64,000 bases of DNA from Verrucomicrobiota bacterium (GTDB lineage Bacteria; Verrucomicrobiota; Verrucomicrobiia; Limisphaerales; UBA9464), in assembly GCA_947471985.1 (NCBI GenBank), contig CANIZL010000007.1, forward strand, positions 1 through 64,000, written 5' to 3'. Every line of letters begins with the position of its first letter. Within the stretch, counting starts at the first letter, position 1. The position numbers and the translations under genes were made by a program. The notes beneath the pieces were generated by a model, which saw nothing but the letters and a program-made list of their open reading frames with translations, searched no databases and was not told the origin of the DNA. Below, piece by piece: positions 1 to 64,000 of the stretch.

Positions 1-107
1 AACTTCTCCTTCCCCAGGTCATCCAACAGCTTCTGCCCGCCCACAATCCGTGAAAGGCAGTGATACACGGCCGTCTCCCCGACTGGTTTGATCCGCTTCA
101 GTCTCAT
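1..107 (-). CDS. RAYT (REP-associated tyrosine transposase), N-terminal fragment cut by window edge
   Basis: On the minus strand an ATG at 107 opens a frame beginning MRLKRIKPVGETAVYHCLSR that stays open to the window edge. It is too short for the ORF track. The pattern of a basic start, then YHCLSR, then GGQKLLDD is what I recognise from the start of IS200-like Y1 transposases of the RAYT type in Verrucomicrobiota and Planctomycetes. The HUH motif and catalytic tyrosine would lie outside the window, so activity cannot be judged. RAYTs act on short palindromic REP repeats, and such repeats occur directly upstream (200-310) and again near 35.2-35.4 kb. Confidence 0.75.
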   Translation of the reverse strand, partial: MRLKRIKPVGETAVYHCLSRIVGGQKLLDDLGKEK

Positions 108-200
108 GTTGTTCTTCGTGGTGTTTGCGGACCCCACCCAACGGGGCGGGGTTCCACGGCCTACTACGAAGAATCCGGGCAAGTGTTACGGACTTTTTTA

Positions 201-310
201 CAGGGAGCCTGGCTCGGTATTCGAGGGGCGGCCGGGATAGGGAGCCTGGTACGCTATCTGGCGCGCGCGGGAATAGGGAGCGTGGCACCGCTTCCATGGC
301 ACCGCTTCCA
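201..310. repeat. Cluster of GGAGCCTGG-type short repeats upstream of the RAYT
   Basis: Three copies of a roughly 20-bp element occur here: CAGGGAGCCTGGCTCGGTAT near 201, ATAGGGAGCCTGGTACGCTAT at 237-257 (its ends ATAG/CTAT are complementary), and AATAGGGAGCGTGGCACCGC near 272. A partial GGCACCGCTTCC copy follows. Related copies lie at 35.17-35.38 kb. They sit just upstream of a RAYT gene, as REP elements mobilised by RAYTs often do. The rest of 108-640 shows no convincing gene; the overlapping ORFs there disagree with one another and with the transposase frame. Confidence 0.55.
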
Positions 311-640
311 CGCGATAGTGAACCTGTCACCTTGACGGGAATCTCGTCGACTTCAGCCGGTGTCGATGAACAGCACAGCGGCACGATTGCATCTGTGATT
401 CCGATACGAGCGACGGGCCGAGCCAACATCGTCGCAGCCGCTGGGATGGCCACTCGGTCCGGGTGCACGAGACGGGGCACCCAGTCGAGATAATAACGAT
501 TGCGCGTCGGCGATGGAAGGCCCGCTCCGGCAATGCTTTCAGCTTCGATGCTCTTTCGATCAACGAAGCCCACTCACCTCAAACTCACTGGCCACAGCGG
601 CGGCAACCGAGGTCGTGGGCTTACCGGCAGCAGCCTCACC

Positions 641-2005
641 TCACGCTCCAGTAGGTTTGGTAGCAGCATGGTCAGCGAACCTTTGCCGCACGTAACTGAT
701 GTGCCCGCGCAACCCATAAAACTGGTCGGCAAAAGACGCCGGGACACTGATCCCCTTTACAGACGCCTCGATCTGATCCAACCGCCGCGATAATTCGCGA
801 TAGGATTCCGGGGTTACCGGGCCAAGCAATCCACGCTCCACCGTCTGCAACGCCCGATACCAGCGGAAAAGGATGAGCTTCACCCGCCAGCGCAGCACCG
901 CCGGAATGAGTTTCAGGCCGGGAATAAGGACGATGGCCATGGGCACGATCAGCGCAATGACCCCTTCCACAACTCCCGCGACCGAAAACGGCAGATTGCG
1001 ATACAACCAGCTTTTACCGGTTTTGAAATAGCGGACCGCCCCCGGACTAAGCTTGAACTCCCGATCCAAGGGGGCAGGAAACTCACCTTTCTGCTGTAGA
1101 ATCGAGGGGTTTTTATGAGTCTCACGCGCCGCCTCCAGCAAGAGGTCCGAGATCGCCGGATGCAGGTCCGAGCGCGCAATTAACTCGACGGTCGGCCCCA
1201 CCAGATGCAGATCGCGCGCGGGAATATCCTTGGCGAAATCAATTCCACCGCGCGGAATCTCCAATCGATTCAGGTAGGGAATCTTGCGGGTGTACGCGGT
1301 CGCCTGCACAAAGTCGAACACCCGAAACGCCGGATTCCGCAACGCCTGGCGCAAGGTCGCGGAGGCCACGGAATCGCTCATCAAAAAGGCCGCATCCACT
1401 TTGCCGGCAGCCAACTGGAGCACGCCTTCCTCCCCGTCCAGTTGCAGCAGGGTGGTGGCGCCTCCAGCCACAATGTTGTTGGTCGCCAATAACGCCTGGG
1501 CCAGCGAGAGCGTGCCGCTGCCAGGGGCGCCAATGGCCAGCCGTTGTCCGGCAAAATCCGACAACAACACCGCATTGTTCGAAGTACGACAAAACACCCA
1601 AAGTGGTTCATACATGATGCTGCCCAGGGAATTCAGGAGCCGCTGCTTTCCCTCCGCCTTGCCTGGCCCCACCAGCCCATCCTGGACGAATCCAACATCA
1701 ATTTTCGAATCCGGAGCACTCAGCCGGGATAGATTCTCCTCCGAGCCACGCGAAGCCACCAGCTTCACATGCACATGATCCTTGGCGAGGTTGTTGGAGT
1801 AGCTCAGCGCATGCCGCTCGAAGACACTGCCCGGGGGACCACTGCTGATGGTCAGGGATTTCGGCGGCGCCGATTGAATAAAAAGATAGGCGGCGGCCGC
1901 CAGCGTAAAGGCGATCAGCAGCACCGCCGCCGTGGCCGCACCACGGCCCAAGCCAAACGTTTCTGTAAAAATCCCCACCACCACCGAAAACCGGATTCGT
2001 TGCAT
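641..2005 (-). CDS. Membrane-anchored TAXI/NMT1-type solute-binding protein
   Basis: The protein (454 aa from the ATG at 2005; the ORF extends upstream to 2086) has an N-terminal membrane segment rich in Ala and Val, followed by a periplasmic binding-protein domain. Features typical of the TAXI family of TRAP-transporter binding proteins are the SGPPGSVFER segment, the LAIGAPGSGT segment and the repeated alternating substrate-pocket strands. Near residue 350 comes a second hydrophobic stretch (VEGVIALIVPMAIVLIPG), then a cytoplasmic-looking helical tail. This two-helix, C-terminally anchored form is known as a variant lacking dedicated TRAP permeases, and none is seen nearby. The substrate is unknown. 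The downstream start is preferred because it begins directly before the hydrophobic anchor. Confidence 0.75.
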   Translation of the reverse strand: MQRIRFSVVVGIFTETFGLGRGAATAAVLLIAFTLAAAAYLFIQSAPPKSLTISSGPPGSVFERHALSYSNNLAKDHVHVKLVASRGSEENLSRLSAPDSKIDVGFVQDGLVGPGKAEGKQRLLNSLGSIMYEPLWVFCRTSNNAVLLSDFAGQRLAIGAPGSGTLSLAQALLATNNIVAGGATTLLQLDGEEGVLQLAAGKVDAAFLMSDSVASATLRQALRNPAFRVFDFVQATAYTRKIPYLNRLEIPRGGIDFAKDIPARDLHLVGPTVELIARSDLHPAISDLLLEAARETHKNPSILQQKGEFPAPLDREFKLSPGAVRYFKTGKSWLYRNLPFSVAGVVEGVIALIVPMAIVLIPGLKLIPAVLRWRVKLILFRWYRALQTVERGLLGPVTPESYRELSRRLDQIEASVKGISVPASFADQFYGLRGHISYVRQRFADHAATKPTGA

Positions 2006-2386
2006 CACCAAGTAACGCTGAACGGCCCGGCGCCGCAGAACAACCGAAATCGCCCTCGTGGGTTGAGGAAGTCCGGTTGATCGCACAGAGCCCGGCTATC
2101 CGATCCCCCGCTCGGCCATCCGGCATCCGCACGAACGGCAAAAAACGGGAATCCTGCAGGGGTTAGCGGTGGCCGCCCAAACTGATGGGTACCTTGTCGG
2201 GAAGGTCAGCCCAGGCGCTGCAGGCGCTCCAGGCGGTCGCGGTGGTCAGCGGATTTCCCAATTCAATCAGACCAGGCCTGAAGGTCTCCGGAAAGCCTAC
2301 GGTGAATCGCGCCCCCCATCTGGGCCCTCCAGGAGCACGCCAAAGTGTCCGTCCATGCACCACGGTAGACGGCTGGAGAATTTCAA

Positions 2387-2439
2387 GGCCCTCACCTCGT
2401 TTCCCTGGCACCTCGCTCCCGTCGCTCGCCGTGAGGGCC
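2387..2439. repeat. 9-bp perfect inverted repeat in the 2.0-2.5 kb intergenic region
   Basis: GGCCCTCAC at 2387-2395 is mirrored by GTGAGGGCC at 2431-2439 with a 35-nt spacer. It lies in the roughly 540-bp gap between two divergent genes (starts at 2005 and 2547). It could be a dispersed palindromic repeat or a fold in the 5' leader of the downstream gene. Nothing else in the gap stands out; the ORF extension from 2169 reads Pro/Arg-rich and is probably non-coding. Confidence 0.3.
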
Positions 2440-2546
2440 CGGGGGCGCGCCGGCCTCCTCCTCTGAACGCCGGTGCGGCGAAAACAAGTCGCTGGCCGAG
2501 GTCAGCCCCCCTCGCTAGCCTGATCCGAAAGTTCCCGAAATTGCTC

Positions 2547-4430
2547 ATGAAGCCATACCAAGGTAGCGCGCATAAAACCGGCCCCCGCCCCGCCCCGATC
2601 CGCTCGTTCGCGTTATCCGTCGCCGCCCTCTGGCTGATACTTCCCAACACTCAGGCCGGCCCGACCGTCGGTCTCTGGGATACGGGCAGCCCATTCACCG
2701 ATCCGCCCGACCGCACGCACCAAGCCGATTGGAAACGAGTGCCCACCGAACTTTTTTCCCTGGAGACGGATCCCGCCAAGGCGGCGTCGGATCCCGGATA
2801 CTATGGCCGGGAATATTCCTTCCAAGGCGATGCCCTGGTCGAGAACACCCGCCTCTCCGCCCTCTTCTCGTCGGCGCAGGGACGCGTCGTCCTCTACGCG
2901 AAACCCGACGTCACGCCCGCGTCCGGCCCCTCGGCGGGCACAACCGGTTGGGGGCAAAAGATTGGCGAAATCATACCCCTTTCCCCCAACGCGCCAACCG
3001 CCCGGATCCGTCACCTCGACGTCCTGCGCAACGCCGGGGATGAAGTGGTTCTCTCGGTCACTTTCGCAGCGCCGCCGGCGGCCGATGTGACGACCATCTT
3101 CACCTTCGGTAAAAACGAAATCGTTGAGATTCACCCCACCGCAACGATGTCCGGGGTTCGGATGCAGGGTGCGATTGCCTACGGTGTGGTGCCGGGATTC
3201 ATCGGGGATGACCTGATCTTCGGGCCCACTGAATCACCCGCCACGACACTCGCGCTACCGGCCGAAAACATGTTTCTGGGTTTGCTGCCCGGGGAGGCCA
3301 GCACGTTCGTGCTGACCTGGCCCCCGGGCCGGCAACAGCTGCAATTGCAGCAATCGGCCCGCGGTTCCGGTCCGCGAACCCTCACGTCCGTGGATCTGAC
3401 GTTGGACGGACAGAGTGTGTATCTGGCCGCCTCGACCGCGCCCGGCCTCTGGCACCGCGAAGAACTCAAGCCTGCCTTCCTGGAGAAAGACGTCGCTCTG
3501 ACGTGGAAGAAACCCTTTCCCGCCCGTTGGAAAACGCAATTCGCCGAGGCCGGAGTGAAGACCACGTTCGCCTTCCACGATTCGCCCGGCCAGATTTGGC
3601 GCGGGGTGCCCGGCTCCTACAGCTACCCGGCCTGGTTCAATGGCGACCAGGCTTTCTACCATCTCAGCAAGAAGGTGCCGCCCAAGGGCGAATCCTTGAT
3701 CTACTTCCTCGAAGGACAAGACACCCCGCCGGGTTACCTCACTCCGGTGGACGTGCTGCAGGCAACGCTCGGCCGATCCGCTTCGGCTCCCATCCTCGAC
3801 GTCGCCGGACGCCGCCTGCGCACCCATCACCGCCGGGGCGGCGAAAGCGTTCACCGCGCGTGCACGTGCGGCTATACGGAAGCAATCCAGGTCATCTTCG
3901 AAGCGGGTCAGGAAACCACCCGGCGCGATTACATCAAGGAGGCCGTGGAAGACATGAACTACTTCGTCCAGCGCCACGTGGAACGCATCGACGAATATCA
4001 ACGGTTTGCCGCCGAAATAACGCGATTCCTCCAGTCGACGGGCACCTCGGCGCCGGAGCTCAAACCCTACCTCCAGGAACTGGAATCGATCGTCCGCCAA
4101 ATCCCGCAGGAATTTCAGGTGCAGCAGGAAAACATGAAATCGCGGGAACACGCGCAGGAACTCACCCGTCAGACGCTGGCGTTGACCGCTGCCGCGAGTC
4201 CGAACAATCTGGCCACTTACAAGGAATTGCTGAAGTCGTGGCGAGCGATGGGCGGCGCGCAGGATTATGTGGTCGCCCAGTGCCACATGATTGCCCGCAA
4301 GCTCTTCCAGGAAGCCGGCTACGGTGCCACCGAGGATCCGCGGCGCCTGACTGCGGCACGGGAGATCCGCAACCGCTGCCGACAAATTCTGAGGAATCCC
4401 GATGGTTATGAAATCTGGGCGGACTATTGA
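2547..4430 (+). CDS. Secreted protein of unknown function
   Basis: The track ORF starts at 2169, but the credible start is the ATG at 2547, which is followed by basic residues and a hydrophobic stretch (SFALSVAALWLILP) ending at QAG, a plausible signal peptide. The mature part (627 aa total) has a beta-rich N-terminal two-thirds with many short strands, reminiscent of secreted carbohydrate-active or beta-sandwich proteins. The last 150 or so residues are helical, Gln/Glu-rich and likely coiled (for example QVQQENMKSREHAQELTRQT). I do not recognise a catalytic motif. The next gene starts 10 bp downstream and encodes an FGE-like lipoprotein, so the two are probably co-transcribed and both exported. 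Confidence 0.7.
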   Translation: MKPYQGSAHKTGPRPAPIRSFALSVAALWLILPNTQAGPTVGLWDTGSPFTDPPDRTHQADWKRVPTELFSLETDPAKAASDPGYYGREYSFQGDALVENTRLSALFSSAQGRVVLYAKPDVTPASGPSAGTTGWGQKIGEIIPLSPNAPTARIRHLDVLRNAGDEVVLSVTFAAPPAADVTTIFTFGKNEIVEIHPTATMSGVRMQGAIAYGVVPGFIGDDLIFGPTESPATTLALPAENMFLGLLPGEASTFVLTWPPGRQQLQLQQSARGSGPRTLTSVDLTLDGQSVYLAASTAPGLWHREELKPAFLEKDVALTWKKPFPARWKTQFAEAGVKTTFAFHDSPGQIWRGVPGSYSYPAWFNGDQAFYHLSKKVPPKGESLIYFLEGQDTPPGYLTPVDVLQATLGRSASAPILDVAGRRLRTHHRRGGESVHRACTCGYTEAIQVIFEAGQETTRRDYIKEAVEDMNYFVQRHVERIDEYQRFAAEITRFLQSTGTSAPELKPYLQELESIVRQIPQEFQVQQENMKSREHAQELTRQTLALTAAASPNNLATYKELLKSWRAMGGAQDYVVAQCHMIARKLFQEAGYGATEDPRRLTAAREIRNRCRQILRNPDGYEIWADY

Positions 4431-4440
4431 ATCCCCACGC

Positions 4441-5337
4441 ATGAGGCTACCTGTTCTGCGCACCCTACTCACCGCCGTCACACTGGCCGCATTGACCGGT
4501 TGCGATCGCCCGGAAACCAAGCCTGCCGCACCAACATCCGTCCCCGGGATCACTCCCGCCCCGGTCACAAACGTCGTCCCAGGCGCAGCCGCAGCCCCCA
4601 AGGCCACCGCGATGGTTTCGATCACAGGGGGTAAATTTCTGATGGGCGACAAAGACGAAATCGACGCCCCGCTGCACGAGGTCGTGGTCGGTTCCTTCCT
4701 CATGGACCGCTATCTGGTGACCCAGGAGCAGTTTCAAAAAGTGACCGGCACGAATCCGTCGCGCTGGAAGGGCGACCAGAATCCGGTGGAGCAACTGCGC
4801 TGGTCCGACGCCCTCGGCTACTGCAATAAACGTTCCGAGCTCGAGGGATTGCAGGCCTGCTACGATCTCAAGACCCAGCAGTGCAATTTCGCTGCGAACG
4901 GTTATCGCCTGCCCACAGAGGCCGAATGGGAATACGCCTGCCGCGCCGGCACCACCACTGCCTACTTCTTCGGCGACAACCCGACCAAGGTCGGCACCTA
5001 CGCGTGGTTCGAAAAAAACTCCGACGGACATCCCCGGCCGGTCGGTCAGAAGCAACCCAATCCGTGGGGCCTCTACGACATGACCGGCAACGTCTGGCAA
5101 TGGTGCAACGACTTTTACCAGGTGGACTATTACGCCGGATCGCCCCGGGAAAACCCCCGGGGTCCCAAGGAAGGTCCGAATAAGGTGCTGCGCGGCGGCG
5201 CGTGGCGCTTCAGCGCGGACAACTGCCGTTCCGGCTATCGGTACAACGAAAGCCCCGGATATGCGGATGTTTGCTTTGGCTATGACATCTACGGATTCCG
5301 TTGCGTCCGCCAAGCGTCCGCCCCGGCGGCGCCTTGA
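4441..5337 (+). CDS. SUMF1/FGE-like lipoprotein
   Basis: The chosen ATG at 4441 begins MRLPVLRTLL and is followed by a lipobox (LAALTGC), so the protein is probably a lipoprotein. A Pro/Ala/Thr-rich linker leads to a formylglycine-generating-enzyme (SUMF1/PvdO/EgtB-like) domain from about residue 55 to the end. The fold shows MVSITGGKFLMGD, YLVTQEQF, YRLPTEAEWEYACRAG, NVWQWCNDFY and VLRGGAW...CRSGYR...GFRCVR. In true FGE two cysteines sit just after the RGGS motif. Here only the second region has a Cys (DNCRSGYR), so sulfatase-activating oxidase activity is doubtful. No sulfatase gene is adjacent. A binding or scaffold role is as likely as catalysis. Confidence 0.85.
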   Translation: MRLPVLRTLLTAVTLAALTGCDRPETKPAAPTSVPGITPAPVTNVVPGAAAAPKATAMVSITGGKFLMGDKDEIDAPLHEVVVGSFLMDRYLVTQEQFQKVTGTNPSRWKGDQNPVEQLRWSDALGYCNKRSELEGLQACYDLKTQQCNFAANGYRLPTEAEWEYACRAGTTTAYFFGDNPTKVGTYAWFEKNSDGHPRPVGQKQPNPWGLYDMTGNVWQWCNDFYQVDYYAGSPRENPRGPKEGPNKVLRGGAWRFSADNCRSGYRYNESPGYADVCFGYDIYGFRCVRQASAPAAP

Positions 5338-5402
5338 TTTCCCGCGTTCGTCTCTTCGAGCCTCCCCTGCCGCATCTCCACTCCAGCGAGTCCAATTCTC
5401 CC

Positions 5403-6902
5403 GTGAAAAACCCCATCCGTGTCGGACCGCTCCTCGGTTATGAGACCTCCGATCTCTACACCGTCTGCATCCTCCTGGACGCCGGGGCACCTCCACCGGT
5501 GTTGCATGTCCCCAGTCTGGCCTTGCTCCAAGCCTTTAAGAAGATCGCCGATGTGGGTTCGCAAGAGTTCTGGCGTGCCGAGTTCCCGTTCCCGCCTCCG
5601 GACGCCGGCGTCACCGTGCGGTACGAAATCCAAGCGGACGGGGTCGCGTTGGCCGATCCCTACGATCGAGTGGGCTGGCAATTTTACGTTCCCGGAAAGA
5701 CCGAGGAGCCCCTATTGGCCTACGCGTCCTGCAATGGTTTCTCCAGCTTCAAACTGCTGCGCGACACCGACCAACCCTACCGCCTCTGGGAGAAGTTAAA
5801 GGAACAACACGAAGCCGCCCCCTTCGCCCTGCTGCTCATGGGTGGCGATCAGGTCTACGCCGACGAAATCTGGGAGTCCAAACGATGTCCCAGTCTGCGG
5901 GATTGGAGCGAGCTGAATTGGGATCAGCAGAACAAAGCCAAGGCGACGGTGAAGATGAAGCAGGAGATCGCCGCGTTCTATGACTGGCTGTACACGGACC
6001 GTTGGAGCGACGAAAATATGTCGCTGGTGCTGGCCAGCATTCCGTCGCTGATGATGTGGGACGACCACGACATTTTCGACGGCTGGGGCTCCTATCCGCA
6101 GGAGCGTCACGACAGTGAGGTTTTTCAGGAGGCCTTCCGCCAGGCCGCCCGCCTCTACGACCTTTTTCAACAGCGGGGTTCGACGACCAATCGACTAAAG
6201 GCCGACGCGAATCATCGCTCGTTCGGCCTGCGCTTCCGCAACTACACGATCCTCGCCCTCGACAACCGCTCGGAACGGACCATTGAGCGCATCATGTCCA
6301 ATGAGCACTGGCAGGATGTGAAAGACTGGCTGGCCCAACAATCGACACAGGGGAACGCCAATCTGCTGGTACTGACGGGCGTACCCGCGGTGTATCGCTC
6401 CTTTGCGGCTGTGGAGGCTGCGATGGATACGACACCGTGGCATGAGGAACTGGAGGACGATGTCCACGACCATTGGAGTTCCCGGACGCATCTGGCGGAG
6501 CGCATGCGGTTGGTGATGGTGCTCCTGAATTTTCTGGAACTTCCGAGCCAGGCCAAATGCAAGGCGATCCTGCTGTCCGGCGACGTCCACGTCGGCGCCC
6601 TGGGCCAGATCTGGAACGCCCACAAACGCATCGGACTGACCCAACTCATCTCCAGCGGCATCGTCCATCCGCCGCCGTCGGCCTTTGCCTGGGCGGGTAT
6701 CCAAATGATGACGTCCGACACTCCCGAGGGCCTCGGCGACGGCGAAGTCACCACGGAAATGCTGACGCCGTTCGGTTCTCCACGCTATCTGCGGACCCGC
6801 AATTATCTGACCTTGAAATCCGGGACCGACCAAAAGCTCTGGGTCAATTGGGTCTGCGAGAATGAGAAATTGAAGCCGACCTTTGCGATCGCCAGCTCGT
6901 GA
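5403..6902 (+). CDS. PhoD-like metallophosphatase
   Basis: This is a calcineurin-type phosphoesterase of the alkaline phosphatase D family, about 499 aa from the GTG at 5403. The longer track ORF begins inside the preceding gene's 3' end, so the GTG (VKNPIRVGPLLGYETSD) is preferred. Metal-binding motifs are seen in order: LMGGDQVYADEIW, MMWDDHDIFDGWG and LLSGDVHVG. The N-terminal region is a beta-sandwich-like domain as in PhoD proteins. No Tat or Sec signal is visible, unlike classical secreted PhoD, so this is probably a cytoplasmic phosphodiesterase or phosphatase of unknown substrate. Its stop overlaps the next gene's start by 4 bp (GTGA), which suggests translational coupling. Confidence 0.85.
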   Translation: MKNPIRVGPLLGYETSDLYTVCILLDAGAPPPVLHVPSLALLQAFKKIADVGSQEFWRAEFPFPPPDAGVTVRYEIQADGVALADPYDRVGWQFYVPGKTEEPLLAYASCNGFSSFKLLRDTDQPYRLWEKLKEQHEAAPFALLLMGGDQVYADEIWESKRCPSLRDWSELNWDQQNKAKATVKMKQEIAAFYDWLYTDRWSDENMSLVLASIPSLMMWDDHDIFDGWGSYPQERHDSEVFQEAFRQAARLYDLFQQRGSTTNRLKADANHRSFGLRFRNYTILALDNRSERTIERIMSNEHWQDVKDWLAQQSTQGNANLLVLTGVPAVYRSFAAVEAAMDTTPWHEELEDDVHDHWSSRTHLAERMRLVMVLLNFLELPSQAKCKAILLSGDVHVGALGQIWNAHKRIGLTQLISSGIVHPPPSAFAWAGIQMMTSDTPEGLGDGEVTTEMLTPFGSPRYLRTRNYLTLKSGTDQKLWVNWVCENEKLKPTFAIASS

Positions 6903-7861
6903 GCGCACCCGTCAGTGATCTCTTCGCCGGCACGCAAGTGGTGGCGCTGGTGGAAGTCCGGGGCCCCGGCGATTCGCTGGTGCACCCGCGCGGCGCCGTC
7001 GGAGTGGTGACCCGCACCCCGGCCACCGTTGGGGAAAAATTCCTGGTCCGCTTCCCCGACGGTTTTGAAATGGCCCTGGCCCGGGCCGAGCTGGATGTCC
7101 TGAAACATTTCAAGGATCGCCTGGGCGAAGGATCTGCCGGCGCGGGGTTCGACCTCGAACAGTGCATTGTTTACCGATGCGTGGTCGGGTCGCGCGCCTA
7201 TGGCTTGGACGATGAAGCATCCGATACAGACCGGCGCGGGATCTATCTGGCGCCGGCGGAGTTGAACTGGTCGCTCTTCGGCGCGCCGGAACAATTCGAG
7301 GATAACGCCGCGCAGGCCTGTTACTGGGAGCTGCAGAAATTCATCACCATGGCGCTCAAGGCGAACCCCAACATCCTGGAATGCCTTTATTCGCCGCTGG
7401 TGGAAAAATGCACCGTCCTCGGGAAGGAACTGCTGGCCCTCCGCACGGGATTTCTCTCCCAGATGATTTTCCAGACCTTCAACGGCTACGCGTTGTCCCA
7501 GTTCAAAAAGATTGAGCAGGATCGCCGCAATCACGGCGAGGTCCGTTGGAAGCACGCGATGCACCTCCTTAGACTGCTGCTCAGCGGTGCGGCAACGCTG
7601 CGGGAAGGTCATTTAACGGTGCGGGTCGAAGCCCACCGGGACCGCTTGCGGGCGATCAAACGCGGGGACCTGACCTGGCCCGAAGTGGACGCCTGGCGAC
7701 GGGATCTCCATCGGGACTTCGAACGCGCGCTCACGGAGACCCGACTCCCCGAACGGCCTGACTACCAAGCGGCGAATCAATTTCTGGTCCGGGCCCGCCG
7801 TCACGCAGCGACCCAGGAAACCGGCACAATCAGTCCCCTCGCCGGCCGAGCCGCTGGTTAG
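6899..7861 (+). CDS. Predicted nucleotidyltransferase (pol-beta superfamily, COG3541/YcgL-like)
   Basis: The GTG start overlaps the preceding phosphatase stop (GTGA), so the two are very likely co-translated. Residues 1-75 form a small beta-rich domain (VVALVEVRGPGDSLVHPRGA), perhaps SH3-like. The nucleotidyltransferase core follows, with CVVGSRAYGLDDEASDTDRRG, matching the GSxxxG...DxDxR signature of this minimal polymerase-beta-fold group, and then the helical region EQDRRNHGEVRWKHAMHLLR. Members are often found beside phosphoesterases, but the substrate is not established. Coupling to a phosphatase hints at addition and removal of a nucleotide or phosphate group, which is inference. Confidence 0.8.
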   Translation: MSAPVSDLFAGTQVVALVEVRGPGDSLVHPRGAVGVVTRTPATVGEKFLVRFPDGFEMALARAELDVLKHFKDRLGEGSAGAGFDLEQCIVYRCVVGSRAYGLDDEASDTDRRGIYLAPAELNWSLFGAPEQFEDNAAQACYWELQKFITMALKANPNILECLYSPLVEKCTVLGKELLALRTGFLSQMIFQTFNGYALSQFKKIEQDRRNHGEVRWKHAMHLLRLLLSGAATLREGHLTVRVEAHRDRLRAIKRGDLTWPEVDAWRRDLHRDFERALTETRLPERPDYQAANQFLVRARRHAATQETGTISPLAGRAAG

Positions 7862-7965
7862 ACCCACCGCGCCTCACGGCCCCGACCATCGCACGTTCTA
7901 CCGCGCTCCGGGTCCATTGAGCCGAATTTGCTTTTACCGACGCCGGTGGGAAAGTCGCCAGCAGC

Positions 7966-8355
7966 ATGCGTCTCACGGGTATCCACCACGTCTCCATTCT
8001 CGTCAGTGACGTCCCCCGGGCGATCGCCTTCTATCGCGATGGCCTCGGATTGCGACAGATACAGCGTCCGCCCACGTTTACGGCGCCCGAATTGCGCGAC
8101 GTCATCTGGTTTGAATTGGGCGACCAGCAGCTGCACCTGCTGCCCTCCGCCACGGCCGACGTACCGGCCCGCCGCCATTTTGCGCTGCACTTGGACGACG
8201 CGGCGGCGGCGCGAGTGGAGCTACAAAGCCGGGGCCTCGTCATCCGGGAAACGACGCCCATCCCGGGCGCCGACCGTTTCTTTGTCAACGACCCGGACGG
8301 GAACCGGGTTGAGCTGATCCAGTGGCAGGAAAACTATCCGATCTCGTACGTGTAG
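7966..8355 (+). CDS. VOC-family (glyoxalase/bleomycin-resistance fold) protein
   Basis: This 129-aa protein is the size of a single VOC module pair. It opens with GIHHVSILVSDVPRAIAFY, where the first His is the usual metal ligand, and ends with RFFVNDPDGNRVELIQW, the canonical closing strand with a Glu ligand. The middle HFALHLDD supplies a further His. It is probably a metal-dependent lyase or dioxygenase-like enzyme; substrate unknown. A 104-bp gap separates it from the gene upstream, so it may have its own promoter. Confidence 0.85.
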   Translation: MRLTGIHHVSILVSDVPRAIAFYRDGLGLRQIQRPPTFTAPELRDVIWFELGDQQLHLLPSATADVPARRHFALHLDDAAAARVELQSRGLVIRETTPIPGADRFFVNDPDGNRVELIQWQENYPISYV

Positions 8356-8472
8356 CCGCCACATCGGAATTCTCCGGGCGCAGCCCCTCGTCCGCCATCG
8401 CCATCGGAGCTCAAACGAGGACCCAGCTCCTTCGGGCATCTGCCCGCCCGCCAAATTATCGATCAATCCGGT

Positions 8473-8913
8473 TTGAACCCAAGAACCGCATCCATAGCTT
8501 TGCCGCTGTTGAATCCGTGGCGACAGCTGCTGGCCTTGGTCTTGGCGCTTGCGTGGATGCCGATGATGCATTCCTGCGAAATCGCGCATTGCCTGGGCAT
8601 TGACTTGCCGGATCAGGGCGAAGCCGGTCACGCCGACGTTCACGCTGAACAACTGCCACCGGACGGGTGCGACCATTGCCACTTCTGCGAGACGCTGCTT
8701 TCGGGCGGCGTGGCCTCAAGAGTTGTGCAGGTGAAAGTGCCCGGTTTCGTGGCGCTCCTCCCCCTTTGGCAGCCCGTCCTGGCGACGTTGTTTATTGAGC
8801 AAACCCAAAGGGTCACCGCGGTGATCCGCAGCGACCAGCACTCACCACCACAACGGTGGCGATTCACTGAGCGTACGGCCCTGCCGCCGCGCGCTCCCTC
8901 CCACGTCGCCTAA
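8473..8913 (+). CDS. DUF2946-like small exported protein ahead of a metal efflux operon
   Basis: The ORF (146 aa, TTG start) has an early hydrophobic stretch (LLALVLALAWMPMMHSC), a His/Cys-containing middle (CDHCHFCETLL) and the ending RTALPPRAPSH. I recognise that ending from DUF2946-type proteins encoded next to copper or heavy-metal efflux genes. The clustered CxxCxxC residues suggest metal binding in the periplasm. It lies 85 bp upstream of a CzcC-like gene and is probably part of the same response. The start codon is uncertain because no ATG precedes the hydrophobic segment. Confidence 0.6.
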   Translation: MNPRTASIALPLLNPWRQLLALVLALAWMPMMHSCEIAHCLGIDLPDQGEAGHADVHAEQLPPDGCDHCHFCETLLSGGVASRVVQVKVPGFVALLPLWQPVLATLFIEQTQRVTAVIRSDQHSPPQRWRFTERTALPPRAPSHVA

Positions 8914-8998
8914 GTCTGCCTCGCGCAGGCTCCCCCCGTTGGCCCGGGCGCTTTGTCGTGCCCGGATTCCCCCGTCCCGCCGTCCCCATGTCCTCATC

Positions 8999-10312
8999 AT
9001 GTCCATTTCCATACCCAGTCCGCTGTCCGCCCGGCTCTTGACCGCGATTATTTCCTGCGTCACGGCCACCCTCCCTTTGAGTGGCGCCGCCCCCGCCCCC
9101 CCTCTCCCGGTGTCTGCCTTGGTGGAGGCGGCCTTGATCCAGCATCCCGAACTTCAATTCTACGCCGCTGAGATTGCCGCCGCCAAAGCGGGTCACCGCA
9201 GCGCCGGAAAACTCGCCCCCCCGGAATTGACCAGCACCGTCGGCCAGAACCGCGTGCGCAATGCCGCCGGCAACCTGGCGGGCGAAGGTGTCGCTTGGTC
9301 CGTCGGGCTGCAGCAGCAGTTCGAATGGCCCGGACGCATCGGGCTGCGCAAGGCGATCGCCAATGGGAATGTCACCCTCGCCGAACTCGGATTGGCCCGA
9401 TTTAAGTCGGCCCTCATGGGTCGGGTGCGCACCCTCGCTTACGCCCTGGGCGCCGCCCAGGAACAAGCCGAAGCCAGCCGCGACGTCGCCGAACGGCTTC
9501 GCGACCTTCGCGAAATTCTCGTGCAACGCGATCCAGCCGGACTCACGCCGCTGCTGGAAACTCGCATCATCGAAGCCACCGAACTCATTGCGCAACGCAC
9601 GGCCTCGGACGCGGAGTTGGCCGTTGCCCATGCGCTCATCGAACTGAACCAGCTTCGCGGCCTCGCCCCGGACGCCCCCCTCACGGTGGCGACCGCGCCG
9701 CCGATCTTTCGGGGAGCACCGACTTTGGATTCCCTCCTGGCTGCGGCCCGCACCAACAACTTCGACCTGCGACTCCGCGCCGCCGAGCTCGAGCAGCAGG
9801 GCTTCCGCGTCGAACTGGCCCGCAACGAGCGCTATCCCTCCTTCACCGTCGGCCCCACGTTCACCGAGGAAAACGCGGGCGACCGCCAGCGCATCGTCGG
9901 CTTGGCCATCAGCGTCCCCTTGCCGCTCTGGAACAACCAGGCGGCCAGCGTGGACTTGGCGAAGGCGCGCCAGACACAGGCCGACGCGTCACTCCGCGCC
10001 GCCCAACGCGACCTCGACCGGCAGATCGCGACGGCGGCCCGCACCTACGAAAACAAGGTTCAAACGCTGTCCCACTGGCGTGGCGATGCCATCGCCCACT
10101 TCCACGACGCGGCGGAAACCGCCGATCGAAACTACCGCCTGGGTGCCGTACCCGTGGCCACCTATGTCGAGTTACAGCGACAATACGTGGATGCCGTAAG
10201 TGCGCTGCTCGCCATCCGCCGCGAAGCCCTCGAAGCCGCCGCCCATTTGGAAACCCTTTCCGGCCTGCCCCAACCGCTCATCGGTTGGGAGCCGATTCCC
10301 CGCCAGCCATGA
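8999..10312 (+). CDS. TolC/CzcC-family outer-membrane efflux protein
   Basis: The ATG at 8999 is chosen because it opens a signal peptide (MSISIPSPLSARLLTAIISC...); the track start at 8939 only adds an Arg-rich extension. The 437-aa protein has the two-repeat, long-helix architecture of outer-membrane factors, with VEAALIQHPELQFYAAEIAAAKAG in the first repeat and the AELEQQGFRVELARNERYPSFTVGP segment in the second. Typical strand pieces such as VGLQQQFEWPGRIGLRKA and VGLAISVPLPLWN fit the CzcC branch. It would form the outer-membrane exit duct for the RND pump encoded downstream. Its stop overlaps the adaptor start (ATGA). Confidence 0.9.
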   Translation: MSISIPSPLSARLLTAIISCVTATLPLSGAAPAPPLPVSALVEAALIQHPELQFYAAEIAAAKAGHRSAGKLAPPELTSTVGQNRVRNAAGNLAGEGVAWSVGLQQQFEWPGRIGLRKAIANGNVTLAELGLARFKSALMGRVRTLAYALGAAQEQAEASRDVAERLRDLREILVQRDPAGLTPLLETRIIEATELIAQRTASDAELAVAHALIELNQLRGLAPDAPLTVATAPPIFRGAPTLDSLLAAARTNNFDLRLRAAELEQQGFRVELARNERYPSFTVGPTFTEENAGDRQRIVGLAISVPLPLWNNQAASVDLAKARQTQADASLRAAQRDLDRQIATAARTYENKVQTLSHWRGDAIAHFHDAAETADRNYRLGAVPVATYVELQRQYVDAVSALLAIRREALEAAAHLETLSGLPQPLIGWEPIPRQP

Positions 10313-11064
10313 ATCTCCCTGGTATCGGCACCGGCGGTCTGGCGTTGCTCGCGGTCATTGCGATGGTTGGTTGCCACGCCAAACCGAAATCGGGCACGGC
10401 CCACGCGCCCGGAGAACCGGAAGACGAAGCGCCCAGCGGCGCGTCTTTTAAGAGCGGCAGGGGTGTCTCGGTAAAACCCGAGACCCAGCGCCTGATGGGA
10501 CTGAAAACCGCGGAGATCAGCGAGAAGACACTGAAGCGGAACGTGGAGTTCACCGCCCAGGTGTATCCGGCGGCCGGCCGCAACGGGCCTGTAACCTGGC
10601 TGGCGGCCGGAATACTACCCGACTCCCGGTTGACCGGCGCTCGCATCGGCCAGGATGTCGCCCTTCGCGCGGATGCGGGCACAACGTTCAGCGGGCGGCT
10701 GTTGAAACTCAGTCCCGCGCCGGACCGCAACCCCGACGAAACGGAGATCCTGGTGAGTTTCACCGGGCCGTCGCCCGAGACCCAGCCACCCCTGTTTCTG
10801 CAAGCATCACTTACCTTGCCCGAAAAAGGACCGTCGCTGACGGTGCCCCGGAGCGCCGTACTGCGGACAGCGCAAGGGTCATTCGTGTTTGCCGTGAACG
10901 GTGACGCCTACCACCGCACGGCCGTGACCCTCGGAGCGGAGGCAGACGGATTGGTGGAAATCATCGACGGGCTTTTGGAGGGCGATTCCGTCGTCACCCA
11001 GCCGGTGGAATCCCTTTACCTCATTGAACTCCGCGCCGTGACCGGTGGCGGACACAGCCACTAA
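10309..11064 (+). CDS. Small CzcB-like efflux adaptor lipoprotein
   Basis: The ATG at 10309 overlaps the upstream stop by 4 bp. It encodes 251 aa with a lipobox (VIAMVGC). After a linker comes the PETQRLMGLKTAEISEKTL segment typical of heavy-metal membrane-fusion proteins, then a beta-barrel and membrane-proximal region (TVPRSAVLRTAQGSFVFAVNG, and GLLEGDSVVTQPVESL near the end). Usual adaptors are 350-450 aa. The lipoyl halves and the coiled-coil hairpin that normally meet the TolC partner seem to be missing, since the sequence passes from the N-terminal strand almost directly to barrel strands. The C-terminus is His-rich (GGGHSH). It is part of the czc-like operon. The reduced adaptor could be functional in a distinct way or degenerate. 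Confidence 0.8.
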   Translation: MNLPGIGTGGLALLAVIAMVGCHAKPKSGTAHAPGEPEDEAPSGASFKSGRGVSVKPETQRLMGLKTAEISEKTLKRNVEFTAQVYPAAGRNGPVTWLAAGILPDSRLTGARIGQDVALRADAGTTFSGRLLKLSPAPDRNPDETEILVSFTGPSPETQPPLFLQASLTLPEKGPSLTVPRSAVLRTAQGSFVFAVNGDAYHRTAVTLGAEADGLVEIIDGLLEGDSVVTQPVESLYLIELRAVTGGGHSH

Positions 11065-11069
11065 TCAAC

Positions 11070-11231
11070 ATGACCCTTGCACCGACCCGGTCCGGGACCA
11101 TCGCGGCCCCACCCGTGCCACCGCGCGGATCGAAGGGGAGCGCGGCCATGGACCGCGCGATGACCAAACCGAACGCGGGGCCGATCAAACACGCCGCGCC
11201 GTCCCCGATGGCCCCCAAAATCCCATGCTAA
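11070..11231 (+). CDS. Possible 53-aa leader ORF overlapping the czcA-like start
   Basis: An ATG at 11070, 5 bp after the adaptor stop, opens a 53-codon frame (MTLAPTRSGTIAAPPVPP...) whose TAA at 11229-11231 overlaps the ATG of the pump gene at 11225. It fills the otherwise empty 160-bp gap. The composition is Pro/Ala/Lys-rich with no recognisable domain. It may be a translational-coupling leader for the large pump gene, a small metal-response peptide, or chance. It is too short for the ORF track. Confidence 0.3.
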   Translation: MTLAPTRSGTIAAPPVPPRGSKGSAAMDRAMTKPNAGPIKHAAPSPMAPKIPC

Positions 11232-14200
11232 ACCGCCTCCTCGAATTTTCCATCCGGCAGCCCGTATTTGTGCTGCTGGCCACGCTGCTCCTGTTTGCCG
11301 TGGGCATCGGGGCAGCACTCCGCCTGCCACTCGATGCCGTCCCGGACATCACCAACCCGCAGGTTCAAATCAACACCGCCGTCGCCGTGCTGGCGCCGGA
11401 GGAAATTGAGAAGCAGGTCACCTTTCCCCTGGAAAATGAAATGAGCGGCATCCCCGGGATGATCGAGTTCCGTTCCTTGTCCAAGGCGGGGCTGTCCCAG
11501 GTCACGATGATTTTCAAGGAGGGCACCGACCTTTTCCGCGCCCGCCAGCTGGTCAGTGAACGCCTGCAGCAGGTGAAGGAGGAACTGCCCCCCGGCCTCA
11601 CCCCCAAGCTCGCGCCGATCAGCACCGGCCTGGGTGAAATCTTTTACTACGCGGTGGACTATCGCGCCGACGCCACCAATAAACCCGCCTCCCGTCGCGA
11701 CCAGTTGATGCAACTCAAGCTGCTCCAGGATTACACGATCAAGCCGATGTTGCGCCAGACACCCGGCATCGCCGAGGTGAATACCAGCGGTGGCTACGAC
11801 AAGGTCTATGTCATCCAACCCGACCCTGCGCGACTCATGAGCGTCGGCCTGACCCTGGCCGAACTCGCCGATAAAGTTGCCGAGAACACTCACAACGCCG
11901 GTGGCGGTCTCGTGGAGATTGGAGGCGAGCAAATCAACATCCGGGCGAACACACGCGTCGCCACCCTGGAACAGCTTGAGAAGATCCCGCTCAAGATCGG
12001 CGCGGGCGTGAAGCCGTTGCTCGTCGGTGACGTGGCGGACATTCGCATCGGCACCAGCTATCGGACCGGCGCCAGCACGGACATGGGCGAGGAGGCGCTA
12101 ATCGGTGCGGCCATCATGATGGCCGGCGAAAACTCACGACTCGTCTCCCGCGCCGTGGGCGCAAAACTGCGCGAAATACAGGGAAAGCTCCCGGCGGGCG
12201 TGGAAATTCACACGCTCTACGACCGTAGCGAACTGGTCAACAAGACCATCCGCACCGTGGAGAAAAACCTCACCGAAGGCGCCCTGCTCGTGGTCGTCAT
12301 CTTGTTCCTGCTGCTGGGCAACATCCGCGGCGCCTTCATCGTCGCGCTCGCCATCCCGCTCGCGATGCTGTTCGCCATCACGGGCATGGTGCAATTCCAC
12401 ATCCCCGGCAACCTGATGAGCCTCGGCGCGATTGACTTCGGTCTCATCATTGATGGCGCGGTGGTGATGGTGGAAAACATCCTCCGCCATCTGGGCGAGA
12501 AGCAGCACCGGCTCGGACGCGTACTCACCAAGGCCGAACGGGCTCATGAAGTGCTGGTCTCGGCCAAGGAAGTCGCCCAGCCGATGTTCTTTGGCGTTCT
12601 CATCATCACGATGGTCTACGTGCCGCTCCTCAGCTTGCAGGGCATTGAAGGAAAAATGTTCAAGCCGATGGCGCTGGTGGTGATGTTGGCGCTCGGTGGG
12701 GCACTGGTACTCGCACTCACGCTCATCCCCATGCTGTGCTCCTGGCTGCTCGGGGGCAAAATCCAGGAGCACGACAATTGGCTCCTGCAATCCGCCAAGG
12801 GCGTTTACCGGCCGATCCTCAACTTCAGCCTGCGGTTTCGCTGGGTCGTCGTTCTTCCCATGGTCGTGGTGTTCGCCCTCTCCCTGTGGGTCTTCTCCCG
12901 ACTGGGTGCGGAATTCGTTCCGCAGCTCGACGAAGGCGACGGCATCCTCCAACTGATCAAGGTCCAGAGCACCGGCCTGCAGGCCAGCCTTGAGCTGCAG
13001 AAACGCTCCGAGCGCGTGCTCCTCGCCGAGTTCCCGGAGATCAAACGCATCTTCTCGCGCATGGGCGCGGCGGAAATCGCCACCGATCCGATGGACCCGG
13101 GCGACGCCGATACGTACGTCATGCTGAAGCCCGGCGAAGACTGGCGGAAGATCGACGGGAGACCCATCACCAAGGAACATCTCATGGAGCTCATGCAGCA
13201 AACTCTGGCCCTGAAAGTTCCCGGTCAGGCGGCGCTCATCAACCAACCCATCGCCATGCGCTTCGATGAAATCATGGCGGGCGCACGGGCGGAACTCGTC
13301 TGTAAAATCTACGGCGACGACTATGACACCCTGGAGAAGCTCGCCGACCAGGCCCGGGAAATCATTGAGAAGACTCCGGGTGCCGGGGACGTGGAACTCG
13401 ACAAGGTGGGGCGCACGCCGCAATTGGAGATCTCTCCCGACCGCGAAGCACTCCAGCGGTACAACCTGCATGCGGACGACCTGAACCGCACCGTTGAGGC
13501 GGCACTGGCCGGCGCGCCCGTGGGTTTCATGCAGGAGGGCAACCGGCGATTCCCCATCATCGTGCGGCTGTCCGAGGATCGTCGCGCGGATATCCCATCG
13601 CTGTCCCGCCTGCCCGTCGGCACCGACGGCGGCGGCGTGCTCATGCTGGGGCGCGTCGCCCGCATAACCCATCGCGAGCAGGTCGGTTCCATTACCCGCG
13701 AGAACGCACAGCGCCGCGTGGCCATCCTGGTCAACGTGCGCGGGCGCGACACCGGTGGTTTCGTCGCCGACGCGCAAGCCCGTATTCACCAACAGGTCCG
13801 GTTCCCCGACGGCTACTACTTTGAATTCGGCGGCCAATTCAAGAACCTCCTCGAAGCCAAGCAACGCCTCGCCATCGTCGTCCCGATGGCCCTGGCGCTC
13901 ATCTTCGTCATCATCTTCGCCGCGCTCGGCAGCGTGCGGCAGGTGCTGCTGGTCTACACCGGCATTCCGCTCGCCATCACCGGCGGCGTGTTCGCCATCT
14001 GGCTGCGGGGAATGCCTTTTACCATCAGCGCCGGCGTCGGATTCATCGCCCTGAGTGGTGTCGCCGTGCTCAACGGATTGATTCTGCTGAGCTATTTCAA
14101 CCAACTCCGCGAACAGGGTCGAAGCATCGGCGAGGCCGTACGCGAAGGCGCGCTAACCCGCCTGCGCCCCGTCCTGATGACCGCACTGGTGGCCTCCCTG

Positions 14201-14374
14201 GGTTTCGTGCCGATGGCGCTGGCGACCGGCGCGGGCGCGGAGGTTCAGCGGCCGCTGGCCACCGTCGTCATCGGCGGCATCCTCAGTTCCACGTTCCTCA
14301 CCCTCATCCTGCTTCCCACGCTCTACGAGTGGTTGGAACGGCGACAAAACCCCGCTGACCTTCCGGCACTTTGA
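11225..14374 (+). CDS. CzcA-family heavy-metal RND efflux pump
   Basis: The true start is the ATG at 11225 (MLNRLLEFSIRQPVFV); the track's extra 60 residues are Arg/Asp-rich noise. The 1049-aa product has the full RND layout: TM1, a large periplasmic loop (LPLDAVPDITNPQVQINT, the hallmark CzcA/CusA start), TM2-6, a second loop and TM7-12. TM4 carries DFGLIIDGAVVMVEN, the heavy-metal-efflux (HME) version of the proton relay. The drug pumps of the HAE group differ here. It exports a divalent or monovalent metal using the proton gradient, together with the outer-membrane factor and small adaptor upstream. Metal specificity cannot be read with confidence. Confidence 0.93.
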   Translation: MLNRLLEFSIRQPVFVLLATLLLFAVGIGAALRLPLDAVPDITNPQVQINTAVAVLAPEEIEKQVTFPLENEMSGIPGMIEFRSLSKAGLSQVTMIFKEGTDLFRARQLVSERLQQVKEELPPGLTPKLAPISTGLGEIFYYAVDYRADATNKPASRRDQLMQLKLLQDYTIKPMLRQTPGIAEVNTSGGYDKVYVIQPDPARLMSVGLTLAELADKVAENTHNAGGGLVEIGGEQINIRANTRVATLEQLEKIPLKIGAGVKPLLVGDVADIRIGTSYRTGASTDMGEEALIGAAIMMAGENSRLVSRAVGAKLREIQGKLPAGVEIHTLYDRSELVNKTIRTVEKNLTEGALLVVVILFLLLGNIRGAFIVALAIPLAMLFAITGMVQFHIPGNLMSLGAIDFGLIIDGAVVMVENILRHLGEKQHRLGRVLTKAERAHEVLVSAKEVAQPMFFGVLIITMVYVPLLSLQGIEGKMFKPMALVVMLALGGALVLALTLIPMLCSWLLGGKIQEHDNWLLQSAKGVYRPILNFSLRFRWVVVLPMVVVFALSLWVFSRLGAEFVPQLDEGDGILQLIKVQSTGLQASLELQKRSERVLLAEFPEIKRIFSRMGAAEIATDPMDPGDADTYVMLKPGEDWRKIDGRPITKEHLMELMQQTLALKVPGQAALINQPIAMRFDEIMAGARAELVCKIYGDDYDTLEKLADQAREIIEKTPGAGDVELDKVGRTPQLEISPDREALQRYNLHADDLNRTVEAALAGAPVGFMQEGNRRFPIIVRLSEDRRADIPSLSRLPVGTDGGGVLMLGRVARITHREQVGSITRENAQRRVAILVNVRGRDTGGFVADAQARIHQQVRFPDGYYFEFGGQFKNLLEAKQRLAIVVPMALALIFVIIFAALGSVRQVLLVYTGIPLAITGGVFAIWLRGMPFTISAGVGFIALSGVAVLNGLILLSYFNQLREQGRSIGEAVREGALTRLRPVLMTALVASLGFVPMALATGAGAEVQRPLATVVIGGILSSTFLTLILLPTLYEWLERRQNPADLPAL

Positions 14375-14387
14375 ACCGCAACAGACC

Positions 14388-14858
14388 ATGAAGACACTCC
14401 TTTGCCTCCTCACCGCCGCCGCCGCGCTAGGCGTCGCGCCCACCTTCACCGCCACGGTTGCCGCCGCCGATGCGCCGCACGAGCACCGCCACAAAGGCCA
14501 GGGTGGACCGAACGGTGGACGCCTCCTCGAAACGGAACCCCACGCCGAGTTCCTCATTGAGAAGGACCGCAGCGTGACGGTGCGCTTCTTCACCGACGAC
14601 CTGAAGCCGGTCGCCGCAGCCGGACAGACTGTGACGGTCCTCGCCGACCCAAAGGCGGGAAAAACCCGGGTGGAATTTGAGAAGTCCGGCGAGGTGCTGA
14701 AGAGCAAGACCAGGCTGCCCGAAGGCGATGGCTATAACCTCGTCGTGCAGGTCCGCAGCAAGCCCGACGCCAAACCGCAGAACTTCCGCTTCAAGCTCGA
14801 CCTCGCCACCTGCGGCGAGTGCAAACGCGGGGAGTATGCCTGCATTTGCGCCCACTGA
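14388..14858 (+). CDS. Periplasmic His/Cys-rich protein of the metal efflux operon
   Basis: It starts 13 bp after the pump gene. The 156-aa product has a signal peptide (MKTLLCLLTAAAALG...) and then a His-rich patch (HEHRHKGQGG). A beta-rich domain (HAEFLIEKDRSVTVRFF) resembles small accessory proteins encoded after CzcA in this phylum. The protein ends in a compact CGECKRGEYACICAH tail. The His patch and the Cys tail are good metal ligands, so a periplasmic metal chaperone or buffer for the efflux pump is likely (inference from context and residues). The family has no name I can give. Confidence 0.7.
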   Translation: MKTLLCLLTAAAALGVAPTFTATVAAADAPHEHRHKGQGGPNGGRLLETEPHAEFLIEKDRSVTVRFFTDDLKPVAAAGQTVTVLADPKAGKTRVEFEKSGEVLKSKTRLPEGDGYNLVVQVRSKPDAKPQNFRFKLDLATCGECKRGEYACICAH

Positions 14859-15359
14859 ACGGCCGAGCGGATCCCCCCTTCCCGCAGCCAAGCCGGTCAA
14901 TGAACGGTCCCTCCGGTCCGCGCTGGCGAATGTTTGATTCCATCGCCAAGAACACACCCCCATCGGCTTCCCAAGGAGGGCATCCATCGTGGTCAGCGCG
15001 ATTCCAAATTGATGCGCAGACACCGATCGATTCCGCCCCGGGCTTGCCTGACGACCAAGGGGGAGGAGGCCGGCATCTCCCGATCGCCCCTACTTCTTGC
15101 CGGCAGGCATTGAGAAAGGGGCAACCCGACCCACCGGTAGCCCGAATTAGTCCCCCGTGCCCCCTTGTCGCTCTTTTAGCAACTCGACCAAAAAGCAACA
15201 CTCAATCCTCTCAAAACAGCCGCCGCCGGGATAAAAAAGTGGAACCATTTCGAGCCTAAATCACTACCTCCGAAGGAATTCACCGTCCCTCCTCAATTCC
15301 GGCGGCCATCCGGCAAACAATGTGCTTCCCCGAGGTGTTTGCGGCAACTCCTCCAAAAA
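14859..15359. other. 500-bp intergenic region without a recognisable gene
   Basis: The ORFs crossing this region (14819-15259 in the track) continue out of the preceding gene in other frames and have Pro/Ser/Arg-rich composition. I see no RNA gene or convincing terminator. It probably holds the end of the efflux transcript and the promoter for the two-component genes that follow. Confidence 0.4.
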
Positions 15360-17852
15360 ATGCTTCATCGCCAGCCACCCGCTTGGGTGCTCGGTGTGCT
15401 GGTCGCCGGAGCGTGCCTATCGCTCGGCCTGGCCTTCTGGGTCCGGCGCTGGGAACGGCAGCTGATGCTGCAGCAATGCGCCGAACTCACCCATGGTCAG
15501 ATCGAACGCCTCCAGATTTCAATTCTGCGCTCCATCGAAACGCTGCAATCCGTTGCCGCCCTCGCTCGTACACGTGGCCGGATCCAACACGCGGAGTTCC
15601 GGGACTTCGTGCACGCCGCGCTGTCGCGACAGCCGGAATTGCAGGCGCTTTCGTGGAACCCCGTCGTCACCGCCGCCCACCGCACGGAGTTCGAAGCTGC
15701 GGTGGCCGCCGATGGTTTGCCCGGATTTCAACTTCGCGAATTAACGGTGCAGGGCCTTCTGGTCCCGGCCGCCGCCCGTCCGGAATACGTGCCGGTCACC
15801 ATCATCGAACCGCTCGCCCCCAACGCGGCCGCTTTGGGATTTGATTTAAATTCAGACCTGCGTCGACGGGGCTCGCTGGAACAGGCCCGTGACCTGGGCC
15901 AACCGGTGGCCACCGCCCCCGTGCGGCTCGCGCAGGCCGATCGCGATGAAGCGGGTTTTCTGGTTCTGCTGCCCGTCTTCAGTGGCGAGTCGCCGATTCC
16001 GGCAACTCTGGAGGAACGCCGGGCCCGATTGGGCGGCTTCGCCGTCGCCGTGTTCCGCGTGCCGTCGCTGGTCACCGACGCCTTCCGTGAGTTAAAATCG
16101 CGGGGCATCGAGGCGCGCTTGCATGATCTCGCTGACGACGGTGAGTTGATCTTTGAATCGGGCCCCGCCCAAGACGGCACCGTGGCGTGGTTGGAAGTGG
16201 CCAGCCGAAAATGGGCCGTGGTATTCGCGCCCACCGCGGAATTCGCTGCCGCCCAAACGCACGGGCAGTCCTGGGTGGTGTTGTTCGGCGGCCTGGCCGT
16301 CACGATGCTCGCCACCGGCTATCTCGACAGCAGCCGTCGCCGCACCGTGGAGGCCGCCGCCGCGAACACCACGCTCCAGCAGGAGGTCCGCATCCGCCAG
16401 CAGGCCGAGCAAACCGCCGATCGGGCCAATCAAGCCAAGTCGGATTTCCTCGCCAGCATGAGTCACGAAATCCGCACACCTCTCAACGCCATCCTGGGAT
16501 ACGCCCAACTGCTGCGCCGCGATCGGCAACTCTCCCCCGAACACCGCGACGCCATCGCCGGCATCCACGCCAGCGGCCAACACCTCCTCGGGCTCGTCAA
16601 TGAAGTGCTGGATCTCGCCAAGATCGAAGCCGGCCGCATGGATCTCCAACCGGTGACCTTCGACGTAGGGGCCTTGGGGCGCAGTCTCTCGGCCACCTTC
16701 AAACCCTTGTGCGCGGCCAAGGGGATCCGTTTTCGCCTGACCTTTGATGCCGCGGCGGCGCATTGGGTGCGGGGTGACGAGGGCAAATTGCGCCAGGTCT
16801 TGATCAACCTGCTGGGGAATGCGGTGAAATTCACCCACGCCGGTGAAGTCTTCCTGCGCTTCGGTCCATCCGCCGGCGAACGCTGGGATTTCGAGGTCAT
16901 CGATACCGGTCTCGGCATTCCCGCGGAGGAACACGCGGATATCTTCAAGCCGTTTCATCAGGGCGGCGGAGCGCAACATCAGGGCGGCACGGGACTCGGA
17001 TTGGCCATCGCCCGACGACAGGTCGAACTGCTCGGCGGCACGCTGGAACTGCAATCCGAGCGGGGCATTGGTTCGCGCTTCTATTTCACACTACCGCTAC
17101 CCACCGTCAGCAGCGCCAACGGCGGCGCCACCACCCAACCGTATCGGCTCGCGCCCGGCGCGCGCGTCGGCGCCCTCGTGATCGATGATCGGGCGGAGAA
17201 TCGCCAGGTACTCGGCGGTCTCCTCGCCGCGCTCGGCTGTGAGGTTTGGCGGGCGGCATCCGGCGCCGACGCGGTGACGCTCGCCCGACAACACCGGCCC
17301 GGGATCGTCTTTCTCGACTGGTTGTTGCCCGGCCAAAGCGCGGCGGAAATCGCCCGGGACCTCCTCGCCCAACTGCCGGAAACCCCGCCCCGGCTGATCA
17401 TGCACACCGCGTCGCCACTCCAGCAACACCGCGACGATGCCCGCGCCGCGGGTTGCACGAGTTTCCTCGAAAAACCGTTCACCACCCAACAACTCTGCGA
17501 ATGCCTCAGCCACAATCTGGGGGTCTCGTTCGAACACACGGAGGCCATCGCGGAGCCGGAATTGTTGCACCGATCGGAACCCACCCCGGTGCAAGTGCCG
17601 GAATCCCTGTGTGCGCGTTTGGTGGTCGCCGCGGAATTGCACAGCACCACCGCGTTGAAAGCCGCGCTGCTGGAACTATCCACCCTCGGCCCCGAGGCCC
17701 ACGCGCTCGCCGATCACCTGCGCCAACAAATGCGCAGCTTCGATCTGGACGGCGTCCAGCACTCCTTGGCGCGCTACGTCACGCCCGGCGCCGATCCCCT
17801 TCCCTCCTCTCCTACCCATGAAGCCTGTCGCTCCCCCGAACCCATCGCGTGA
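15360..17852 (+). CDS. CHASE-domain hybrid sensor histidine kinase with C-terminal receiver
   Basis: About 830 aa from the ATG at 15360 (the track start is a TTG 21 bp upstream). TM1 lies near residues 8-28. A periplasmic CHASE domain covers roughly 45-240, with [35 protein letters not shown] and [11 protein letters not shown] in family order. TM2 is near 303-322. The HisKA motif [11 protein letters not shown] has its phospho-His at about 369. The HATPase_c boxes are [24 protein letters not shown] and [15 protein letters not shown] receiver follows with the phospho-Asp at about 653 (VFLDWLLPG). A helical tail of about 100 residues may be a phosphotransfer-like end. It overlaps the activator gene by 35 bp and is presumably its partner. 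The ligand is unknown; some plant CHASE domains bind adenine-type cytokinins. Confidence 0.9.
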
Positions 17853-19344
17853 AAAGATCCTGCTGGTCGATGATGTGGCGGCGAATCTGTCCGTACTCAG
17901 CGCCGCTCTCGAACCGGAGGGCTATGAAATCCTCGTCGCCTCGGGCGGCGCACTCGCCCTGAAAGTCGCGGCCCGGGCCCGGCCGGACCTCATTCTCTTG
18001 GATGTCTTGATGCCGGAGATCGACGGCCTGGAAACCTGCCGCCGCCTCAAGCAGGACCCGGCGACACGCGATATTCCAGTGATCTTCATCACCGCCCGCA
18101 ATGAAATGGAAAGTGTCGTGGAGGGATTTCGGGCCGGCGGCGTGGACTACATTCTCAAGCCCTTCCAAACCGAGGAGGTGCTCAGTCGCCTCGCCACCCA
18201 CCTCGGACTCAGCCGCCTGACCCACGAATTACAGGAGAAGAACCGCGCCCTCGAGGCGCGCACGGAGGAGTTGCTGGCGGAAGTCCAGCGCCGGCGGCAG
18301 GCCGAGAACGCGCTGGAACAAGCCGATGCCCACTTGACCGTCCTCTCCGACCTGGCCGCCCAGCACTGGAATGTCACCGGACTCATTGGAGGCAGTGCGT
18401 CGATGCAAAAGCTGGTGGCCGACATCCGACGCCTTCATGCCTTTGCCAACACCAGCGTGCTCATCACGGGTGAGAGTGGCACGGGCAAGGAACTGATCGC
18501 CCGGGCCATCCACTTCGGCAGCCCGCGCGCCCGCGCGCCCTTCGTGCCCGTCAACTGCGTGGCCATCCCCGCGGAACTCGCGGAATCCATGCTGTTCGGC
18601 CACGTCAAAGGGGCCTTCACTGGCGCCACAACGGATCGCAAGGGCTACTTCGAATTCGCCCACGGTGGCACGTTGTTCCTCGACGAGATCGGCGACATGC
18701 CCGCCTCGCTGCAGGTAAAGCTTCTGCGGGTGCTGGAGGACGGCATGGTCACGCCCGTGGGATCTTCGCAGCCCCGGAAGGTCGACACCCGCATCCTCGC
18801 CGCGACCAACGCCGATCTCGACGCCCGCATCGCTCAGGGAGCTTTTCGTCAGGACCTCTATTTCCGGTTGGCCCGCTATCAGATCACGTCGACGCCCTTG
18901 CGGGAACGGGGCGAGGACGTGCCGCTGCTGGCGGCTCATTTCCTCAATCTCTTCGCGACGGAGATGGGCTTGAAGGCGCCGCGCTTGACCACCGAAGCGC
19001 TGGCCCTGCTCCAGACGTACGACTTCCCCGGCAACGTACGGGAACTGCGCAACATCATCGAACGCGCCCTCATCGAGAGCGGTGGCACCAACATCCTCCC
19101 GGCGCATTTGCCGCCGTTAAAACGCTTCGCCGTAACTGCCACCGTCGATACCGGCAGTCGTCGCCCGGCCAAAGCGCCTCCGATGGAATCCCTGCCGCTC
19201 AATCTGGCGGAGGCCGAGGATGTCCTCATCCAACGCGCCCTGCAGGAGACCGGCGGCAATATTGCCGACGCCGCGCGTCTGCTCGGAGTCCATCGCACCC
19301 GGATCTATCGCAAACTCGCACAGGAAGAACCCGCGCCCCGGTGA
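17818..19344 (+). CDS. Sigma-54-dependent response regulator (receiver-coiled coil-AAA+-Fis HTH)
   Basis: This is a 508-aa NtrC-class activator. The receiver domain (1-125) has [10 protein letters not shown] with the phospho-Asp at about 62. A charged coiled coil follows at about 130-175 ([20 protein letters not shown] region). The AAA+ domain carries Walker A GESGTGKE near 218, the sigma-54 contact loop GAFTGA at about 265-270, and [12 protein letters not shown] as Walker B. The C-terminal Fis-type HTH is [20 protein letters not shown]. The start lies inside the kinase gene, so the two are co-translated. TGTTTCA half-sites begin 8 bp after its stop codon and precede a -24/-12 promoter, which points to the downstream transport/hydrolase operon as its target. 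Confidence 0.94.
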
Positions 19345-19351
19345 GACCGAC

Positions 19352-19385
19352 TGTTTCAAGTGTTTCACCCGCGACATCTGAAACA
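19352..19385. promoter_or_regulatory. Probable enhancer (UAS) for the sigma-54 activator
   Basis: Two direct copies of TGTTTCA (19352-19358 and 19361-19367) are followed by its inverse TGAAACA (19379-19385). The latter two form a palindrome, TGTTTCA-N11-TGAAACA. A fourth half-site, TGAAACA, lies at 19453-19459 beside the promoter. The palindrome centre is about 115 bp upstream of the predicted transcription start, a normal distance for an NtrC-class enhancer. Assignment to the adjacent activator is inference. Confidence 0.6.
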
Positions 19386-19461
19386 AACCGCCCAAAAAGT
19401 ATTCGCCACAAAATCAGTGAAAACACCAGCAAAAGCGCACTTCAGGCACCCCTGAAACACA

Positions 19462-19477
19462 TGGCACGAGGATCGCT
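19462..19477 (+). promoter_or_regulatory. Sigma-54 (-24/-12) promoter
   Basis: TGGCACG-AGGA-TCGCT matches the sigma-54 consensus TGGCACG-N4-TTGCW at all but one position. It preserves the GG-N10-GC spacing that RpoN needs. It lies 52 bp upstream of the first gene of the transport/hydrolase operon and directly downstream of a sigma-54 activator gene. Transcription should start around 19487-19489. Confidence 0.72.
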
Positions 19478-19528
19478 ATTGAGTGGGGCGTAGTTCATCA
19501 ACTTGCAACCTCCATCAATAGCCCGCTC

Positions 19529-20515
19529 ATGAAATACCTTCCGTCAGTCTTCTCCCTTCCGCGGCTGAACTCCGGCCGGTCATCCCACTGCCTCCTCGGT
19601 GCCGTCGCCACGGCGGCCGCCCTATCCACTCTCACGCCGGCTCTACAGGCGGAGGAAACCGCCGTCCAGCGGTTCCACGCGGTGAACAATCTGGAGTTCT
19701 CCGACAAATACCTCACGCCCCGCGGCATGCTGGTCCACAACGACGGCCTCACCTTTCAGTGGCTCGCGCTCGGACTCTTCAACCTCTACCACGGCGACTC
19801 CTTCATCAACGACATCACCCTGGTGGGCGGTGTCTGGAATGATTTCAGCTCCAGTCCGGTTTCGGTGCACCCGCCGTTCAACAGCAGTCCCAAGACCAGC
19901 TGGGTGGAGATCGATCCGATCGCCGGCATCTCGGTGGGCTTCGCGAAGAACTTCAAGCTCGATGTCACCTATACGGCCTTCAACATGCAGATCCTCGACA
20001 TCGGTACGTCGCAGCATCTGGAAACGAAACTGAGCTTTGATGATTCGCCCTACCTGAAGGCGTTCGCGCTGCATCCCTACCTGCTCTTCTGGAAGGAACT
20101 CGACGGCAAGGCCACGGCGGCTCAGGTGCCGTATTTCGTGGATCCTCTGGGCAAGAACCCGGGTGCGCCGCCGGACTCCAGCTACTATTTCGAACTCGGC
20201 ATCGCGCCGGGCTACACGTTCAAGGATCTTGGCGTAAAGGTCGAAGTCCCCATTCGAGCCCTGCTGCCGAACAAGGATTTCTACGGCGAGTATTATGACA
20301 AGGCGTCCACGGTTGGACTCTACGAAGTCGGCGCCAAGGTGACCGTGCCCCTCAAATTCGTGCCACCGGGGTACGGCTTCTGGAATTTCCATCTCGGTGT
20401 CCGCTACATGAGCTTTGAAGACAAGAACCTCCAAGGCATGCAGCAGTTCAATGCGCCCGGCAAGGCCGTGAAGGATGCCGTGCAATACTACTGCGGATTC
20501 AACGCGTTCTTCTGA
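19529..20515 (+). CDS. Outer-membrane beta-barrel protein, first gene of the sigma-54 operon
   Basis: The 328-aa protein has a long N-terminal signal sequence (HCLLGAVATAAALSTLTPALQAEE). Alternating hydrophobic/aromatic strands follow throughout and it ends in YYCGFNAFF, where a terminal Phe is typical of outer-membrane barrels. I do not recognise a named family. As the first gene after the -24/-12 promoter and before a BMP-type ABC importer, it is likely to be the outer-membrane channel for the imported compound. That role is comparable to the nucleoside channel Tsx but there is no evident sequence relation. No strong ribosome-binding site is visible before the ATG. Confidence 0.7.
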   Translation: MKYLPSVFSLPRLNSGRSSHCLLGAVATAAALSTLTPALQAEETAVQRFHAVNNLEFSDKYLTPRGMLVHNDGLTFQWLALGLFNLYHGDSFINDITLVGGVWNDFSSSPVSVHPPFNSSPKTSWVEIDPIAGISVGFAKNFKLDVTYTAFNMQILDIGTSQHLETKLSFDDSPYLKAFALHPYLLFWKELDGKATAAQVPYFVDPLGKNPGAPPDSSYYFELGIAPGYTFKDLGVKVEVPIRALLPNKDFYGEYYDKASTVGLYEVGAKVTVPLKFVPPGYGFWNFHLGVRYMSFEDKNLQGMQQFNAPGKAVKDAVQYYCGFNAFF

Positions 20516-20562
20516 GCGACCACCCCCGCACCAAAATCGCTGTTCCCAACTTCCCTTCATTC

Positions 20563-21681
20563 ATGAAATTTTTCTCCCGGACATTTCCCCTGATCGCCAC
20601 ACTGGCCACCGCCACGCTGTGCTCCGGTCCCACCCGCGCCGCCGACAAAGTCGTCGCCGGCTTCATCTACGTCGGTCCCAAGGACGACTACGGTTACAAC
20701 CAGGCGCATTCCGAAGGCTGCCGCGGCGTGCAAAAGCTCTCGTGGGTCAAAGGCGTGGAAGAGGCCAGCGTGCCGGAAACCACCGCCGTACAGGAGACCA
20801 TGCGCAACATGATCAATCTCGACGGCGCATCGGTGCTCTTTCCCACCTCGTTCGGCTACTTTGATCCGCACATTCTGAAGGTCGCCAAGCAGTATCCCAA
20901 GGTGCAGTTCGTGCACTGCGGCGGCCTCTACACCGAGGGCAAGCATCCGGCCAATGTCGGCAGCTACTTCGGCTATATCGACGAGGCGGTCTACGTTGCC
21001 GGCATCGTCGCCGGACACGCCACGAAATCCGGCAAACTCGGGTTCATCGCGGCCAAGCCCATTCCGCAGGTGCTGCGCAACATCAACGCCTTCGCGCTCG
21101 GAGCGCAGAGCGTGAACCCCAAGGCCACCGTGCAGGTGATCTTCACGGGTGAATGGTCCATGCCCGTCAAGGAGGCCGAGGCGGCCACGTCCCTCATCAA
21201 CCAGGGCGTGGATGCCCTCACGTGCCACGTCGACAGCCCGAAGGTGATCCTCGAAACCGCGGAACGCCGGGGCATTTTTGTCACCGGCTATCATGCGAAC
21301 GGCGCGAAACTCGCGCCAAAGGGTTATCTCACCGGCGCCGAGTGGAACTGGTCGAAGGTCTACACGGATTACGCCGAAGCGGTGAAGGCGGGCAAGTCCC
21401 TCGCGGCCGGAACCATACCTCACCTCGTCCGCGGCGGCATCAAGGAAGGCTTTGTGAAGGTCTCCGATTACGGCCCGGCGGTGACCGACGCCGCCAAGGC
21501 CGACGCCGAGGCCGCCAAGGCCAAATTCCTCGCGGGCACGATGGTGATCTTCAAGGGACCGCTCAAGGACAACACCGGGAAAGAGATCCTCCCCGAGGGC
21601 AAGGACCTCGCCCAGCAGGCGTTGGAACTGGAATCGATGGGCTGGCTGGTGGCCGGCGTGATCGGCAGCACCAAGAACTGA
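20563..21681 (+). CDS. BMP-family ABC transporter substrate-binding protein
   Basis: The 372-aa protein has a signal peptide (TLATATLCSGPTRAAD). A Bmp/PnrA-type binding domain follows, with GFIYVGPKDDYGYNQAHSEG at the start of the mature chain, FVHCGGLYTEG, GSYFGYIDEAVYVAGIVAG and DALTCHVDSPKVI. BMP-family proteins such as PnrA bind purine nucleosides; other branches bind related heterocycles or ureides. The two permeases and ATPase that follow complete the importer. The gene lies 47 bp after the outer-membrane protein gene. Confidence 0.92.
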   Translation: MKFFSRTFPLIATLATATLCSGPTRAADKVVAGFIYVGPKDDYGYNQAHSEGCRGVQKLSWVKGVEEASVPETTAVQETMRNMINLDGASVLFPTSFGYFDPHILKVAKQYPKVQFVHCGGLYTEGKHPANVGSYFGYIDEAVYVAGIVAGHATKSGKLGFIAAKPIPQVLRNINAFALGAQSVNPKATVQVIFTGEWSMPVKEAEAATSLINQGVDALTCHVDSPKVILETAERRGIFVTGYHANGAKLAPKGYLTGAEWNWSKVYTDYAEAVKAGKSLAAGTIPHLVRGGIKEGFVKVSDYGPAVTDAAKADAEAAKAKFLAGTMVIFKGPLKDNTGKEILPEGKDLAQQALELESMGWLVAGVIGSTKN

Positions 21682-21700
21682 GGCTGAACCACACCGCTTT

Positions 21701-22804
21701 ATGAGCGCCGTCGCCACCGCCCACGATCCGGCCGCCACTCGCGGGGCGCCGCGTACCGCGGTGCGGTGGCGGCCGGCGCTCGAAGCCGTCGTCCTGCCCG
21801 TCGGCGCCGTCCTCGTCGCCCTCATTCTGTTCGGCGCCTTCTGCCTGACCCAGGGGCGAAACCCGCTGGCCGTTTTCGCCGCCATCTATCAAGCCGCCTT
21901 CGGCTCGGGATATTCCTTTCAGAACACCTTGGTGCGCGCCGCGCCTTTAATGCTCACGGCGCTCTGCACCGCCCTGCCCGCCCGGCTTGGATTGGTCATC
22001 ATTGGCAATGAGGGCGCCCTGGTGGCCGGCGGCGTGGCGGCCACTGCCGCCGGGTTGCTCGTGTCGACCACCTCGCCCCTCGTCGTAATCAGCTGCATGC
22101 TTCTCGCCGGAATGATCGGCGGCGGCCTTTGGATCACGCTCGTCGGTTTCCTCTTTTACTTCCGCAGCGTCAACGAGACCATCAGCAGTCTGCTGCTCAA
22201 TTACATCGCCATCGCCGTGTTAAACCATTTGGTGAACGGCCCGATGCGCGATCCCAGCAGCCTCAACAAACCTTCCAGCTTTCCCATTCCCGAGGACAAA
22301 ATGCTACCCCTCCTCGGCAGCACCAACGTGCACTTCGGATTGATCTTCGGGATCATTGTGTGCCTGCTGGCCTGGGGGCTCATGGAGCACACCACCTTCG
22401 GTTTCAAAGTGCGCATGATCGGCGGCAACATCCGCGCCGCGCGCCTGGCCGGATTGCCCGTGACCCGGCTCGGTCTCATCACCTGCTTCCTCGCCGGCGC
22501 CGCGGCCGGTATCGCCGGCATGGTGGAAGTCGCCGCCGTTCAGGGCCGCGCCAACGAATCGCTCGCCGCCGGTTATGGCTACGCCGGGATCCTGGTGGCC
22601 TTCGTCGCCCGACATCGCGGACTGCCCATCATTCTCGTCGCCACCCTGCTCGGCGGCATCCTCGCCAGCGGTGGCATCCTGCAACGGCAGTTTCAATTGC
22701 CCGACGCCACCATCCTCGTTTTTCAGGGCCTCGTCTTCCTCGTGATTCTGCTCAGCGAGTCCCTCTACGGAAAGTTCAAATTCTTTAAGGAAACCGGCGC
22801 ATGA
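21701..22804 (+). CDS. ABC importer permease (BMP/nucleoside type, first subunit)
   Basis: The 367-aa integral membrane protein has about eight to ten hydrophobic segments and belongs to the BPD_transp_2 family. Recognisable pieces are RAAPLMLTALCTALPARLGL, IGNEGALVAGG and the EAA-like coupling region RMIGGNIRAARLAGLPVTR. This is the longer permease of the YufP/NupP pair. Its stop overlaps the next permease start by 4 bp (ATGA), so the two are translated together. Confidence 0.9.
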   Translation: MSAVATAHDPAATRGAPRTAVRWRPALEAVVLPVGAVLVALILFGAFCLTQGRNPLAVFAAIYQAAFGSGYSFQNTLVRAAPLMLTALCTALPARLGLVIIGNEGALVAGGVAATAAGLLVSTTSPLVVISCMLLAGMIGGGLWITLVGFLFYFRSVNETISSLLLNYIAIAVLNHLVNGPMRDPSSLNKPSSFPIPEDKMLPLLGSTNVHFGLIFGIIVCLLAWGLMEHTTFGFKVRMIGGNIRAARLAGLPVTRLGLITCFLAGAAAGIAGMVEVAAVQGRANESLAAGYGYAGILVAFVARHRGLPIILVATLLGGILASGGILQRQFQLPDATILVFQGLVFLVILLSESLYGKFKFFKETGA

Positions 22805-23727
22805 TCACTGAATCCATCGGCGGTTGGGGCGTGGTGATCGGCATACTCGCGGGCGCCGTGCGCGGCGGGACTCCGTTCCTGCTGGTCAGCTTGGGCGAGT
22901 GCCTCACGGAAAAGAGCGGCAAGATCAACCTGGGCCTGGAAGGCGTGCTGTTGATCGGCGCCATGAGCGCCTACGCCGTCTCATATCAAACCGGCAGTCC
23001 GTGGGTCGGGGTGGCCGCGGCGGGGATCGCCGGCGCAATTCTCGGGGCGATTCATGCTTTTCTGGTTTCGCGGCCCAAGGTCAATGACATCGCTGCCGGG
23101 ATTGCGATGCTGATCTTCGGGAGCGGCTGCGCGTTCTTCCTGGGCAAGCCCTATATTCAGCCCAGTGCTCCGCAATTGCCCGCGATCGCGCTCGGCGGTT
23201 GGTCGTCCATCCCCCAGGTCGAAGCCGCCCTGAAGATCAGTCCGCTCTTTTTCTTCGGCGTGGCCGCCGCCTTTCTGCTCCAAGCCTTTTTCCGCTCCAC
23301 CCGCTGGGGTATGCAGGTCCGCGCCGTGGGCGATTCGCCCGCCGCCGCCCAGGCCCTGGGCATCTCCGTCCCCCGCACGCGCTTTGCCGCCATCGTCACC
23401 GGCAGCGCCCTCGGCGGCATGGGCGGTGCGCATCTGTCCCTGTTCTATCCCGGCGCCTGGACCGAGGCCATTTCCAGCGGACAAGGTTTAATGGCCGTGG
23501 CATTGGTGATTTTCGCCCGCTGGAACCCGGTGAAATGTCTCTGGGCCTCGCTGCTGTTTGGCGGTGCCCAGGCGGTCGGGCCGTCGCTCCAGGCCGTGGG
23601 CATCAGCACCGGCTACTACCTGTGGAATGCCTCGCCCTACATTCTCACGCTGGGTGTGATGATCCTCACTTGTTCCCCCAAACGCACACTGATCGGTGCC
23701 CCCGGCGCTCTCGGCTCCTCCTCTTAA
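22801..23727 (+). CDS. ABC importer permease (BMP/nucleoside type, second subunit)
   Basis: This is a 308-aa membrane protein of the YufQ/NupQ type. It shows GTPFLLVSLGECLTEKSGKINLGLEGVLLIG near the N-terminus, a motif highly typical of this subunit, and the cytoplasmic coupling loop MQVRAVGDSPAAAQALGISV. It pairs with the upstream permease in the membrane channel and would contact the ATPase encoded two genes downstream. The hydrolase gene inserted before the ATPase gene supports a single transcription unit. Confidence 0.92.
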   Translation: MITESIGGWGVVIGILAGAVRGGTPFLLVSLGECLTEKSGKINLGLEGVLLIGAMSAYAVSYQTGSPWVGVAAAGIAGAILGAIHAFLVSRPKVNDIAAGIAMLIFGSGCAFFLGKPYIQPSAPQLPAIALGGWSSIPQVEAALKISPLFFFGVAAAFLLQAFFRSTRWGMQVRAVGDSPAAAQALGISVPRTRFAAIVTGSALGGMGGAHLSLFYPGAWTEAISSGQGLMAVALVIFARWNPVKCLWASLLFGGAQAVGPSLQAVGISTGYYLWNASPYILTLGVMILTCSPKRTLIGAPGALGSSS

Positions 23728-23751
23728 ATTCACGCATAAACCTCCGAACCC

Positions 23752-24435
23752 ATGTCCCGACACGTCGATGCCGCTCCCTATCCCTGGCCCTACAACGGTG
23801 ATCTCCGTCCCGCCAACACGGCGATTGTGGTCATCGATATGCAGACCGATTTCTGCGGTCCGGGCGGTTATGTCGACACCATGGGCTACGATCTTGCCCT
23901 CACCCGCGCGCCCATCGGTCCGATTCAACGCGTCCTGAAGGCGGCCCGTGCGCAGGGCTTCCACGTGCTCCACACGCGCGAAGGACATCGACCGGATCTC
24001 GCTGATCTGCCCGCCAACAAGCGCTGGCGCAGTCGGCGCATCGGCGCGGGCATCGGCGACAGCGGTCCCTGCGGACGGATCCTCATCCGCGGCGAGGCCG
24101 GGTGGGAGATCATTCCCGAGCTGGCCCCCTGGCCCGGGGAATCGGTCATCGATAAACCCGGCAAGGGCTCGTTCTACGCCACGGATCTGGATCTGCTGTT
24201 GCGGCAAAAGGGGATTCAGAACCTCGTCCTGACCGGCATCACCACGGATGTCTGCGTGCACACCACGATGCGCGAAGCCAATGACCGCGGTTACGAATGC
24301 CTCCTGCTTTCCGACGCCACCGGCGCCACCGACCACGGCAATCACCTCGCCGCCCTGAAGATGATTCAGATGCAGGGCGGTGTGTTTGGCGCTGTGGCCG
24401 ATTCCGACGCCTTCATCCGCGCCCTGCAAGGTTAA
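23752..24435 (+). CDS. biuH: Cysteine hydrolase strongly resembling biuret amidohydrolase (BiuH)
   Basis: This 227-aa protein of the isochorismatase-like superfamily has a complete catalytic triad: Asp29 ([10 protein letters not shown]), Lys135 ([15 protein letters not shown]) and Cys168 ([11 protein letters not shown]). The opening ([14 protein letters not shown]), [36 protein letters not shown] and [13 protein letters not shown] agree closely with the biuret hydrolase of Rhizobium as I remember it. BiuH splits biuret to allophanate and ammonia. The same superfamily includes RutB and the triuret hydrolase TrtA, so the exact substrate needs testing. Its location between importer permease and ATPase genes implies it acts on the imported compound. 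The gene symbol is a best guess. Confidence 0.75.
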
Positions 24436-24439
24436 TCCC

Positions 24440-25981
24440 ATGCTCATCCCGCCACCCGCCGAACGTCCGCTGCAGCCGCTCCCACTGGAGCTGGTAAAGC
24501 TCACCAAACGATTCGGCGCCTTCGTGGCCAACGATCAGATTTCGCTCAAGGTCCCGCCCGGCACCTTCCACGCCCTGCTCGGCGAAAACGGCGCCGGCAA
24601 AAGCACCCTGGTGAAATGCATCATGGGCTATCACCAGGCGGACGAGGGGGATCTGGTCATCGACGGTCATTCGCGTGAGATCCGCAGTCCCTACGACGCC
24701 TACCAATTCGGCATCGGCATGGTGTACCAGCATTTCACGCTCGTGCCCGCGATGACCGTGGCGGAAAACCTCGTACTGAGCCGTCCCAACACCCCCGGCA
24801 TCATCCGCTGGAAGGAGGAGCGGGAACACCTGCGTGAGTTCATGAAGACCGCACCGTTCCAGGTGGATCTCGATACCCCCGCCGGACAGCTCGCCGCCGG
24901 ACAAAAGCAGAAGGTGGAAATCCTGAAGCAGCTTTATCTCAACAGCCGCTTCCTCATCCTCGACGAACCCACCTCGGTGCTGACACCCGCGGAAGCAGAC
25001 GAAGTTCTGGGGTTGATCCGCGACAAGGTGAAGGCCGGGCACCTGAGTGTGCTGCTCATCACGCACAAGTTCCGCGAGGTCTTCGCGTTTTGTGACGAGA
25101 TCACTGTGCTGCGTCGAGGCAAATTCGCCGGGGCCGGCAAGGTGGCGGATCTGCGCGCCGACGACATGGCCGCCATGATGATGGGTGGCCAACGCGAGGC
25201 CCGGGTCGTCCGCAAACTCCCACGCGAACGCGGGCCCGCAGCGCTCGAACTCAAGGGCCTGTGCGCCAATCAGGACAACGGTCTGCCCGCGGTGAACCAG
25301 GTGAATCTCACGATTCATGAAGGCGAGGTCGTCGGCATCGCCGGTGTGTCCGGCAACGGCCAACGCGAATTGGTGGAAGTCCTCGCCGGCCAGCGTCCCG
25401 CCACCGGGGGCACCGTGCAGGTCCATGGCCAGGCGTATTCGGCGACCCGCGCCGAAGCCTTTCAGCACAAGGTCTTCCTGCTGCCCGAGGAGCCGCTGCG
25501 CAACGCCTGCGTTCCCGGGATGACCGTCGCCGAAAACATCGCCTTCCGCAGTTTTGATCGACCGCCCATCGGCCGGGCTGGTTGCTTTGTAAGTCGTCCC
25601 GCGATCCGCAAATTCGCCCAGGAATTGATCACCCGCTTTTCGGTGAAGACCCGTTCCACCGAGACGCCCATCGGGGATCTGTCCGGCGGCAACGTGCAGC
25701 GCGCGGTGCTGGCGCGGGAACTCGGGCCCGGAACGGCGCAGGTTCTGATCACCGCCAATCCCTGTTTCGGTCTCGACTTCGCCGCCGTGGAATCCATCCA
25801 CAGTCAGATCACCGAGGCCCGCAATCGCGGCGTGGCCGTGCTCCTTGTCAGCGAAGATCTCGATGAACTGCTCGCCCTGGCCGACCGCCTGCTGGTGATT
25901 TCCCACGGAGAGTTGGTTTACGAAACCACGCCGGCGCAGGCCGAAATCAACACCATCGGTCACCACATGGCCGGCCACTGA
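24440..25981 (+). CDS. ABC importer ATPase with two nucleotide-binding domains
   Basis: The ATG at 24440, 4 bp after the hydrolase stop, is preferred over the track start, which lies inside that gene. The 513-aa protein is a tandem ATPase of the YufO/RbsA type. Domain 1 (about 15-240) has Walker A GENGAGKST, signature LAAGQKQKVEI and Walker B FLILDEPTSVL. Domain 2 (about 260-500) has a degenerate P-loop GVSGNGQRE without the Lys, signature LSGGNVQRAVLAREL and a changed Walker B region (NPCFGLDF). A non-canonical second site is usual in this family. It powers the BMP-type importer. Confidence 0.93.
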   Translation: MLIPPPAERPLQPLPLELVKLTKRFGAFVANDQISLKVPPGTFHALLGENGAGKSTLVKCIMGYHQADEGDLVIDGHSREIRSPYDAYQFGIGMVYQHFTLVPAMTVAENLVLSRPNTPGIIRWKEEREHLREFMKTAPFQVDLDTPAGQLAAGQKQKVEILKQLYLNSRFLILDEPTSVLTPAEADEVLGLIRDKVKAGHLSVLLITHKFREVFAFCDEITVLRRGKFAGAGKVADLRADDMAAMMMGGQREARVVRKLPRERGPAALELKGLCANQDNGLPAVNQVNLTIHEGEVVGIAGVSGNGQRELVEVLAGQRPATGGTVQVHGQAYSATRAEAFQHKVFLLPEEPLRNACVPGMTVAENIAFRSFDRPPIGRAGCFVSRPAIRKFAQELITRFSVKTRSTETPIGDLSGGNVQRAVLARELGPGTAQVLITANPCFGLDFAAVESIHSQITEARNRGVAVLLVSEDLDELLALADRLLVISHGELVYETTPAQAEINTIGHHMAGH

Positions 25982-26001
25982 AGCCTTCATTCGCCTCACC
26001 C

Positions 26002-26679
26002 ATGCCGAACTCCACTCTGATCACCGTCGCCGCGGAGCCTTATGCCTTCGAGTTCACGCCGGCCACTTGCGCGCTGTTGATCATCGATATGCAGCGCGAT
26101 TTTCTCGAGCCCGGCGGCTTCGGAGAAATGCTCGGCAACGATGTCGCGAAATTGCGCCGGACCATCGCGCCGAACCAGCAACTGCTCGCCGCGTGGCGGG
26201 CGAAGGGCTGGAAGGTCCTTCATACCCGTGAAGGACACCGACCCGATCTTTCCGATTTGCCACCCGCCAAGAAGGTGCGGGGCCGCAGCCCGATGACCAT
26301 CGGTGATCGCGGACCCATGGGGCGGATCCTCATCCGCGGTGAAGCCGGCCACGATATCATTCCGGAACTGTATCCGCTGCCCACCGAACCGGTGATCGAC
26401 AAACCGGGCAAGGGCGCGTTCTTCGCCACCGACCTGCACGCCATCCTGCAAAACTGCGGCATCCAACAATTGATCGTCACCGGGGTGACCACGGAAGTCT
26501 GCGTGAACACCACGGTTCGCGAAGCCAACGACCGGGGATACGACTGCCTCGTCCCGGCGGATTGCGTGGGCTCCTATTTTCCTGAATTCCAGGACCTGGG
26601 CCTCCGCATGATCCGCGCCCAGGGCGGCATCTTCGGGTGGGTTTCCCACTCGGACAATCTCCTCGCCGCGCTTCACTGA
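26002..26679 (+). CDS. Second cysteine hydrolase (isochorismatase superfamily), possible triuret hydrolase-type paralogue
   Basis: This 225-aa paralogue of the BiuH-like protein has the same triad at nearly the same positions: Asp29 (IIDMQRDFLEPGGFG), Lys134 (DKPGKGAFFATDL) and Cys167 (GVTTEVCVNTT). It shares [28 protein letters not shown] and [10 protein letters not shown]. It differs in the N-terminus and in the pocket-facing stretch PPAKKVRGRSPMTIGDRGPMG, so a different but related substrate is likely. Two such enzymes in one operon fit stepwise hydrolysis, for example triuret then biuret. TrtA-like function is inference; an enzyme acting on ureidoacrylate or another ureide is possible. 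Confidence 0.7.
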   Translation: MPNSTLITVAAEPYAFEFTPATCALLIIDMQRDFLEPGGFGEMLGNDVAKLRRTIAPNQQLLAAWRAKGWKVLHTREGHRPDLSDLPPAKKVRGRSPMTIGDRGPMGRILIRGEAGHDIIPELYPLPTEPVIDKPGKGAFFATDLHAILQNCGIQQLIVTGVTTEVCVNTTVREANDRGYDCLVPADCVGSYFPEFQDLGLRMIRAQGGIFGWVSHSDNLLAALH

Positions 26680-26727
26680 TCCCCTGCTTTCCCGGTCACC
26701 AACGCAGAACCAGCCCCGCCCATTCCT

Positions 26728-28329
26728 ATGAGTGAATCCAGCAAACCCAGAATCTGGGTACCCGGAGATTGGAACGCCTTCTTCGGTTTCGGCACGAACA
26801 TCCTCGTCAACCTGCTCACGCTCACCGGCCTGTTGCGGTTTGTGCTGAAGATGCCGGATGAGCTGGTCTTCGGGCGCATTCTGCCGGCGACCGGATTGAT
26901 GCTGTGCCTGTCCACCCTCTACTACGCCTGGCTGGCCTATCGCCTCGCGCAGCAGACCGGCCGCACCGACGTCTGCGCACTGCCCTCGGGAACCAGCGTG
27001 CCGCACATGTTCGTGGTGACCTTCATCATCATGCTGCCCATCACCCTGAAAACCGGGGATCCAGTGAAGGGGTGGGAGGCGGGACTCACGTGGGTGTTCC
27101 TGCAAAGCTTTGTCCTGATGATCGGCGGGTTCATCGCCCCAGTGATCCGCAAGATCACTCCGCGCGCCGCCCTGTTGGGCACGCTGGCGGGCGTGTCGAT
27201 CACCTTCATCTCCATGCGTCCGGCGCTGGAGATGTTCCTGACGCCGTTGATCGGATTGCCGTGCTTCGCGATCATCCTGCTCAGCTGGTTTGGCGGGGTG
27301 AAATACCGGGGCATTCCCGCCGGACTGGTAGCGATCGCCACCGGCACGGTGATCGCGTGGGGCTCCACAGCCCTGGGCGGCCACCACGGCGGCATGAGCC
27401 TGCAAGGCCTCACGGATTCGGTGACGAATTTCGGCTTCCACGTGCCCCTGCCCGCGTTCCAACACGTTTTCGCCGGCTTCGAATTCCTCGGCATCCTGCT
27501 CGTCACCGCGATTCCCTTCGGCATCTATGATCTCGTCGAAGCCATCGACAACGTCGAAAGCGCCGCCGTGGCGGGGGACAGTTTCCCGACGACCCGCGTG
27601 CTCACCGCGGATGGGGTCGTGAGTCTGATCGGTTGCCTCATGGGCAATCCCTTCATCAACGCCGTCTACATTGGTCATCCCGGTTGGAAGGCGATGGGCG
27701 GCCGCATCGGCTATTCGGCCGCCACGGGCATCGCGGTGATTCTCCTCTGCTGGTTTGGCACCATCTCGGTCATGCTGGCGCTGATCCCGGCGGTCGCGAT
27801 CCTGCCGATCCTGCTCTACATCGCGATGTTGATTGGCTCGCAGGCCTTTCAGGAGACCCCCCGAAGCCACGCGCCGGCGATTGTTCTCTCGCTCGTCCCG
27901 CATCTCGCCCATTGGGCAGTCACGCTGATCACCGGCGCGCTCGCTGCCGCCGGCACCATCACGGCGGCCCTGCCCCCGGACCAATTGGAGGCCTTGGTGG
28001 GACGGATGAAGAATGAAGGTGTGCTTTTCCACGGGCTGCAAGTCCTGGGCGGCGGCTCCATTCTGGGCGGATTAATCCTCGGCGCGATCGCGGCGTTTAT
28101 CATTGATCGAAATTTCTCGAAAGCCGCCGGCTTCGCGCTGGCGGGTGCGATCCTGACCTTCTTTGGCTTTATGCACGGCGAACGCATCGGCTTCGCCCAG
28201 ACGCCCATGGTTGCGCTGAGTTACCTGGTGGTGTCCGGGCTCCTGCTGGGTTGCGCCAAATTCGCCGCGGTGACGGCCCGGCCGGCCGAGGAGCCCGCCG
28301 AACCGCACGCGGCTGGCGCCCTGGCGTAA
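26728..28329 (+). CDS. NCS2-like nucleobase/urate permease
   Basis: The 533-aa polytopic membrane protein has roughly 12-14 hydrophobic segments. Features suggesting the nucleobase-cation symporter-2/AzgA-like fold are FFGFGTNILVNLLTLTGL at the N-terminus, the broken-helix region CALPSGTSVPHMFV, and the acidic segment IPFGIYDLVEAIDNVESA, which corresponds to the conserved Glu-containing TM8 region. NCS2 members carry xanthine, uracil or urate. Finding one next to biuret-type hydrolases suggests a purine breakdown product or a cyclic ureide as substrate. The protein is not a close match to a characterised carrier I can name. Confidence 0.75.
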   Translation: MSESSKPRIWVPGDWNAFFGFGTNILVNLLTLTGLLRFVLKMPDELVFGRILPATGLMLCLSTLYYAWLAYRLAQQTGRTDVCALPSGTSVPHMFVVTFIIMLPITLKTGDPVKGWEAGLTWVFLQSFVLMIGGFIAPVIRKITPRAALLGTLAGVSITFISMRPALEMFLTPLIGLPCFAIILLSWFGGVKYRGIPAGLVAIATGTVIAWGSTALGGHHGGMSLQGLTDSVTNFGFHVPLPAFQHVFAGFEFLGILLVTAIPFGIYDLVEAIDNVESAAVAGDSFPTTRVLTADGVVSLIGCLMGNPFINAVYIGHPGWKAMGGRIGYSAATGIAVILLCWFGTISVMLALIPAVAILPILLYIAMLIGSQAFQETPRSHAPAIVLSLVPHLAHWAVTLITGALAAAGTITAALPPDQLEALVGRMKNEGVLFHGLQVLGGGSILGGLILGAIAAFIIDRNFSKAAGFALAGAILTFFGFMHGERIGFAQTPMVALSYLVVSGLLLGCAKFAAVTARPAEEPAEPHAAGALA

Positions 28330-28384
28330 CCATGTCGCCCCTGCGCCCTTTCACAATTCGCCACTCCGCGCTTAAGAACACTTC

Positions 28385-28768
28385 ATGCCAATTGATTCCG
28401 AGCGGGTCCTCAAGCTCAACGATCTTTTTCAAGTAACCGGCTGGCAGCACAAGCTGCCGTGGCAGCCCTTCCAGAGCGGCGTGGATATCTACCGGCTCTA
28501 CGGCGACGGCATCTCGGGGCCCACGGCCGCCTTGCTGCGTTTCCGCGCGGGCGGACGGGTTCCGTTGCATGAGCACACGGGATTCGAGCATATCTTTGTG
28601 CTGGCCGGATCCCAGGTGGACGAAAACAGCCGCGCGGAAGCCGGTTCCCTGATCATCAATCCGCCCGGCACCAGCCACAGCATCCTCAGTGAAAACGGAT
28701 GCATCGCGCTCGCGATTTACGAAAAACCGATAAAATTCCTGAGTCCGTCCAACGCCAATCCCCCATGA
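28385..28768 (+). CDS. ChrR-like cupin protein
   Basis: A small (127-aa) single-domain cupin. Motif 1 is HEHTGFEHIFVLAGSQ (two His and a Glu as metal ligands) and motif 2 is GSLIINPPGTSHSI. The region before them (WQPFQSGVDIYRLYG) resembles ChrR-type anti-sigma cupins without the N-terminal zinc domain. In this operon it may be a small isomerase, lyase or substrate sensor. Its stop overlaps the next start (ATGA), so it is coupled to the AH_C protein and the two may act together. Confidence 0.85.
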   Translation: MPIDSERVLKLNDLFQVTGWQHKLPWQPFQSGVDIYRLYGDGISGPTAALLRFRAGGRVPLHEHTGFEHIFVLAGSQVDENSRAEAGSLIINPPGTSHSILSENGCIALAIYEKPIKFLSPSNANPP

Positions 28769-29166
28769 GCCCGACCTCCGCCCCCGTTCTGCTCGCCGTC
28801 AACGGCACGTTGATGCGCGGCCTCGAACTCAATCCCAATCTGCTGGCCGTCCACGCCACCTTCGAACGCGAGACGGAAACGGAAACGGCGTATCGTTTGT
28901 GGTCGATCAACGATCGGCATCCGGCGATGGTGCGAGTGCGGGAGGGCGGCCGGGCCGTTCCGGTGGAGGTTTGGTCCGTACCGCCCGCGGGACTCGCCTA
29001 CATTCTCCAGCAGGAGCCGCCGGGATTGAGCATCGGCAAAGTCACCTTGGCCGACGGGAGCGTGGTACTGGGTGTGCTCGGTGAACCCATCCTCTGCGAA
29101 GACCAGCGCGAGATTACGTCCTTCGGGGGCTGGCGCGCCTACTGCGCCCACGGCAAGGGGCGCTGA
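28765..29166 (+). CDS. Standalone allophanate hydrolase C-terminal (AH_C) domain protein
   Basis: The ATG at 28765 overlaps the cupin stop; the track start lies upstream in the wrong context. The 133-aa product matches only the C-terminal domain of allophanate hydrolase (AtzF type). It shows the VNGTLMRG loop of the gamma-glutamylcyclotransferase-like fold, YRLWSINDRHPAMVRV, VPVEVWSVP, GLSIGKVTLADGS and the hallmark ending ITSFGGWRAYCA. In full-length enzymes this domain follows an amidase domain and is proposed to finish the breakdown of the carboxylated intermediate. No amidase domain is encoded in the window. It could act on an N-carboxylated ureide made by the hydrolases upstream, or pair with an amidase encoded elsewhere. 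Confidence 0.82.
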   Translation: MSPTSAPVLLAVNGTLMRGLELNPNLLAVHATFERETETETAYRLWSINDRHPAMVRVREGGRAVPVEVWSVPPAGLAYILQQEPPGLSIGKVTLADGSVVLGVLGEPILCEDQREITSFGGWRAYCAHGKGR

Positions 29167-29238
29167 CGCGTCGGTGCCAGCGGTCGGCCAGGAGCAGCGC
29201 CCAACCTGCGAATCGGAACCGGTGTTCACCTCAACGCC

Positions 29239-31983
29239 TCACGGCGCCGCTTCCACCAGCTCGACGAATTCCACCGAGCCCGGTGCCAGTTCCAGATTGA
29301 GTTCCGTCGGACGATCCACGATCCGTCCCGAACGCCACTCGCGGGCCGAACGGCACGGCACCTTGAATTGCACCCGCACCCGCGCCACCGCCGCGGCGTC
29401 CACCACGGCCGGTTGTGTGGGTTGCTTCGCGACGCCGCGGTTGTTGATCAACTCCACCACCCAGCCCCGGGGAAGTCGATTCACCTGGTATTGCACGGCA
29501 TCGCCCGTCACCGCCACGGGAGTCACCTCCTGAGTCAACTGAGCCAACCGCTCGTTGCCGATGGCCGTGGGGCGGCCCGTGGCCGGATTCGTCCACGGCT
29601 CCAGCACTTCCACGATGCCCTGGCGGCTAAGTCGGGCGAAGTCCGCGCCCAACGCATCCCGGTGCCGCGGCGCCAGCAGCACCCGACTGCCCCGACGCAG
29701 CGCCTTCTCCAATTCCGCGAGAAATCCGGGATCAAACCCAATATCGCCCGCGAGCAAAATCACGGGATAACTGGAAAGAACCTCCGGCGGTGCGCTCGTT
29801 AGGAGCACATCAAAAATCTCCCCGTATGGAGTCGGCCGCAGATAACTGATTTCCGGATTCGTGGGATCCGGCTTCGCGTGAATATGATCGCTCCCGGGGA
29901 AGATCTGTTGCTCCAACAAGTCCCGCACCTCCCGATCACCTGCCGTGGGCGTTAGAATCCCCCACGGCTTGCCCATGTAACCGTTGTAACCGGCATACCG
30001 ATCCAGAACCACCGCGACCGGCGTATACGGAATTCCGCGCTCACGAGTGTGAGTGAGTTGAAAAACCTCGGAAGCTTTTCGCCCGTGAGCAGTGAGTGCC
30101 CACGGGGCCTCCGGCTTTTCAAAGAAGATCGCAATGCTGTTCTCCGGCGTGACCATGGCCGCACCGGCGAACCAGCCGTGGAGCCACATCCGTTCGTAAA
30201 AACTCAACGAATGCCCCGCATCCAGCCCGCGTGCGCCCCCGCCTTCCGAGCGCAGCGGACCGCTCGTCGTGCAGGCGCCGGAAAACCACGGGCTCACCTG
30301 GACCGACCACGGCTTCTGCCACGACCGCGAGGAGCCGCGGGCAAACGCCAGCTTCGATTGCGTGAACGCAATGTTCTCGCCGACTTCCAAACCGATGCAC
30401 TTCGCTCCCCATTCCCCCACGTACGCCTCGTAATGGGAGTGGCCGGTCACGCTGATCACGCGCCCCAGCAGATCGCGATTGCGGCTCTGGAAATAATTCT
30501 TGAGCACGTCATAGCACTCCCGCCGACTCGTCGGAAGGCGATCATACCCGGCCATCCCCGCCGGTTTCATCAAGTGCTTGAACGCCTCGAATTCCTTGCC
30601 GTAGACATCATGCCACCACGGCTCATGCGGTGCGAGATTGTGAAAGTAGTAACCCCATTCCCCGATCTGATAGGCCGTGAAGATGCCCGCGCGATCCATG
30701 GCGGCGAGCGCCACTTCCTGTTCACGCCCCATGACCGAGCGCCCGCCTTTGATCTGCATTTCACCGCCCGAATAGAACACGACGGGCCAGCCTACTTGCG
30801 CGAGGTAATCGAAGATCGGCTTCGTCGAGGCCCCGGGACCGGGGCCGGGATCGAACCCATTTCCCAGGCGTTGCGCGCGCATCACGTCCACCAACTGATG
30901 CACCTTGTCCGGCTCCGCGGGGGCCCCATAAAGGCTGAAGACAAAATCGCGCTGACCGGGCAGCAGGCGGACCTGCTGGGCGTTCTCGGACAAGGTCGTG
31001 AACGCCGGCAACGGACGATGGCTCGCACCGGCGACAGTCCCCCAAGCATCGCGTGCCGGAATGATGTCCAAGCTCGCCAGCCAATTCAGGGAATCGTGCT
31101 GCCAGGCATCCCACATGGGGCCCTGATAGCCGTTCAAACCGTGACCACCGGCCGGCAACTGCAGGTACTGCGCCGCCACGTGGCGCGCCCGCAGGGCCTC
31201 GTAGAACAAACGACTGTTGTCCGCCGACACCGCCGTGTCATCCAAGGCATGCGTCAGAAAGGCCGGGGGCGTGAGGCCGGTGACCTGTCGTTCGTTGGAA
31301 AAACGCAACACGGTATGCTTCCCGGGATTGGCGCCGAGCAGATTGACCTTGGAACCCTGATGCGTTTTCTCCCCCATGGTGATGACGGGATAGACCAGGA
31401 GGGCGAAATCCGGTCGGGACGACACCCGCTCGATCGCATCATTCGCAGCGGCGTTGCCGGCGTCGAAATGCGTGGCCGCCGTGGCGGCCAAATGTCCGCC
31501 CGCGGAAAAACCGGCGATGCCGATCTTGCGGGGATCCAGCCCCCACGTCGCCGCCTCGGCCCGCACGGTGCGAATCGCCCGTTGCGCATCCTGCAGCGGG
31601 ATCTCGGAATTCCCGTTCGGCAAGCGGTACTCCAGCACGATGCCGGCCACACCGTGCTGATTCAACCACTGGGCAATACCCGAGCCTTCCGCGCCGGTCA
31701 CCAAGCCGCCATAGCCGCCGCCGGGACAAATCACCACCGCCGCCCCGTTGGGTTGGGGCGAGGGATGCAAGGTGATGAAGGCGTTGGTCGCGACCGGTTG
31801 TCCGGTGCCCGCGGGCGCCACTCCCGGCCACAGAGCCGTTCGTTCCAAGGGACGGATTCGCTCCGCGCCCTGGACCGCGGCGAAGACCGCCAGCGTTCCC
31901 CAGCCCAACTGAAACCATCGTCCGCCGCGCCCGGGTTGGAGCGCCGTACGATCCGCGGTGGCTGTCCTGAAATTCCCATTCAT
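29239..31983 (-). CDS. Secreted fusion: BD-FAE-type acetylesterase plus large uncharacterised C-terminal module
   Basis: The protein is about 914 aa from the ATG at 31983 (a second ATG lies 12 bp upstream). A signal-like hydrophobic stretch (FQLGWGTLAVFAAVQG) precedes an alpha/beta-hydrolase domain at about 50-325. Its oxyanion region is VVICPGGGYGGL, the nucleophile motif GFSAGGH, and the Asp and His regions HALDDTAV and PAGGHGLNGYQGP. This is the layout of bifunctional carbohydrate acetyl/feruloyl esterases. Roughly 580 more residues follow with no domain I can name; they include many Trp/Tyr segments and a Rossmann-like stretch (LLAGDIGFDPGF), possibly a glycoside-hydrolase-like unit with an amidotransferase-like C-terminal part. 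It is convergent with the ureide operon and unrelated to it. Confidence 0.8.
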   Translation of the reverse strand: MNGNFRTATADRTALQPGRGGRWFQLGWGTLAVFAAVQGAERIRPLERTALWPGVAPAGTGQPVATNAFITLHPSPQPNGAAVVICPGGGYGGLVTGAEGSGIAQWLNQHGVAGIVLEYRLPNGNSEIPLQDAQRAIRTVRAEAATWGLDPRKIGIAGFSAGGHLAATAATHFDAGNAAANDAIERVSSRPDFALLVYPVITMGEKTHQGSKVNLLGANPGKHTVLRFSNERQVTGLTPPAFLTHALDDTAVSADNSRLFYEALRARHVAAQYLQLPAGGHGLNGYQGPMWDAWQHDSLNWLASLDIIPARDAWGTVAGASHRPLPAFTTLSENAQQVRLLPGQRDFVFSLYGAPAEPDKVHQLVDVMRAQRLGNGFDPGPGPGASTKPIFDYLAQVGWPVVFYSGGEMQIKGGRSVMGREQEVALAAMDRAGIFTAYQIGEWGYYFHNLAPHEPWWHDVYGKEFEAFKHLMKPAGMAGYDRLPTSRRECYDVLKNYFQSRNRDLLGRVISVTGHSHYEAYVGEWGAKCIGLEVGENIAFTQSKLAFARGSSRSWQKPWSVQVSPWFSGACTTSGPLRSEGGGARGLDAGHSLSFYERMWLHGWFAGAAMVTPENSIAIFFEKPEAPWALTAHGRKASEVFQLTHTRERGIPYTPVAVVLDRYAGYNGYMGKPWGILTPTAGDREVRDLLEQQIFPGSDHIHAKPDPTNPEISYLRPTPYGEIFDVLLTSAPPEVLSSYPVILLAGDIGFDPGFLAELEKALRRGSRVLLAPRHRDALGADFARLSRQGIVEVLEPWTNPATGRPTAIGNERLAQLTQEVTPVAVTGDAVQYQVNRLPRGWVVELINNRGVAKQPTQPAVVDAAAVARVRVQFKVPCRSAREWRSGRIVDRPTELNLELAPGSVEFVELVEAAP

Positions 31984-32162
31984 AGGCCTGCACATTCACC
32001 GACATCGCTGTTCTGCATTGGGGGGATGCCACTGACGCTGGTCCGTTGAAGGGCACCCGTCCAGTAATGGGGGCACGGGAGTTGCATGGCGGCATCCACC
32101 GGGAGAAAAGGCGGACTCTCAACGCCCGCTCACCATCGATCCCGACGATCTCGAACCCGCGG

Positions 32163-33788
32163 TCACCGGTCGACGTCGCCCCACACTTTCCCCAGCAATT
32201 CAAACATTCCGGGATCCACCTGGCGCAATTCCGCGCGGGTGAACGGAAAGAAATCGTTCCGACTGAAATACGCCTCCGTACATTCGGCGAAATATTCCTG
32301 GGCATTGGTCAGCGCATACGCCCGTTCCTGCGTGTTGGGGCGGCCGTTGCCCAGCCAACGTTCCACGCGGTCGTAGTGGTGCCCCGCCAGCGCCCGTTCA
32401 TAGGCGGCCTGAATCTCCGGATGATCGAAACCCAGCACCCGGTCATGATAACCGTGGGCCAGTTCGTGCAGCGCGAAGTTCGGCATCCGATTCATCTCCC
32501 GCGCGAAATCCCGCACATCGGTAAACTCCACACCTTTCACCATGGCGGGATCGCGGCGATTCGCCCGCAGCCAGTCCGCGCCCGGATGGTATTCCGCGCG
32601 CGGCGCCACCCCGGGATACTCCGGGGAAAACCATAGCGGCACCTGCCGCAGATGCGCGAGGGCGGCCGCCGGCACTCGACGGACGATCTCCGCCAGTTGC
32701 TGCTGCAATAGGTTCAGCGCGGTTTCCGTCGCTTCCGGAGCATCCTGCAAAAGCTCGGGGCGGAGGTGGACGGTCCAGCCCTCCAGCATCCGGGTCGTCG
32801 CGGGGGATGGAGCCTTCCCGGTCAGCAATTGCACCATCCCCTTCCCCAAGGCTTCGCCCACCCGCAGATAGGTCTCGGCGTTGCCAAATTCGTGGTGTCC
32901 GTGGGTGGGATTCGGGGAGTCCTCCGCCGCCCGGACGAAGTCATGCGTCGGGACGAAGAGCACGTTGCCGGCGAAATCCGGGCGAATCGCCGCGGCCGCC
33001 TGCGCCTGACGCAGGGCTGTCCACTCGGGCGGAGCCGTGACCCAGGGACCGGTCAGTTCGCCAATCACCACCGGCAACTGGGGCACGCGGAGATCCCGCC
33101 GCAGGTCCCGAATCAGATTCACCAAATTGGTCTCATAGGCCGGCACCGCCCGCTGCGGATCCACGCCGTCGTTCCAACCGTGATACCAAACCAATCCCGC
33201 CAACTCCCAGCCCCGACCGTCGTACCCGGGAAAATCCTCGGCCACCTTGGCCAGCGCGGTCCGCACGTCCGCCAGCATCCGGGTATAATAAGGCCCCACC
33301 ACGCCTCCGGAACTCGGCGGCCGGAAATCCACGTTCAGACTCTTCCCACCCCAGGCGGTCTTGACCAAAAGCACCTGATTGGTGAGGTGATTCCCCAGGA
33401 TCTGCCCGAACGCCAGTTCCGGGCCAAAATGGTGGGCATCGCCATAAACCGAAAACCCCACGCCCAATGGACCGTGCAGGAGCGGCGCGTCTTCCCGTTG
33501 ATAACGCACCCACACATCGTCCCGTACCGCCCAGCCTCCCGCTGCGTCTTGGTACGGACGAACCAAGGGCGCCTTGGTCGGATCGCGCAGCAGCCACGCC
33601 AGCGTCCCCCGGCCTTCGTTGTAATCGCGGCCCGCCAGATCCACCACGGCCTGCCCTTCCATATTCGATTGGCCCGCGAGGACGAAAACTTTGACGGGCC
33701 CCGGCGCGGCGGGATTTGCCGTGTGAACCACCCGGGCTGCCAGCGAACTGGCGACGATTAGAAAACCAGTGAGGAATCGCATACGCAA
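32163..33788 (-). CDS. Secreted sialate-O-acetylesterase-type esterase fused to a zincin-like domain
   Basis: The 541-aa protein has a short signal peptide (FLTGFLIVASSLAARVV). Residues about 30-320 form a SASA/DUF303 carbohydrate acetylesterase with the nucleophile motif VLAGQSNMEG, LLVKTAWGGKSL and HGHHEFGNAETYLRVG. After a linker, residues 360-541 look like a zinc metallopeptidase: LHELAHGYHDRV (HExxH) followed about 50 residues later by NAQEYFAECTEAYFS, where the Glu would be the third ligand. This gluzincin arrangement resembles domains called putative zinc-dependent peptidase in Planctomycetes and Verrucomicrobia. It may deacetylate and process glycoproteins or peptides. Confidence 0.85.
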   Translation of the reverse strand: MRMRFLTGFLIVASSLAARVVHTANPAAPGPVKVFVLAGQSNMEGQAVVDLAGRDYNEGRGTLAWLLRDPTKAPLVRPYQDAAGGWAVRDDVWVRYQREDAPLLHGPLGVGFSVYGDAHHFGPELAFGQILGNHLTNQVLLVKTAWGGKSLNVDFRPPSSGGVVGPYYTRMLADVRTALAKVAEDFPGYDGRGWELAGLVWYHGWNDGVDPQRAVPAYETNLVNLIRDLRRDLRVPQLPVVIGELTGPWVTAPPEWTALRQAQAAAAIRPDFAGNVLFVPTHDFVRAAEDSPNPTHGHHEFGNAETYLRVGEALGKGMVQLLTGKAPSPATTRMLEGWTVHLRPELLQDAPEATETALNLLQQQLAEIVRRVPAAALAHLRQVPLWFSPEYPGVAPRAEYHPGADWLRANRRDPAMVKGVEFTDVRDFAREMNRMPNFALHELAHGYHDRVLGFDHPEIQAAYERALAGHHYDRVERWLGNGRPNTQERAYALTNAQEYFAECTEAYFSRNDFFPFTRAELRQVDPGMFELLGKVWGDVDR

Positions 33789-34066
33789 AACAGCTTCGGC
33801 GGCCGGCGTCCGATCATTTCGGTTTCACCGATGACCGGCCGCTGGAGGGAACCACCTGAGCCCAGCCTGCGTCAGGGCCTTCACGGAGTCACGGGCATTC
33901 ACGATCTGGCCGCTTTTTGCCGCACGGCACCGGCCGAGTGTCGATTTCGGGCCGGATTCCGTTCGGCTTCCTCCGAAGCCCCGTCCGGAAGGCCACCACG
34001 GTCCCGCTGCGTTTCATCCATTTTTCGGTATTGCCCGAACGCGCCGGGGCTTCGATAAGAAGCGGA

Positions 34067-34561
34067 ATGACAATTTGTCCCTGCGGTTCAGGTACTCCCT
34101 TGGAAGCATGCTGCGGTCCGATCATCGCCGGCGCGGCGGCCCCGACGGCCGAAGCCCTCATGCGGTCGCGCTATTCGGCGTACGTCCGCCACGCCTTCGA
34201 ACATCTCGGCAACTCGCTATCCACGGAGCAGCGGAAGGATTTCTCCCCGGAAGACGCGAAGCAGTGGGCGGAAAAGTCCGAATGGCTGGGCTTGCAGATT
34301 GTGCGGACGGAAAAGGGCGGCGCGAACGACACCGTCGGCTTGGTGGAATTCACCGCCAAGTTCAAGATCGAGGACCAAGTCAAAGAGTACCACGAAACGG
34401 CTTTGTTCAGCCGCGAGAACGGTCGGTGGGTCTACGCCGGCCAGGTTCCCGCTTCGGGCACCACCTATCGCCGCGAATCTCCGAAGGTGGGTCGCAATGA
34501 CCCCTGCCCTTGCGGCAGCGGGAAGAAGTTCAAGAAGTGCTGCGGGGCCGGTGGCGCCTAA
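34067..34561 (+). CDS. YchJ-family protein with two SEC-C zinc motifs
   Basis: The ATG at 34067 is the start ([15 protein letters not shown] follows). The 164-aa protein has an N-terminal SEC-C-like zinc motif, an NTF2-like YchJ core ([47 protein letters not shown]) and a second SEC-C motif at the C-terminus ([19 protein letters not shown]). This is the usual layout of the YchJ/UPF0225 family, whose function is unknown. The SEC-C motif is the same zinc ribbon found at the end of SecA. The gene is divergent from the esterase and convergent with the VOC gene. Confidence 0.92.
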
Positions 34562-34582
34562 CGTCATCGATGGCTAACGGTC

Positions 34583-34606
34583 GCTGCCGGGATCGTACCC
34601 GGCAGC
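34583..34606. terminator. Hairpin between convergent YchJ and VOC genes
   Basis: GCTGCCGGG (34583-34591) pairs perfectly with CCCGGCAGC (34598-34606) around a 6-nt loop. It sits 22 bp after the YchJ-type stop and before the convergent VOC gene end. There is no U-tract, but the position suits a bidirectional terminator. Confidence 0.55.
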
Positions 34607-34678
34607 ACCCGGAATGGGCGATGGGTAAAGCGAAAGCCGGTTGCTCAAAAATCCCCGGCCTACCCCGCGCCGGGAAAC

Positions 34679-35065
34679 TCAAGGCGCCTGAAACAGGGCG
34701 CAGACGGCGCCGGCTGGATCCTGAATGACGCAGGCGGTCCCCTCCCCGACTTCCATGATCTCGCTGCGGACTTTGCCGCCGAGCTTGCGCACCTGTTTGA
34801 GAGACGCCGCCAGATCATCGACAGCGATATAGACCAACCACTGGGCCGGCAACTTGGCATTGGCGCCCTTGCGATGGCAGATCCCACCAGCGGCGCCCTT
34901 CTTGCCCTCGATCACCATCCCGTAGTCTTCGTAGCCGCCCATATCGACCGGCGTCCGCTTCCAGCCGACCACGGACGCGTAGAACTGGCTGACGGCGTCG
35001 GCGTCTTTGACGGTCAGGTCGTGCCAAAGAATGGTGCCGGCCGCGGCTTTTTTGCGTTTTGCCAT
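34679..35065 (-). CDS. VOC-family protein (glyoxalase-like)
   Basis: The start is the ATG at 35065 (MAKRKKAAAGTILWHDLTV); upstream in-frame sequence is Arg/Pro-rich and overlaps repeats. The 128-aa product has the VOC pattern ILWHDLTVKDADAVSQFY, VVGWKRTPVDMGGYEDYGMV, AVDDLAASLKQVRKLGG and the final CVIQDPAGAVCALF. It resembles the family often annotated as 27-kDa-antigen or glyoxalase-like proteins. The usual metal ligands are partly replaced in the last strand (VCALF instead of VxLxE), so it may be a binding protein rather than a metal-dependent enzyme. Confidence 0.85.
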   Translation of the reverse strand: MAKRKKAAAGTILWHDLTVKDADAVSQFYASVVGWKRTPVDMGGYEDYGMVIEGKKGAAGGICHRKGANAKLPAQWLVYIAVDDLAASLKQVRKLGGKVRSEIMEVGEGTACVIQDPAGAVCALFQAP

Positions 35066-35173
35066 AATTAAGGCCGGCACCCTCGCCGCCCCGCCGCCCA
35101 TCGGCAAGCGTCGGAAATCGGGCGACCCGTTGGGAAAACAGGCGAGCCACCCCGAACCGTCTCCCGCCCTCGG

Positions 35174-35380
35174 ATAGGGAACCTGCCACCGTATCGAGCT
35201 CCCCACCGCCGAACTACGAACTACGAACCGACCACACTCAGGGAGCACGACCGACCGGAATCCAAGTCGCCCAGGAGCGGACCAGCTCATTCGGCAGCCC
35301 GGAGCTACCCCCCGGAGCCTTCACCAAACGGATTCGCTAATAAGGAGCCTGGCACCCAATACCGAGCCTGGTACATAGTG
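35174..35380. repeat. Second cluster of GGAGCCTGG-type repeats
   Basis: Copies here are ATAGGGAACCTGCCACCGTAT (35174-35194), TAAGGAGCCTGGCACCCAAT near 35341 and ATACCGAGCCTGGTACATAG near 35360. They share their core with the cluster at 201-310 beside the RAYT. Together they define a dispersed element of form ATAGGGAGCCTGGYACCGTAT. The region 35066-35596 otherwise holds no convincing gene. Confidence 0.5.
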
Positions 35381-35596
35381 GCCCAAGTGAATGATGGATC
35401 CAGAGTCGCCATCGAAGATGTCCCCTGAATGGGAAGCCCAACCAAAGGCGCATGTCGAGATCGCATCCTTACCAGCCAGACGGCCAGTCGACCTCCACCG
35501 CTCCATTCTCAGGTGCGCCATCGCTTGGGACGGAATGGCGGCGTCCGTCACGAGAAGTCAAACCGTCTGGACTCCCGCGCATCAGCCCCGGTTCGT

Positions 35597-36211
35597 TCAT
35601 CGGTTCGTTCGGTCCGGTGCCGGGGTCGTCGGCCCAGGAACGGGCGGTGGAAACAACTGCCGAAGTCTTCCCAGCAGTTCGGCCGAGCGCGGCGTGGTGG
35701 TGCCAAACCCCCACCAACCGTGTTCTCCCCGCACGTTCATCGAGAAATTACTGCATCGAAAACAAACGCTGGTCTCGAGCAATAGGGTCGAACCGTGGTA
35801 AAAGCGAATTCCGTACCCGGGCGTGTGGCAGAGAGACTCGTATTCGAGACCAAACGTCTGTGATCGCCACAATTTGGCCAACGCTGCGGCCGCTGCGCCC
35901 TCCAGCATCGTGCGGTCACGAATTAGAGAAAAGCCCTTGGACGGCCGTACCGGAAATCCAGTCACCGCTTGTTGGTCGATCACGCCGTCCAACTGACAGA
36001 TCTCAATCCGATCACAGGGTGGCAAGTCGACGGTGGCAGCGCGGGCACCCCAGGAAATGTACGCAAAGACCAGGGAACCCCACTGCCACGAAACGGTTAC
36101 TCCCACGACAATCAGCACGATGGTAATGACCGATAAGACCTTTGTTGGACGATTCGTGGGAAGACGGCGACGCCCAGTTGCCTCTTTCGGGGCGGTGGCG
36201 ATGGGGTTCAT
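35597..36211 (-). CDS. Membrane-anchored protein of unknown function
   Basis: A 204-aa ORF with a single N-terminal membrane segment (VLSVITIVLIVVGVTVSW) after a basic cytoplasmic start. The periplasmic part contains several cysteines and the phrases CDRIEICQLDG, SFGLEYESLCHTPGYGIRF and FRCSNFSMNVRGEHGWWGF. Similar small proteins with a CHTPGYGIRF-type sequence occur as hypothetical proteins in Planctomycetes and Verrucomicrobia. Four to five Cys residues suggest disulfides. The antisense ORF at 35452-36126 is rejected because it lacks domain logic. Codon use of this frame looks slightly less GC-rich than its neighbours. Confidence 0.6.
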   Translation of the reverse strand: MNPIATAPKEATGRRRLPTNRPTKVLSVITIVLIVVGVTVSWQWGSLVFAYISWGARAATVDLPPCDRIEICQLDGVIDQQAVTGFPVRPSKGFSLIRDRTMLEGAAAAALAKLWRSQTFGLEYESLCHTPGYGIRFYHGSTLLLETSVCFRCSNFSMNVRGEHGWWGFGTTTPRSAELLGRLRQLFPPPVPGPTTPAPDRTNR

Positions 36212-36560
36212 ATGGAATCAGTGAACCGCAATGGCGATCGACGCTGAATTTGACTGTGCTGGCCGGAATCTTGCACGAAGAAATGAGTGTTGAACGCAGT
36301 CGTAAAAGCGAAATCAAGTAAAGCCACGCCTAGGTACGCATCGGCGATGGAGATCCGGGAAGCTCATGCCGCGGTCCGATTTTAACTTCTGGCACCCTTC
36401 GAAGACACTGGGGCGCGGCAAGACAACGCCGGAACAACCTCCATCCGCGAAGGGATCACCCTGCTGGGGCTGACCCGCCCCAGCGTCGCGATCCTGGATT
36501 AGGCAGCTATTCCCGCGGGCCGATCCAACGATCAGGCTTTTTCCTAAATCGGAGTCAGGG
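36212..36560. other. 349-bp intergenic region
   Basis: It contains no supportable gene; the 85-codon minus-strand ORF at 36314-36571 overlaps the end of the dehydrogenase gene and shows no family features. It lies upstream of the membrane protein gene and downstream of the dehydrogenase on the minus strand, so it may carry a promoter and terminator, but none is obvious. Confidence 0.35.
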
Positions 36561-38366
36561 TCAATTCGCACCCGGCTTCAGCGCGCCACCGAAATCGGCA
36601 TCAGCCAGATTCAGGTGGTACACCATTCCTTCGTAGCCCACCACGTAGATTTCTCCGCGGGCGTCCGTGCCAAAGGAGGCGATGCCCTGCGGGGCCGTGC
36701 CGATCTGGCGGACTTCCTGCAAAACCCGATCCCGCTGCTGCAACCCAAAAATCCGGCGGGAGGTATAGTCGCCACAAAGATACACACCGTAGAAGGAGGA
36801 TCGCGGATCGCCGCGGTAAACCACTCCACCGGTCACGGAGTTGCCATACTTGCGTCGATAGGCGAACACCGGGGAAACATACTTCTCCCCTTCCTTCCGA
36901 TAGCGGTTGGAAAACGGTTCAAATCCTTCGAAAACATTCCACCCCAGATTCTCACCCCGGCGGACCACGGAAACTTCCTCGACGCGGTCCTGACCGACAT
37001 CCCCCACCCACAGGTCCCCGGTCAGGGAATCAAAACTGAAGCGCCAGGGTTCACGGAATCCATACGCCCAGATTTCCGGCCGCACCCCGGCCCGCTGGCG
37101 AAAGGGGTTGTCCACCGGTATGGCGTAGGCGAGGCCGTTCTCCTGATGATCCACGTCAATCCGAAGGATCTTCGCCAGGTGCGTGGTCAAATCCTGTCCG
37201 TGCCCCTCCGGGTCCTGCTGCGGCCCGGTGTCGCCCATGGCAATGTAAAGAAATCCGTCCGGACCAAAACCGAGGCACCCGCCGCTGTGATCCTGCGTGG
37301 TGCTGACGACTTTCCAAATTCGGCGCGAAGGCTGGCCCGAGTCCGCCCGAAAATCCGTCGTCACCTGCCGTTCGACGACGGTGGTGGCGATCCGGCCTTC
37401 TTCGAACACCTGGTGTTTCAAATAATATTTCCGGTTCTCCGGAAATTTCGGATGAAACGCCAAACCCAGGAGTCCATTGGGGCCGCGTTCATTGAAGATT
37501 TGGGTGGTGATATCGGCAAACAGCGTTTTCTCCGCATCCGCGAGTGGCGCACCCGCACCCGCACCAGTATTCCGTTCCAAGCGCCAGATCTTCCCGGTTT
37601 GATGCACGGCCAGAAACGCGTTGCTGGCGCCAGGCACCTGACCAAACCACACCAGGCCCGACTGGAGTTCCCCCGGCCGTCGCGCGGCGGCGGGTGGATA
37701 CCGGAGATCTTCGGCCAGCATTGGCTGCAGTGCCACCGGGCGGGCTAACTCGGGAATCGAAAGCCGCATTCCGGTGGTGTTGCTCAGGGCGCTGTCGGGC
37801 TGCTTCAGCGTGGCCAGATATTCGATGATATCCGTAAAATCCGCCCGCGACATCGTCGCTTGCAGTCCGTCGGGCATCATTGAGAGCGTGCTGCCGCGCT
37901 GCTCCTGAATGTCGCGCAACGGAATGCGCACATGGCGGCCATCGGCGCCGACCAATTCCAGGGCTTCAGCCGTCGAACCTTTGACGATCCCCTGAATCAC
38001 CTCACCGGACTTTGTCTCGACCACCGTCAATCCATAGCCCACGGCAATCTCCGCGGACGGCTCCAGCACGGCGCGGATCAATTCCCGACGGGGAAACTTG
38101 TCCCCGACCGACTGGAGATCCGGTCCCGCAAGACTGCTGGTGCCGTCGACCGAATGACATTTCGCGCAAGCGCCGCGTTGTTCGCTCTGGAAGAACTCCC
38201 GTCCCCGCCCCGCGTTACCGTCGCGGCCCAGGGCGTAGTCGCGGTACTCCCGCAGGGCCCGCCCCACATCCACCGGCGGCAGCCCGCCCGCTGGCTCCGC
38301 CGTCCGACCGAAGGACATGGGCAAGGCCAGGCAAACCACCTGCAAGAGCGCTTTCAACGACATCAT
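36561..38366 (-). CDS. Secreted cytochrome c / glucose-sorbosone dehydrogenase-type fusion
   Basis: About 601 aa from the ATG at 38366, which opens a signal peptide (MSLKALLQVVCLALPMSFG). Residues about 35-195 form a heme-binding c-type domain of the Planctomycete/Verrucomicrobia type (GACAKCHSVDGTSSLAGPDL, with VLEPSAEI.VGY and a distal Met region). A six-bladed propeller of the GSDH/PQQ-sugar dehydrogenase family follows (LGLAFHPKFPENRKYY, LGFGPDGFLYIAMGDTGPQ, PEIWAYGFREPWRFSFD, LWVGDVGQDRVEEVSVV, GVYLCGDYTSRRIFGL). It would oxidise a sugar or sugar-like substrate in the periplasm and pass electrons to its own heme. PQQ use is inferred from the family. Confidence 0.88.
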   Translation of the reverse strand: MMSLKALLQVVCLALPMSFGRTAEPAGGLPPVDVGRALREYRDYALGRDGNAGRGREFFQSEQRGACAKCHSVDGTSSLAGPDLQSVGDKFPRRELIRAVLEPSAEIAVGYGLTVVETKSGEVIQGIVKGSTAEALELVGADGRHVRIPLRDIQEQRGSTLSMMPDGLQATMSRADFTDIIEYLATLKQPDSALSNTTGMRLSIPELARPVALQPMLAEDLRYPPAAARRPGELQSGLVWFGQVPGASNAFLAVHQTGKIWRLERNTGAGAGAPLADAEKTLFADITTQIFNERGPNGLLGLAFHPKFPENRKYYLKHQVFEEGRIATTVVERQVTTDFRADSGQPSRRIWKVVSTTQDHSGGCLGFGPDGFLYIAMGDTGPQQDPEGHGQDLTTHLAKILRIDVDHQENGLAYAIPVDNPFRQRAGVRPEIWAYGFREPWRFSFDSLTGDLWVGDVGQDRVEEVSVVRRGENLGWNVFEGFEPFSNRYRKEGEKYVSPVFAYRRKYGNSVTGGVVYRGDPRSSFYGVYLCGDYTSRRIFGLQQRDRVLQEVRQIGTAPQGIASFGTDARGEIYVVGYEGMVYHLNLADADFGGALKPGAN

Positions 38367-38475
38367 TTGGGCAAGCTCCGAAGGAAACGCCGTTCGAGCC
38401 AAAATGTTTTGTTCTCCATAAGGCCCAAAACCGTCCCCCTAGCCCTCGGTTTCCTTCAGGCCGCCCGCCGGTCGG

Positions 38476-39087
38476 ATGAATTGTCCTGTTTCCTCCCGCG
38501 CGACCGTCGCCCAAATTGAACCCGTGCCCACGGAACACGCTGCCTCGTCCTTGCCTGCGCCGCACCGGATTGAACTGAATCTCCGGGACGCGGGCCAGTT
38601 GTTCAACACGATGGATGCGTCGCCGTTCCACGAGAAGGACCTCGACCACGACGCCGAGGAATTCATCGAGAGCTGGGCTTTTGAATTTCCCGCGCCGGAT
38701 CCCGTGGTGTTGGTGGTGCACCTGGACGTTTTCCCCGCCACGGGATCGCCGGAGGCTTTGGTGGCGCAGGCGGTGCACAATCACTTCGCCTACCGGGCTC
38801 GTCTGAACCGGCTGGAATTTCGCCGACTTATGGCGGAAGGGCGTCAATGCCTCCTGATCGGTCTCGTCTTCCTCACCCTGTGTCTTGCAGCCAGCGAGTG
38901 GGTGGTGGGCTCCCGTTGGGGCACCCTGTCCGGCATGCTGCGCGAAGGCTTCACCATCGCCGGATGGGTCGCCATGTGGCGTCCGCTGGAAATCTATCTC
39001 TATAGCTGGTGGCCCTTGCGGCATCGCGGCCGGGTCTTCGAGAAACTCAGCACCATGCCGATCGAGATCCGGCGCAACACCCCCTGA
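38476..39087 (+). CDS. Membrane protein of unknown function
   Basis: The ORF (203 aa as tracked; a GTG at 38524 is an alternative start) has a soluble N-terminal half with RIELNLRDAGQLFNTMDASP and FHEKDLDHDAEEFIESWA. Two hydrophobic segments follow (CLLIGLVFLTLCLAASEW and the weaker FTIAGWVAMWRPLEIYLY) before a basic end. The phrase with MDxSPFHxKDLDxDAEEFI is a pattern I recognise from conserved hypothetical proteins spread through several phyla. No function is known. It is divergent from the dehydrogenase gene and followed by a strong hairpin. Confidence 0.75.
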   Translation: MNCPVSSRATVAQIEPVPTEHAASSLPAPHRIELNLRDAGQLFNTMDASPFHEKDLDHDAEEFIESWAFEFPAPDPVVLVVHLDVFPATGSPEALVAQAVHNHFAYRARLNRLEFRRLMAEGRQCLLIGLVFLTLCLAASEWVVGSRWGTLSGMLREGFTIAGWVAMWRPLEIYLYSWWPLRHRGRVFEKLSTMPIEIRRNTP

Positions 39088-39094
39088 AAAATGA

Positions 39095-39141
39095 ACGGCA
39101 CCGGCTGCGCAGGAGGAACAAAATGCGCCAGCCGGTGCCGT
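39095..39141. terminator. Strong 13-bp hairpin between convergent genes
   Basis: ACGGCACCGGCTG (39095-39107) is perfectly complementary to CAGCCGGTGCCGT (39129-39141) around a 21-nt loop. It begins 8 bp after the stop of the plus-strand gene and ends 20 bp before the end of the minus-strand outer-membrane gene. This is a likely bidirectional terminator. Confidence 0.7.
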
Positions 39142-39160
39142 CGGTCGCGACGACCCAGAA

Positions 39161-40024
39161 TTAGAACCGGTACGAGATGTCCGCGATGATACGGCTGTCG
39201 AAGAGACCCTTCGGATGCCCCACCGCCACCTCGCCGGACAGACCGAACTGACAGCTCTTGGTGATTTCCGTGCGGAAACCGCCGCCCAGAGCGACCTGCG
39301 TCTGGCCGCTGGCGTTGCCCGAGCCGAAGTTGATCAGGTCAAAGCCCTCGGAATCCAGCGCCGGGCCTTTGCCCTCGCTCAGCACGGTAAACGCGTTCGC
39401 GGAAACGAAGGGCTTGAACCAGCGGCAGGCGTTGTAGCCCAGTTGCACACTGTAGTGAGCCAGACTGGTCTTCTTGTCGAAGTCATTGGGAATCGTCACG
39501 CCGACATTGGCCTGAAGTTCGATCTTGTCCCACGCCTTCGCCGTGGACACGAAGATGTCCCAAACGCCGCTGCCGGAGCCCTGGAATACCCGCTGGTTGC
39601 CGGTGGGCAGTTCGAGTTTGATGCCGGGCGTGAGCATGAAGTGGTTCTCCACATCCCGGATGAGCGCGTACTTGATACCCGCCGCCAGATCGGCCCAGCC
39701 ATCCTGGTGGGGAATGGTCTTGGGATTGAACTCAATGAAACCATCCTTGGTCGCGATGATCGCCAACCGCTCGGTCACCGCGTACCGCAGCTGCACCGCA
39801 TAGACCCGTGCGTCACCGCCGCCGGTAATGAAGCTCTTGGGAATGAAATGCTGAATGAACAGCGGCCGGATCTCCGTGGCGACGTTGGCGTCTTCAAAGT
39901 ACAGGGGATTGGAGACCGGGCTGATGAAGTTCAATTCATCCGCCTGGGCGCACGAGACGAGACCGGCCGCACCGGCCACCGCCACCGCGAGACTGATGAG
40001 TTTCTGAGAGGAGCTGATTTTCAT
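39161..40024 (-). CDS. Outer-membrane beta-barrel protein
   Basis: The 287-aa protein has a signal peptide with a lipobox-like end (AGAAGLVSCAQADE), so it may be lipidated, though the barrel character argues for ordinary cleavage. The mature part shows amphipathic strands typical of porin-like proteins (YAVQLRYAVTERLAIIAT, GWADLAAGIKYAL, FMLTPGIKLELPTGN, VALGGGFRTEITKS) and ends in IIADISYRF with the terminal Phe signature for Bam insertion. The ELPTGN.RVFQG segment is common in the transporter (MetA-pathway of phenol degradation)-like barrel family. Substrate unknown; no operon partner. Confidence 0.75.
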   Translation of the reverse strand: MKISSSQKLISLAVAVAGAAGLVSCAQADELNFISPVSNPLYFEDANVATEIRPLFIQHFIPKSFITGGGDARVYAVQLRYAVTERLAIIATKDGFIEFNPKTIPHQDGWADLAAGIKYALIRDVENHFMLTPGIKLELPTGNQRVFQGSGSGVWDIFVSTAKAWDKIELQANVGVTIPNDFDKKTSLAHYSVQLGYNACRWFKPFVSANAFTVLSEGKGPALDSEGFDLINFGSGNASGQTQVALGGGFRTEITKSCQFGLSGEVAVGHPKGLFDSRIIADISYRF

Positions 40025-40258
40025 TTTAATATTATTACTTACGTCTGTGTTGCCCGTCGCCGGTTGCCCTAGCAGCCTGCACCCCGAGCGTTTCGTTCAT
40101 CGGTGGTAGTACCGCAGCTCATCGGGGGGCCGGCTTCTCGTTTTTTGCCAAAATCTCTCCCTTTGGCGCGGCCGGCGGGCTGCGAGTGTTCACGTTACGT
40201 TTTTCGACACCGCAAAAGATGTCTCGAATCCCGCAAGAACTGCTTCGTCAATCTGCGC
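40025..40258. promoter_or_regulatory. Divergent intergenic region between outer-membrane and cytochrome genes
   Basis: This 234-bp gap serves both divergent genes. An AT-rich run (TTAATATTATTACTTA) lies directly upstream of the outer-membrane gene's ATG. It is the most AT-rich patch nearby and could hold the ribosome loading region or a -10 element. No clear -35/-10 pair is visible. Confidence 0.3.
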
Positions 40259-41698
40259 ATGCCCGCCCACTTTAAGTCCGTGAAAGCAACCTTTACCGAC
40301 GCAACCGCGTGCCGGCGTGGCGCTCAATGGGGCTTGCTGGGGGCTTCGCTGCTGGGCCAAGCGTGGGCGGCCGCCCCCGTCTCCCCCGCCGTCACACCCG
40401 CTGCGGGACTCTTTCAGTGGCAGCCGTTCCTGGCGCCCTTTCATTCGGTCGTCCTGCATTTTCCCATCGGATTCGTCACGCTGGCGTTTCTGCTGGAACT
40501 TTATTACTGGGTCCGTCCCAGTCGCGAAGTGGCACGGGTGGTGTCGCTGGTGCTCGGCCTGTCCGTTGGCGCCGCCGCGCTGGCCGCGGCCCTGGGGTTG
40601 ATGCGGGCCGGGAGTGCGGATTACGATATCCACACCCTGACGGTCCATCAGTGGACCGGTTTGACCGTCGTCGGCCTGGTGACCCTCAGTTTCGGCCTGC
40701 ACGCCCTCGCCCAACGCGGGGCGCGGCGAATTGCCCCGACCCTGGCGTATCGCTGCACCCTGAGCCTGGGCGTCGGCCTGATGACCGTCGCCGGACACTT
40801 CGGGGGCAACCTGACCCACGGGTCGAAGTATCTGGTGAAAAATGCGCCGGCGTTTGTGAAATCGTTCATGGACGACGAATCCACGGCACCGGCCAAGGCC
40901 AACGCCCTGGGGGATCCGCAGGACCAGTTCTATGCGGAAAAAATTCAGCCCGTCTTCGCCGCCAAATGCCTGGAATGCCATGGACCGGAGAAGCAAAAAG
41001 GCGGCTTCCGCCTCGACGTAAAGGCCTTCGCCTTGAAGGGCGGCAAGAGCGGCGAACGCGCCATCATCCCGGGAGATCCGCTCCACAGTCACCTGGTGCA
41101 GGTCATCACAGCACTCCCCACCGACGACGTCATCATGCCGCCGGAAGGCAAGGCGATCCTGTCCCCGCAGGAGATCCTGGACATCATTCACTGGATCGCG
41201 AACGGCGCGCATTTTCTGGAACCGCTGAACACGCCGATCCCGCCCGCCTATCCGAGCACCAATGGGCCCGGGACCGTCCGGGAGGGCGCGCAACTTCCGG
41301 CGACGATGACGACGACGGCGCCCGTTGTGGCGGCCACCGAAGCTCCGCGAATCGTCGAACCGGCCAACCGCGCCCGGTCGGAGTTACCTGGAACGCTGAC
41401 CTTTGCCCACGACATCCAGCCCATTTTCGCCGCGCACTGCGTTTTTTGCCACGGACCCGAAAAACAGAAGCGGGGACTGCGGCTGGACTCCCGCGAGGCG
41501 GTGCTGCGCGGTGACCGCGACGGCGAAGCGGTGCTGATTCCCGGGCACGCACCGGAGAGCCTGCTCTACGTGCGCGTCGCCCTTCCCGAACAATTCGACC
41601 CGCTGGAAGAACACATGCCGCCCCTCCACAAAAAGGTGCCGATGTCGACCCGGGAGATCGCCGCGGTGGCCGACTGGATCAATGCGGGCGCACCGTGA
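40259..41698 (+). CDS. DUF2231 membrane protein fused to two cytochrome c (PSCyt1-type) domains
   Basis: The start is set at the ATG at 40259 (MPAHFKSVKATFTD), giving 479 aa. An N-terminal segment leads into a DUF2231-type four-helix membrane domain (PFHSVVLHFPIGFVTLAFLL, AAALGLMRAG, TLTVHQWTGLTVVGLV, GHFGGNLTHG) with conserved His residues. Two periplasmic Planctomycete-type cytochrome c domains follow: PVFAAKCLECHGPEKQKGGF with DDVIMPPEGKAI, and PIFAAHCVFCHGPEKQKRGL with EEHMPPLHKKV. Each has one CxxCH heme site and a Met-Pro-Pro axial motif. The protein may move electrons from the membrane to periplasmic carriers. The doubling of the cytochrome module is clear in the sequence. Confidence 0.9.
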   Translation: MPAHFKSVKATFTDATACRRGAQWGLLGASLLGQAWAAAPVSPAVTPAAGLFQWQPFLAPFHSVVLHFPIGFVTLAFLLELYYWVRPSREVARVVSLVLGLSVGAAALAAALGLMRAGSADYDIHTLTVHQWTGLTVVGLVTLSFGLHALAQRGARRIAPTLAYRCTLSLGVGLMTVAGHFGGNLTHGSKYLVKNAPAFVKSFMDDESTAPAKANALGDPQDQFYAEKIQPVFAAKCLECHGPEKQKGGFRLDVKAFALKGGKSGERAIIPGDPLHSHLVQVITALPTDDVIMPPEGKAILSPQEILDIIHWIANGAHFLEPLNTPIPPAYPSTNGPGTVREGAQLPATMTTTAPVVAATEAPRIVEPANRARSELPGTLTFAHDIQPIFAAHCVFCHGPEKQKRGLRLDSREAVLRGDRDGEAVLIPGHAPESLLYVRVALPEQFDPLEEHMPPLHKKVPMSTREIAAVADWINAGAP

Positions 41699-41785
41699 GT
41701 CGCCTCCGGGCCTCCGGTTCCCACGACGGCGAAGGCGCCGCAAATTGGTGTTTCTCCGGTTGCCACGCCAGCGTCATACCGGATT

Positions 41786-42574
41786 GTGTCGGCCGTGATT
41801 GCCAAGTTGTTTAGCGCCGGCCTGTTGCTGGCGGGATTGCTCGCCGGCTGTGCCAGCCACCCGACGGCGTCGCTCCGTTCCGTCGGGATCTCCCAGCCCG
41901 GCACACAGACCCGCCAAGCATTCACGGCGCAGCCGGCCCCGGGCCTGCCGGTCGGCTATCTGCTTTATTTGCCCAAGAATTACGCCAGCGAACCCACCGC
42001 CCAATTCCCCCTGATCCTGTTTTTGCACGGCTCGGGCGAACGCGGGACCAACCTCCAGAAGGTCGCCGTGCACGGACCGCCCAAGCTCGCTGGGGCCGGA
42101 CGGGACTTCCCCTGCATCGTGGTTTCACCGCAATGCCCGGACGGTAAGGTCTGGAATGATGTGCCCCTGCTCGACTTGATCGATCACTTGAAAAAATCGC
42201 TGCGGGTGGATCCCGCCCGCATCCACGTGACGGGATTGAGCATGGGTGGATACGCCACCTGGTCGCTGATTTCGCAGCGCCCGGACATCTTTGCCTCGGC
42301 CGCCCCCGTTTGCGGCGGGGGCGAAACCCTCCGCTTCATCGTGGCCAGCCCTGCCCAACGCGAAGCGATGAAGACGCTTCCGGTGCGGGTCTATCATGGC
42401 GCCAAGGATAACGTGGTCGCCCTGGGCGAAAGCGAACGGATGATCGAACAGTTCAAGCGCGCGGGCGGAAAAGATATTCAGCTCACGGTCTACCCCGAGG
42501 CGGGACATGATTCCTGGTCGGCCACGTACAGCAATCCCGACTTCTTCTCCTGGATGTTGCAGCAACACCGCTGA
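41786..42574 (+). CDS. Esterase lipoprotein (alpha/beta-hydrolase, PHB-depolymerase/LpqC-like)
   Basis: The GTG start opens a lipoprotein signal (LLLAGLLAGC). The 262-aa protein has the alpha/beta-hydrolase fold: LPLILFLHGSGERGTNL-like oxyanion region, nucleophile motif VTGLSMGGYATW, Asp region VRVYHGAKDNVV and catalytic His in YPEAGHDSW. The family includes secreted phospholipase/carboxylesterase and dienelactone-hydrolase-like enzymes often annotated as prolyl oligopeptidase family in PVC bacteria. The substrate is probably an ester of plant or microbial origin. The next gene starts 51 bp downstream. Confidence 0.88.
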   Translation: MSAVIAKLFSAGLLLAGLLAGCASHPTASLRSVGISQPGTQTRQAFTAQPAPGLPVGYLLYLPKNYASEPTAQFPLILFLHGSGERGTNLQKVAVHGPPKLAGAGRDFPCIVVSPQCPDGKVWNDVPLLDLIDHLKKSLRVDPARIHVTGLSMGGYATWSLISQRPDIFASAAPVCGGGETLRFIVASPAQREAMKTLPVRVYHGAKDNVVALGESERMIEQFKRAGGKDIQLTVYPEAGHDSWSATYSNPDFFSWMLQQHR

Positions 42575-42625
42575 TCCAACCCGCCTTTCCACCGCCTCCC
42601 GTCCTCTCCGACCGCGCCCCACTTC

Positions 42626-43672
42626 ATGCGCTTCACGTATCCCTGGTTGATGCTCGCCACTCCAATCCTGACCGGATTGCTGGGGCTGCTCCTGTGGTGG
42701 GCTGAGCGGCGGCGGATCCGTTTGCGGACGCAGTTCACCGGGAGCGGTCCCCGGCCCTGGGCGGATCCCGGCTTCGTCCGCGGTCGCAAACTCTGGGAAG
42801 CCGGGCTCACACTCGCCGCCTTCGCGCTACTGCTGGTGACCTTGAGCGGCCCCCGACTCTACCGTCCCGCCGAGAAATCCGAGATGCAGGGTTTGCCCTA
42901 CCTGATTGCGCTGGATGCCAGTCGCTCCATGCAGGTGACCGATATCCGGCCCAACCGATGGACGGTCATGACCAACGCCGTCGATACGTTCCTGCAAAAG
43001 CAGGCCGGGGATCGCATCGGCTTGATCAGTTTTGCCGGTCGCGCCTACCTCAACGCGCCCCTGACCTTCGACACGTTGGCCTTGCGCACCACCCTGCGAT
43101 ACCTGAGCCCGGAGGCGTTCATGGACGAACAGGGCAGTGATTTTGCGGACGTCGTGGACCGCGCCGGACGTTATTTTGAGAGCAACAACATTTCGACCCG
43201 CGTCTTGATCATCATCTCCGACGGAGAGCAATTCGAGGGTGAACTGATGCCGCGCGTTTATCAGTGGGCGCGCAAAGGCTTGAAGGTGGTGACGGTGGGC
43301 GTGGGCACCACCACCGGCGGCCGCGTACCCCTGCCGCTCTCAATCGGCGGCGGCGAGGCGCGGAACTCGTCGGGGCAGATCGTGATCAGCCGCCTGAGCG
43401 AGATCAATCTCAAGCGCATCGCCAATGCGAGCAAAGGCCAGTACTACCGCATGGAAGCCGGGAACGGCGTCCTCAGCCGCATCCGCACCGAATTCCTGCA
43501 ACCGATGGCCGAACAGGTGGCGCGCGAAAACATGCAGAATTATAGCCCATGGTATCCCCTGCCCCTGACGTTGGCCCTGCTGGCCTTATTGGGTCGATTG
43601 CTGCTGGCGGCGGATCGAAATCGCGGGCAGGCTCGATCGTCCGTGGGAAACTCTGTGAAAGCGACGGCTTGA
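42626..43672 (+). CDS. BatA/BatB-like VWA-domain membrane protein
   Basis: The 348-aa protein has two membrane segments at the N-terminus (LMLATPILTGLLGLLLWW and LTLAAFALLLVTLSG), a von Willebrand A domain at about 90-290 and a final membrane helix (PLPLTLALLALLGRLLLA). The MIDAS metal site is complete in its first part (ALDASRSMQVTD), with the QGSDFADVV and IISDGEQFEG regions following. Bat proteins were named for aerotolerance in Bacteroides; their real job is probably metal-dependent assembly at the membrane. The usual MoxR ATPase and DUF58 genes are not upstream here. Confidence 0.9.
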   Translation: MRFTYPWLMLATPILTGLLGLLLWWAERRRIRLRTQFTGSGPRPWADPGFVRGRKLWEAGLTLAAFALLLVTLSGPRLYRPAEKSEMQGLPYLIALDASRSMQVTDIRPNRWTVMTNAVDTFLQKQAGDRIGLISFAGRAYLNAPLTFDTLALRTTLRYLSPEAFMDEQGSDFADVVDRAGRYFESNNISTRVLIIISDGEQFEGELMPRVYQWARKGLKVVTVGVGTTTGGRVPLPLSIGGGEARNSSGQIVISRLSEINLKRIANASKGQYYRMEAGNGVLSRIRTEFLQPMAEQVARENMQNYSPWYPLPLTLALLALLGRLLLAADRNRGQARSSVGNSVKATA

Positions 43673-43677
43673 AGCCC

Positions 43678-45327
43678 ATGAAACCCATTTTACCTCCCGC
43701 CCGGTTTTTGATCGCCCTGGCGCTGACGGCCCCGGCCACTCTGGGTGCCGCCGTGGTGGAGTACAACTACACGCCAGCCCCCGCGACGTCGGCCGTCGTG
43801 GTTCCACCGTCGGCACCCGCCCGCCCTGAAGCCACCATCCCGCTGAATCTGCCCGATCTCCAGCGCGCCGTGGCCGACCGCCCCGCCGCCGCCGCCGCCA
43901 CTTTGGATGCCGTCGTGGAGAAGAATCCCGACAACCCCCATTGGCTGTACAATCACGGCGTCGCCGCGTATGCCGCCGGTCGGTACGACGACGCCCTTGT
44001 TTCGCTGGATCGGGTCGAAAACCTGGGAGACAAGCGTCTGGCGCGACGCGCCAAATTCCAAAAGGGCAACACCGAGTACCGGGCCGGCCTCGCCGCCCGG
44101 CAGGCCAATCTCGACGAAACCATCTATCGATGGAAGCAGGCACTGGAGAATTATCAGGGCGTCCTTGAGGAACAGCCCGGCGACGAACGGGCGCAGTCCA
44201 ACTTCCAGGTGGTCCAGTCGCAATTGCTGGCCCTGCTGCTGGAGCAGGCACGCAAAAACGAAGAGGAAGCCCGCAAGGCCACCGAAAACCCGCCCCGCCG
44301 TCTCGAAAGCCTGCGCAATGCCCACGAAAAGTATTCCGAGGCCACCAAGATCGCCCCGAAGAACGAGGAGGCCAAAAAGGGCGAGGAATCCAACCGGAAA
44401 GATCTCGCTCAGGAACTCGCCAAACAGGGCTGGGAGAAAGTAACCGCCCCCATCCAGCGGCGGATCAATCCGCGGGAGCCCTCGCTGCCGGACTTGGATA
44501 CGCGCAACCTGGCGGAGGGCATGCGCATGATGGAAGACGCCGCCGAACTGACTCCCAAAGACGCCGAGATCCAAGACAAGCTGGAACAATCCCGGGATCG
44601 ATTCGCTGATGCCCAGACGGAAAAGGCCAAGGGCTACATGCGTTTGGAGCAGGCGGTGGGCCTGGTGCGCGAGAAGCTTGCGATCCTGCGCATGGCGCGT
44701 GAAATCGTCGAAAAGGCTTTGGAGCAACGGCCCAAACACGAAGTGGCCCAGCAGACCCTGGAGGAGATCAACCGACGACTGGCGCAGATCCACGAAGACG
44801 AGGCCGATCAATTAAATGCCCAGGCCACCATGGCTCCAGACCTGGAAAACCAGACCATGCAGCTCAGCGAAGCCATGGATCATCTGCAACAGGCGCAGGA
44901 ACTCGCACCGCAGAAGAAAACCCTTCCTCCCAAGTTGAAGGATACGGCTGATAAACTCGCCACCGCACTCGAACAACTCGGGGACAAGCTGATGAAGAGT
45001 CCCTCGGACAAGGAAGCCTTGGAACAACAGATCGGTCGACTCGAAGGCGCCCAGCAGGCGCTGGATCAGCTCATGGGGATGAAGCCGAGTCCGGCAACGC
45101 AGGGCAAGAGCGAGAAGGTCGGCAAGGACTTGGAAGGTCTCCGCGGGCAGATGGGCGAGAAGGGGCCCAACGGAGAAAAGCCCGGTGGCGACGGACCGCC
45201 GAAACCCACGCCCGGCCAGGGGCAAATGGCGGAAATGGGCTTCCCCATGGATGCCCGTCCGCGAATCAATCAACCCGGCCAGAACGGACCGCGGGAAAGT
45301 CCGGAAAAGAACTCCCGGAAGTACTGA
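43678..45327 (+). CDS. TPR-repeat protein of the Bat-like cluster
   Basis: The ATG at 43678, 5 bp after the VWA gene stop, is used; the track start lies inside that gene in another frame. The 549-aa protein has a signal peptide (FLIALALTAPATLGAAVV), TPR-like repeats near 75-190 (WLYNHGVAAYAAGRYDDAL, a BatC-like phrase), then long charged helical segments (EEARKATENPPRRLESLRNAHEKY region) with further helical repeats. The end is Gly/Pro-rich and disordered. It probably works in the periplasm with the VWA protein as an assembly scaffold. Confidence 0.85.
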   Translation: MKPILPPARFLIALALTAPATLGAAVVEYNYTPAPATSAVVVPPSAPARPEATIPLNLPDLQRAVADRPAAAAATLDAVVEKNPDNPHWLYNHGVAAYAAGRYDDALVSLDRVENLGDKRLARRAKFQKGNTEYRAGLAARQANLDETIYRWKQALENYQGVLEEQPGDERAQSNFQVVQSQLLALLLEQARKNEEEARKATENPPRRLESLRNAHEKYSEATKIAPKNEEAKKGEESNRKDLAQELAKQGWEKVTAPIQRRINPREPSLPDLDTRNLAEGMRMMEDAAELTPKDAEIQDKLEQSRDRFADAQTEKAKGYMRLEQAVGLVREKLAILRMAREIVEKALEQRPKHEVAQQTLEEINRRLAQIHEDEADQLNAQATMAPDLENQTMQLSEAMDHLQQAQELAPQKKTLPPKLKDTADKLATALEQLGDKLMKSPSDKEALEQQIGRLEGAQQALDQLMGMKPSPATQGKSEKVGKDLEGLRGQMGEKGPNGEKPGGDGPPKPTPGQGQMAEMGFPMDARPRINQPGQNGPRESPEKNSRKY

Positions 45328-45414
45328 AGTTTCCCCGTGCGACGTCGCCCAACGAATTGTCCGTCGGACGTGCCATCCGTACCGCCGCTGATCTGCCGCC
45401 GCCCCAATCATTGG

Positions 45415-47343
45415 ATGCAGCCTCGCTGGTGGTCCTCCCTGATTGCTGCCATCGCCACGATGACCGGGCTCGCGGCCGCACCGGCTTCGAATCCGCCCTC
45501 GGCCCCGGGCAAGGCCCCAAGCAAGGTGGCGGCCACATCCGCCGCATCGACCAATCGGCTGGCCGAGCCGACGGCCCTGCTCAGTCTGCGGCCGTTGGAT
45601 CTCCTGTCCGCCTTTCCGCAGGTTCCGCGATTCGAACCCATCGCCTTTCCCGCCGCCTCGCCGGCCGGCCGCATCCAGCAATTGGCGCTGACGGAGGGCC
45701 GCTTATGGATTTCGATGCGTCCCCGCGGCGAAACCAATCTGGCCCCCAACGAAGGTCGGTTGTGGACGTTTTCCCCGGAACTGAATCAGATCGAAGCCGT
45801 GACCGGGGCCCTGTCGCGCGATGCCGTGCACGACCTCCGCGCGCGGACCGATGGTCTATGGGTGACGGTTGAAGGCGGCGTGGTGGTGATGGATCCGCAG
45901 ACCTTCGTCTTTGATCCCTTCAGCGCGCCGCAAGGAATCACCGCCCGCCAACTGGTGGGCTTCGCCGCCGCCGGCAAACGCCTCTTCACTCTTGGCGAAG
46001 CCGGCGCGCTTTTCGAACTGAAACCCGACGGGCGCAGCTGGCGACGCATCGATCCACCGGCGCCGGCGATCAATCCCCGCGAACCCATCCACTGGCAGCG
46101 CACGGCGGGATCCGCCGATTGGCTCCTGGCCCTCGGCAGCGCCGGTGGCGAGATGAGCTTTCGACAGGTGGATGCGCCCCAGTGGGGCCAACTCCGCGAG
46201 GAAGCGCTGACGATCATTCCGCGCGCCGAACCTCCGGTCTGGACGGCGGTGGCGGGCGATCAAGGCGGCGGATTCTGGCTGGGCAGCGATGCCGGTCTGC
46301 ATTTGTTGGTCGCCGAGACGGGCTCGATGGAACACCGTGTGGCGCCCGCCCGGATTACCATCCCCGGCGGTTGGGGCCGCACATTCGGTCCTCATTTCGG
46401 TCCGTCCGTGGTCTTGCAGGCAGAAATCCTCAGCCGCCAGACGGACGATGTCCGTCGACGCATGCGGGATCGCGTCCGGCTCGGACGGGTGGCCAAGGAA
46501 CTGCGTATTCCGCTCGATCCGATCACTCCGACGAGCCGGATCCCCGGCCCGGTGCGGGCGCTGGCCGTGGACGGCGCCTTCTTGTGGGTGGCCACCGCGG
46601 ACCCCTTGTCTCCGGAGCGCACTCGCGTCCTGCTGCTGCACGCCGCCAGTCGCAAATGGCTGGGCTGGTTTCTGGTCAGTCGCCCCGTGACCGCCCTCGC
46701 CGCCGACGTCTCCCATCTGTATCTGGGGCTCGATGTGGAAAACGTGCCCAACGGCGCCCCATTGCTGCGTTTGCCCAAGGCCGCGTACGTGACCGTGCCG
46801 GAAATCCGGCGCGTGGCCGACCGGGTCACCGCGGAGGAGCTGGGCCCGAAGCTGGCCGCACTCCCCGTCAAGGAACGCGCCGTGCACGCCTTTTTTGCCG
46901 GCGACCCGCGAACGGTGGTCGATCTGCTGGCCAACGCCCCGCACCCGGATGCCGAAAGTCTGTTCCTGCTCGCCTTCGCCCATGACCCGTTGGCACTGGA
47001 TCAGCCCAATCGCTACGAAGCTTACCTCGACGCCTTGGAAACCGGCTTTCCCGAAAGTCCCCTGGCCCAAGCCGTCAGCGGCCTCCGCCCGCCGCGGGTC
47101 ATGGCCACGCGGCTGGCGCCCACGGAAGTGTCGCCCAACCTCCCCGAAACCGCCCCCGCCCCGCCCCCCGCCGCGGATACGGCCGCCGGAATTCTGGCCC
47201 GCCGCGACCTCAATAAGGATGGGAAACTGAATCTGATCGAATTCCGCCTGTGGCGTGGGCCCAAAGCGGAAATAAAGGCCTACGACCGCGATGGCGATGG
47301 ACTGCTGAACCTCCAGGAAATCGAGGCTGTACTTCACCCCTAG
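45415..47343 (+). CDS. Exported propeller-like protein with C-terminal EF-hand pair
   Basis: The ATG at 45415 is preferred because a signal peptide follows (WWSSLIAAIATMTGLAAAPAS); the track begins 78 bp earlier. Residues about 90-480 contain repeated WD/ligand-sensor-like segments (RLWISMRPRGE, GLWVTVEGGVVVMDPQT, GGGFWLGSDAGLHLLV, FLWVATADPL) suggesting a beta-propeller. The last 50 residues hold two EF-hand calcium loops (DLNKDGKLNLIEF and DRDGDGLLNLQEIE). The gene follows the Bat-like TPR gene with an 87-bp gap. Function is unknown; calcium-dependent periplasmic assembly is a guess from its domains. Confidence 0.8.
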   Translation: MQPRWWSSLIAAIATMTGLAAAPASNPPSAPGKAPSKVAATSAASTNRLAEPTALLSLRPLDLLSAFPQVPRFEPIAFPAASPAGRIQQLALTEGRLWISMRPRGETNLAPNEGRLWTFSPELNQIEAVTGALSRDAVHDLRARTDGLWVTVEGGVVVMDPQTFVFDPFSAPQGITARQLVGFAAAGKRLFTLGEAGALFELKPDGRSWRRIDPPAPAINPREPIHWQRTAGSADWLLALGSAGGEMSFRQVDAPQWGQLREEALTIIPRAEPPVWTAVAGDQGGGFWLGSDAGLHLLVAETGSMEHRVAPARITIPGGWGRTFGPHFGPSVVLQAEILSRQTDDVRRRMRDRVRLGRVAKELRIPLDPITPTSRIPGPVRALAVDGAFLWVATADPLSPERTRVLLLHAASRKWLGWFLVSRPVTALAADVSHLYLGLDVENVPNGAPLLRLPKAAYVTVPEIRRVADRVTAEELGPKLAALPVKERAVHAFFAGDPRTVVDLLANAPHPDAESLFLLAFAHDPLALDQPNRYEAYLDALETGFPESPLAQAVSGLRPPRVMATRLAPTEVSPNLPETAPAPPPAADTAAGILARRDLNKDGKLNLIEFRLWRGPKAEIKAYDRDGDGLLNLQEIEAVLHP

Positions 47344-47402
47344 CACCCAACGCGCCACGGCATCCCGCGGCTTCCTTTACCAACTCTTCCACTTCCACCC
47401 GC

Positions 47403-48296
47403 ATGTCGTCGCGTCGCCCGCCCACTCCCGCCACCGTGGCCCGGCGGCTGCTGACGGAATTGCCCGGTCCCCCGCAACTGGGACTGGAATTGGGCAGCGG
47501 CTTTGCGGCCGTCGCTGAGGCAATTGAACCGGAGCGCATTTGGAATTTCGCCGACCTGCCCGGGTTCCCACCGACGGGCGTCAGCGGACATGATGGACGC
47601 CTGGTGGTCGGCCGGTGGCACGGAGTGCGTGTGGCCGTCTTGTCGGGGCGGGCGCACTACTACGAGGGGTTTGATCTATCCGTGGTCACTTTCCCGATCC
47701 GCGTCCTCGCGGCCCTAGGGGTCTCCACAGTTCTGTTCACCAATGCAGCGGGCGGCATCCGCCGGGGCTTTCGACCCGGCGATTTCATGGCCTTCGCCGA
47801 TCACCTGAATTTCATTGGCACCAATCCCCTTCGGGGTCCGGAGTGGCCGGGCCGGAAGCGGTTTGTGGATCTCACCGCCGCGTACGACGCCGACCTGCGC
47901 CGACTCTTGGTCGCCGCCGCCCGACACCAGAAGATCCGACTGCATCAAGGCGTGTATCTGGCCGTCAGTGGTCCCAGCTACGAAACCCCGGCCGAAATCC
48001 GGGCCTTCCGTCTCTGGGGCGCGGATGCGGTCGGCATGAGCACGGCCCCGGGAACGATCGTCGCGCGGCAATGCGGATTGCGCGTCGCCGCGGTCAGTTG
48101 CGTGACCAATGTCGCGGCCGGCCTGGCACCCAACGCCCAAGGCATCGATCACGAAACCGACGTGATCGCTCCCGCCCAGGCGCGGGCCGCTGCGGCCACG
48201 GGGTTGATTGGGGAATTTATCCGGCGCTGGGCGGCACCGACGGCCCCGGCGCCGGCGGGGGCGGTCGCCACATCAGCCAAAGATTCGCGGCGATGA
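47403..48296 (+). CDS. Purine nucleoside phosphorylase
   Basis: The ATG at 47403 is the start (MSSRRPPTPATVARRLL). The 297-aa protein matches the trimeric PNP type: LGLELGSGFAAVAEAI (phosphate site), VAVLSGRAHYYEGFD, TNAAGGIRRGFRPGDFM, VYLAVSGPSYETPAEIRAFR with the ribose/base contacts, GADAVGMSTAPGTIVARQCG and SCVTNVAAGL. It cleaves purine nucleosides with phosphate to free base and ribose-1-phosphate in salvage. Its purine role may be loosely connected to the ureide operon, but it lies 18 kb away. Its last 80 bp overlap the convergent EamA gene. Confidence 0.93.
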   Translation: MSSRRPPTPATVARRLLTELPGPPQLGLELGSGFAAVAEAIEPERIWNFADLPGFPPTGVSGHDGRLVVGRWHGVRVAVLSGRAHYYEGFDLSVVTFPIRVLAALGVSTVLFTNAAGGIRRGFRPGDFMAFADHLNFIGTNPLRGPEWPGRKRFVDLTAAYDADLRRLLVAAARHQKIRLHQGVYLAVSGPSYETPAEIRAFRLWGADAVGMSTAPGTIVARQCGLRVAAVSCVTNVAAGLAPNAQGIDHETDVIAPAQARAAAATGLIGEFIRRWAAPTAPAPAGAVATSAKDSRR

Positions 48297-49212
48297 TCAA
48301 TCCGCCGCCGGTGAGGCGATTCCATGGCAGGGTTTCGTTCGGGTACTCCAAGGCCGCCATCCCGGAAATAACACCCGGCACCCACAAGGCGACGAGGGTG
48401 GTAAAGACCGGTTCGGTGCAGTAAAGCAAACCCGCCTGGGTGGCCGACACCTTGGGCTGCCAGTGGTTGGACGCCGGAAAGGTCGCCAGCGTGCAGGGAA
48501 TGGCCAGCACCGCCAGCAGGCCAAGGGCCGCCGGCGATTGGTAGGCCTGCAGCAAGGGCGCCCAGCCCGGCCCCGGAGAACTGGCCCAGGCCATTGGCCA
48601 CGTCACCAACAGCATCACCGTAAACATCACGGCCGTGGTCCGCAGACTGTTGTTCGCCGCGAATTCCGGTCGCTCCAGCCACAGGATCTGCGCGGCAAAC
48701 AAGACTGAGCCGGCCAACGTCTCCCACTCCCCCCGACCGAAGTAAATGCCGGCATCGGCACCGGACTGCCACCCCAGCAGGGCGGCACCGATCACCGTCA
48801 GGACACACGCGCCCACCACCGATACCGCCGGCATCCGTCGATGGGTGAGCCCCACCCAGAGCGGGATGAGCACGACATAACCCTGGGTAAGAAATGCCGA
48901 AGTAGAGGCCAGGGTGTAGGCCATGCCATCCATTTGCAGCACCAAGGCGATCCCCCCGAAGAGACCGATTCCCCCGCCCTGCAGGATTTCCCGGCGGGTG
49001 AGCCGAAACCAATCGCGTCCCACCCAAAGTCCCAGCGCGGCGGCGGCGATGGTAAAGCGGATGGCGGTGCAGAGGCTCGCAAAAAAGACGCTGCTGCCCC
49101 CGGGCACCGCCCGCAGTCCGAGCTGGGCCAGCGCCTTCATGATCGGAAAACTGAAAGCCCAAAGGCTACAGGCACCGATCAGAACGAGGGAAGCACGAGC
49201 GGCAGGCGACAC
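48217..49212 (-). CDS. EamA-family (DMT) transporter
   Basis: The 331-aa protein shows ten hydrophobic helices in two repeats of five, as in drug/metabolite transporters. The start ([21 protein letters not shown]) and the corresponding element in repeat two ([20 protein letters not shown]) are the classic EamA signatures. It is likely an exporter of small metabolites or amino acids. The 3' end overlaps the PNP gene by about 80 bp on the opposite strand. Both reading frames keep clear domain signatures close to their ends, so the overlap appears real. Confidence 0.9.
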
Positions 49213-49282
49213 TCGTCCACCGTGGCAGATCGGCCCTCCCCTCGCAGCTGGAAACCCGGGGATTCACGCGACGTCACCAACA

Positions 49283-49321
49283 ACTGTTTGACAGATTGCT
49301 GTTCGTGAGGCACCAAACAGT
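49283..49321. promoter_or_regulatory. 8-bp inverted repeat and -35-like TTGACA upstream of the pseudopilin gene
   Basis: ACTGTTTG (49283-49290) is mirrored by CAAACAGT (49314-49321), 19 bp before the ATG. A TTGACA hexamer (49288-49293) overlaps the left arm. It could be an operator overlapping a promoter, or a leader hairpin near the ribosome site. No good -10 element is visible. Confidence 0.4.
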
Positions 49322-49340
49322 AGTCAAACGCGAAAAATCT

Positions 49341-51394
<2,054 letters not shown>

Positions 51395-51402
51395 AGCGCG
51401 CC

Positions 51403-51424
51403 GGGCGGACCTTTCGGTCCGCCC
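51403..51424. terminator. Hairpin between convergent tgt and protease genes
   Basis: GGGCGGACC (51403-51411) and GGTCCGCCC (51416-51424) form a perfect 9-bp stem with a TTTC loop, 8 bp after the tgt stop. No U-tract follows. It is a likely terminator for one or both convergent genes. Confidence 0.55.
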
Positions 51425-51467
51425 CTCCGGCAGCCACCAACAGCGGCCCTGCCGGCGGGCCAACGGC

Positions 51468-53939
51468 TCAGGGCCGGAGGGCGGTGTCCTTCTTGCGGTT
51501 GGCGAGCAGTTCCAAGTAGTCCAACAGGATCCGCTCGGCCTCCCGCAACGTGATGTCCGGCATGGCTCCCGGGCCACGAACCACCGGGGCGGCCTCTTCG
51601 TCGTCTTCGTTGTCCGCCGTGATGGTCTCATCCGCCGCGGGTTCGTCCGTGCTCTTCACGGACGCCACCACATTGGTGAATTGCACCGGCGCCGGGAGGC
51701 CCTCGCGATCCGCCAATTTCACGGTCAAATCCCAAGTCTTCGGCTCTACCGCCGGATGAACTTTCAGCTCTTTCTTGCGGCCCTTCTGGCGATTTTGGTC
51801 GTCCGTCCGCTCCTTCTGGCGCTCAGCCAGATTCAAGGAGATGGTCTTTTCCGCCTGCTGCTTCTGGAACCGGGCCACATCTTCCCGCACCCAATCCCAG
51901 TACTTGCCCGCACCGATCCGCGTTCCGGACTTTTCCTTCAGGGCCGGCAAATACGAGGCCACGCGGTCCACCCGATCAAAGCGGGCGCTGGGAATGGTAT
52001 CCCACGGCAACGCATTCGTGAGCGAAGCCTCACCCGTTTCCAAGTGGCTGTTGATGCCCGGTAGAACGATGTCCGGAATCACCCCTTTGAGCTGCGTGCT
52101 GGAACCGCTGGGCCGATAGAATTTCCGAATCGTCACCTTCACCGCACCGGCGCTGGAATCCTCCGCCGCCAGAAAACCGCCCAATTCCTGAACGGTCTGC
52201 ACCGTCCCCTTGCCGTGCGTGGAGCTATCGCCCACCAGCAAGGCCCGGCCGTAGTCCTGCAAGGCCCCGGCCACGATCTCCGATGCACTCGCGCTGAATC
52301 GGCTGGTCAGGACCACCAGGGGACCGTCGTACTGGATCGTATCGTCCGTGTCCGAATCCTGCTTCACCGCCCCGTTGTAGTTCTTCACTTGGACCACCGG
52401 TCCTTCCTTGATGAACAGGCCGGTCAAGCGGACGGATTCCTCCAGCGATCCGCCGCCGTTGCGACGCAAATCCAAGACGATCCCTTGAGCGCCTTCCGCG
52501 AGCAATTTCTTCAACAACTTGGAGACGTCACCCGTGGTCGATTTGGGAGTCGTCGCCCGACCGCTCGCCCCCACCGGGAAAGTGGTGTAAAAGGAGGGCA
52601 AATCGATGACGCCCAAGCGCACAAGTTTGCCTTCCGGAGTCGTCAACTCCACCAATTGCGCCTTCGCTTCCGAGTCCTCCAGCTTCACTTCGTCGCGCAC
52701 CAAAACGACCTGCTTTCGCACGGAAGGATCCGTGTTGGCGGGCCAGACGGTGAGGTGAACCTTGGAGCCCTTGGGACCGCGGATCATGTCGACCACCTTG
52801 CTCAGCTTCTCATCGACGACATTCACCGGGGGTTCCCCGTCCTGCGCCACGGCCACGATGCGATCATTGGTCTTGATCAACCCGCTCTTCTGCACCGGAC
52901 TGTTGGTCACGATGTTGAAGATGGTGGTATAGCCATCGCGGTCCTGCAGCGTCGCCCCGATGCCGAACAGGGCGAGGTTCATCTGGATGGCGAAGTTATC
53001 GAGCTCCTTCTTGCCGAAATAATCCGAGTGCGGATCAAAGGCATGACCGACGGCATCCAGGAACATCTGGAGCACTTCATCGGAGTCGTACTGTTTAAGA
53101 TACCGCAGGGTGCGGTTGTAGCGACGGGTGAGATTCGTGCGGATCTCTTCGGTCCGTTCGCGCTGAAGCCGGGCTTCGATTGCCGCCACCGCCTTCGCAG
53201 ATTCCCCTTCCGCGGTCGCCATCTTGGCCAGATCACGGGCCTTTTCCAGGCTCATCTTGTTGGTCAGCAACGTGGGGAGATCGGCCAGGCGATTGGAACG
53301 GAAGGCCTCCGCCACGACGCGCAGCGTGGGCTTGATGTCGGGATCCGCCAAGCGCTCGTTGAGATACTCGGAACGAAGCCGTTCCCGCCACAGGATCCGG
53401 GCTTCGGCCAGGTCCTTCGGACGCGGCGATTCCTTGCGCAACAGCGTCACGCGCTCCGGGCCGTTGAACTCGAAGGCATCCGACTTCAGCAGCTCATTGA
53501 CGTAGGCGTAGTTCTGATCGTAGCGGGCCAGCCAGCGATTGAAGATGTCGTACACGGGGCGCACATCCCGCTGCCCCAGCACCTTGTCATCAATGGCATT
53601 CCGAAAAGGCAGAAATTCCTGATAATCCGAATCCAGAAAATACACCCGCTGCGGGTCCATGGAGTCCAGATACCGGTCAAACGACTTTTCGCTCAGCCCG
53701 TCCTTGAAGCGTTCGCGGGCGAAGTGGTAGTTTTCGAAGGCCTTGATCGCAATCTGGGCGATCCGGCCGGACTTGTCCGTCGGCTGGATCGTCAACGTGC
53801 TGGTGTACTTTGCAATATCGTACCCCGGCGTGTTGGTGTTGCTGTTGGCGTTGGATTGGGCGCAAAAACAGCCGTTCGTCCCGGTCAAAAACAGGGTGGC
53901 CGCGACGAGCGCACGGAAAATCATGGCGGAACTATGCAT
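51468..53939 (-). CDS. prc: Carboxy-terminal (tail-specific) processing protease, S41 family
   Basis: The 823-aa protein has an exported start with a Cys near residue 25 (LFLTGTNGCFCAQ), possibly lipidated. An N-terminal helical Tsp domain follows (YHFARERFKDGLSEKSFDRYLDSMD). A PDZ domain lies near 330-420 (TNSPVQKSGLIKTNDRIVAVAQDG). The S41 catalytic domain contains GIVLDLRRNGGGSLEESV, SRFSASASEIVAGAL with the nucleophile Ser and DSSTHGKGTVQ with the general-base Lys. A C-terminal Tsp-specific helical region is Lys/Asp-rich. It degrades or trims periplasmic proteins at the C-terminus. The length is that of Prc/Tsp, longer than CtpA. Confidence 0.95.
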   Translation of the reverse strand: MHSSAMIFRALVAATLFLTGTNGCFCAQSNANSNTNTPGYDIAKYTSTLTIQPTDKSGRIAQIAIKAFENYHFARERFKDGLSEKSFDRYLDSMDPQRVYFLDSDYQEFLPFRNAIDDKVLGQRDVRPVYDIFNRWLARYDQNYAYVNELLKSDAFEFNGPERVTLLRKESPRPKDLAEARILWRERLRSEYLNERLADPDIKPTLRVVAEAFRSNRLADLPTLLTNKMSLEKARDLAKMATAEGESAKAVAAIEARLQRERTEEIRTNLTRRYNRTLRYLKQYDSDEVLQMFLDAVGHAFDPHSDYFGKKELDNFAIQMNLALFGIGATLQDRDGYTTIFNIVTNSPVQKSGLIKTNDRIVAVAQDGEPPVNVVDEKLSKVVDMIRGPKGSKVHLTVWPANTDPSVRKQVVLVRDEVKLEDSEAKAQLVELTTPEGKLVRLGVIDLPSFYTTFPVGASGRATTPKSTTGDVSKLLKKLLAEGAQGIVLDLRRNGGGSLEESVRLTGLFIKEGPVVQVKNYNGAVKQDSDTDDTIQYDGPLVVLTSRFSASASEIVAGALQDYGRALLVGDSSTHGKGTVQTVQELGGFLAAEDSSAGAVKVTIRKFYRPSGSSTQLKGVIPDIVLPGINSHLETGEASLTNALPWDTIPSARFDRVDRVASYLPALKEKSGTRIGAGKYWDWVREDVARFQKQQAEKTISLNLAERQKERTDDQNRQKGRKKELKVHPAVEPKTWDLTVKLADREGLPAPVQFTNVVASVKSTDEPAADETITADNEDDEEAAPVVRGPGAMPDITLREAERILLDYLELLANRKKDTALRP

Positions 53940-54072
53940 TCATTTTCGGGAGCTGCCAAACTCCGATTGGAGTCGACGCGCCACCTGCGGAGTAGGACCC
54001 AATCCCGGTCAAAACGTTGCGAATTAGTTTGAGAGCTTGCGCCCGGGGGGCCTCGACGGCTTTGGTCCCGGA

Positions 54073-54630
54073 GTGGCCACCGAATTGCCCATCATCGATC
54101 GCGTCAGTGACGAATACTTCATGGGCGAAGCCCTGCGCCAGGCCGCCCGCGCCTACGCCCATGACGAAGTGCCCGTGGGGTGCGTCATTGTCCGCCAAAA
54201 TCGCATCATCGCCCGGGCCGCCAACCAGGTGGAACTGCTGAAGGACGCCACCGCCCACGCCGAGATGCTGGCCATTTCCCAGGCGCAGGTCGCCGCCGGG
54301 GACTGGCGGCTCACCGATTGCACACTGTACGTCACAAAGGAGCCCTGCCCCATGTGCGCCGGGGCGATCGTCCATGTCCGGTGCGCACGCGTGGTTTTCG
54401 GCGCCCCGGACCTCAAGGGCGGGGCCGCGGGCGGAGCGATGAACGTCCTCCAGTTCCCCACCCTGAATCATCGGGCGGAAATCACTGCCGGCGTGCGCGA
54501 GGATGAATGCCGGCACCTGCTGAAATCGTTCTTCCAGGAGCGCCGACTGGCCGCTGCGACCGGCACCGCTGCGTCCGACCTCATTGACGCCACTCGCTCT
54601 GGCGAAAAACCCGGGCCCGAAAGCGAATAG
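54073..54630 (+). CDS. tadA: tRNA-adenosine(34) deaminase
   Basis: The GTG at 54073 is the likely start; the track uses a TTG 36 bp upstream. The protein (about 185 aa) has the deaminase fold with SDEYFMGEALRQAARAYAHDEVPVG, the zinc/proton-shuttle motif ATAHAEM and the zinc cysteines KEPCPMCAGAIVH. These match TadA, which converts A34 to inosine in tRNA-Arg. The C-terminal 25 residues after FFQERR are a poorly conserved extension. It is divergent from the protease gene and nearly abuts the convergent NUDIX gene (4-bp gap). Confidence 0.93.
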   Translation: MATELPIIDRVSDEYFMGEALRQAARAYAHDEVPVGCVIVRQNRIIARAANQVELLKDATAHAEMLAISQAQVAAGDWRLTDCTLYVTKEPCPMCAGAIVHVRCARVVFGAPDLKGGAAGGAMNVLQFPTLNHRAEITAGVREDECRHLLKSFFQERRLAAATGTAASDLIDATRSGEKPGPESE

Positions 54631-54634
54631 GACT

Positions 54635-55153
54635 TTACCGCACCGGCACGGGTTGCGGTGCGGGCGACGTCTGCAGACAACTCCATTCGTTCCGTCCGTC
54701 CGGATGAATGTGGCAATGCGCCGCAAAGAAGCCGCCGCGGTGTCGCCAGAAGAGGGGCCAGATCTGCTCCCGATCCGTCGCCGGTAGCGCCAGTCCAGAC
54801 AGATCGTCCCGCCGCCAGAACCCAAAACGTCCCTCCCGGTGCGGTGGGGGTGTCTGATTCAACCGCGGCCGGACCTCCAACAGAAACATCAGCCAATGCG
54901 CCTGACCGGCGTAGCCATGTTCGCTCACCAAGCCCGTCAGCTGAAACTCGCCCGCCGGCACCCGCCAGCCCAGCTCCTCCTCCAACTCCCGGGCGGCACA
55001 GGCGTGGGGCGATTCACCGGTCTCGGTCTTCAGCTTGCCCCCGGGCGGGCTCCACAGACCCCGATTCGGTTCCTGCGCCCGTTCCAGCAGCAACACCTCG
55101 TCGCGGTCATTAAAGACATAGAGCAACGTCGCAATCTTGTACGGCAAAGGCAT
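54635..55153 (-). CDS. NUDIX hydrolase
   Basis: The ATG at 55153 (MPLPYKIATLLYVFNDRDEVLLLER) is preferred over the track start 42 bp upstream. The protein is 172 aa. The Nudix box is intact: GGKLKTETGESPHACARELEEELGW-type pattern with REL.EE.G, preceded by NRGLWSPPGG. It probably hydrolyses a nucleoside diphosphate derivative such as an oxidised dNTP (MutT-like), with Mg or Mn. The C-terminal part with WRHRGGFFAAHCHIH is His-rich. Confidence 0.9.
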   Translation of the reverse strand: MPLPYKIATLLYVFNDRDEVLLLERAQEPNRGLWSPPGGKLKTETGESPHACAARELEEELGWRVPAGEFQLTGLVSEHGYAGQAHWLMFLLEVRPRLNQTPPPHREGRFGFWRRDDLSGLALPATDREQIWPLFWRHRGGFFAAHCHIHPDGRNEWSCLQTSPAPQPVPVR

Positions 55154-55208
55154 CGTGGGTGGGAACTTGGTTTTGCCACCCCGCCGCGTCACCAAAAGTT
55201 CAGCGCGC

Positions 55209-57935
55209 TCAAGGAACCCGCTGGCGAAAAAACCGCCGCACTCCCGCCGGATTCACGATCAACCCGTCGGGAACGGGAAAGGCATCCGCCGCCACGGGCG
55301 TCCATTGGACCAAATCTTCCGAACTCTCGTAGAACGACTCCGTCCCCGTGGAAGCCGGCACCAACAGCACCCGCCGATCCGCCGTCACCTCGTACCGCAG
55401 CAATCCCATATTTTGTCCCGTGGGCCCGGTGCTTTGGGTCGCGAGGGATACCTGAAAATCCCGGGTGGCCCCATTTCCGTCGCTATCGATGGCCGAAACC
55501 GTGACAACCACCACCCCGGCGTCGCTCGTTTTGCGGGACACGGTTACTACGAGGCTGGGCACCCCATCCGCCGTCCGGGTTCCGGCGACGACGTCCAGGA
55601 GATCCGGGCGATCCAGACGCACCTGGATCTGCACCAACCGAGCCGGTGTGCGATTATCCCCAAAGTAGATGCTCGCCTCCACGGCAGAATTGGTGCCCAT
55701 GGCGAGATTCGCCAGGGGCAGGATTACCGGCGGCTCGACCAACGCCAGGTCCGGGCTGAGGTACACCGTCTCTTCCGGCGCGAAGCCACTGCCGGCCAGC
55801 GAGGCATCCACCGCCTGCACCGACCAATAGACTCGATCCACTCCCGCCAGACGTTCTTTCGGGGGCGTGAGGATCAGGCTGGTATTGAATCCGGCATTCC
55901 CGGGTTGCCAGGCCAAACGCCGACCGGTATCGGGATCGGCCATCACCGACATAATATCGCCCCGCCCCGGGGCCGTGCCGATGCGAACTTCATACGTTAA
56001 TGCCCCTGTCTGATTGCCGTCCCGAGACGCTTGCCAATCCAACCAGAGTTGCTCGCCGTCAAAAGTTCCCCGTAAACGGGTCGGCGCACGCGGCAACGTA
56101 TTAACCCCCGCCGCCCGGTTCGTGAAGGCCAGGGTGGTGCCGACCGTGCGGGACATCAGTGCATCCAGAGATCCGTCGCCATTCAGATCCGCCACACTGA
56201 GCCACCCCTGCCCCACGGGGTCCGGCAGTCCGTACGATCCCTCCCCGAAGACTCCCCCGCCGCGATTTTTCAGAAAACTGGTTTGGATACGTAGCTTGGC
56301 ATTGCCCCCCGGCTGCCCCTGCACCGTTTGATCGTGACACAGAAGATCAGCCCAGCCGTCTCCATCAAAATCCCCGGCGACCACCGCCGCTCGCACGGCG
56401 GTATTTGCGTTCGAATTATCAGGGCCAATGCTGCGCTGCTGGATCAATTCAAACTGGCCGTCGCCCCGGTTCAAATACACCCCCAGCATGGGACGGCTCA
56501 GAATCGTATAGGTTAACCAAACATCGAGTCGTCCGTCCCCGTCAAAATCCGCGCTGCCCGCCTGGCCGCCCACGGCATTGGCGACGGCGGGCGCATCTCC
56601 GATGCGAAACGGCATGCTCCACGGCTCAAAACCGCCCCGACCGGTGTTGCGCAAAACCTGAGCGCCCCCTGCGCGATCACTCAGCACGGCACCGCTCCGC
56701 CAGGCCAAAAGATCCGGCCACCCGTCACCGTCAAAATCTCCCGCACTGATCTGCGCCAGCACGCTGCTCACTCGGATCTCGTGGCGTCGAAATTCCCGTC
56801 CCTCCCCCCGGTTCTCATAAAACCGGAGCAAACCGATATTGGTGTCAACAATCATCAAATCCGGATCGCCATCCCGGTCAAAATCGGCCACGGCAAACGA
56901 AGTTGTTAAAGTCAGATTGGTGATACTGGACTGCAATCGGAATCGATTCGACGTGGCGGTGCAGTCGTTAATCCACACCTGTACTACCCGTCTGGCCAGA
57001 CCCACCAGCACCAGATCCGGTCGCCCGTCCCCGTTGAAATCGGCCACCGCCGCCTGGGCGTCGCGGTCCACGGCAGCTACCGTGTCGGTGCCATTATCAT
57101 AGTATGTGGGCTCCGACATTCCCAAGCGGGGAGTCCACGTCATAAAACGGGAAGTCCCGCCGAAATCTGCGGTCACCGAAGGTCCCGACCCGACGGATGA
57201 TAAGGAACCGGAGCCGCCGGCGAACAGCGCTGGTCGCTGGGTAAAAACAAAGGACTGCACCGACGTCGGCGCTCCCGCATTTGTGGAAGGGGACACCGCC
57301 ACCTGCAACGTGGTGGATCCCACCCGACCCACTGTCGCCCGAAGGCTCAGATAATTGGTCACCCCCACCTCCACGCGCATGCCGGCCGGATCCACCAGAC
57401 CCGGGTTCGAAGAAGAAAACCTATAGCTATAGGCCGGGGTACCGACCTGATCGGGATCACGGATCGGCAGGGCTATGAGTGGGATTACTTCACCCAAGGT
57501 AGCCGACAAATCCGCGATCGGCCCCAAAATGGGGGGATCATTGACCGCCAGCACCGTGAACGCCATCCGGCTCGTCGCGAGCCCCCGAGTCCCATCCGAC
57601 AAGGTCAGACTGAGAGTTGAGGTCCCGGAGCTATTCTCGACGGGCACGAGTCGGAGCGTCCAATTGGTGCCGCCACCCTCCACGGAAATGCCATTGGCCG
57701 TCAGCACCTGAGCATTGCCAGTGGCGACCTCCAGATTGAAACCCGCGACATTGGTTTCCGTCGTATAGATCGCGATGGGCACCGGCCCTACCGGCATATC
57801 CTCCTGGGTGATCAACGGGAAAAGCTTCGCAAATGTCGTGGTGGCACCCCGGACCACCGGTCCCAGTCCGACGAATAAAAGCAGACTACACCAAAGCGGT
57901 GCACGGCGAACGAGCTGAGCAAATTTCAGGTTCAT
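55209..57935 (-). CDS. Large secreted FG-GAP/VCBS repeat protein
   Basis: The 908-aa protein has a signal peptide (WCSLLLFVGLGPVVRGA). The N-terminal 230 residues contain cadherin/Ig-like strands (FTVLAVNDPPILGPIADLSA). At least six FG-GAP/VCBS units follow, each with the calcium-like DxDxDGxxD pattern (DFNGDGRPDLVLVG, DFDRDGDPDLMIVD, DFDGDGWPDLLAW, DFDGDGRLDVWL, DFDGDGWADLLC, DLNGDGSLDALM). This predicts a seven-bladed propeller. A further Ig-like region ends in VRRFFRQRVP, a C-terminal pattern often seen in verrucomicrobial secreted proteins. It is likely extracellular and adhesive or ligand-binding. Confidence 0.9.
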   Translation of the reverse strand: MNLKFAQLVRRAPLWCSLLLFVGLGPVVRGATTTFAKLFPLITQEDMPVGPVPIAIYTTETNVAGFNLEVATGNAQVLTANGISVEGGGTNWTLRLVPVENSSGTSTLSLTLSDGTRGLATSRMAFTVLAVNDPPILGPIADLSATLGEVIPLIALPIRDPDQVGTPAYSYRFSSSNPGLVDPAGMRVEVGVTNYLSLRATVGRVGSTTLQVAVSPSTNAGAPTSVQSFVFTQRPALFAGGSGSLSSVGSGPSVTADFGGTSRFMTWTPRLGMSEPTYYDNGTDTVAAVDRDAQAAVADFNGDGRPDLVLVGLARRVVQVWINDCTATSNRFRLQSSITNLTLTTSFAVADFDRDGDPDLMIVDTNIGLLRFYENRGEGREFRRHEIRVSSVLAQISAGDFDGDGWPDLLAWRSGAVLSDRAGGAQVLRNTGRGGFEPWSMPFRIGDAPAVANAVGGQAGSADFDGDGRLDVWLTYTILSRPMLGVYLNRGDGQFELIQQRSIGPDNSNANTAVRAAVVAGDFDGDGWADLLCHDQTVQGQPGGNAKLRIQTSFLKNRGGGVFGEGSYGLPDPVGQGWLSVADLNGDGSLDALMSRTVGTTLAFTNRAAGVNTLPRAPTRLRGTFDGEQLWLDWQASRDGNQTGALTYEVRIGTAPGRGDIMSVMADPDTGRRLAWQPGNAGFNTSLILTPPKERLAGVDRVYWSVQAVDASLAGSGFAPEETVYLSPDLALVEPPVILPLANLAMGTNSAVEASIYFGDNRTPARLVQIQVRLDRPDLLDVVAGTRTADGVPSLVVTVSRKTSDAGVVVVTVSAIDSDGNGATRDFQVSLATQSTGPTGQNMGLLRYEVTADRRVLLVPASTGTESFYESSEDLVQWTPVAADAFPVPDGLIVNPAGVRRFFRQRVP

Positions 57936-58268
57936 AGCAGGGTTCGTGGTTCGAGAGGATCTCGTCTTGCAGGGAATTCTGTATGAGTGTTACCACACAG
58001 GTAAACACTGTCAAGGCTTCCCAAAGATGCCCCACCCAACACGGACCCCGCAGGCCACTCAGAAGGCGGTGGGAGTACTCAGTGGACGTCGAAAAAATGC
58101 GGGGCGATATTGCGACGCTTGCCGTCAGGCCAAGGAACCTCTCCGAAGAAGCCGGCGGGTTAAACACTCAGCGCCCGTCGGCAACTGTGCTCCAAGCGAT
58201 CCCGCGCCAGACCGCGGCCCAAGGGGAAACACCGTCCAATCGTCCCTAAACCATCCGCCTCCCGGTCC
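57936..58268. promoter_or_regulatory. Upstream region of the FG-GAP gene with an imperfect palindrome
   Basis: This 333-bp gap holds no supportable gene. About 50 bp upstream of the FG-GAP start is GTGTTACC-ACACA-GGTAAACAC (57987-58008), an imperfect inverted repeat missing one T in the left arm. It could be an operator for the secreted protein gene. ORFs in the gap are Arg/Pro-rich and unlikely. Confidence 0.35.
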
Positions 58269-58556
58269 TCAGTGCCCTGCCCGCAGGGTTGCCTGACCGT
58301 GCAGCAGTTTGACGCAACAGGTCAGCCGATACTTCTCCGGATCCTTGTTCCACTGATCCAAAACGTCGAGTTCCTCATCGGTGGCGGGACTCAGATTCTC
58401 CATGCCGGAGACGACTTCCGCCGCACACGTACCGCACGAGCAGTTGAAGCAGCCGGCCTCCATTTCCACGCCCGCCTGTTCGCCCGCCTCCACCAACAGT
58501 TCCCCGTCCGCGACCTCGGCAGTAGCGTTGGAAGGAAGAATGGTAATTCGTGCCAT
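58269..58556 (-). CDS. [2Fe-2S] ferredoxin
   Basis: The ATG at 58556 (MARITILPSNATAEV) is the start. The 95-aa protein has the plant-type ferredoxin fold with the cluster ligands CFNCSCGTC (spacing C-x2-C-x1-C-x2-C region) and the last cysteine in RLTCCVKLLHG. It is an electron carrier; the partner is not evident from neighbours. It is on the minus strand behind the divergent PVC dehydrogenase gene. Confidence 0.9.
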   Translation of the reverse strand: MARITILPSNATAEVADGELLVEAGEQAGVEMEAGCFNCSCGTCAAEVVSGMENLSPATDEELDVLDQWNKDPEKYRLTCCVKLLHGQATLRAGH

Positions 58557-58803
58557 GCCTGAAGAGGTAACGGGGCGGCGGAGGTTTTCAAGACAACCCA
58601 CGCCCCTCCCCGCCGTCGCCCACGCGATTCACCCCGATCTACCGGGCGCCTCGGCGGTCATTTTGAGGCGGAACCAACCACGCTGACCTGCCCAGCGCCG
58701 CAATTCCAAGGGAATCCGCCATCCTCCTCCCGTGCCCACCCCTCCAACGAAGCCTTAGTTTTTTCTCGCGGAGGGTCCGCCTGAGCGACTTAATTTAGCC
58801 CCC

Positions 58804-60909
58804 GTGCACCACTTGAATTTCCTCCGCGCCCGCACCGCTTTGGGCCGAGCCATCGCTCTGGCCGCCTTCGCGGCATCGCTGCCGACCCAAGTCCTACAGG
58901 CCGCCGACCACGCCCACGGTCTTGCCGCCGCTCAAGCAGCCGTAAAGGCCATGACCACTCCCTCGGGCGTCGCCGCCAGCCTGTTCGCGGCGGAACCCAT
59001 GGTCGTCAATCCCGCCGACATGGACGTGGATCAACGGGGACGTGTCTGGGTCACCGAAGGGGCCAATTATCGCTCCACGTTTCAGAAATGGGGCGTCCTC
59101 CGGCCGGAAGGCGACCGGATTCAGATTCTGGAGGACACCGATGGCGATGGTATCGCGGATCGGGCGAAAACATTTTATCAGGATCTCAGCATCAACACGG
59201 CCCTCGGCATCTGCGTGCTGGGCAACCGGGTGATCGTCTCGAGCGCTCCCGGTGTGTTTATTTTGACCGACACCGACGGCGATGACGTGGCCGACCAGCG
59301 CGAGCTGCTGTTCTCCTGCGATCCCAAACAGGCGGATCATGACCACGCGATGCACGCGTTCGTCTTCGGTCCGGATGGCAAACTCTATTTCAATTACGGC
59401 AATGCCGGCGGCTACCTCCGGCAACCGCCCGCGAGCCTGAAGAAGTTGCCCCTGCATGGGAAACTCGATCTGGCGGAATTGGCCCGCGGGGAATTCGTCA
59501 AGGACATCGACGGCCGCGAGGTCACCGCCCAAGGCAAGCCGTATCGCCAGGGCATGGCGTTCCGCTGCAATCTCGACGGATCCCAGCTGGAGGTAATCGG
59601 GCACAATTTCCGGAACAACTACGAAGTAGCCGTGGATTCGTACGGCACCGTCTGGCAGCCCGACAATGATGACGACGGCAATCAGGGCGTGCGCATCAAT
59701 TACGTCATGGAAGGCGGCAACTATGGCTACACGGACGAACTCACCGGAGCCGGCTGGGGCCAGAAGCGCACCGGCTGGGAAAAGGAAATCCCCCGGCGCC
59801 ACTGGCACCTGAACGATCCCGGCGTGGTGCCCAATCTGCTGCTGACCGGTGCGGGCTCGCCGACCGGCATGGCCTTCTATGAAGGGGACCTCCTGCCCGC
59901 CGCCTTCCGTGGGCAACCGATCCACTGTGATGCCGGTCCGCGAGTGGTGCGCGCCTATCCCGCCACGGCGAAGGGCGCCGGTTACGAGGCCACCATCGAA
60001 AACCTGCTGACCACCCAGGACTCCTGGTTCCGACCCAGCGACGTCGCCGTGGGTCCGGACGGTTCGCTGTACGTGGCCGACTGGAACGACGCCGGTGTGG
60101 GCGGGCACTACATGGCGGATCAAAGCGTGGAAACCATGACCGGCCGGGTGATCCGGCTGGCACCTCCCGGCCAGCGGCCCGTCGTTCCAGCCTTGGATCT
60201 GAAGACCCCCGCGGGTGCTGTGGCGGCCCTGAAGTCCCCCAATCGCGCCACCTATTATCTGGCCTGGACCGCGGTGCAAAAATTCGGTCCGGCGGCGGCC
60301 CCGGCGTTGGGAAAACTGTGGCACTCCAAGACAGCCCCCGCCCACCACCGGGCGCGAGCGTTGCAAGCGCTCACCCGTCTGGCGGGCAAATCCGAGACGG
60401 GCATCGCCGAGGGCCTGCTGGATGCGAATCCCAATCTCCGAATCACGGCGTACCGCATCGCCCGCGATTTGAATCACCACGTCCTGGCCCACGCCCAGAA
60501 GCTGGCGCTCGACCCCAACCCGGCCGTGCGTCGGGAAGTGGCGGTTTCGCTGCGGCGACTGAATGCTCCCGAGATTCCCCAGCTGTGGTCCCAATTGGCG
60601 CGCCAGTATGACGGTTCGGATCGCTGGTACCTGGAGGCTCTGGGCATCGGCGCGGGCGCCCAATGGGACGCCTGCCTCGGTGCCTATCTCGGCGCGATCA
60701 AGAACGATCTCTCCGCCCCTGGCGCGGCCGACATCGTCTGGCGCAGCCGATCCAAAGCCACCCCGGCCCTGCTGGTCAAACTGGTCACGGCCCCGGGACT
60801 CAGCACAGACCAGAAGGATCACTACATGCGGGCGTTCGATTTCCTGAGCGGGAAGGAAAAAGAGGCGGCTTTGGAAGAACTGGCGTTGGCGCAGTTGAAT
60901 GCCAAGTGA
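58804..60909 (+). CDS. PVC-type membrane-bound dehydrogenase domain protein with HEAT-like repeats
   Basis: The GTG start gives 701 aa with a signal peptide (AIALAAFAASLPTQVLQAAD). The N-terminal 440 residues form the PVC-specific six-bladed dehydrogenase-like propeller (GVAASLFAAEPMVVNPADMDVD, GRVWVTEGANY, DTDGDGIADRAKTF, FGPDGKLYFNYGNAGG, YGTVWQPDNDDDGNQG, VAVGPDGSLYVADWND). The rest holds alpha-helical HEAT-like units (ARALQALTRLAGKS, DPNPAVRREVAVSLRRL). The C-terminal heme c domain often fused to such proteins is absent; no CxxCH was found. It overlaps the small phosphatase start (GTGA). Confidence 0.92.
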   Translation: MHHLNFLRARTALGRAIALAAFAASLPTQVLQAADHAHGLAAAQAAVKAMTTPSGVAASLFAAEPMVVNPADMDVDQRGRVWVTEGANYRSTFQKWGVLRPEGDRIQILEDTDGDGIADRAKTFYQDLSINTALGICVLGNRVIVSSAPGVFILTDTDGDDVADQRELLFSCDPKQADHDHAMHAFVFGPDGKLYFNYGNAGGYLRQPPASLKKLPLHGKLDLAELARGEFVKDIDGREVTAQGKPYRQGMAFRCNLDGSQLEVIGHNFRNNYEVAVDSYGTVWQPDNDDDGNQGVRINYVMEGGNYGYTDELTGAGWGQKRTGWEKEIPRRHWHLNDPGVVPNLLLTGAGSPTGMAFYEGDLLPAAFRGQPIHCDAGPRVVRAYPATAKGAGYEATIENLLTTQDSWFRPSDVAVGPDGSLYVADWNDAGVGGHYMADQSVETMTGRVIRLAPPGQRPVVPALDLKTPAGAVAALKSPNRATYYLAWTAVQKFGPAAAPALGKLWHSKTAPAHHRARALQALTRLAGKSETGIAEGLLDANPNLRITAYRIARDLNHHVLAHAQKLALDPNPAVRREVAVSLRRLNAPEIPQLWSQLARQYDGSDRWYLEALGIGAGAQWDACLGAYLGAIKNDLSAPGAADIVWRSRSKATPALLVKLVTAPGLSTDQKDHYMRAFDFLSGKEKEAALEELALAQLNAK

Positions 60910-61235
60910 AGTTGCTCTTCATCTGCTCGCGCAACCTGATTCGCAGCCTGACGGCGGAAGCGTGTTTTCGGGGTGACCCGGTGCACACGGTGCGCAGCGC
61001 CGGCACGGAACCCAGCGCCCGCCGCCGCGTGACGCCCGGCGATCTCGGCTGGGCCGACGCCATCCTGGTGATGGAGAAAAAGCACGCCGCCTACTTAAAA
61101 AGCCGCTTCCCCGAGGACATCGAGGGGAAGCGGCTGATCGTTCTGCAGATCCCCGACGACTATGAATTCGGGGACCCCGACCTCGTGGCCCAGTTGCGGG
61201 GCCGCGTGGAGGAGGAATTTCAGGGCCGCAGATAA
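60906..61235 (+). CDS. Small predicted protein-tyrosine phosphatase (COG4551-like)
   Basis: The GTG at 60906 overlaps the previous stop (GTGA). The 109-aa product begins KLLFICSRNLIRSLTAE, where CSRNLIRS is a C-x5-R phosphatase loop. It continues with VRSAGTEPSARRRV and DAILVMEKKHAAYL, and ends with IPDDYEFGDPDLVAQL supplying the late Asp. This is the layout of low-molecular-weight tyrosine phosphatase-like proteins of the COG4551 type. Substrate unknown. The 3' end overlaps the convergent glucan phosphorylase gene by 16 bp. Confidence 0.88.
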   Translation: MKLLFICSRNLIRSLTAEACFRGDPVHTVRSAGTEPSARRRVTPGDLGWADAILVMEKKHAAYLKSRFPEDIEGKRLIVLQIPDDYEFGDPDLVAQLRGRVEEEFQGRR

Positions 61236-63376
61236 TACTTCTGGGTGTATTCCTGAACCATTCGCCAGGTGCTGTATTGCGCCGCCAGCGTGACCCAGGC
61301 GTGCCGGATCCGTTGAATCCACTCCCGCGGAATGCCATCGGCATCGCGCTGGAAGAAGAGCGGAATGACCTGCTCGGTGAGGGCGCGATAAAGGTTCTCG
61401 CTGTCCACCCGGTCCTGCTCGTTGACGTCGTCGGGGTGGCTGTCCGGACCGATGCCAAATCCGTTTTTGCCGTCGAAGCCCTCGCGCCACCAGCCATCGA
61501 GAATGCTGAGGTTCAAACATCCGTGCGTCGTGGTCTTCATGCCGCTGGTACCCGAGGCCTCCAACGGGCGGCGCGGATTGTTCAGCCAGATATCACAGCC
61601 CGCCACCATCTGACGCGCCACGTGAATGTCGTAGTTTTCCAGGAAAATCAGGTGTCCCTTCAGCTCGCTGAATTTGGACAGATGAATGACCTTTTGAATG
61701 AAGGCCTTGCCCATGTCATCCCGCGGATGCGCCTTGCCGGCAAAAACGAATTGGATCGGGCGCTTGGTGTCGCGAATCAGGCGCACCACCTCTTCGAATC
61801 GATCAAAAATCAACGGGGCGCGCTTGTACGTGGCGAACCGGCGGGCAAAACCAATCGTCAACGCATCGGGATTTAAGAAGGAATCAAACGTGATGAAATC
61901 CCCCTGACTGAACGTGCGGCCCTGCAGGAGCAGGCGACGACGGGCAAATTCGATCAACTCGCGACGCAGCTTGTACCGGAGCGACCAGACCTCGGCGTCG
62001 GAAATCACCGACGGATCCGCCAGTTTCTTCCAGAATTCCGGGGTGTTCGCGTCGGTGACAAAATCGTGATCCATCCGGTTGGGGAACTGCTCCTGGAATT
62101 TCCGTCGCCAAACCCGCCGCATCGTGCCCTTCATCCAACCGACGAGGTGAACACCATTCGTAATATGCCCAATGGGCACCTCCGAGGCATCCGTCGTGTG
62201 GTACAACTCGCGCCACATATCGCGGCTGACCTGTCCGTGCAGTTCGCTGACCCCGTTGGCCGCCCGCGAGAAGCGCAAACCGAGCACGGTCATGCAGAAG
62301 GGTTCCGACAGATCACCCGTACGAACCCGTCCCAGGTTCATGACGTCCTCGTGCCCAAGCTTGAGCCCCTCCGCGAACTTGCCGGCCGCATAGCGCATCA
62401 GATCGCTGCTGAACCGATCGTGCCCCGCCTCCACCGGCGTGTGGGTGGTAAAGAGACACTCCTGCTTGGTGCGGAGACCCGCCTCCGCAAACGGCATGCC
62501 GGCCGCCATTTTTTCGCGGATCAACTCCAGGGTTAGAAAGGCCGCATGGCCCTCGTTCATGTGGAAGTTGCCGGGGCGATAGCCCAGCGCCCGCAGCAGG
62601 CGGACGCCGCCCACGCCAAGGACGATCTCCTGCAGGATACGCGTCGTCGAGTCGCCTCCATAAACGCGCAGGGTGAGATCCCGATGATGCGGTTCATTTT
62701 CGGGGCGATTGGTATCGAGCAGGTAAACCGGCACCCGGCCGACATTCACGCGCCAGGCATGGAAATAAACCACCGCCCCCTGCAGACGTACCGAACCCAC
62801 CAACGGCACGCCGGCCCCGGTCAGGACCGGTTCCAGCGGGAGGTTTTGGGGATGGAGCTGGGTGTAATACTCCGTCTGCCAGTTCTCGTGATTGAAGCCC
62901 TGCTGGAAGTAGCCCTCCTGGTAAAACAGGGAGATGCCGACAAACGGCAGGCCCAGATCCGAAGCGGACTTGGCATGGTCGCCGGCCAACGCTCCGAGAC
63001 CACCCGCAGCGATCGGCAAAGTCTCGTGAAAGGCAAATTCGGCGCTGAAGTAGGCGACCGGCTGGCCGACCAGCGCCGGGGCATTGGCGGCAGCCCAAGT
63101 GGTCTTGGTCTGGAGATACTGATCAAAATCAGCCAGCACCTTCCGCACCCGCCCGGCGAAACCCGGCTCCTGCAGGCGCACTCGCAGTTCATACGGCGAA
63201 AGCTCCCGCAGTACGGCCACCGCATTGTGATACAGATTCTGCCACCCCCGCGGCGACAGTTCCTGAAACAACTCCTGGGCATCCTGATCCCAGCTCCACC
63301 AAAGGTTCCGAGCCAGGCGGTCTAACCCGGCCGTCAGCTCACTCAATTCAGCCTGTGTCAGCGGTGTGGTTGCCAT
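61220..63376 (-). CDS. glgP: Alpha-glucan phosphorylase with DUF3417 N-terminus
   Basis: The 718-aa protein starts with the DUF3417 region (LDRLARNLWWSWDQDAQELF). The glycosyltransferase-35 domain follows: YFSAEFAFHETLPIAAGGLGALAGDH, FVGISLFYQEGYFQQ, NEGHAAFL, CLFTTHTPVEAGHD, HITNGVH, and the PLP-site region with EASGTSGMKTTTHG near the end. It removes glucose-1-phosphate from glycogen or maltodextrin. This short GlgP type is common in bacteria that lack the long N-terminal allosteric region. It is divergent from the phosphatidyltransferase gene. Confidence 0.94.
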   Translation of the reverse strand: MATTPLTQAELSELTAGLDRLARNLWWSWDQDAQELFQELSPRGWQNLYHNAVAVLRELSPYELRVRLQEPGFAGRVRKVLADFDQYLQTKTTWAAANAPALVGQPVAYFSAEFAFHETLPIAAGGLGALAGDHAKSASDLGLPFVGISLFYQEGYFQQGFNHENWQTEYYTQLHPQNLPLEPVLTGAGVPLVGSVRLQGAVVYFHAWRVNVGRVPVYLLDTNRPENEPHHRDLTLRVYGGDSTTRILQEIVLGVGGVRLLRALGYRPGNFHMNEGHAAFLTLELIREKMAAGMPFAEAGLRTKQECLFTTHTPVEAGHDRFSSDLMRYAAGKFAEGLKLGHEDVMNLGRVRTGDLSEPFCMTVLGLRFSRAANGVSELHGQVSRDMWRELYHTTDASEVPIGHITNGVHLVGWMKGTMRRVWRRKFQEQFPNRMDHDFVTDANTPEFWKKLADPSVISDAEVWSLRYKLRRELIEFARRRLLLQGRTFSQGDFITFDSFLNPDALTIGFARRFATYKRAPLIFDRFEEVVRLIRDTKRPIQFVFAGKAHPRDDMGKAFIQKVIHLSKFSELKGHLIFLENYDIHVARQMVAGCDIWLNNPRRPLEASGTSGMKTTTHGCLNLSILDGWWREGFDGKNGFGIGPDSHPDDVNEQDRVDSENLYRALTEQVIPLFFQRDADGIPREWIQRIRHAWVTLAAQYSTWRMVQEYTQKYYLRP

Positions 63377-63651
63377 TTTTGAAAAGTGCTATCGATACCG
63401 CAGGAACAATGCGTCCCCGCCAAGGCGGAAACTACTACCCGCCAATCCGGTCGGGGCAAACAGAATTCCTCCTGCCACCCACAAATCCCATTCATTCCCC
63501 CCAATCTCCCAACGGGTCACCGGGCACCTTACTTCATTCGTCGGAACCGCCGGCTGTCATTTGAGCCGCCGCCCAAAGCCCGCCATGCTGCCGCCATGTG
63601 GCCTGACGGTAACCGCTTCCACCCGCTATCCCGGAAAGGGATCACCCCCCC

Positions 63652-64000
63652 GTGAACCTGCCGAACCAGTTGACCACCTCGCGGTTCGTCCTCACCGCGG
63701 TCTTCCTCTGGGCCGTCTTCTGGCGCGGCCCGATCAATGACACCCTGGCGCTGGCCTTTTTCTGCCTCGCGAGCCTCACGGATCTCCTCGACGGAAAGAT
63801 TGCCCGCGAACGCGGTCTGATCACCAGCTTCGGCACCCTGATGGATCCCCTTGCCGACAAGATCCTTACCTGTTCCGCCTTCATCGCCCTGGTGGAACGG
63901 CATGTCATCAGTCCGCCTCCCGGGGTGTTTACCCTCGGCGCCTACACCGCCCGCCCACAGGTCGCGGCCTGGATGGTGGTGATCATCGTGGCTCGGGAGC
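63652..64000 (+). CDS. pgsA: CDP-alcohol phosphatidyltransferase (PgsA-like), 3' end beyond window
   Basis: A GTG at 63652 opens a frame that runs to the window edge without a stop, so it is missing from the ORF track. The 116 visible residues begin NLPNQLTTSRFVLTAVFLW. They contain the complete CDP-OH-P signature DG-x2-AR-x8-G-x3-D-x3-D in LLDGKIARERGLITSFG...DPLADK. The closest match is phosphatidylglycerophosphate synthase, an inner-membrane enzyme that joins CDP-diacylglycerol and glycerol-3-phosphate. The start fits the typical N-terminus of PgsA. Confidence 0.88.
   Translation, partial: MNLPNQLTTSRFVLTAVFLWAVFWRGPINDTLALAFFCLASLTDLLDGKIARERGLITSFGTLMDPLADKILTCSAFIALVERHVISPPPGVFTLGAYTARPQVAAWMVVIIVARE

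Follow-up and report, generated by a model that had tools for sequence, protein, structure and literature searches.

Decarboxylation steps in triuret and biuret degradation

The C-terminal domain of allophanate hydrolases such as AtzF and DUR1,2 (AH_C) has the decarboxylation of N-carboxycarbamate as its proposed reaction. For the AtzF domain, decarboxylation was reportedly proposed by Fan et al. 2013, and TrtB, the carboxybiuret decarboxylase, is said to have been described and defined in Aukema 2020. The published pathway for triuret and biuret, from Herbaspirillum, runs through TrtA, TrtB, BiuH and AtzF, with AtzF last, and the product of TrtA is carboxybiuret, which has a half-life of ~20 min (PMC7948467). 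In a 2025 survey of nitrifiers, biuH loci lacking atzF or trtB were found, and the missing steps were left open (PMC12625717). A small decarboxylase that removes CO2 from an unstable N-carboxyurea and averts pathway dead ends has been described in Pseudomonas ADP (AtzH, DUF3225; PMC6219798), but it has an unrelated NTF2 fold, acts on 1,3-dicarboxyurea and has AtzEG and AtzF as partners. Free-standing AH_C proteins are already known from databases, under the name 'allophanate hydrolase-related protein', and one structure was solved in 2015. For one of them, E. coli c4763, a second-hand description as a homologue of allophanate hydrolase that acts in the breakdown of urea is available (PMC7558591). 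A literature search found no role for this lone AH_C family.

Here, a lone AH_C protein encoded in the window (the whole stretch of DNA analysed, 64,000 nucleotides of a Verrucomicrobiota contig) is compared with these systems. We consider it fairly probable that the protein is a decarboxylase for the N-carboxylated ureas that the two cysteine hydrolases encoded in the operon produce. Several elements appear to be new: a distinct active site, the exclusion of AtzF in genomes with BiuH, nesting within urease genes, two gene fusions and the pathway proposal that results from them.

A ureide operon in the window

The AH_C gene is the last of a co-directional run extending from 19529 to 29166. The features of the region are as follows.

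15339..17852, + strand: hybrid histidine kinase (CHASE, HisKA, HATPase, REC)
17818..19344, + strand: sigma-54-dependent response regulator (REC-AAA+-HTH_8; PF00158 at 224 bits, PF00072, PF02954)
19462..19476, + strand: putative sigma-54-like promoter, TGGCACGAGGATCGC (GG-N10-GC), a pattern match only
19529..20515, + strand: first operon gene, 328 aa, no Pfam family, outer-membrane-like by eye
20563..21681, + strand: BMP-type substrate-binding protein (PF02608, 142 bits)
21701..22804, + strand: ABC permease 2 (PF02653)
22801..23727, + strand: ABC permease 1 (PF02653)
23752..24435, + strand: BiuH, biuret amidohydrolase (NF050097, 422.8 bits)
24440..25981, + strand: ABC transporter ATPase (PF00005, 161 bits)
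26002..26679, + strand: TrtA-like cysteine hydrolase, candidate triuret hydrolase (identity and motifs)
26728..28329, + strand: permease-like membrane protein, 533 aa, NCS2-like by eye
28385..28768, + strand: cupin (ChrR-like Cupin_7), 127 aa (PF12973, 67 bits)
28765..28768, + strand: ATGA overlap of the AH_C start codon and the cupin stop codon
28765..29166, + strand: lone AH_C protein, 133 aa (PF21986, 5c5z, predicted structure, alignment)

The response regulator is probably the regulator of the operon, and a similar one stands upstream in another locus (L065). Relatives of the first operon gene are found at 48-73% identity. BiuH passes the equivalog cut-off of its profile (370 bits) and is 76% identical to the R. 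leguminosarum enzyme (6azo). The TrtA-like protein is 57% identical to Herbaspirillum TrtA (6xix) and 52% to BiuH (6azo), and carries the TrtA-type SYFPEF and GW motifs; in a small tree it falls beside proteins of E. coli and Terrarubrum, outside the group of characterised TrtA enzymes. The 533-aa membrane protein, which is kept across these clusters and has no Pfam family above cut-off and no relative in the PDB, is probably a member of an undescribed ureide permease family; its gene adjoins trtA in most relatives within the order, and a Terrarubrum protein of like length and position is annotated only as 'regulator'.

The genome shares TrtA and BiuH homologues with the Herbaspirillum pathway and has no AtzF; a lone AH_C and urease are present instead, and a cupin is the candidate for TrtB. 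The urease genes lie on another contig (C133), where their neighbours encode a periplasmic binding protein and a permease resembling the Urt urea uptake system. The BMP-ABC transporter also occurs in related clusters of Rhizobium and Citrobacter. Rhizobium, Citrobacter and Sulfitobacter have a formamidase gene in their triuret/biuret clusters (L159, L160, L161), and such a gene adjoins a lone AH_C gene in one cyanobacterium (L121).

The lone AH_C protein and its family

The first-pass annotation had described a 133-aa AH_C protein with an NGTLMRG loop and an FGGWRAY ending. The open reading frame is present at 28765-29166 (+), and the two motifs are located at residues 13-19 and 120-126, on either side of an invariant glutamate, E84. 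The profile search and structure comparison that it had proposed as checks were carried out and both agree with the assignment. Against Pfam AH_C (PF21986; curated cut-off 27 bits), the protein reaches 138.7 bits (E = 1.2e-40), and the alignment spans positions 2-123 of a 123-position profile, so the domain is complete and the match far above chance. The search against the PDB retrieved E. coli c4763 (5c5z) at E=1.1e-45. An AF2 model (mean pLDDT 82) has the AH_C fold, and Foldseek places c4763 (TM 0.85) first, the K. lactis allophanate hydrolase C domain (4iss, TM 0.82-0.84) second and gamma-glutamylcyclotransferases after these. Given this structural match, neither of the two outcomes named beforehand as telling against the reading, a protein without the AH_C fold and a degenerate copy beside a complete gene, was found.

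The protein might be suspected of being a decayed or inert piece of allophanate hydrolase, since just one AtzF domain is present: it matches NF006043 only at profile positions 470-597, and its 133 residues hold no N-terminal amidase domain. But the domain is full-length and 59-60% identical to the E. coli member, certain positions are strictly conserved across phyla, the gene is operonic and is the only AH_C gene in the 6.4 Mb assembly, and the structure of a relative has been solved. Conservation and domain completeness rule this candidate out, and we give it virtually no likelihood. Judged by its sequence, the window protein is a member of a widespread stand-alone family and no fragment.

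The order was surveyed in 293 genomes. A lone-type AH_C that is complete or nearly so was found in 23 of them and an AtzF-type AH_C in 8, counts that leave out two further weak matches (G103, G238). A genome scan returned 392 loci, and the best 80 of these, on which the wide scans rest, belong to cyanobacteria, Verrucomicrobia, Rokubacteria, Mycobacterium, Nitrospira and Proteobacteria. Of 5426 complete E. coli genomes, 1551 (~29%) carry the E. coli member, and 125 of its places are plasmids. A second, lower-scoring lone paralogue (~91-116 bits, 135-170 aa) accompanies the main copy in many of the genomes G293-G325 and in the cyanobacterial class described below.

The E. coli c4763 protein (WP_000214035) resembles the window protein in being free-standing, in E84 and other conserved residues, and in the TrtA-like hydrolase of its operon, but that operon contains AllFGHK and a cytosine permease, and neither BiuH nor a cupin. 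The C-terminal domains of AtzF and DUR1,2 (4gyr, 4iss, 5i8i) share fold and family (PF21986) with the window protein, which differs from them in being unfused to an amidase and in having NGTLMRGLxL in place of GAHLxGxPL.

Active-site residues

To compare the two forms, 128 lone copies, several of which duplicate a single locus, were aligned with 14 domains of the AtzF type. The histidine invariant in the AtzF-type domains (14/14), which is the His of the GAH motif and corresponds to K. lactis His492 in the numbering of 5i8i, is replaced by leucine (Leu16) in all aligned lone copies. Because of this substitution, the mechanism of AtzF is not simply transferable to the lone AH_C. Conversely, E84 is found in all aligned lone copies, while all 14 AtzF-type domains have Ile or Val there. 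NGTLMRG, E84, K92 and the free-standing domain are shared between the window protein and the lone family of E. coli c4763.

The stretch EVWSVPPAGLAYILQQE (E68-E84) aligns without gaps with the stretch of human GGACT that ends at E82, the residue mutated in 3jud. From this alignment, in which the equivalence of E84 and E82 comes from sequence and not from superposition, the lone form is seen to keep a GGACT-type glutamate, with E84 as the putative catalytic residue. Fold and catalytic Glu position are common to the window protein and the GGCT/GGACT gamma-glutamylcyclotransferases, and the protein also has a GGACT Pfam match (26.3 bits, above cut-off), which together could point to a gamma-glutamylamine-cyclotransferase-like enzyme unrelated to N-carboxyureas. 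These enzymes have another gene context, and identity in the structural matches to them is 12-23%. Lone AH_C genes, however, stand among ureide and urease genes in several phyla, and the fusion partners of AH_C are TrtA and carbamate kinase; the chance that the protein is such an enzyme appears very slight.

Search for an amidase partner

An amidase partner was sought in the window genome and in 32 other genomes with AH_C. No AtzF was found in the window genome. As stated in the first-pass annotation, the window holds no amidase partner: the two amidase-signature proteins of the genome, GatA (C58) and a PRK08137-type protein (C25), lie on other contigs, and neither reaches the AtzF cut-off. 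The further search for an allophanate amidase elsewhere in the genome thus gave no good candidate.

In the cyanobacterial class, AtzF-type AH_C domains also occur by themselves, in short reading frames of 138-225 aa (G358, G511, G341, G342, G359 and others), suggesting from their sequences split allophanate hydrolases in some members. At several loci (L089, L113, L114, L136, L141-L143, L153), a lone AH_C gene is followed, at a distance of a few hundred bases, by one for an AtzE-family amidase, which is possibly another N-carboxyurea context. In one genome of the order (G120), 25 amidase-signature matches were counted, and the majority form clusters on three contigs (C274, C299, C212).

These short frames, the AtzE-type neighbours and the two amidase-signature proteins of the window genome would agree with a reading of the lone AH_C as one part of an allophanate hydrolase split in two, in which it performs the ordinary second step of AtzF and a GatA-like or PRK08137-type amidase is encoded elsewhere. 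Against this stand the failure of both amidases to reach the AtzF cut-off, genomes such as G286, which has BiuH, TrtA and AH_C and in which a GatA-type protein is the only amidase found, and the lone sequences themselves, which form a separate family with other conserved residues. A split enzyme is therefore regarded as highly improbable.

Co-occurrence with BiuH, TrtA, AtzF and urease

Within the order, BiuH is encoded in 22 genomes, and a lone AH_C accompanies it in 21. The remaining one (G188) lacks the lone AH_C; it has BiuH, a TrtA-like gene and the cupin, and a fused AtzF is encoded elsewhere. A TrtA-like gene accompanies the lone AH_C in 23/23 genomes of the order. A second survey covered the class to which a cyanobacterial locus belongs (291 genomes), and the AH_C types in it were split by profile score (lone, 121-144 bits; AtzF-type, >=154 bits). 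Among its 120 genomes with BiuH, 106 have the lone type, 6 the AtzF type, none both and 8 neither. Fisher P values for these co-occurrences ignore shared ancestry and can be read as pattern strength only. BiuH and AH_C are also found without a second match in members of this class (G472, G501, G295 and others), and outside the order, 8 of 34 lone-AH_C genomes with orphan context have no strong match to BiuH or TrtA.

Urease genes are present in 22/23 lone-AH_C genomes of the order vs 65/270 others. The corresponding figures for the cyanobacterial class are 120/122 (lone), 12/21 (AtzF-type) and 120/148 (others); there, urease is a weak discriminator because 252/291 genomes have it.

Gene neighbourhoods and fusions

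A tie to urease is also seen in gene order. In one genome (G195), ureD-ureAB-ureC-ureF, the whole ureide operon ending in cupin and AH_C, and then ureG follow each other on one strand. A similar nesting extends over a partly unannotated gap in G069, ureF precedes and ureG follows the ureide operon in G137 and G095, and ureG comes after AH_C in 7 loci. At two Sneathiella loci, AH_C is near urease genes without BiuH or TrtA.

Other neighbours are the cysteine hydrolases. The trtA gene is directly upstream of AH_C in several phyla, including cyanobacteria and Nitrospira; in a Nitrospira locus the two genes overlap by 4 bases, and no amidase is encoded within the stretch read. In Roseiarcus sp. 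(L128:7296-8387), a single 363-aa protein is a fusion of a TrtA-like hydrolase and AH_C. A second fusion, of carbamate kinase and AH_C, was found in a member of the order (G196, L029:1483-2859, - strand), with a urea transporter gene after it and an AllG gene before it. Loci of E. coli and Mycobacterium have AH_C with a TrtA homologue and without BiuH.

It had been proposed in the first-pass annotation that the lone AH_C could act on carboxybiuret. This is borne out insofar as the protein goes with cysteine hydrolases that make N-carboxyureas (TrtA in 23/23 genomes, trtA upstream, the fusion); what it missed are allophanate and urea, indicated by the replacement of AtzF and the tie to urease. 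If AH_C acted on carboxybiuret only, as an analogue of TrtB that feeds BiuH, with allophanate passing to urea unaided or via the cupin, then the natural TrtA-AH_C fusion, the position of trtA directly upstream in cyanobacteria and Nitrospira, the constant presence of TrtA in lone-AH_C genomes of the order, and the E. coli and Mycobacterium loci would be expected. It would leave unexplained, however, that no BiuH genome has both a lone AH_C and AtzF, that AH_C is present in BiuH genomes without a second match, and that the operon is nested among urease genes; moreover, the window cupin is by position the better candidate for TrtB. A role restricted to carboxybiuret is thus unlikely.

The cupin

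The gene next to AH_C in the window encodes a cupin whose metal ligands (H62, H64, E68, H98) are invariant in 18 sequences. In the loci of the order that include flanking sequence, the cupin adjoins AH_C in all except one (G196). Cupin genes overlap the end of trtA in Rhizobium, where AtzD is encoded in the operon, and in Sulfitobacter; these cupins are 40-44% identical to that of the window and keep the four metal ligands. Because related cupins follow trtA in these two genera, the window cupin is, by gene order, a candidate TrtB, which would be a carboxybiuret decarboxylase distinct from AH_C. The ATGA overlap had been placed at the cupin start and taken as a sign of joint function. The four bases at 28765-28768 in fact join the AH_C start to the cupin stop, and in cyanobacteria, Nitrospira, Mycobacterium and E. 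coli most of the loci have no cupin. For this reason, the cupin was rejected as an obligate partner of AH_C.

With the cupin as TrtB, AH_C could be an allophanate decarboxylase only. The mutual exclusion with AtzF in BiuH genomes and the association and nesting with urease would follow from this, as would the exception in the order (G188), where the cupin is retained beside AtzF and the lone AH_C is missing, and the clusters of Rhizobium and Sulfitobacter, where the cupin follows trtA and, in Sulfitobacter, AtzF is fused. The TrtA-AH_C fusion and the loci with TrtA only do not fit, and the assignment of TrtB to the cupin comes from gene order. We therefore hold a role restricted to allophanate to be rather unlikely, though deserving of attention.

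A proposed route to urea and urease

Altogether, carboxybiuret is suggested as a substrate by the TrtA-AH_C fusion and the TrtA-only loci, and allophanate, the product of BiuH, with or instead of carboxybiuret, by the exclusion and replacement of AtzF and the nesting and other ties with urease. One decarboxylase accepting carboxybiuret or allophanate would cover all of these observations. In the route proposed, TrtA would convert triuret to carboxybiuret and ammonia, carboxybiuret would yield biuret and CO2, BiuH would convert biuret to allophanate and ammonia, and allophanate would yield urea and CO2, with urea being split by urease. AH_C would catalyze at least one of the two decarboxylations and would most likely act on both substrate classes, depending on the organism, with E84 as the putative general acid protonating the urea nitrogen as CO2 departs. 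It is suggested that the lone AH_C replaces allophanate hydrolase, with CO2 being stripped from the intermediates and urea left for urease; AtzF would not be needed, since urease degrades the urea released by decarboxylation. For the window, with its additional TrtB-like cupin, allophanate is the most likely main substrate of AH_C, which would put the protein in the place of AtzF.

The cupin may already supply one decarboxylation, and both carboxybiuret and allophanate decarboxylate without an enzyme as well, so that an enzyme for them may be dispensable. Because both substrates decay unaided, it would add rate and control rather than possibility.

E. coli is urease-negative (PMC11326118), and its AH_C loci and those of Mycobacterium have no BiuH, and thus fit carboxybiuret better than allophanate. 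The product of these AllFGHK-type clusters may be biuret; it could be speculated that biuret is then split into carbamoyl phosphate and urea. More broadly, and only tentatively, with chances that we put a little short of even, the family may comprise general N-carboxyurea decarboxylases with a GGACT-type glutamate, serving an AtzF-independent route from triuret and biuret to urea and urease in cyanobacteria, Verrucomicrobia and Nitrospira, and an AllFGHK variant in ~29% of complete E. coli genomes. If so, the AtzF-independent route would be common in cyanobacteria and Verrucomicrobia and would also occur in Nitrospira; the AllFGHK variant would release urea in E. coli and gain ATP through carbamoyl phosphate. 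The lone AH_C family would link biuret use to urease and is the best candidate for a missing step in these three groups, and the proposal supplies a testable function for a gene of 1551/5426 complete E. coli genomes. The whole operon of TrtA-like protein, AllFGHK, AH_C and cytosine permease is also borne by a conjugative E. coli IncK plasmid (L078, CP070395).
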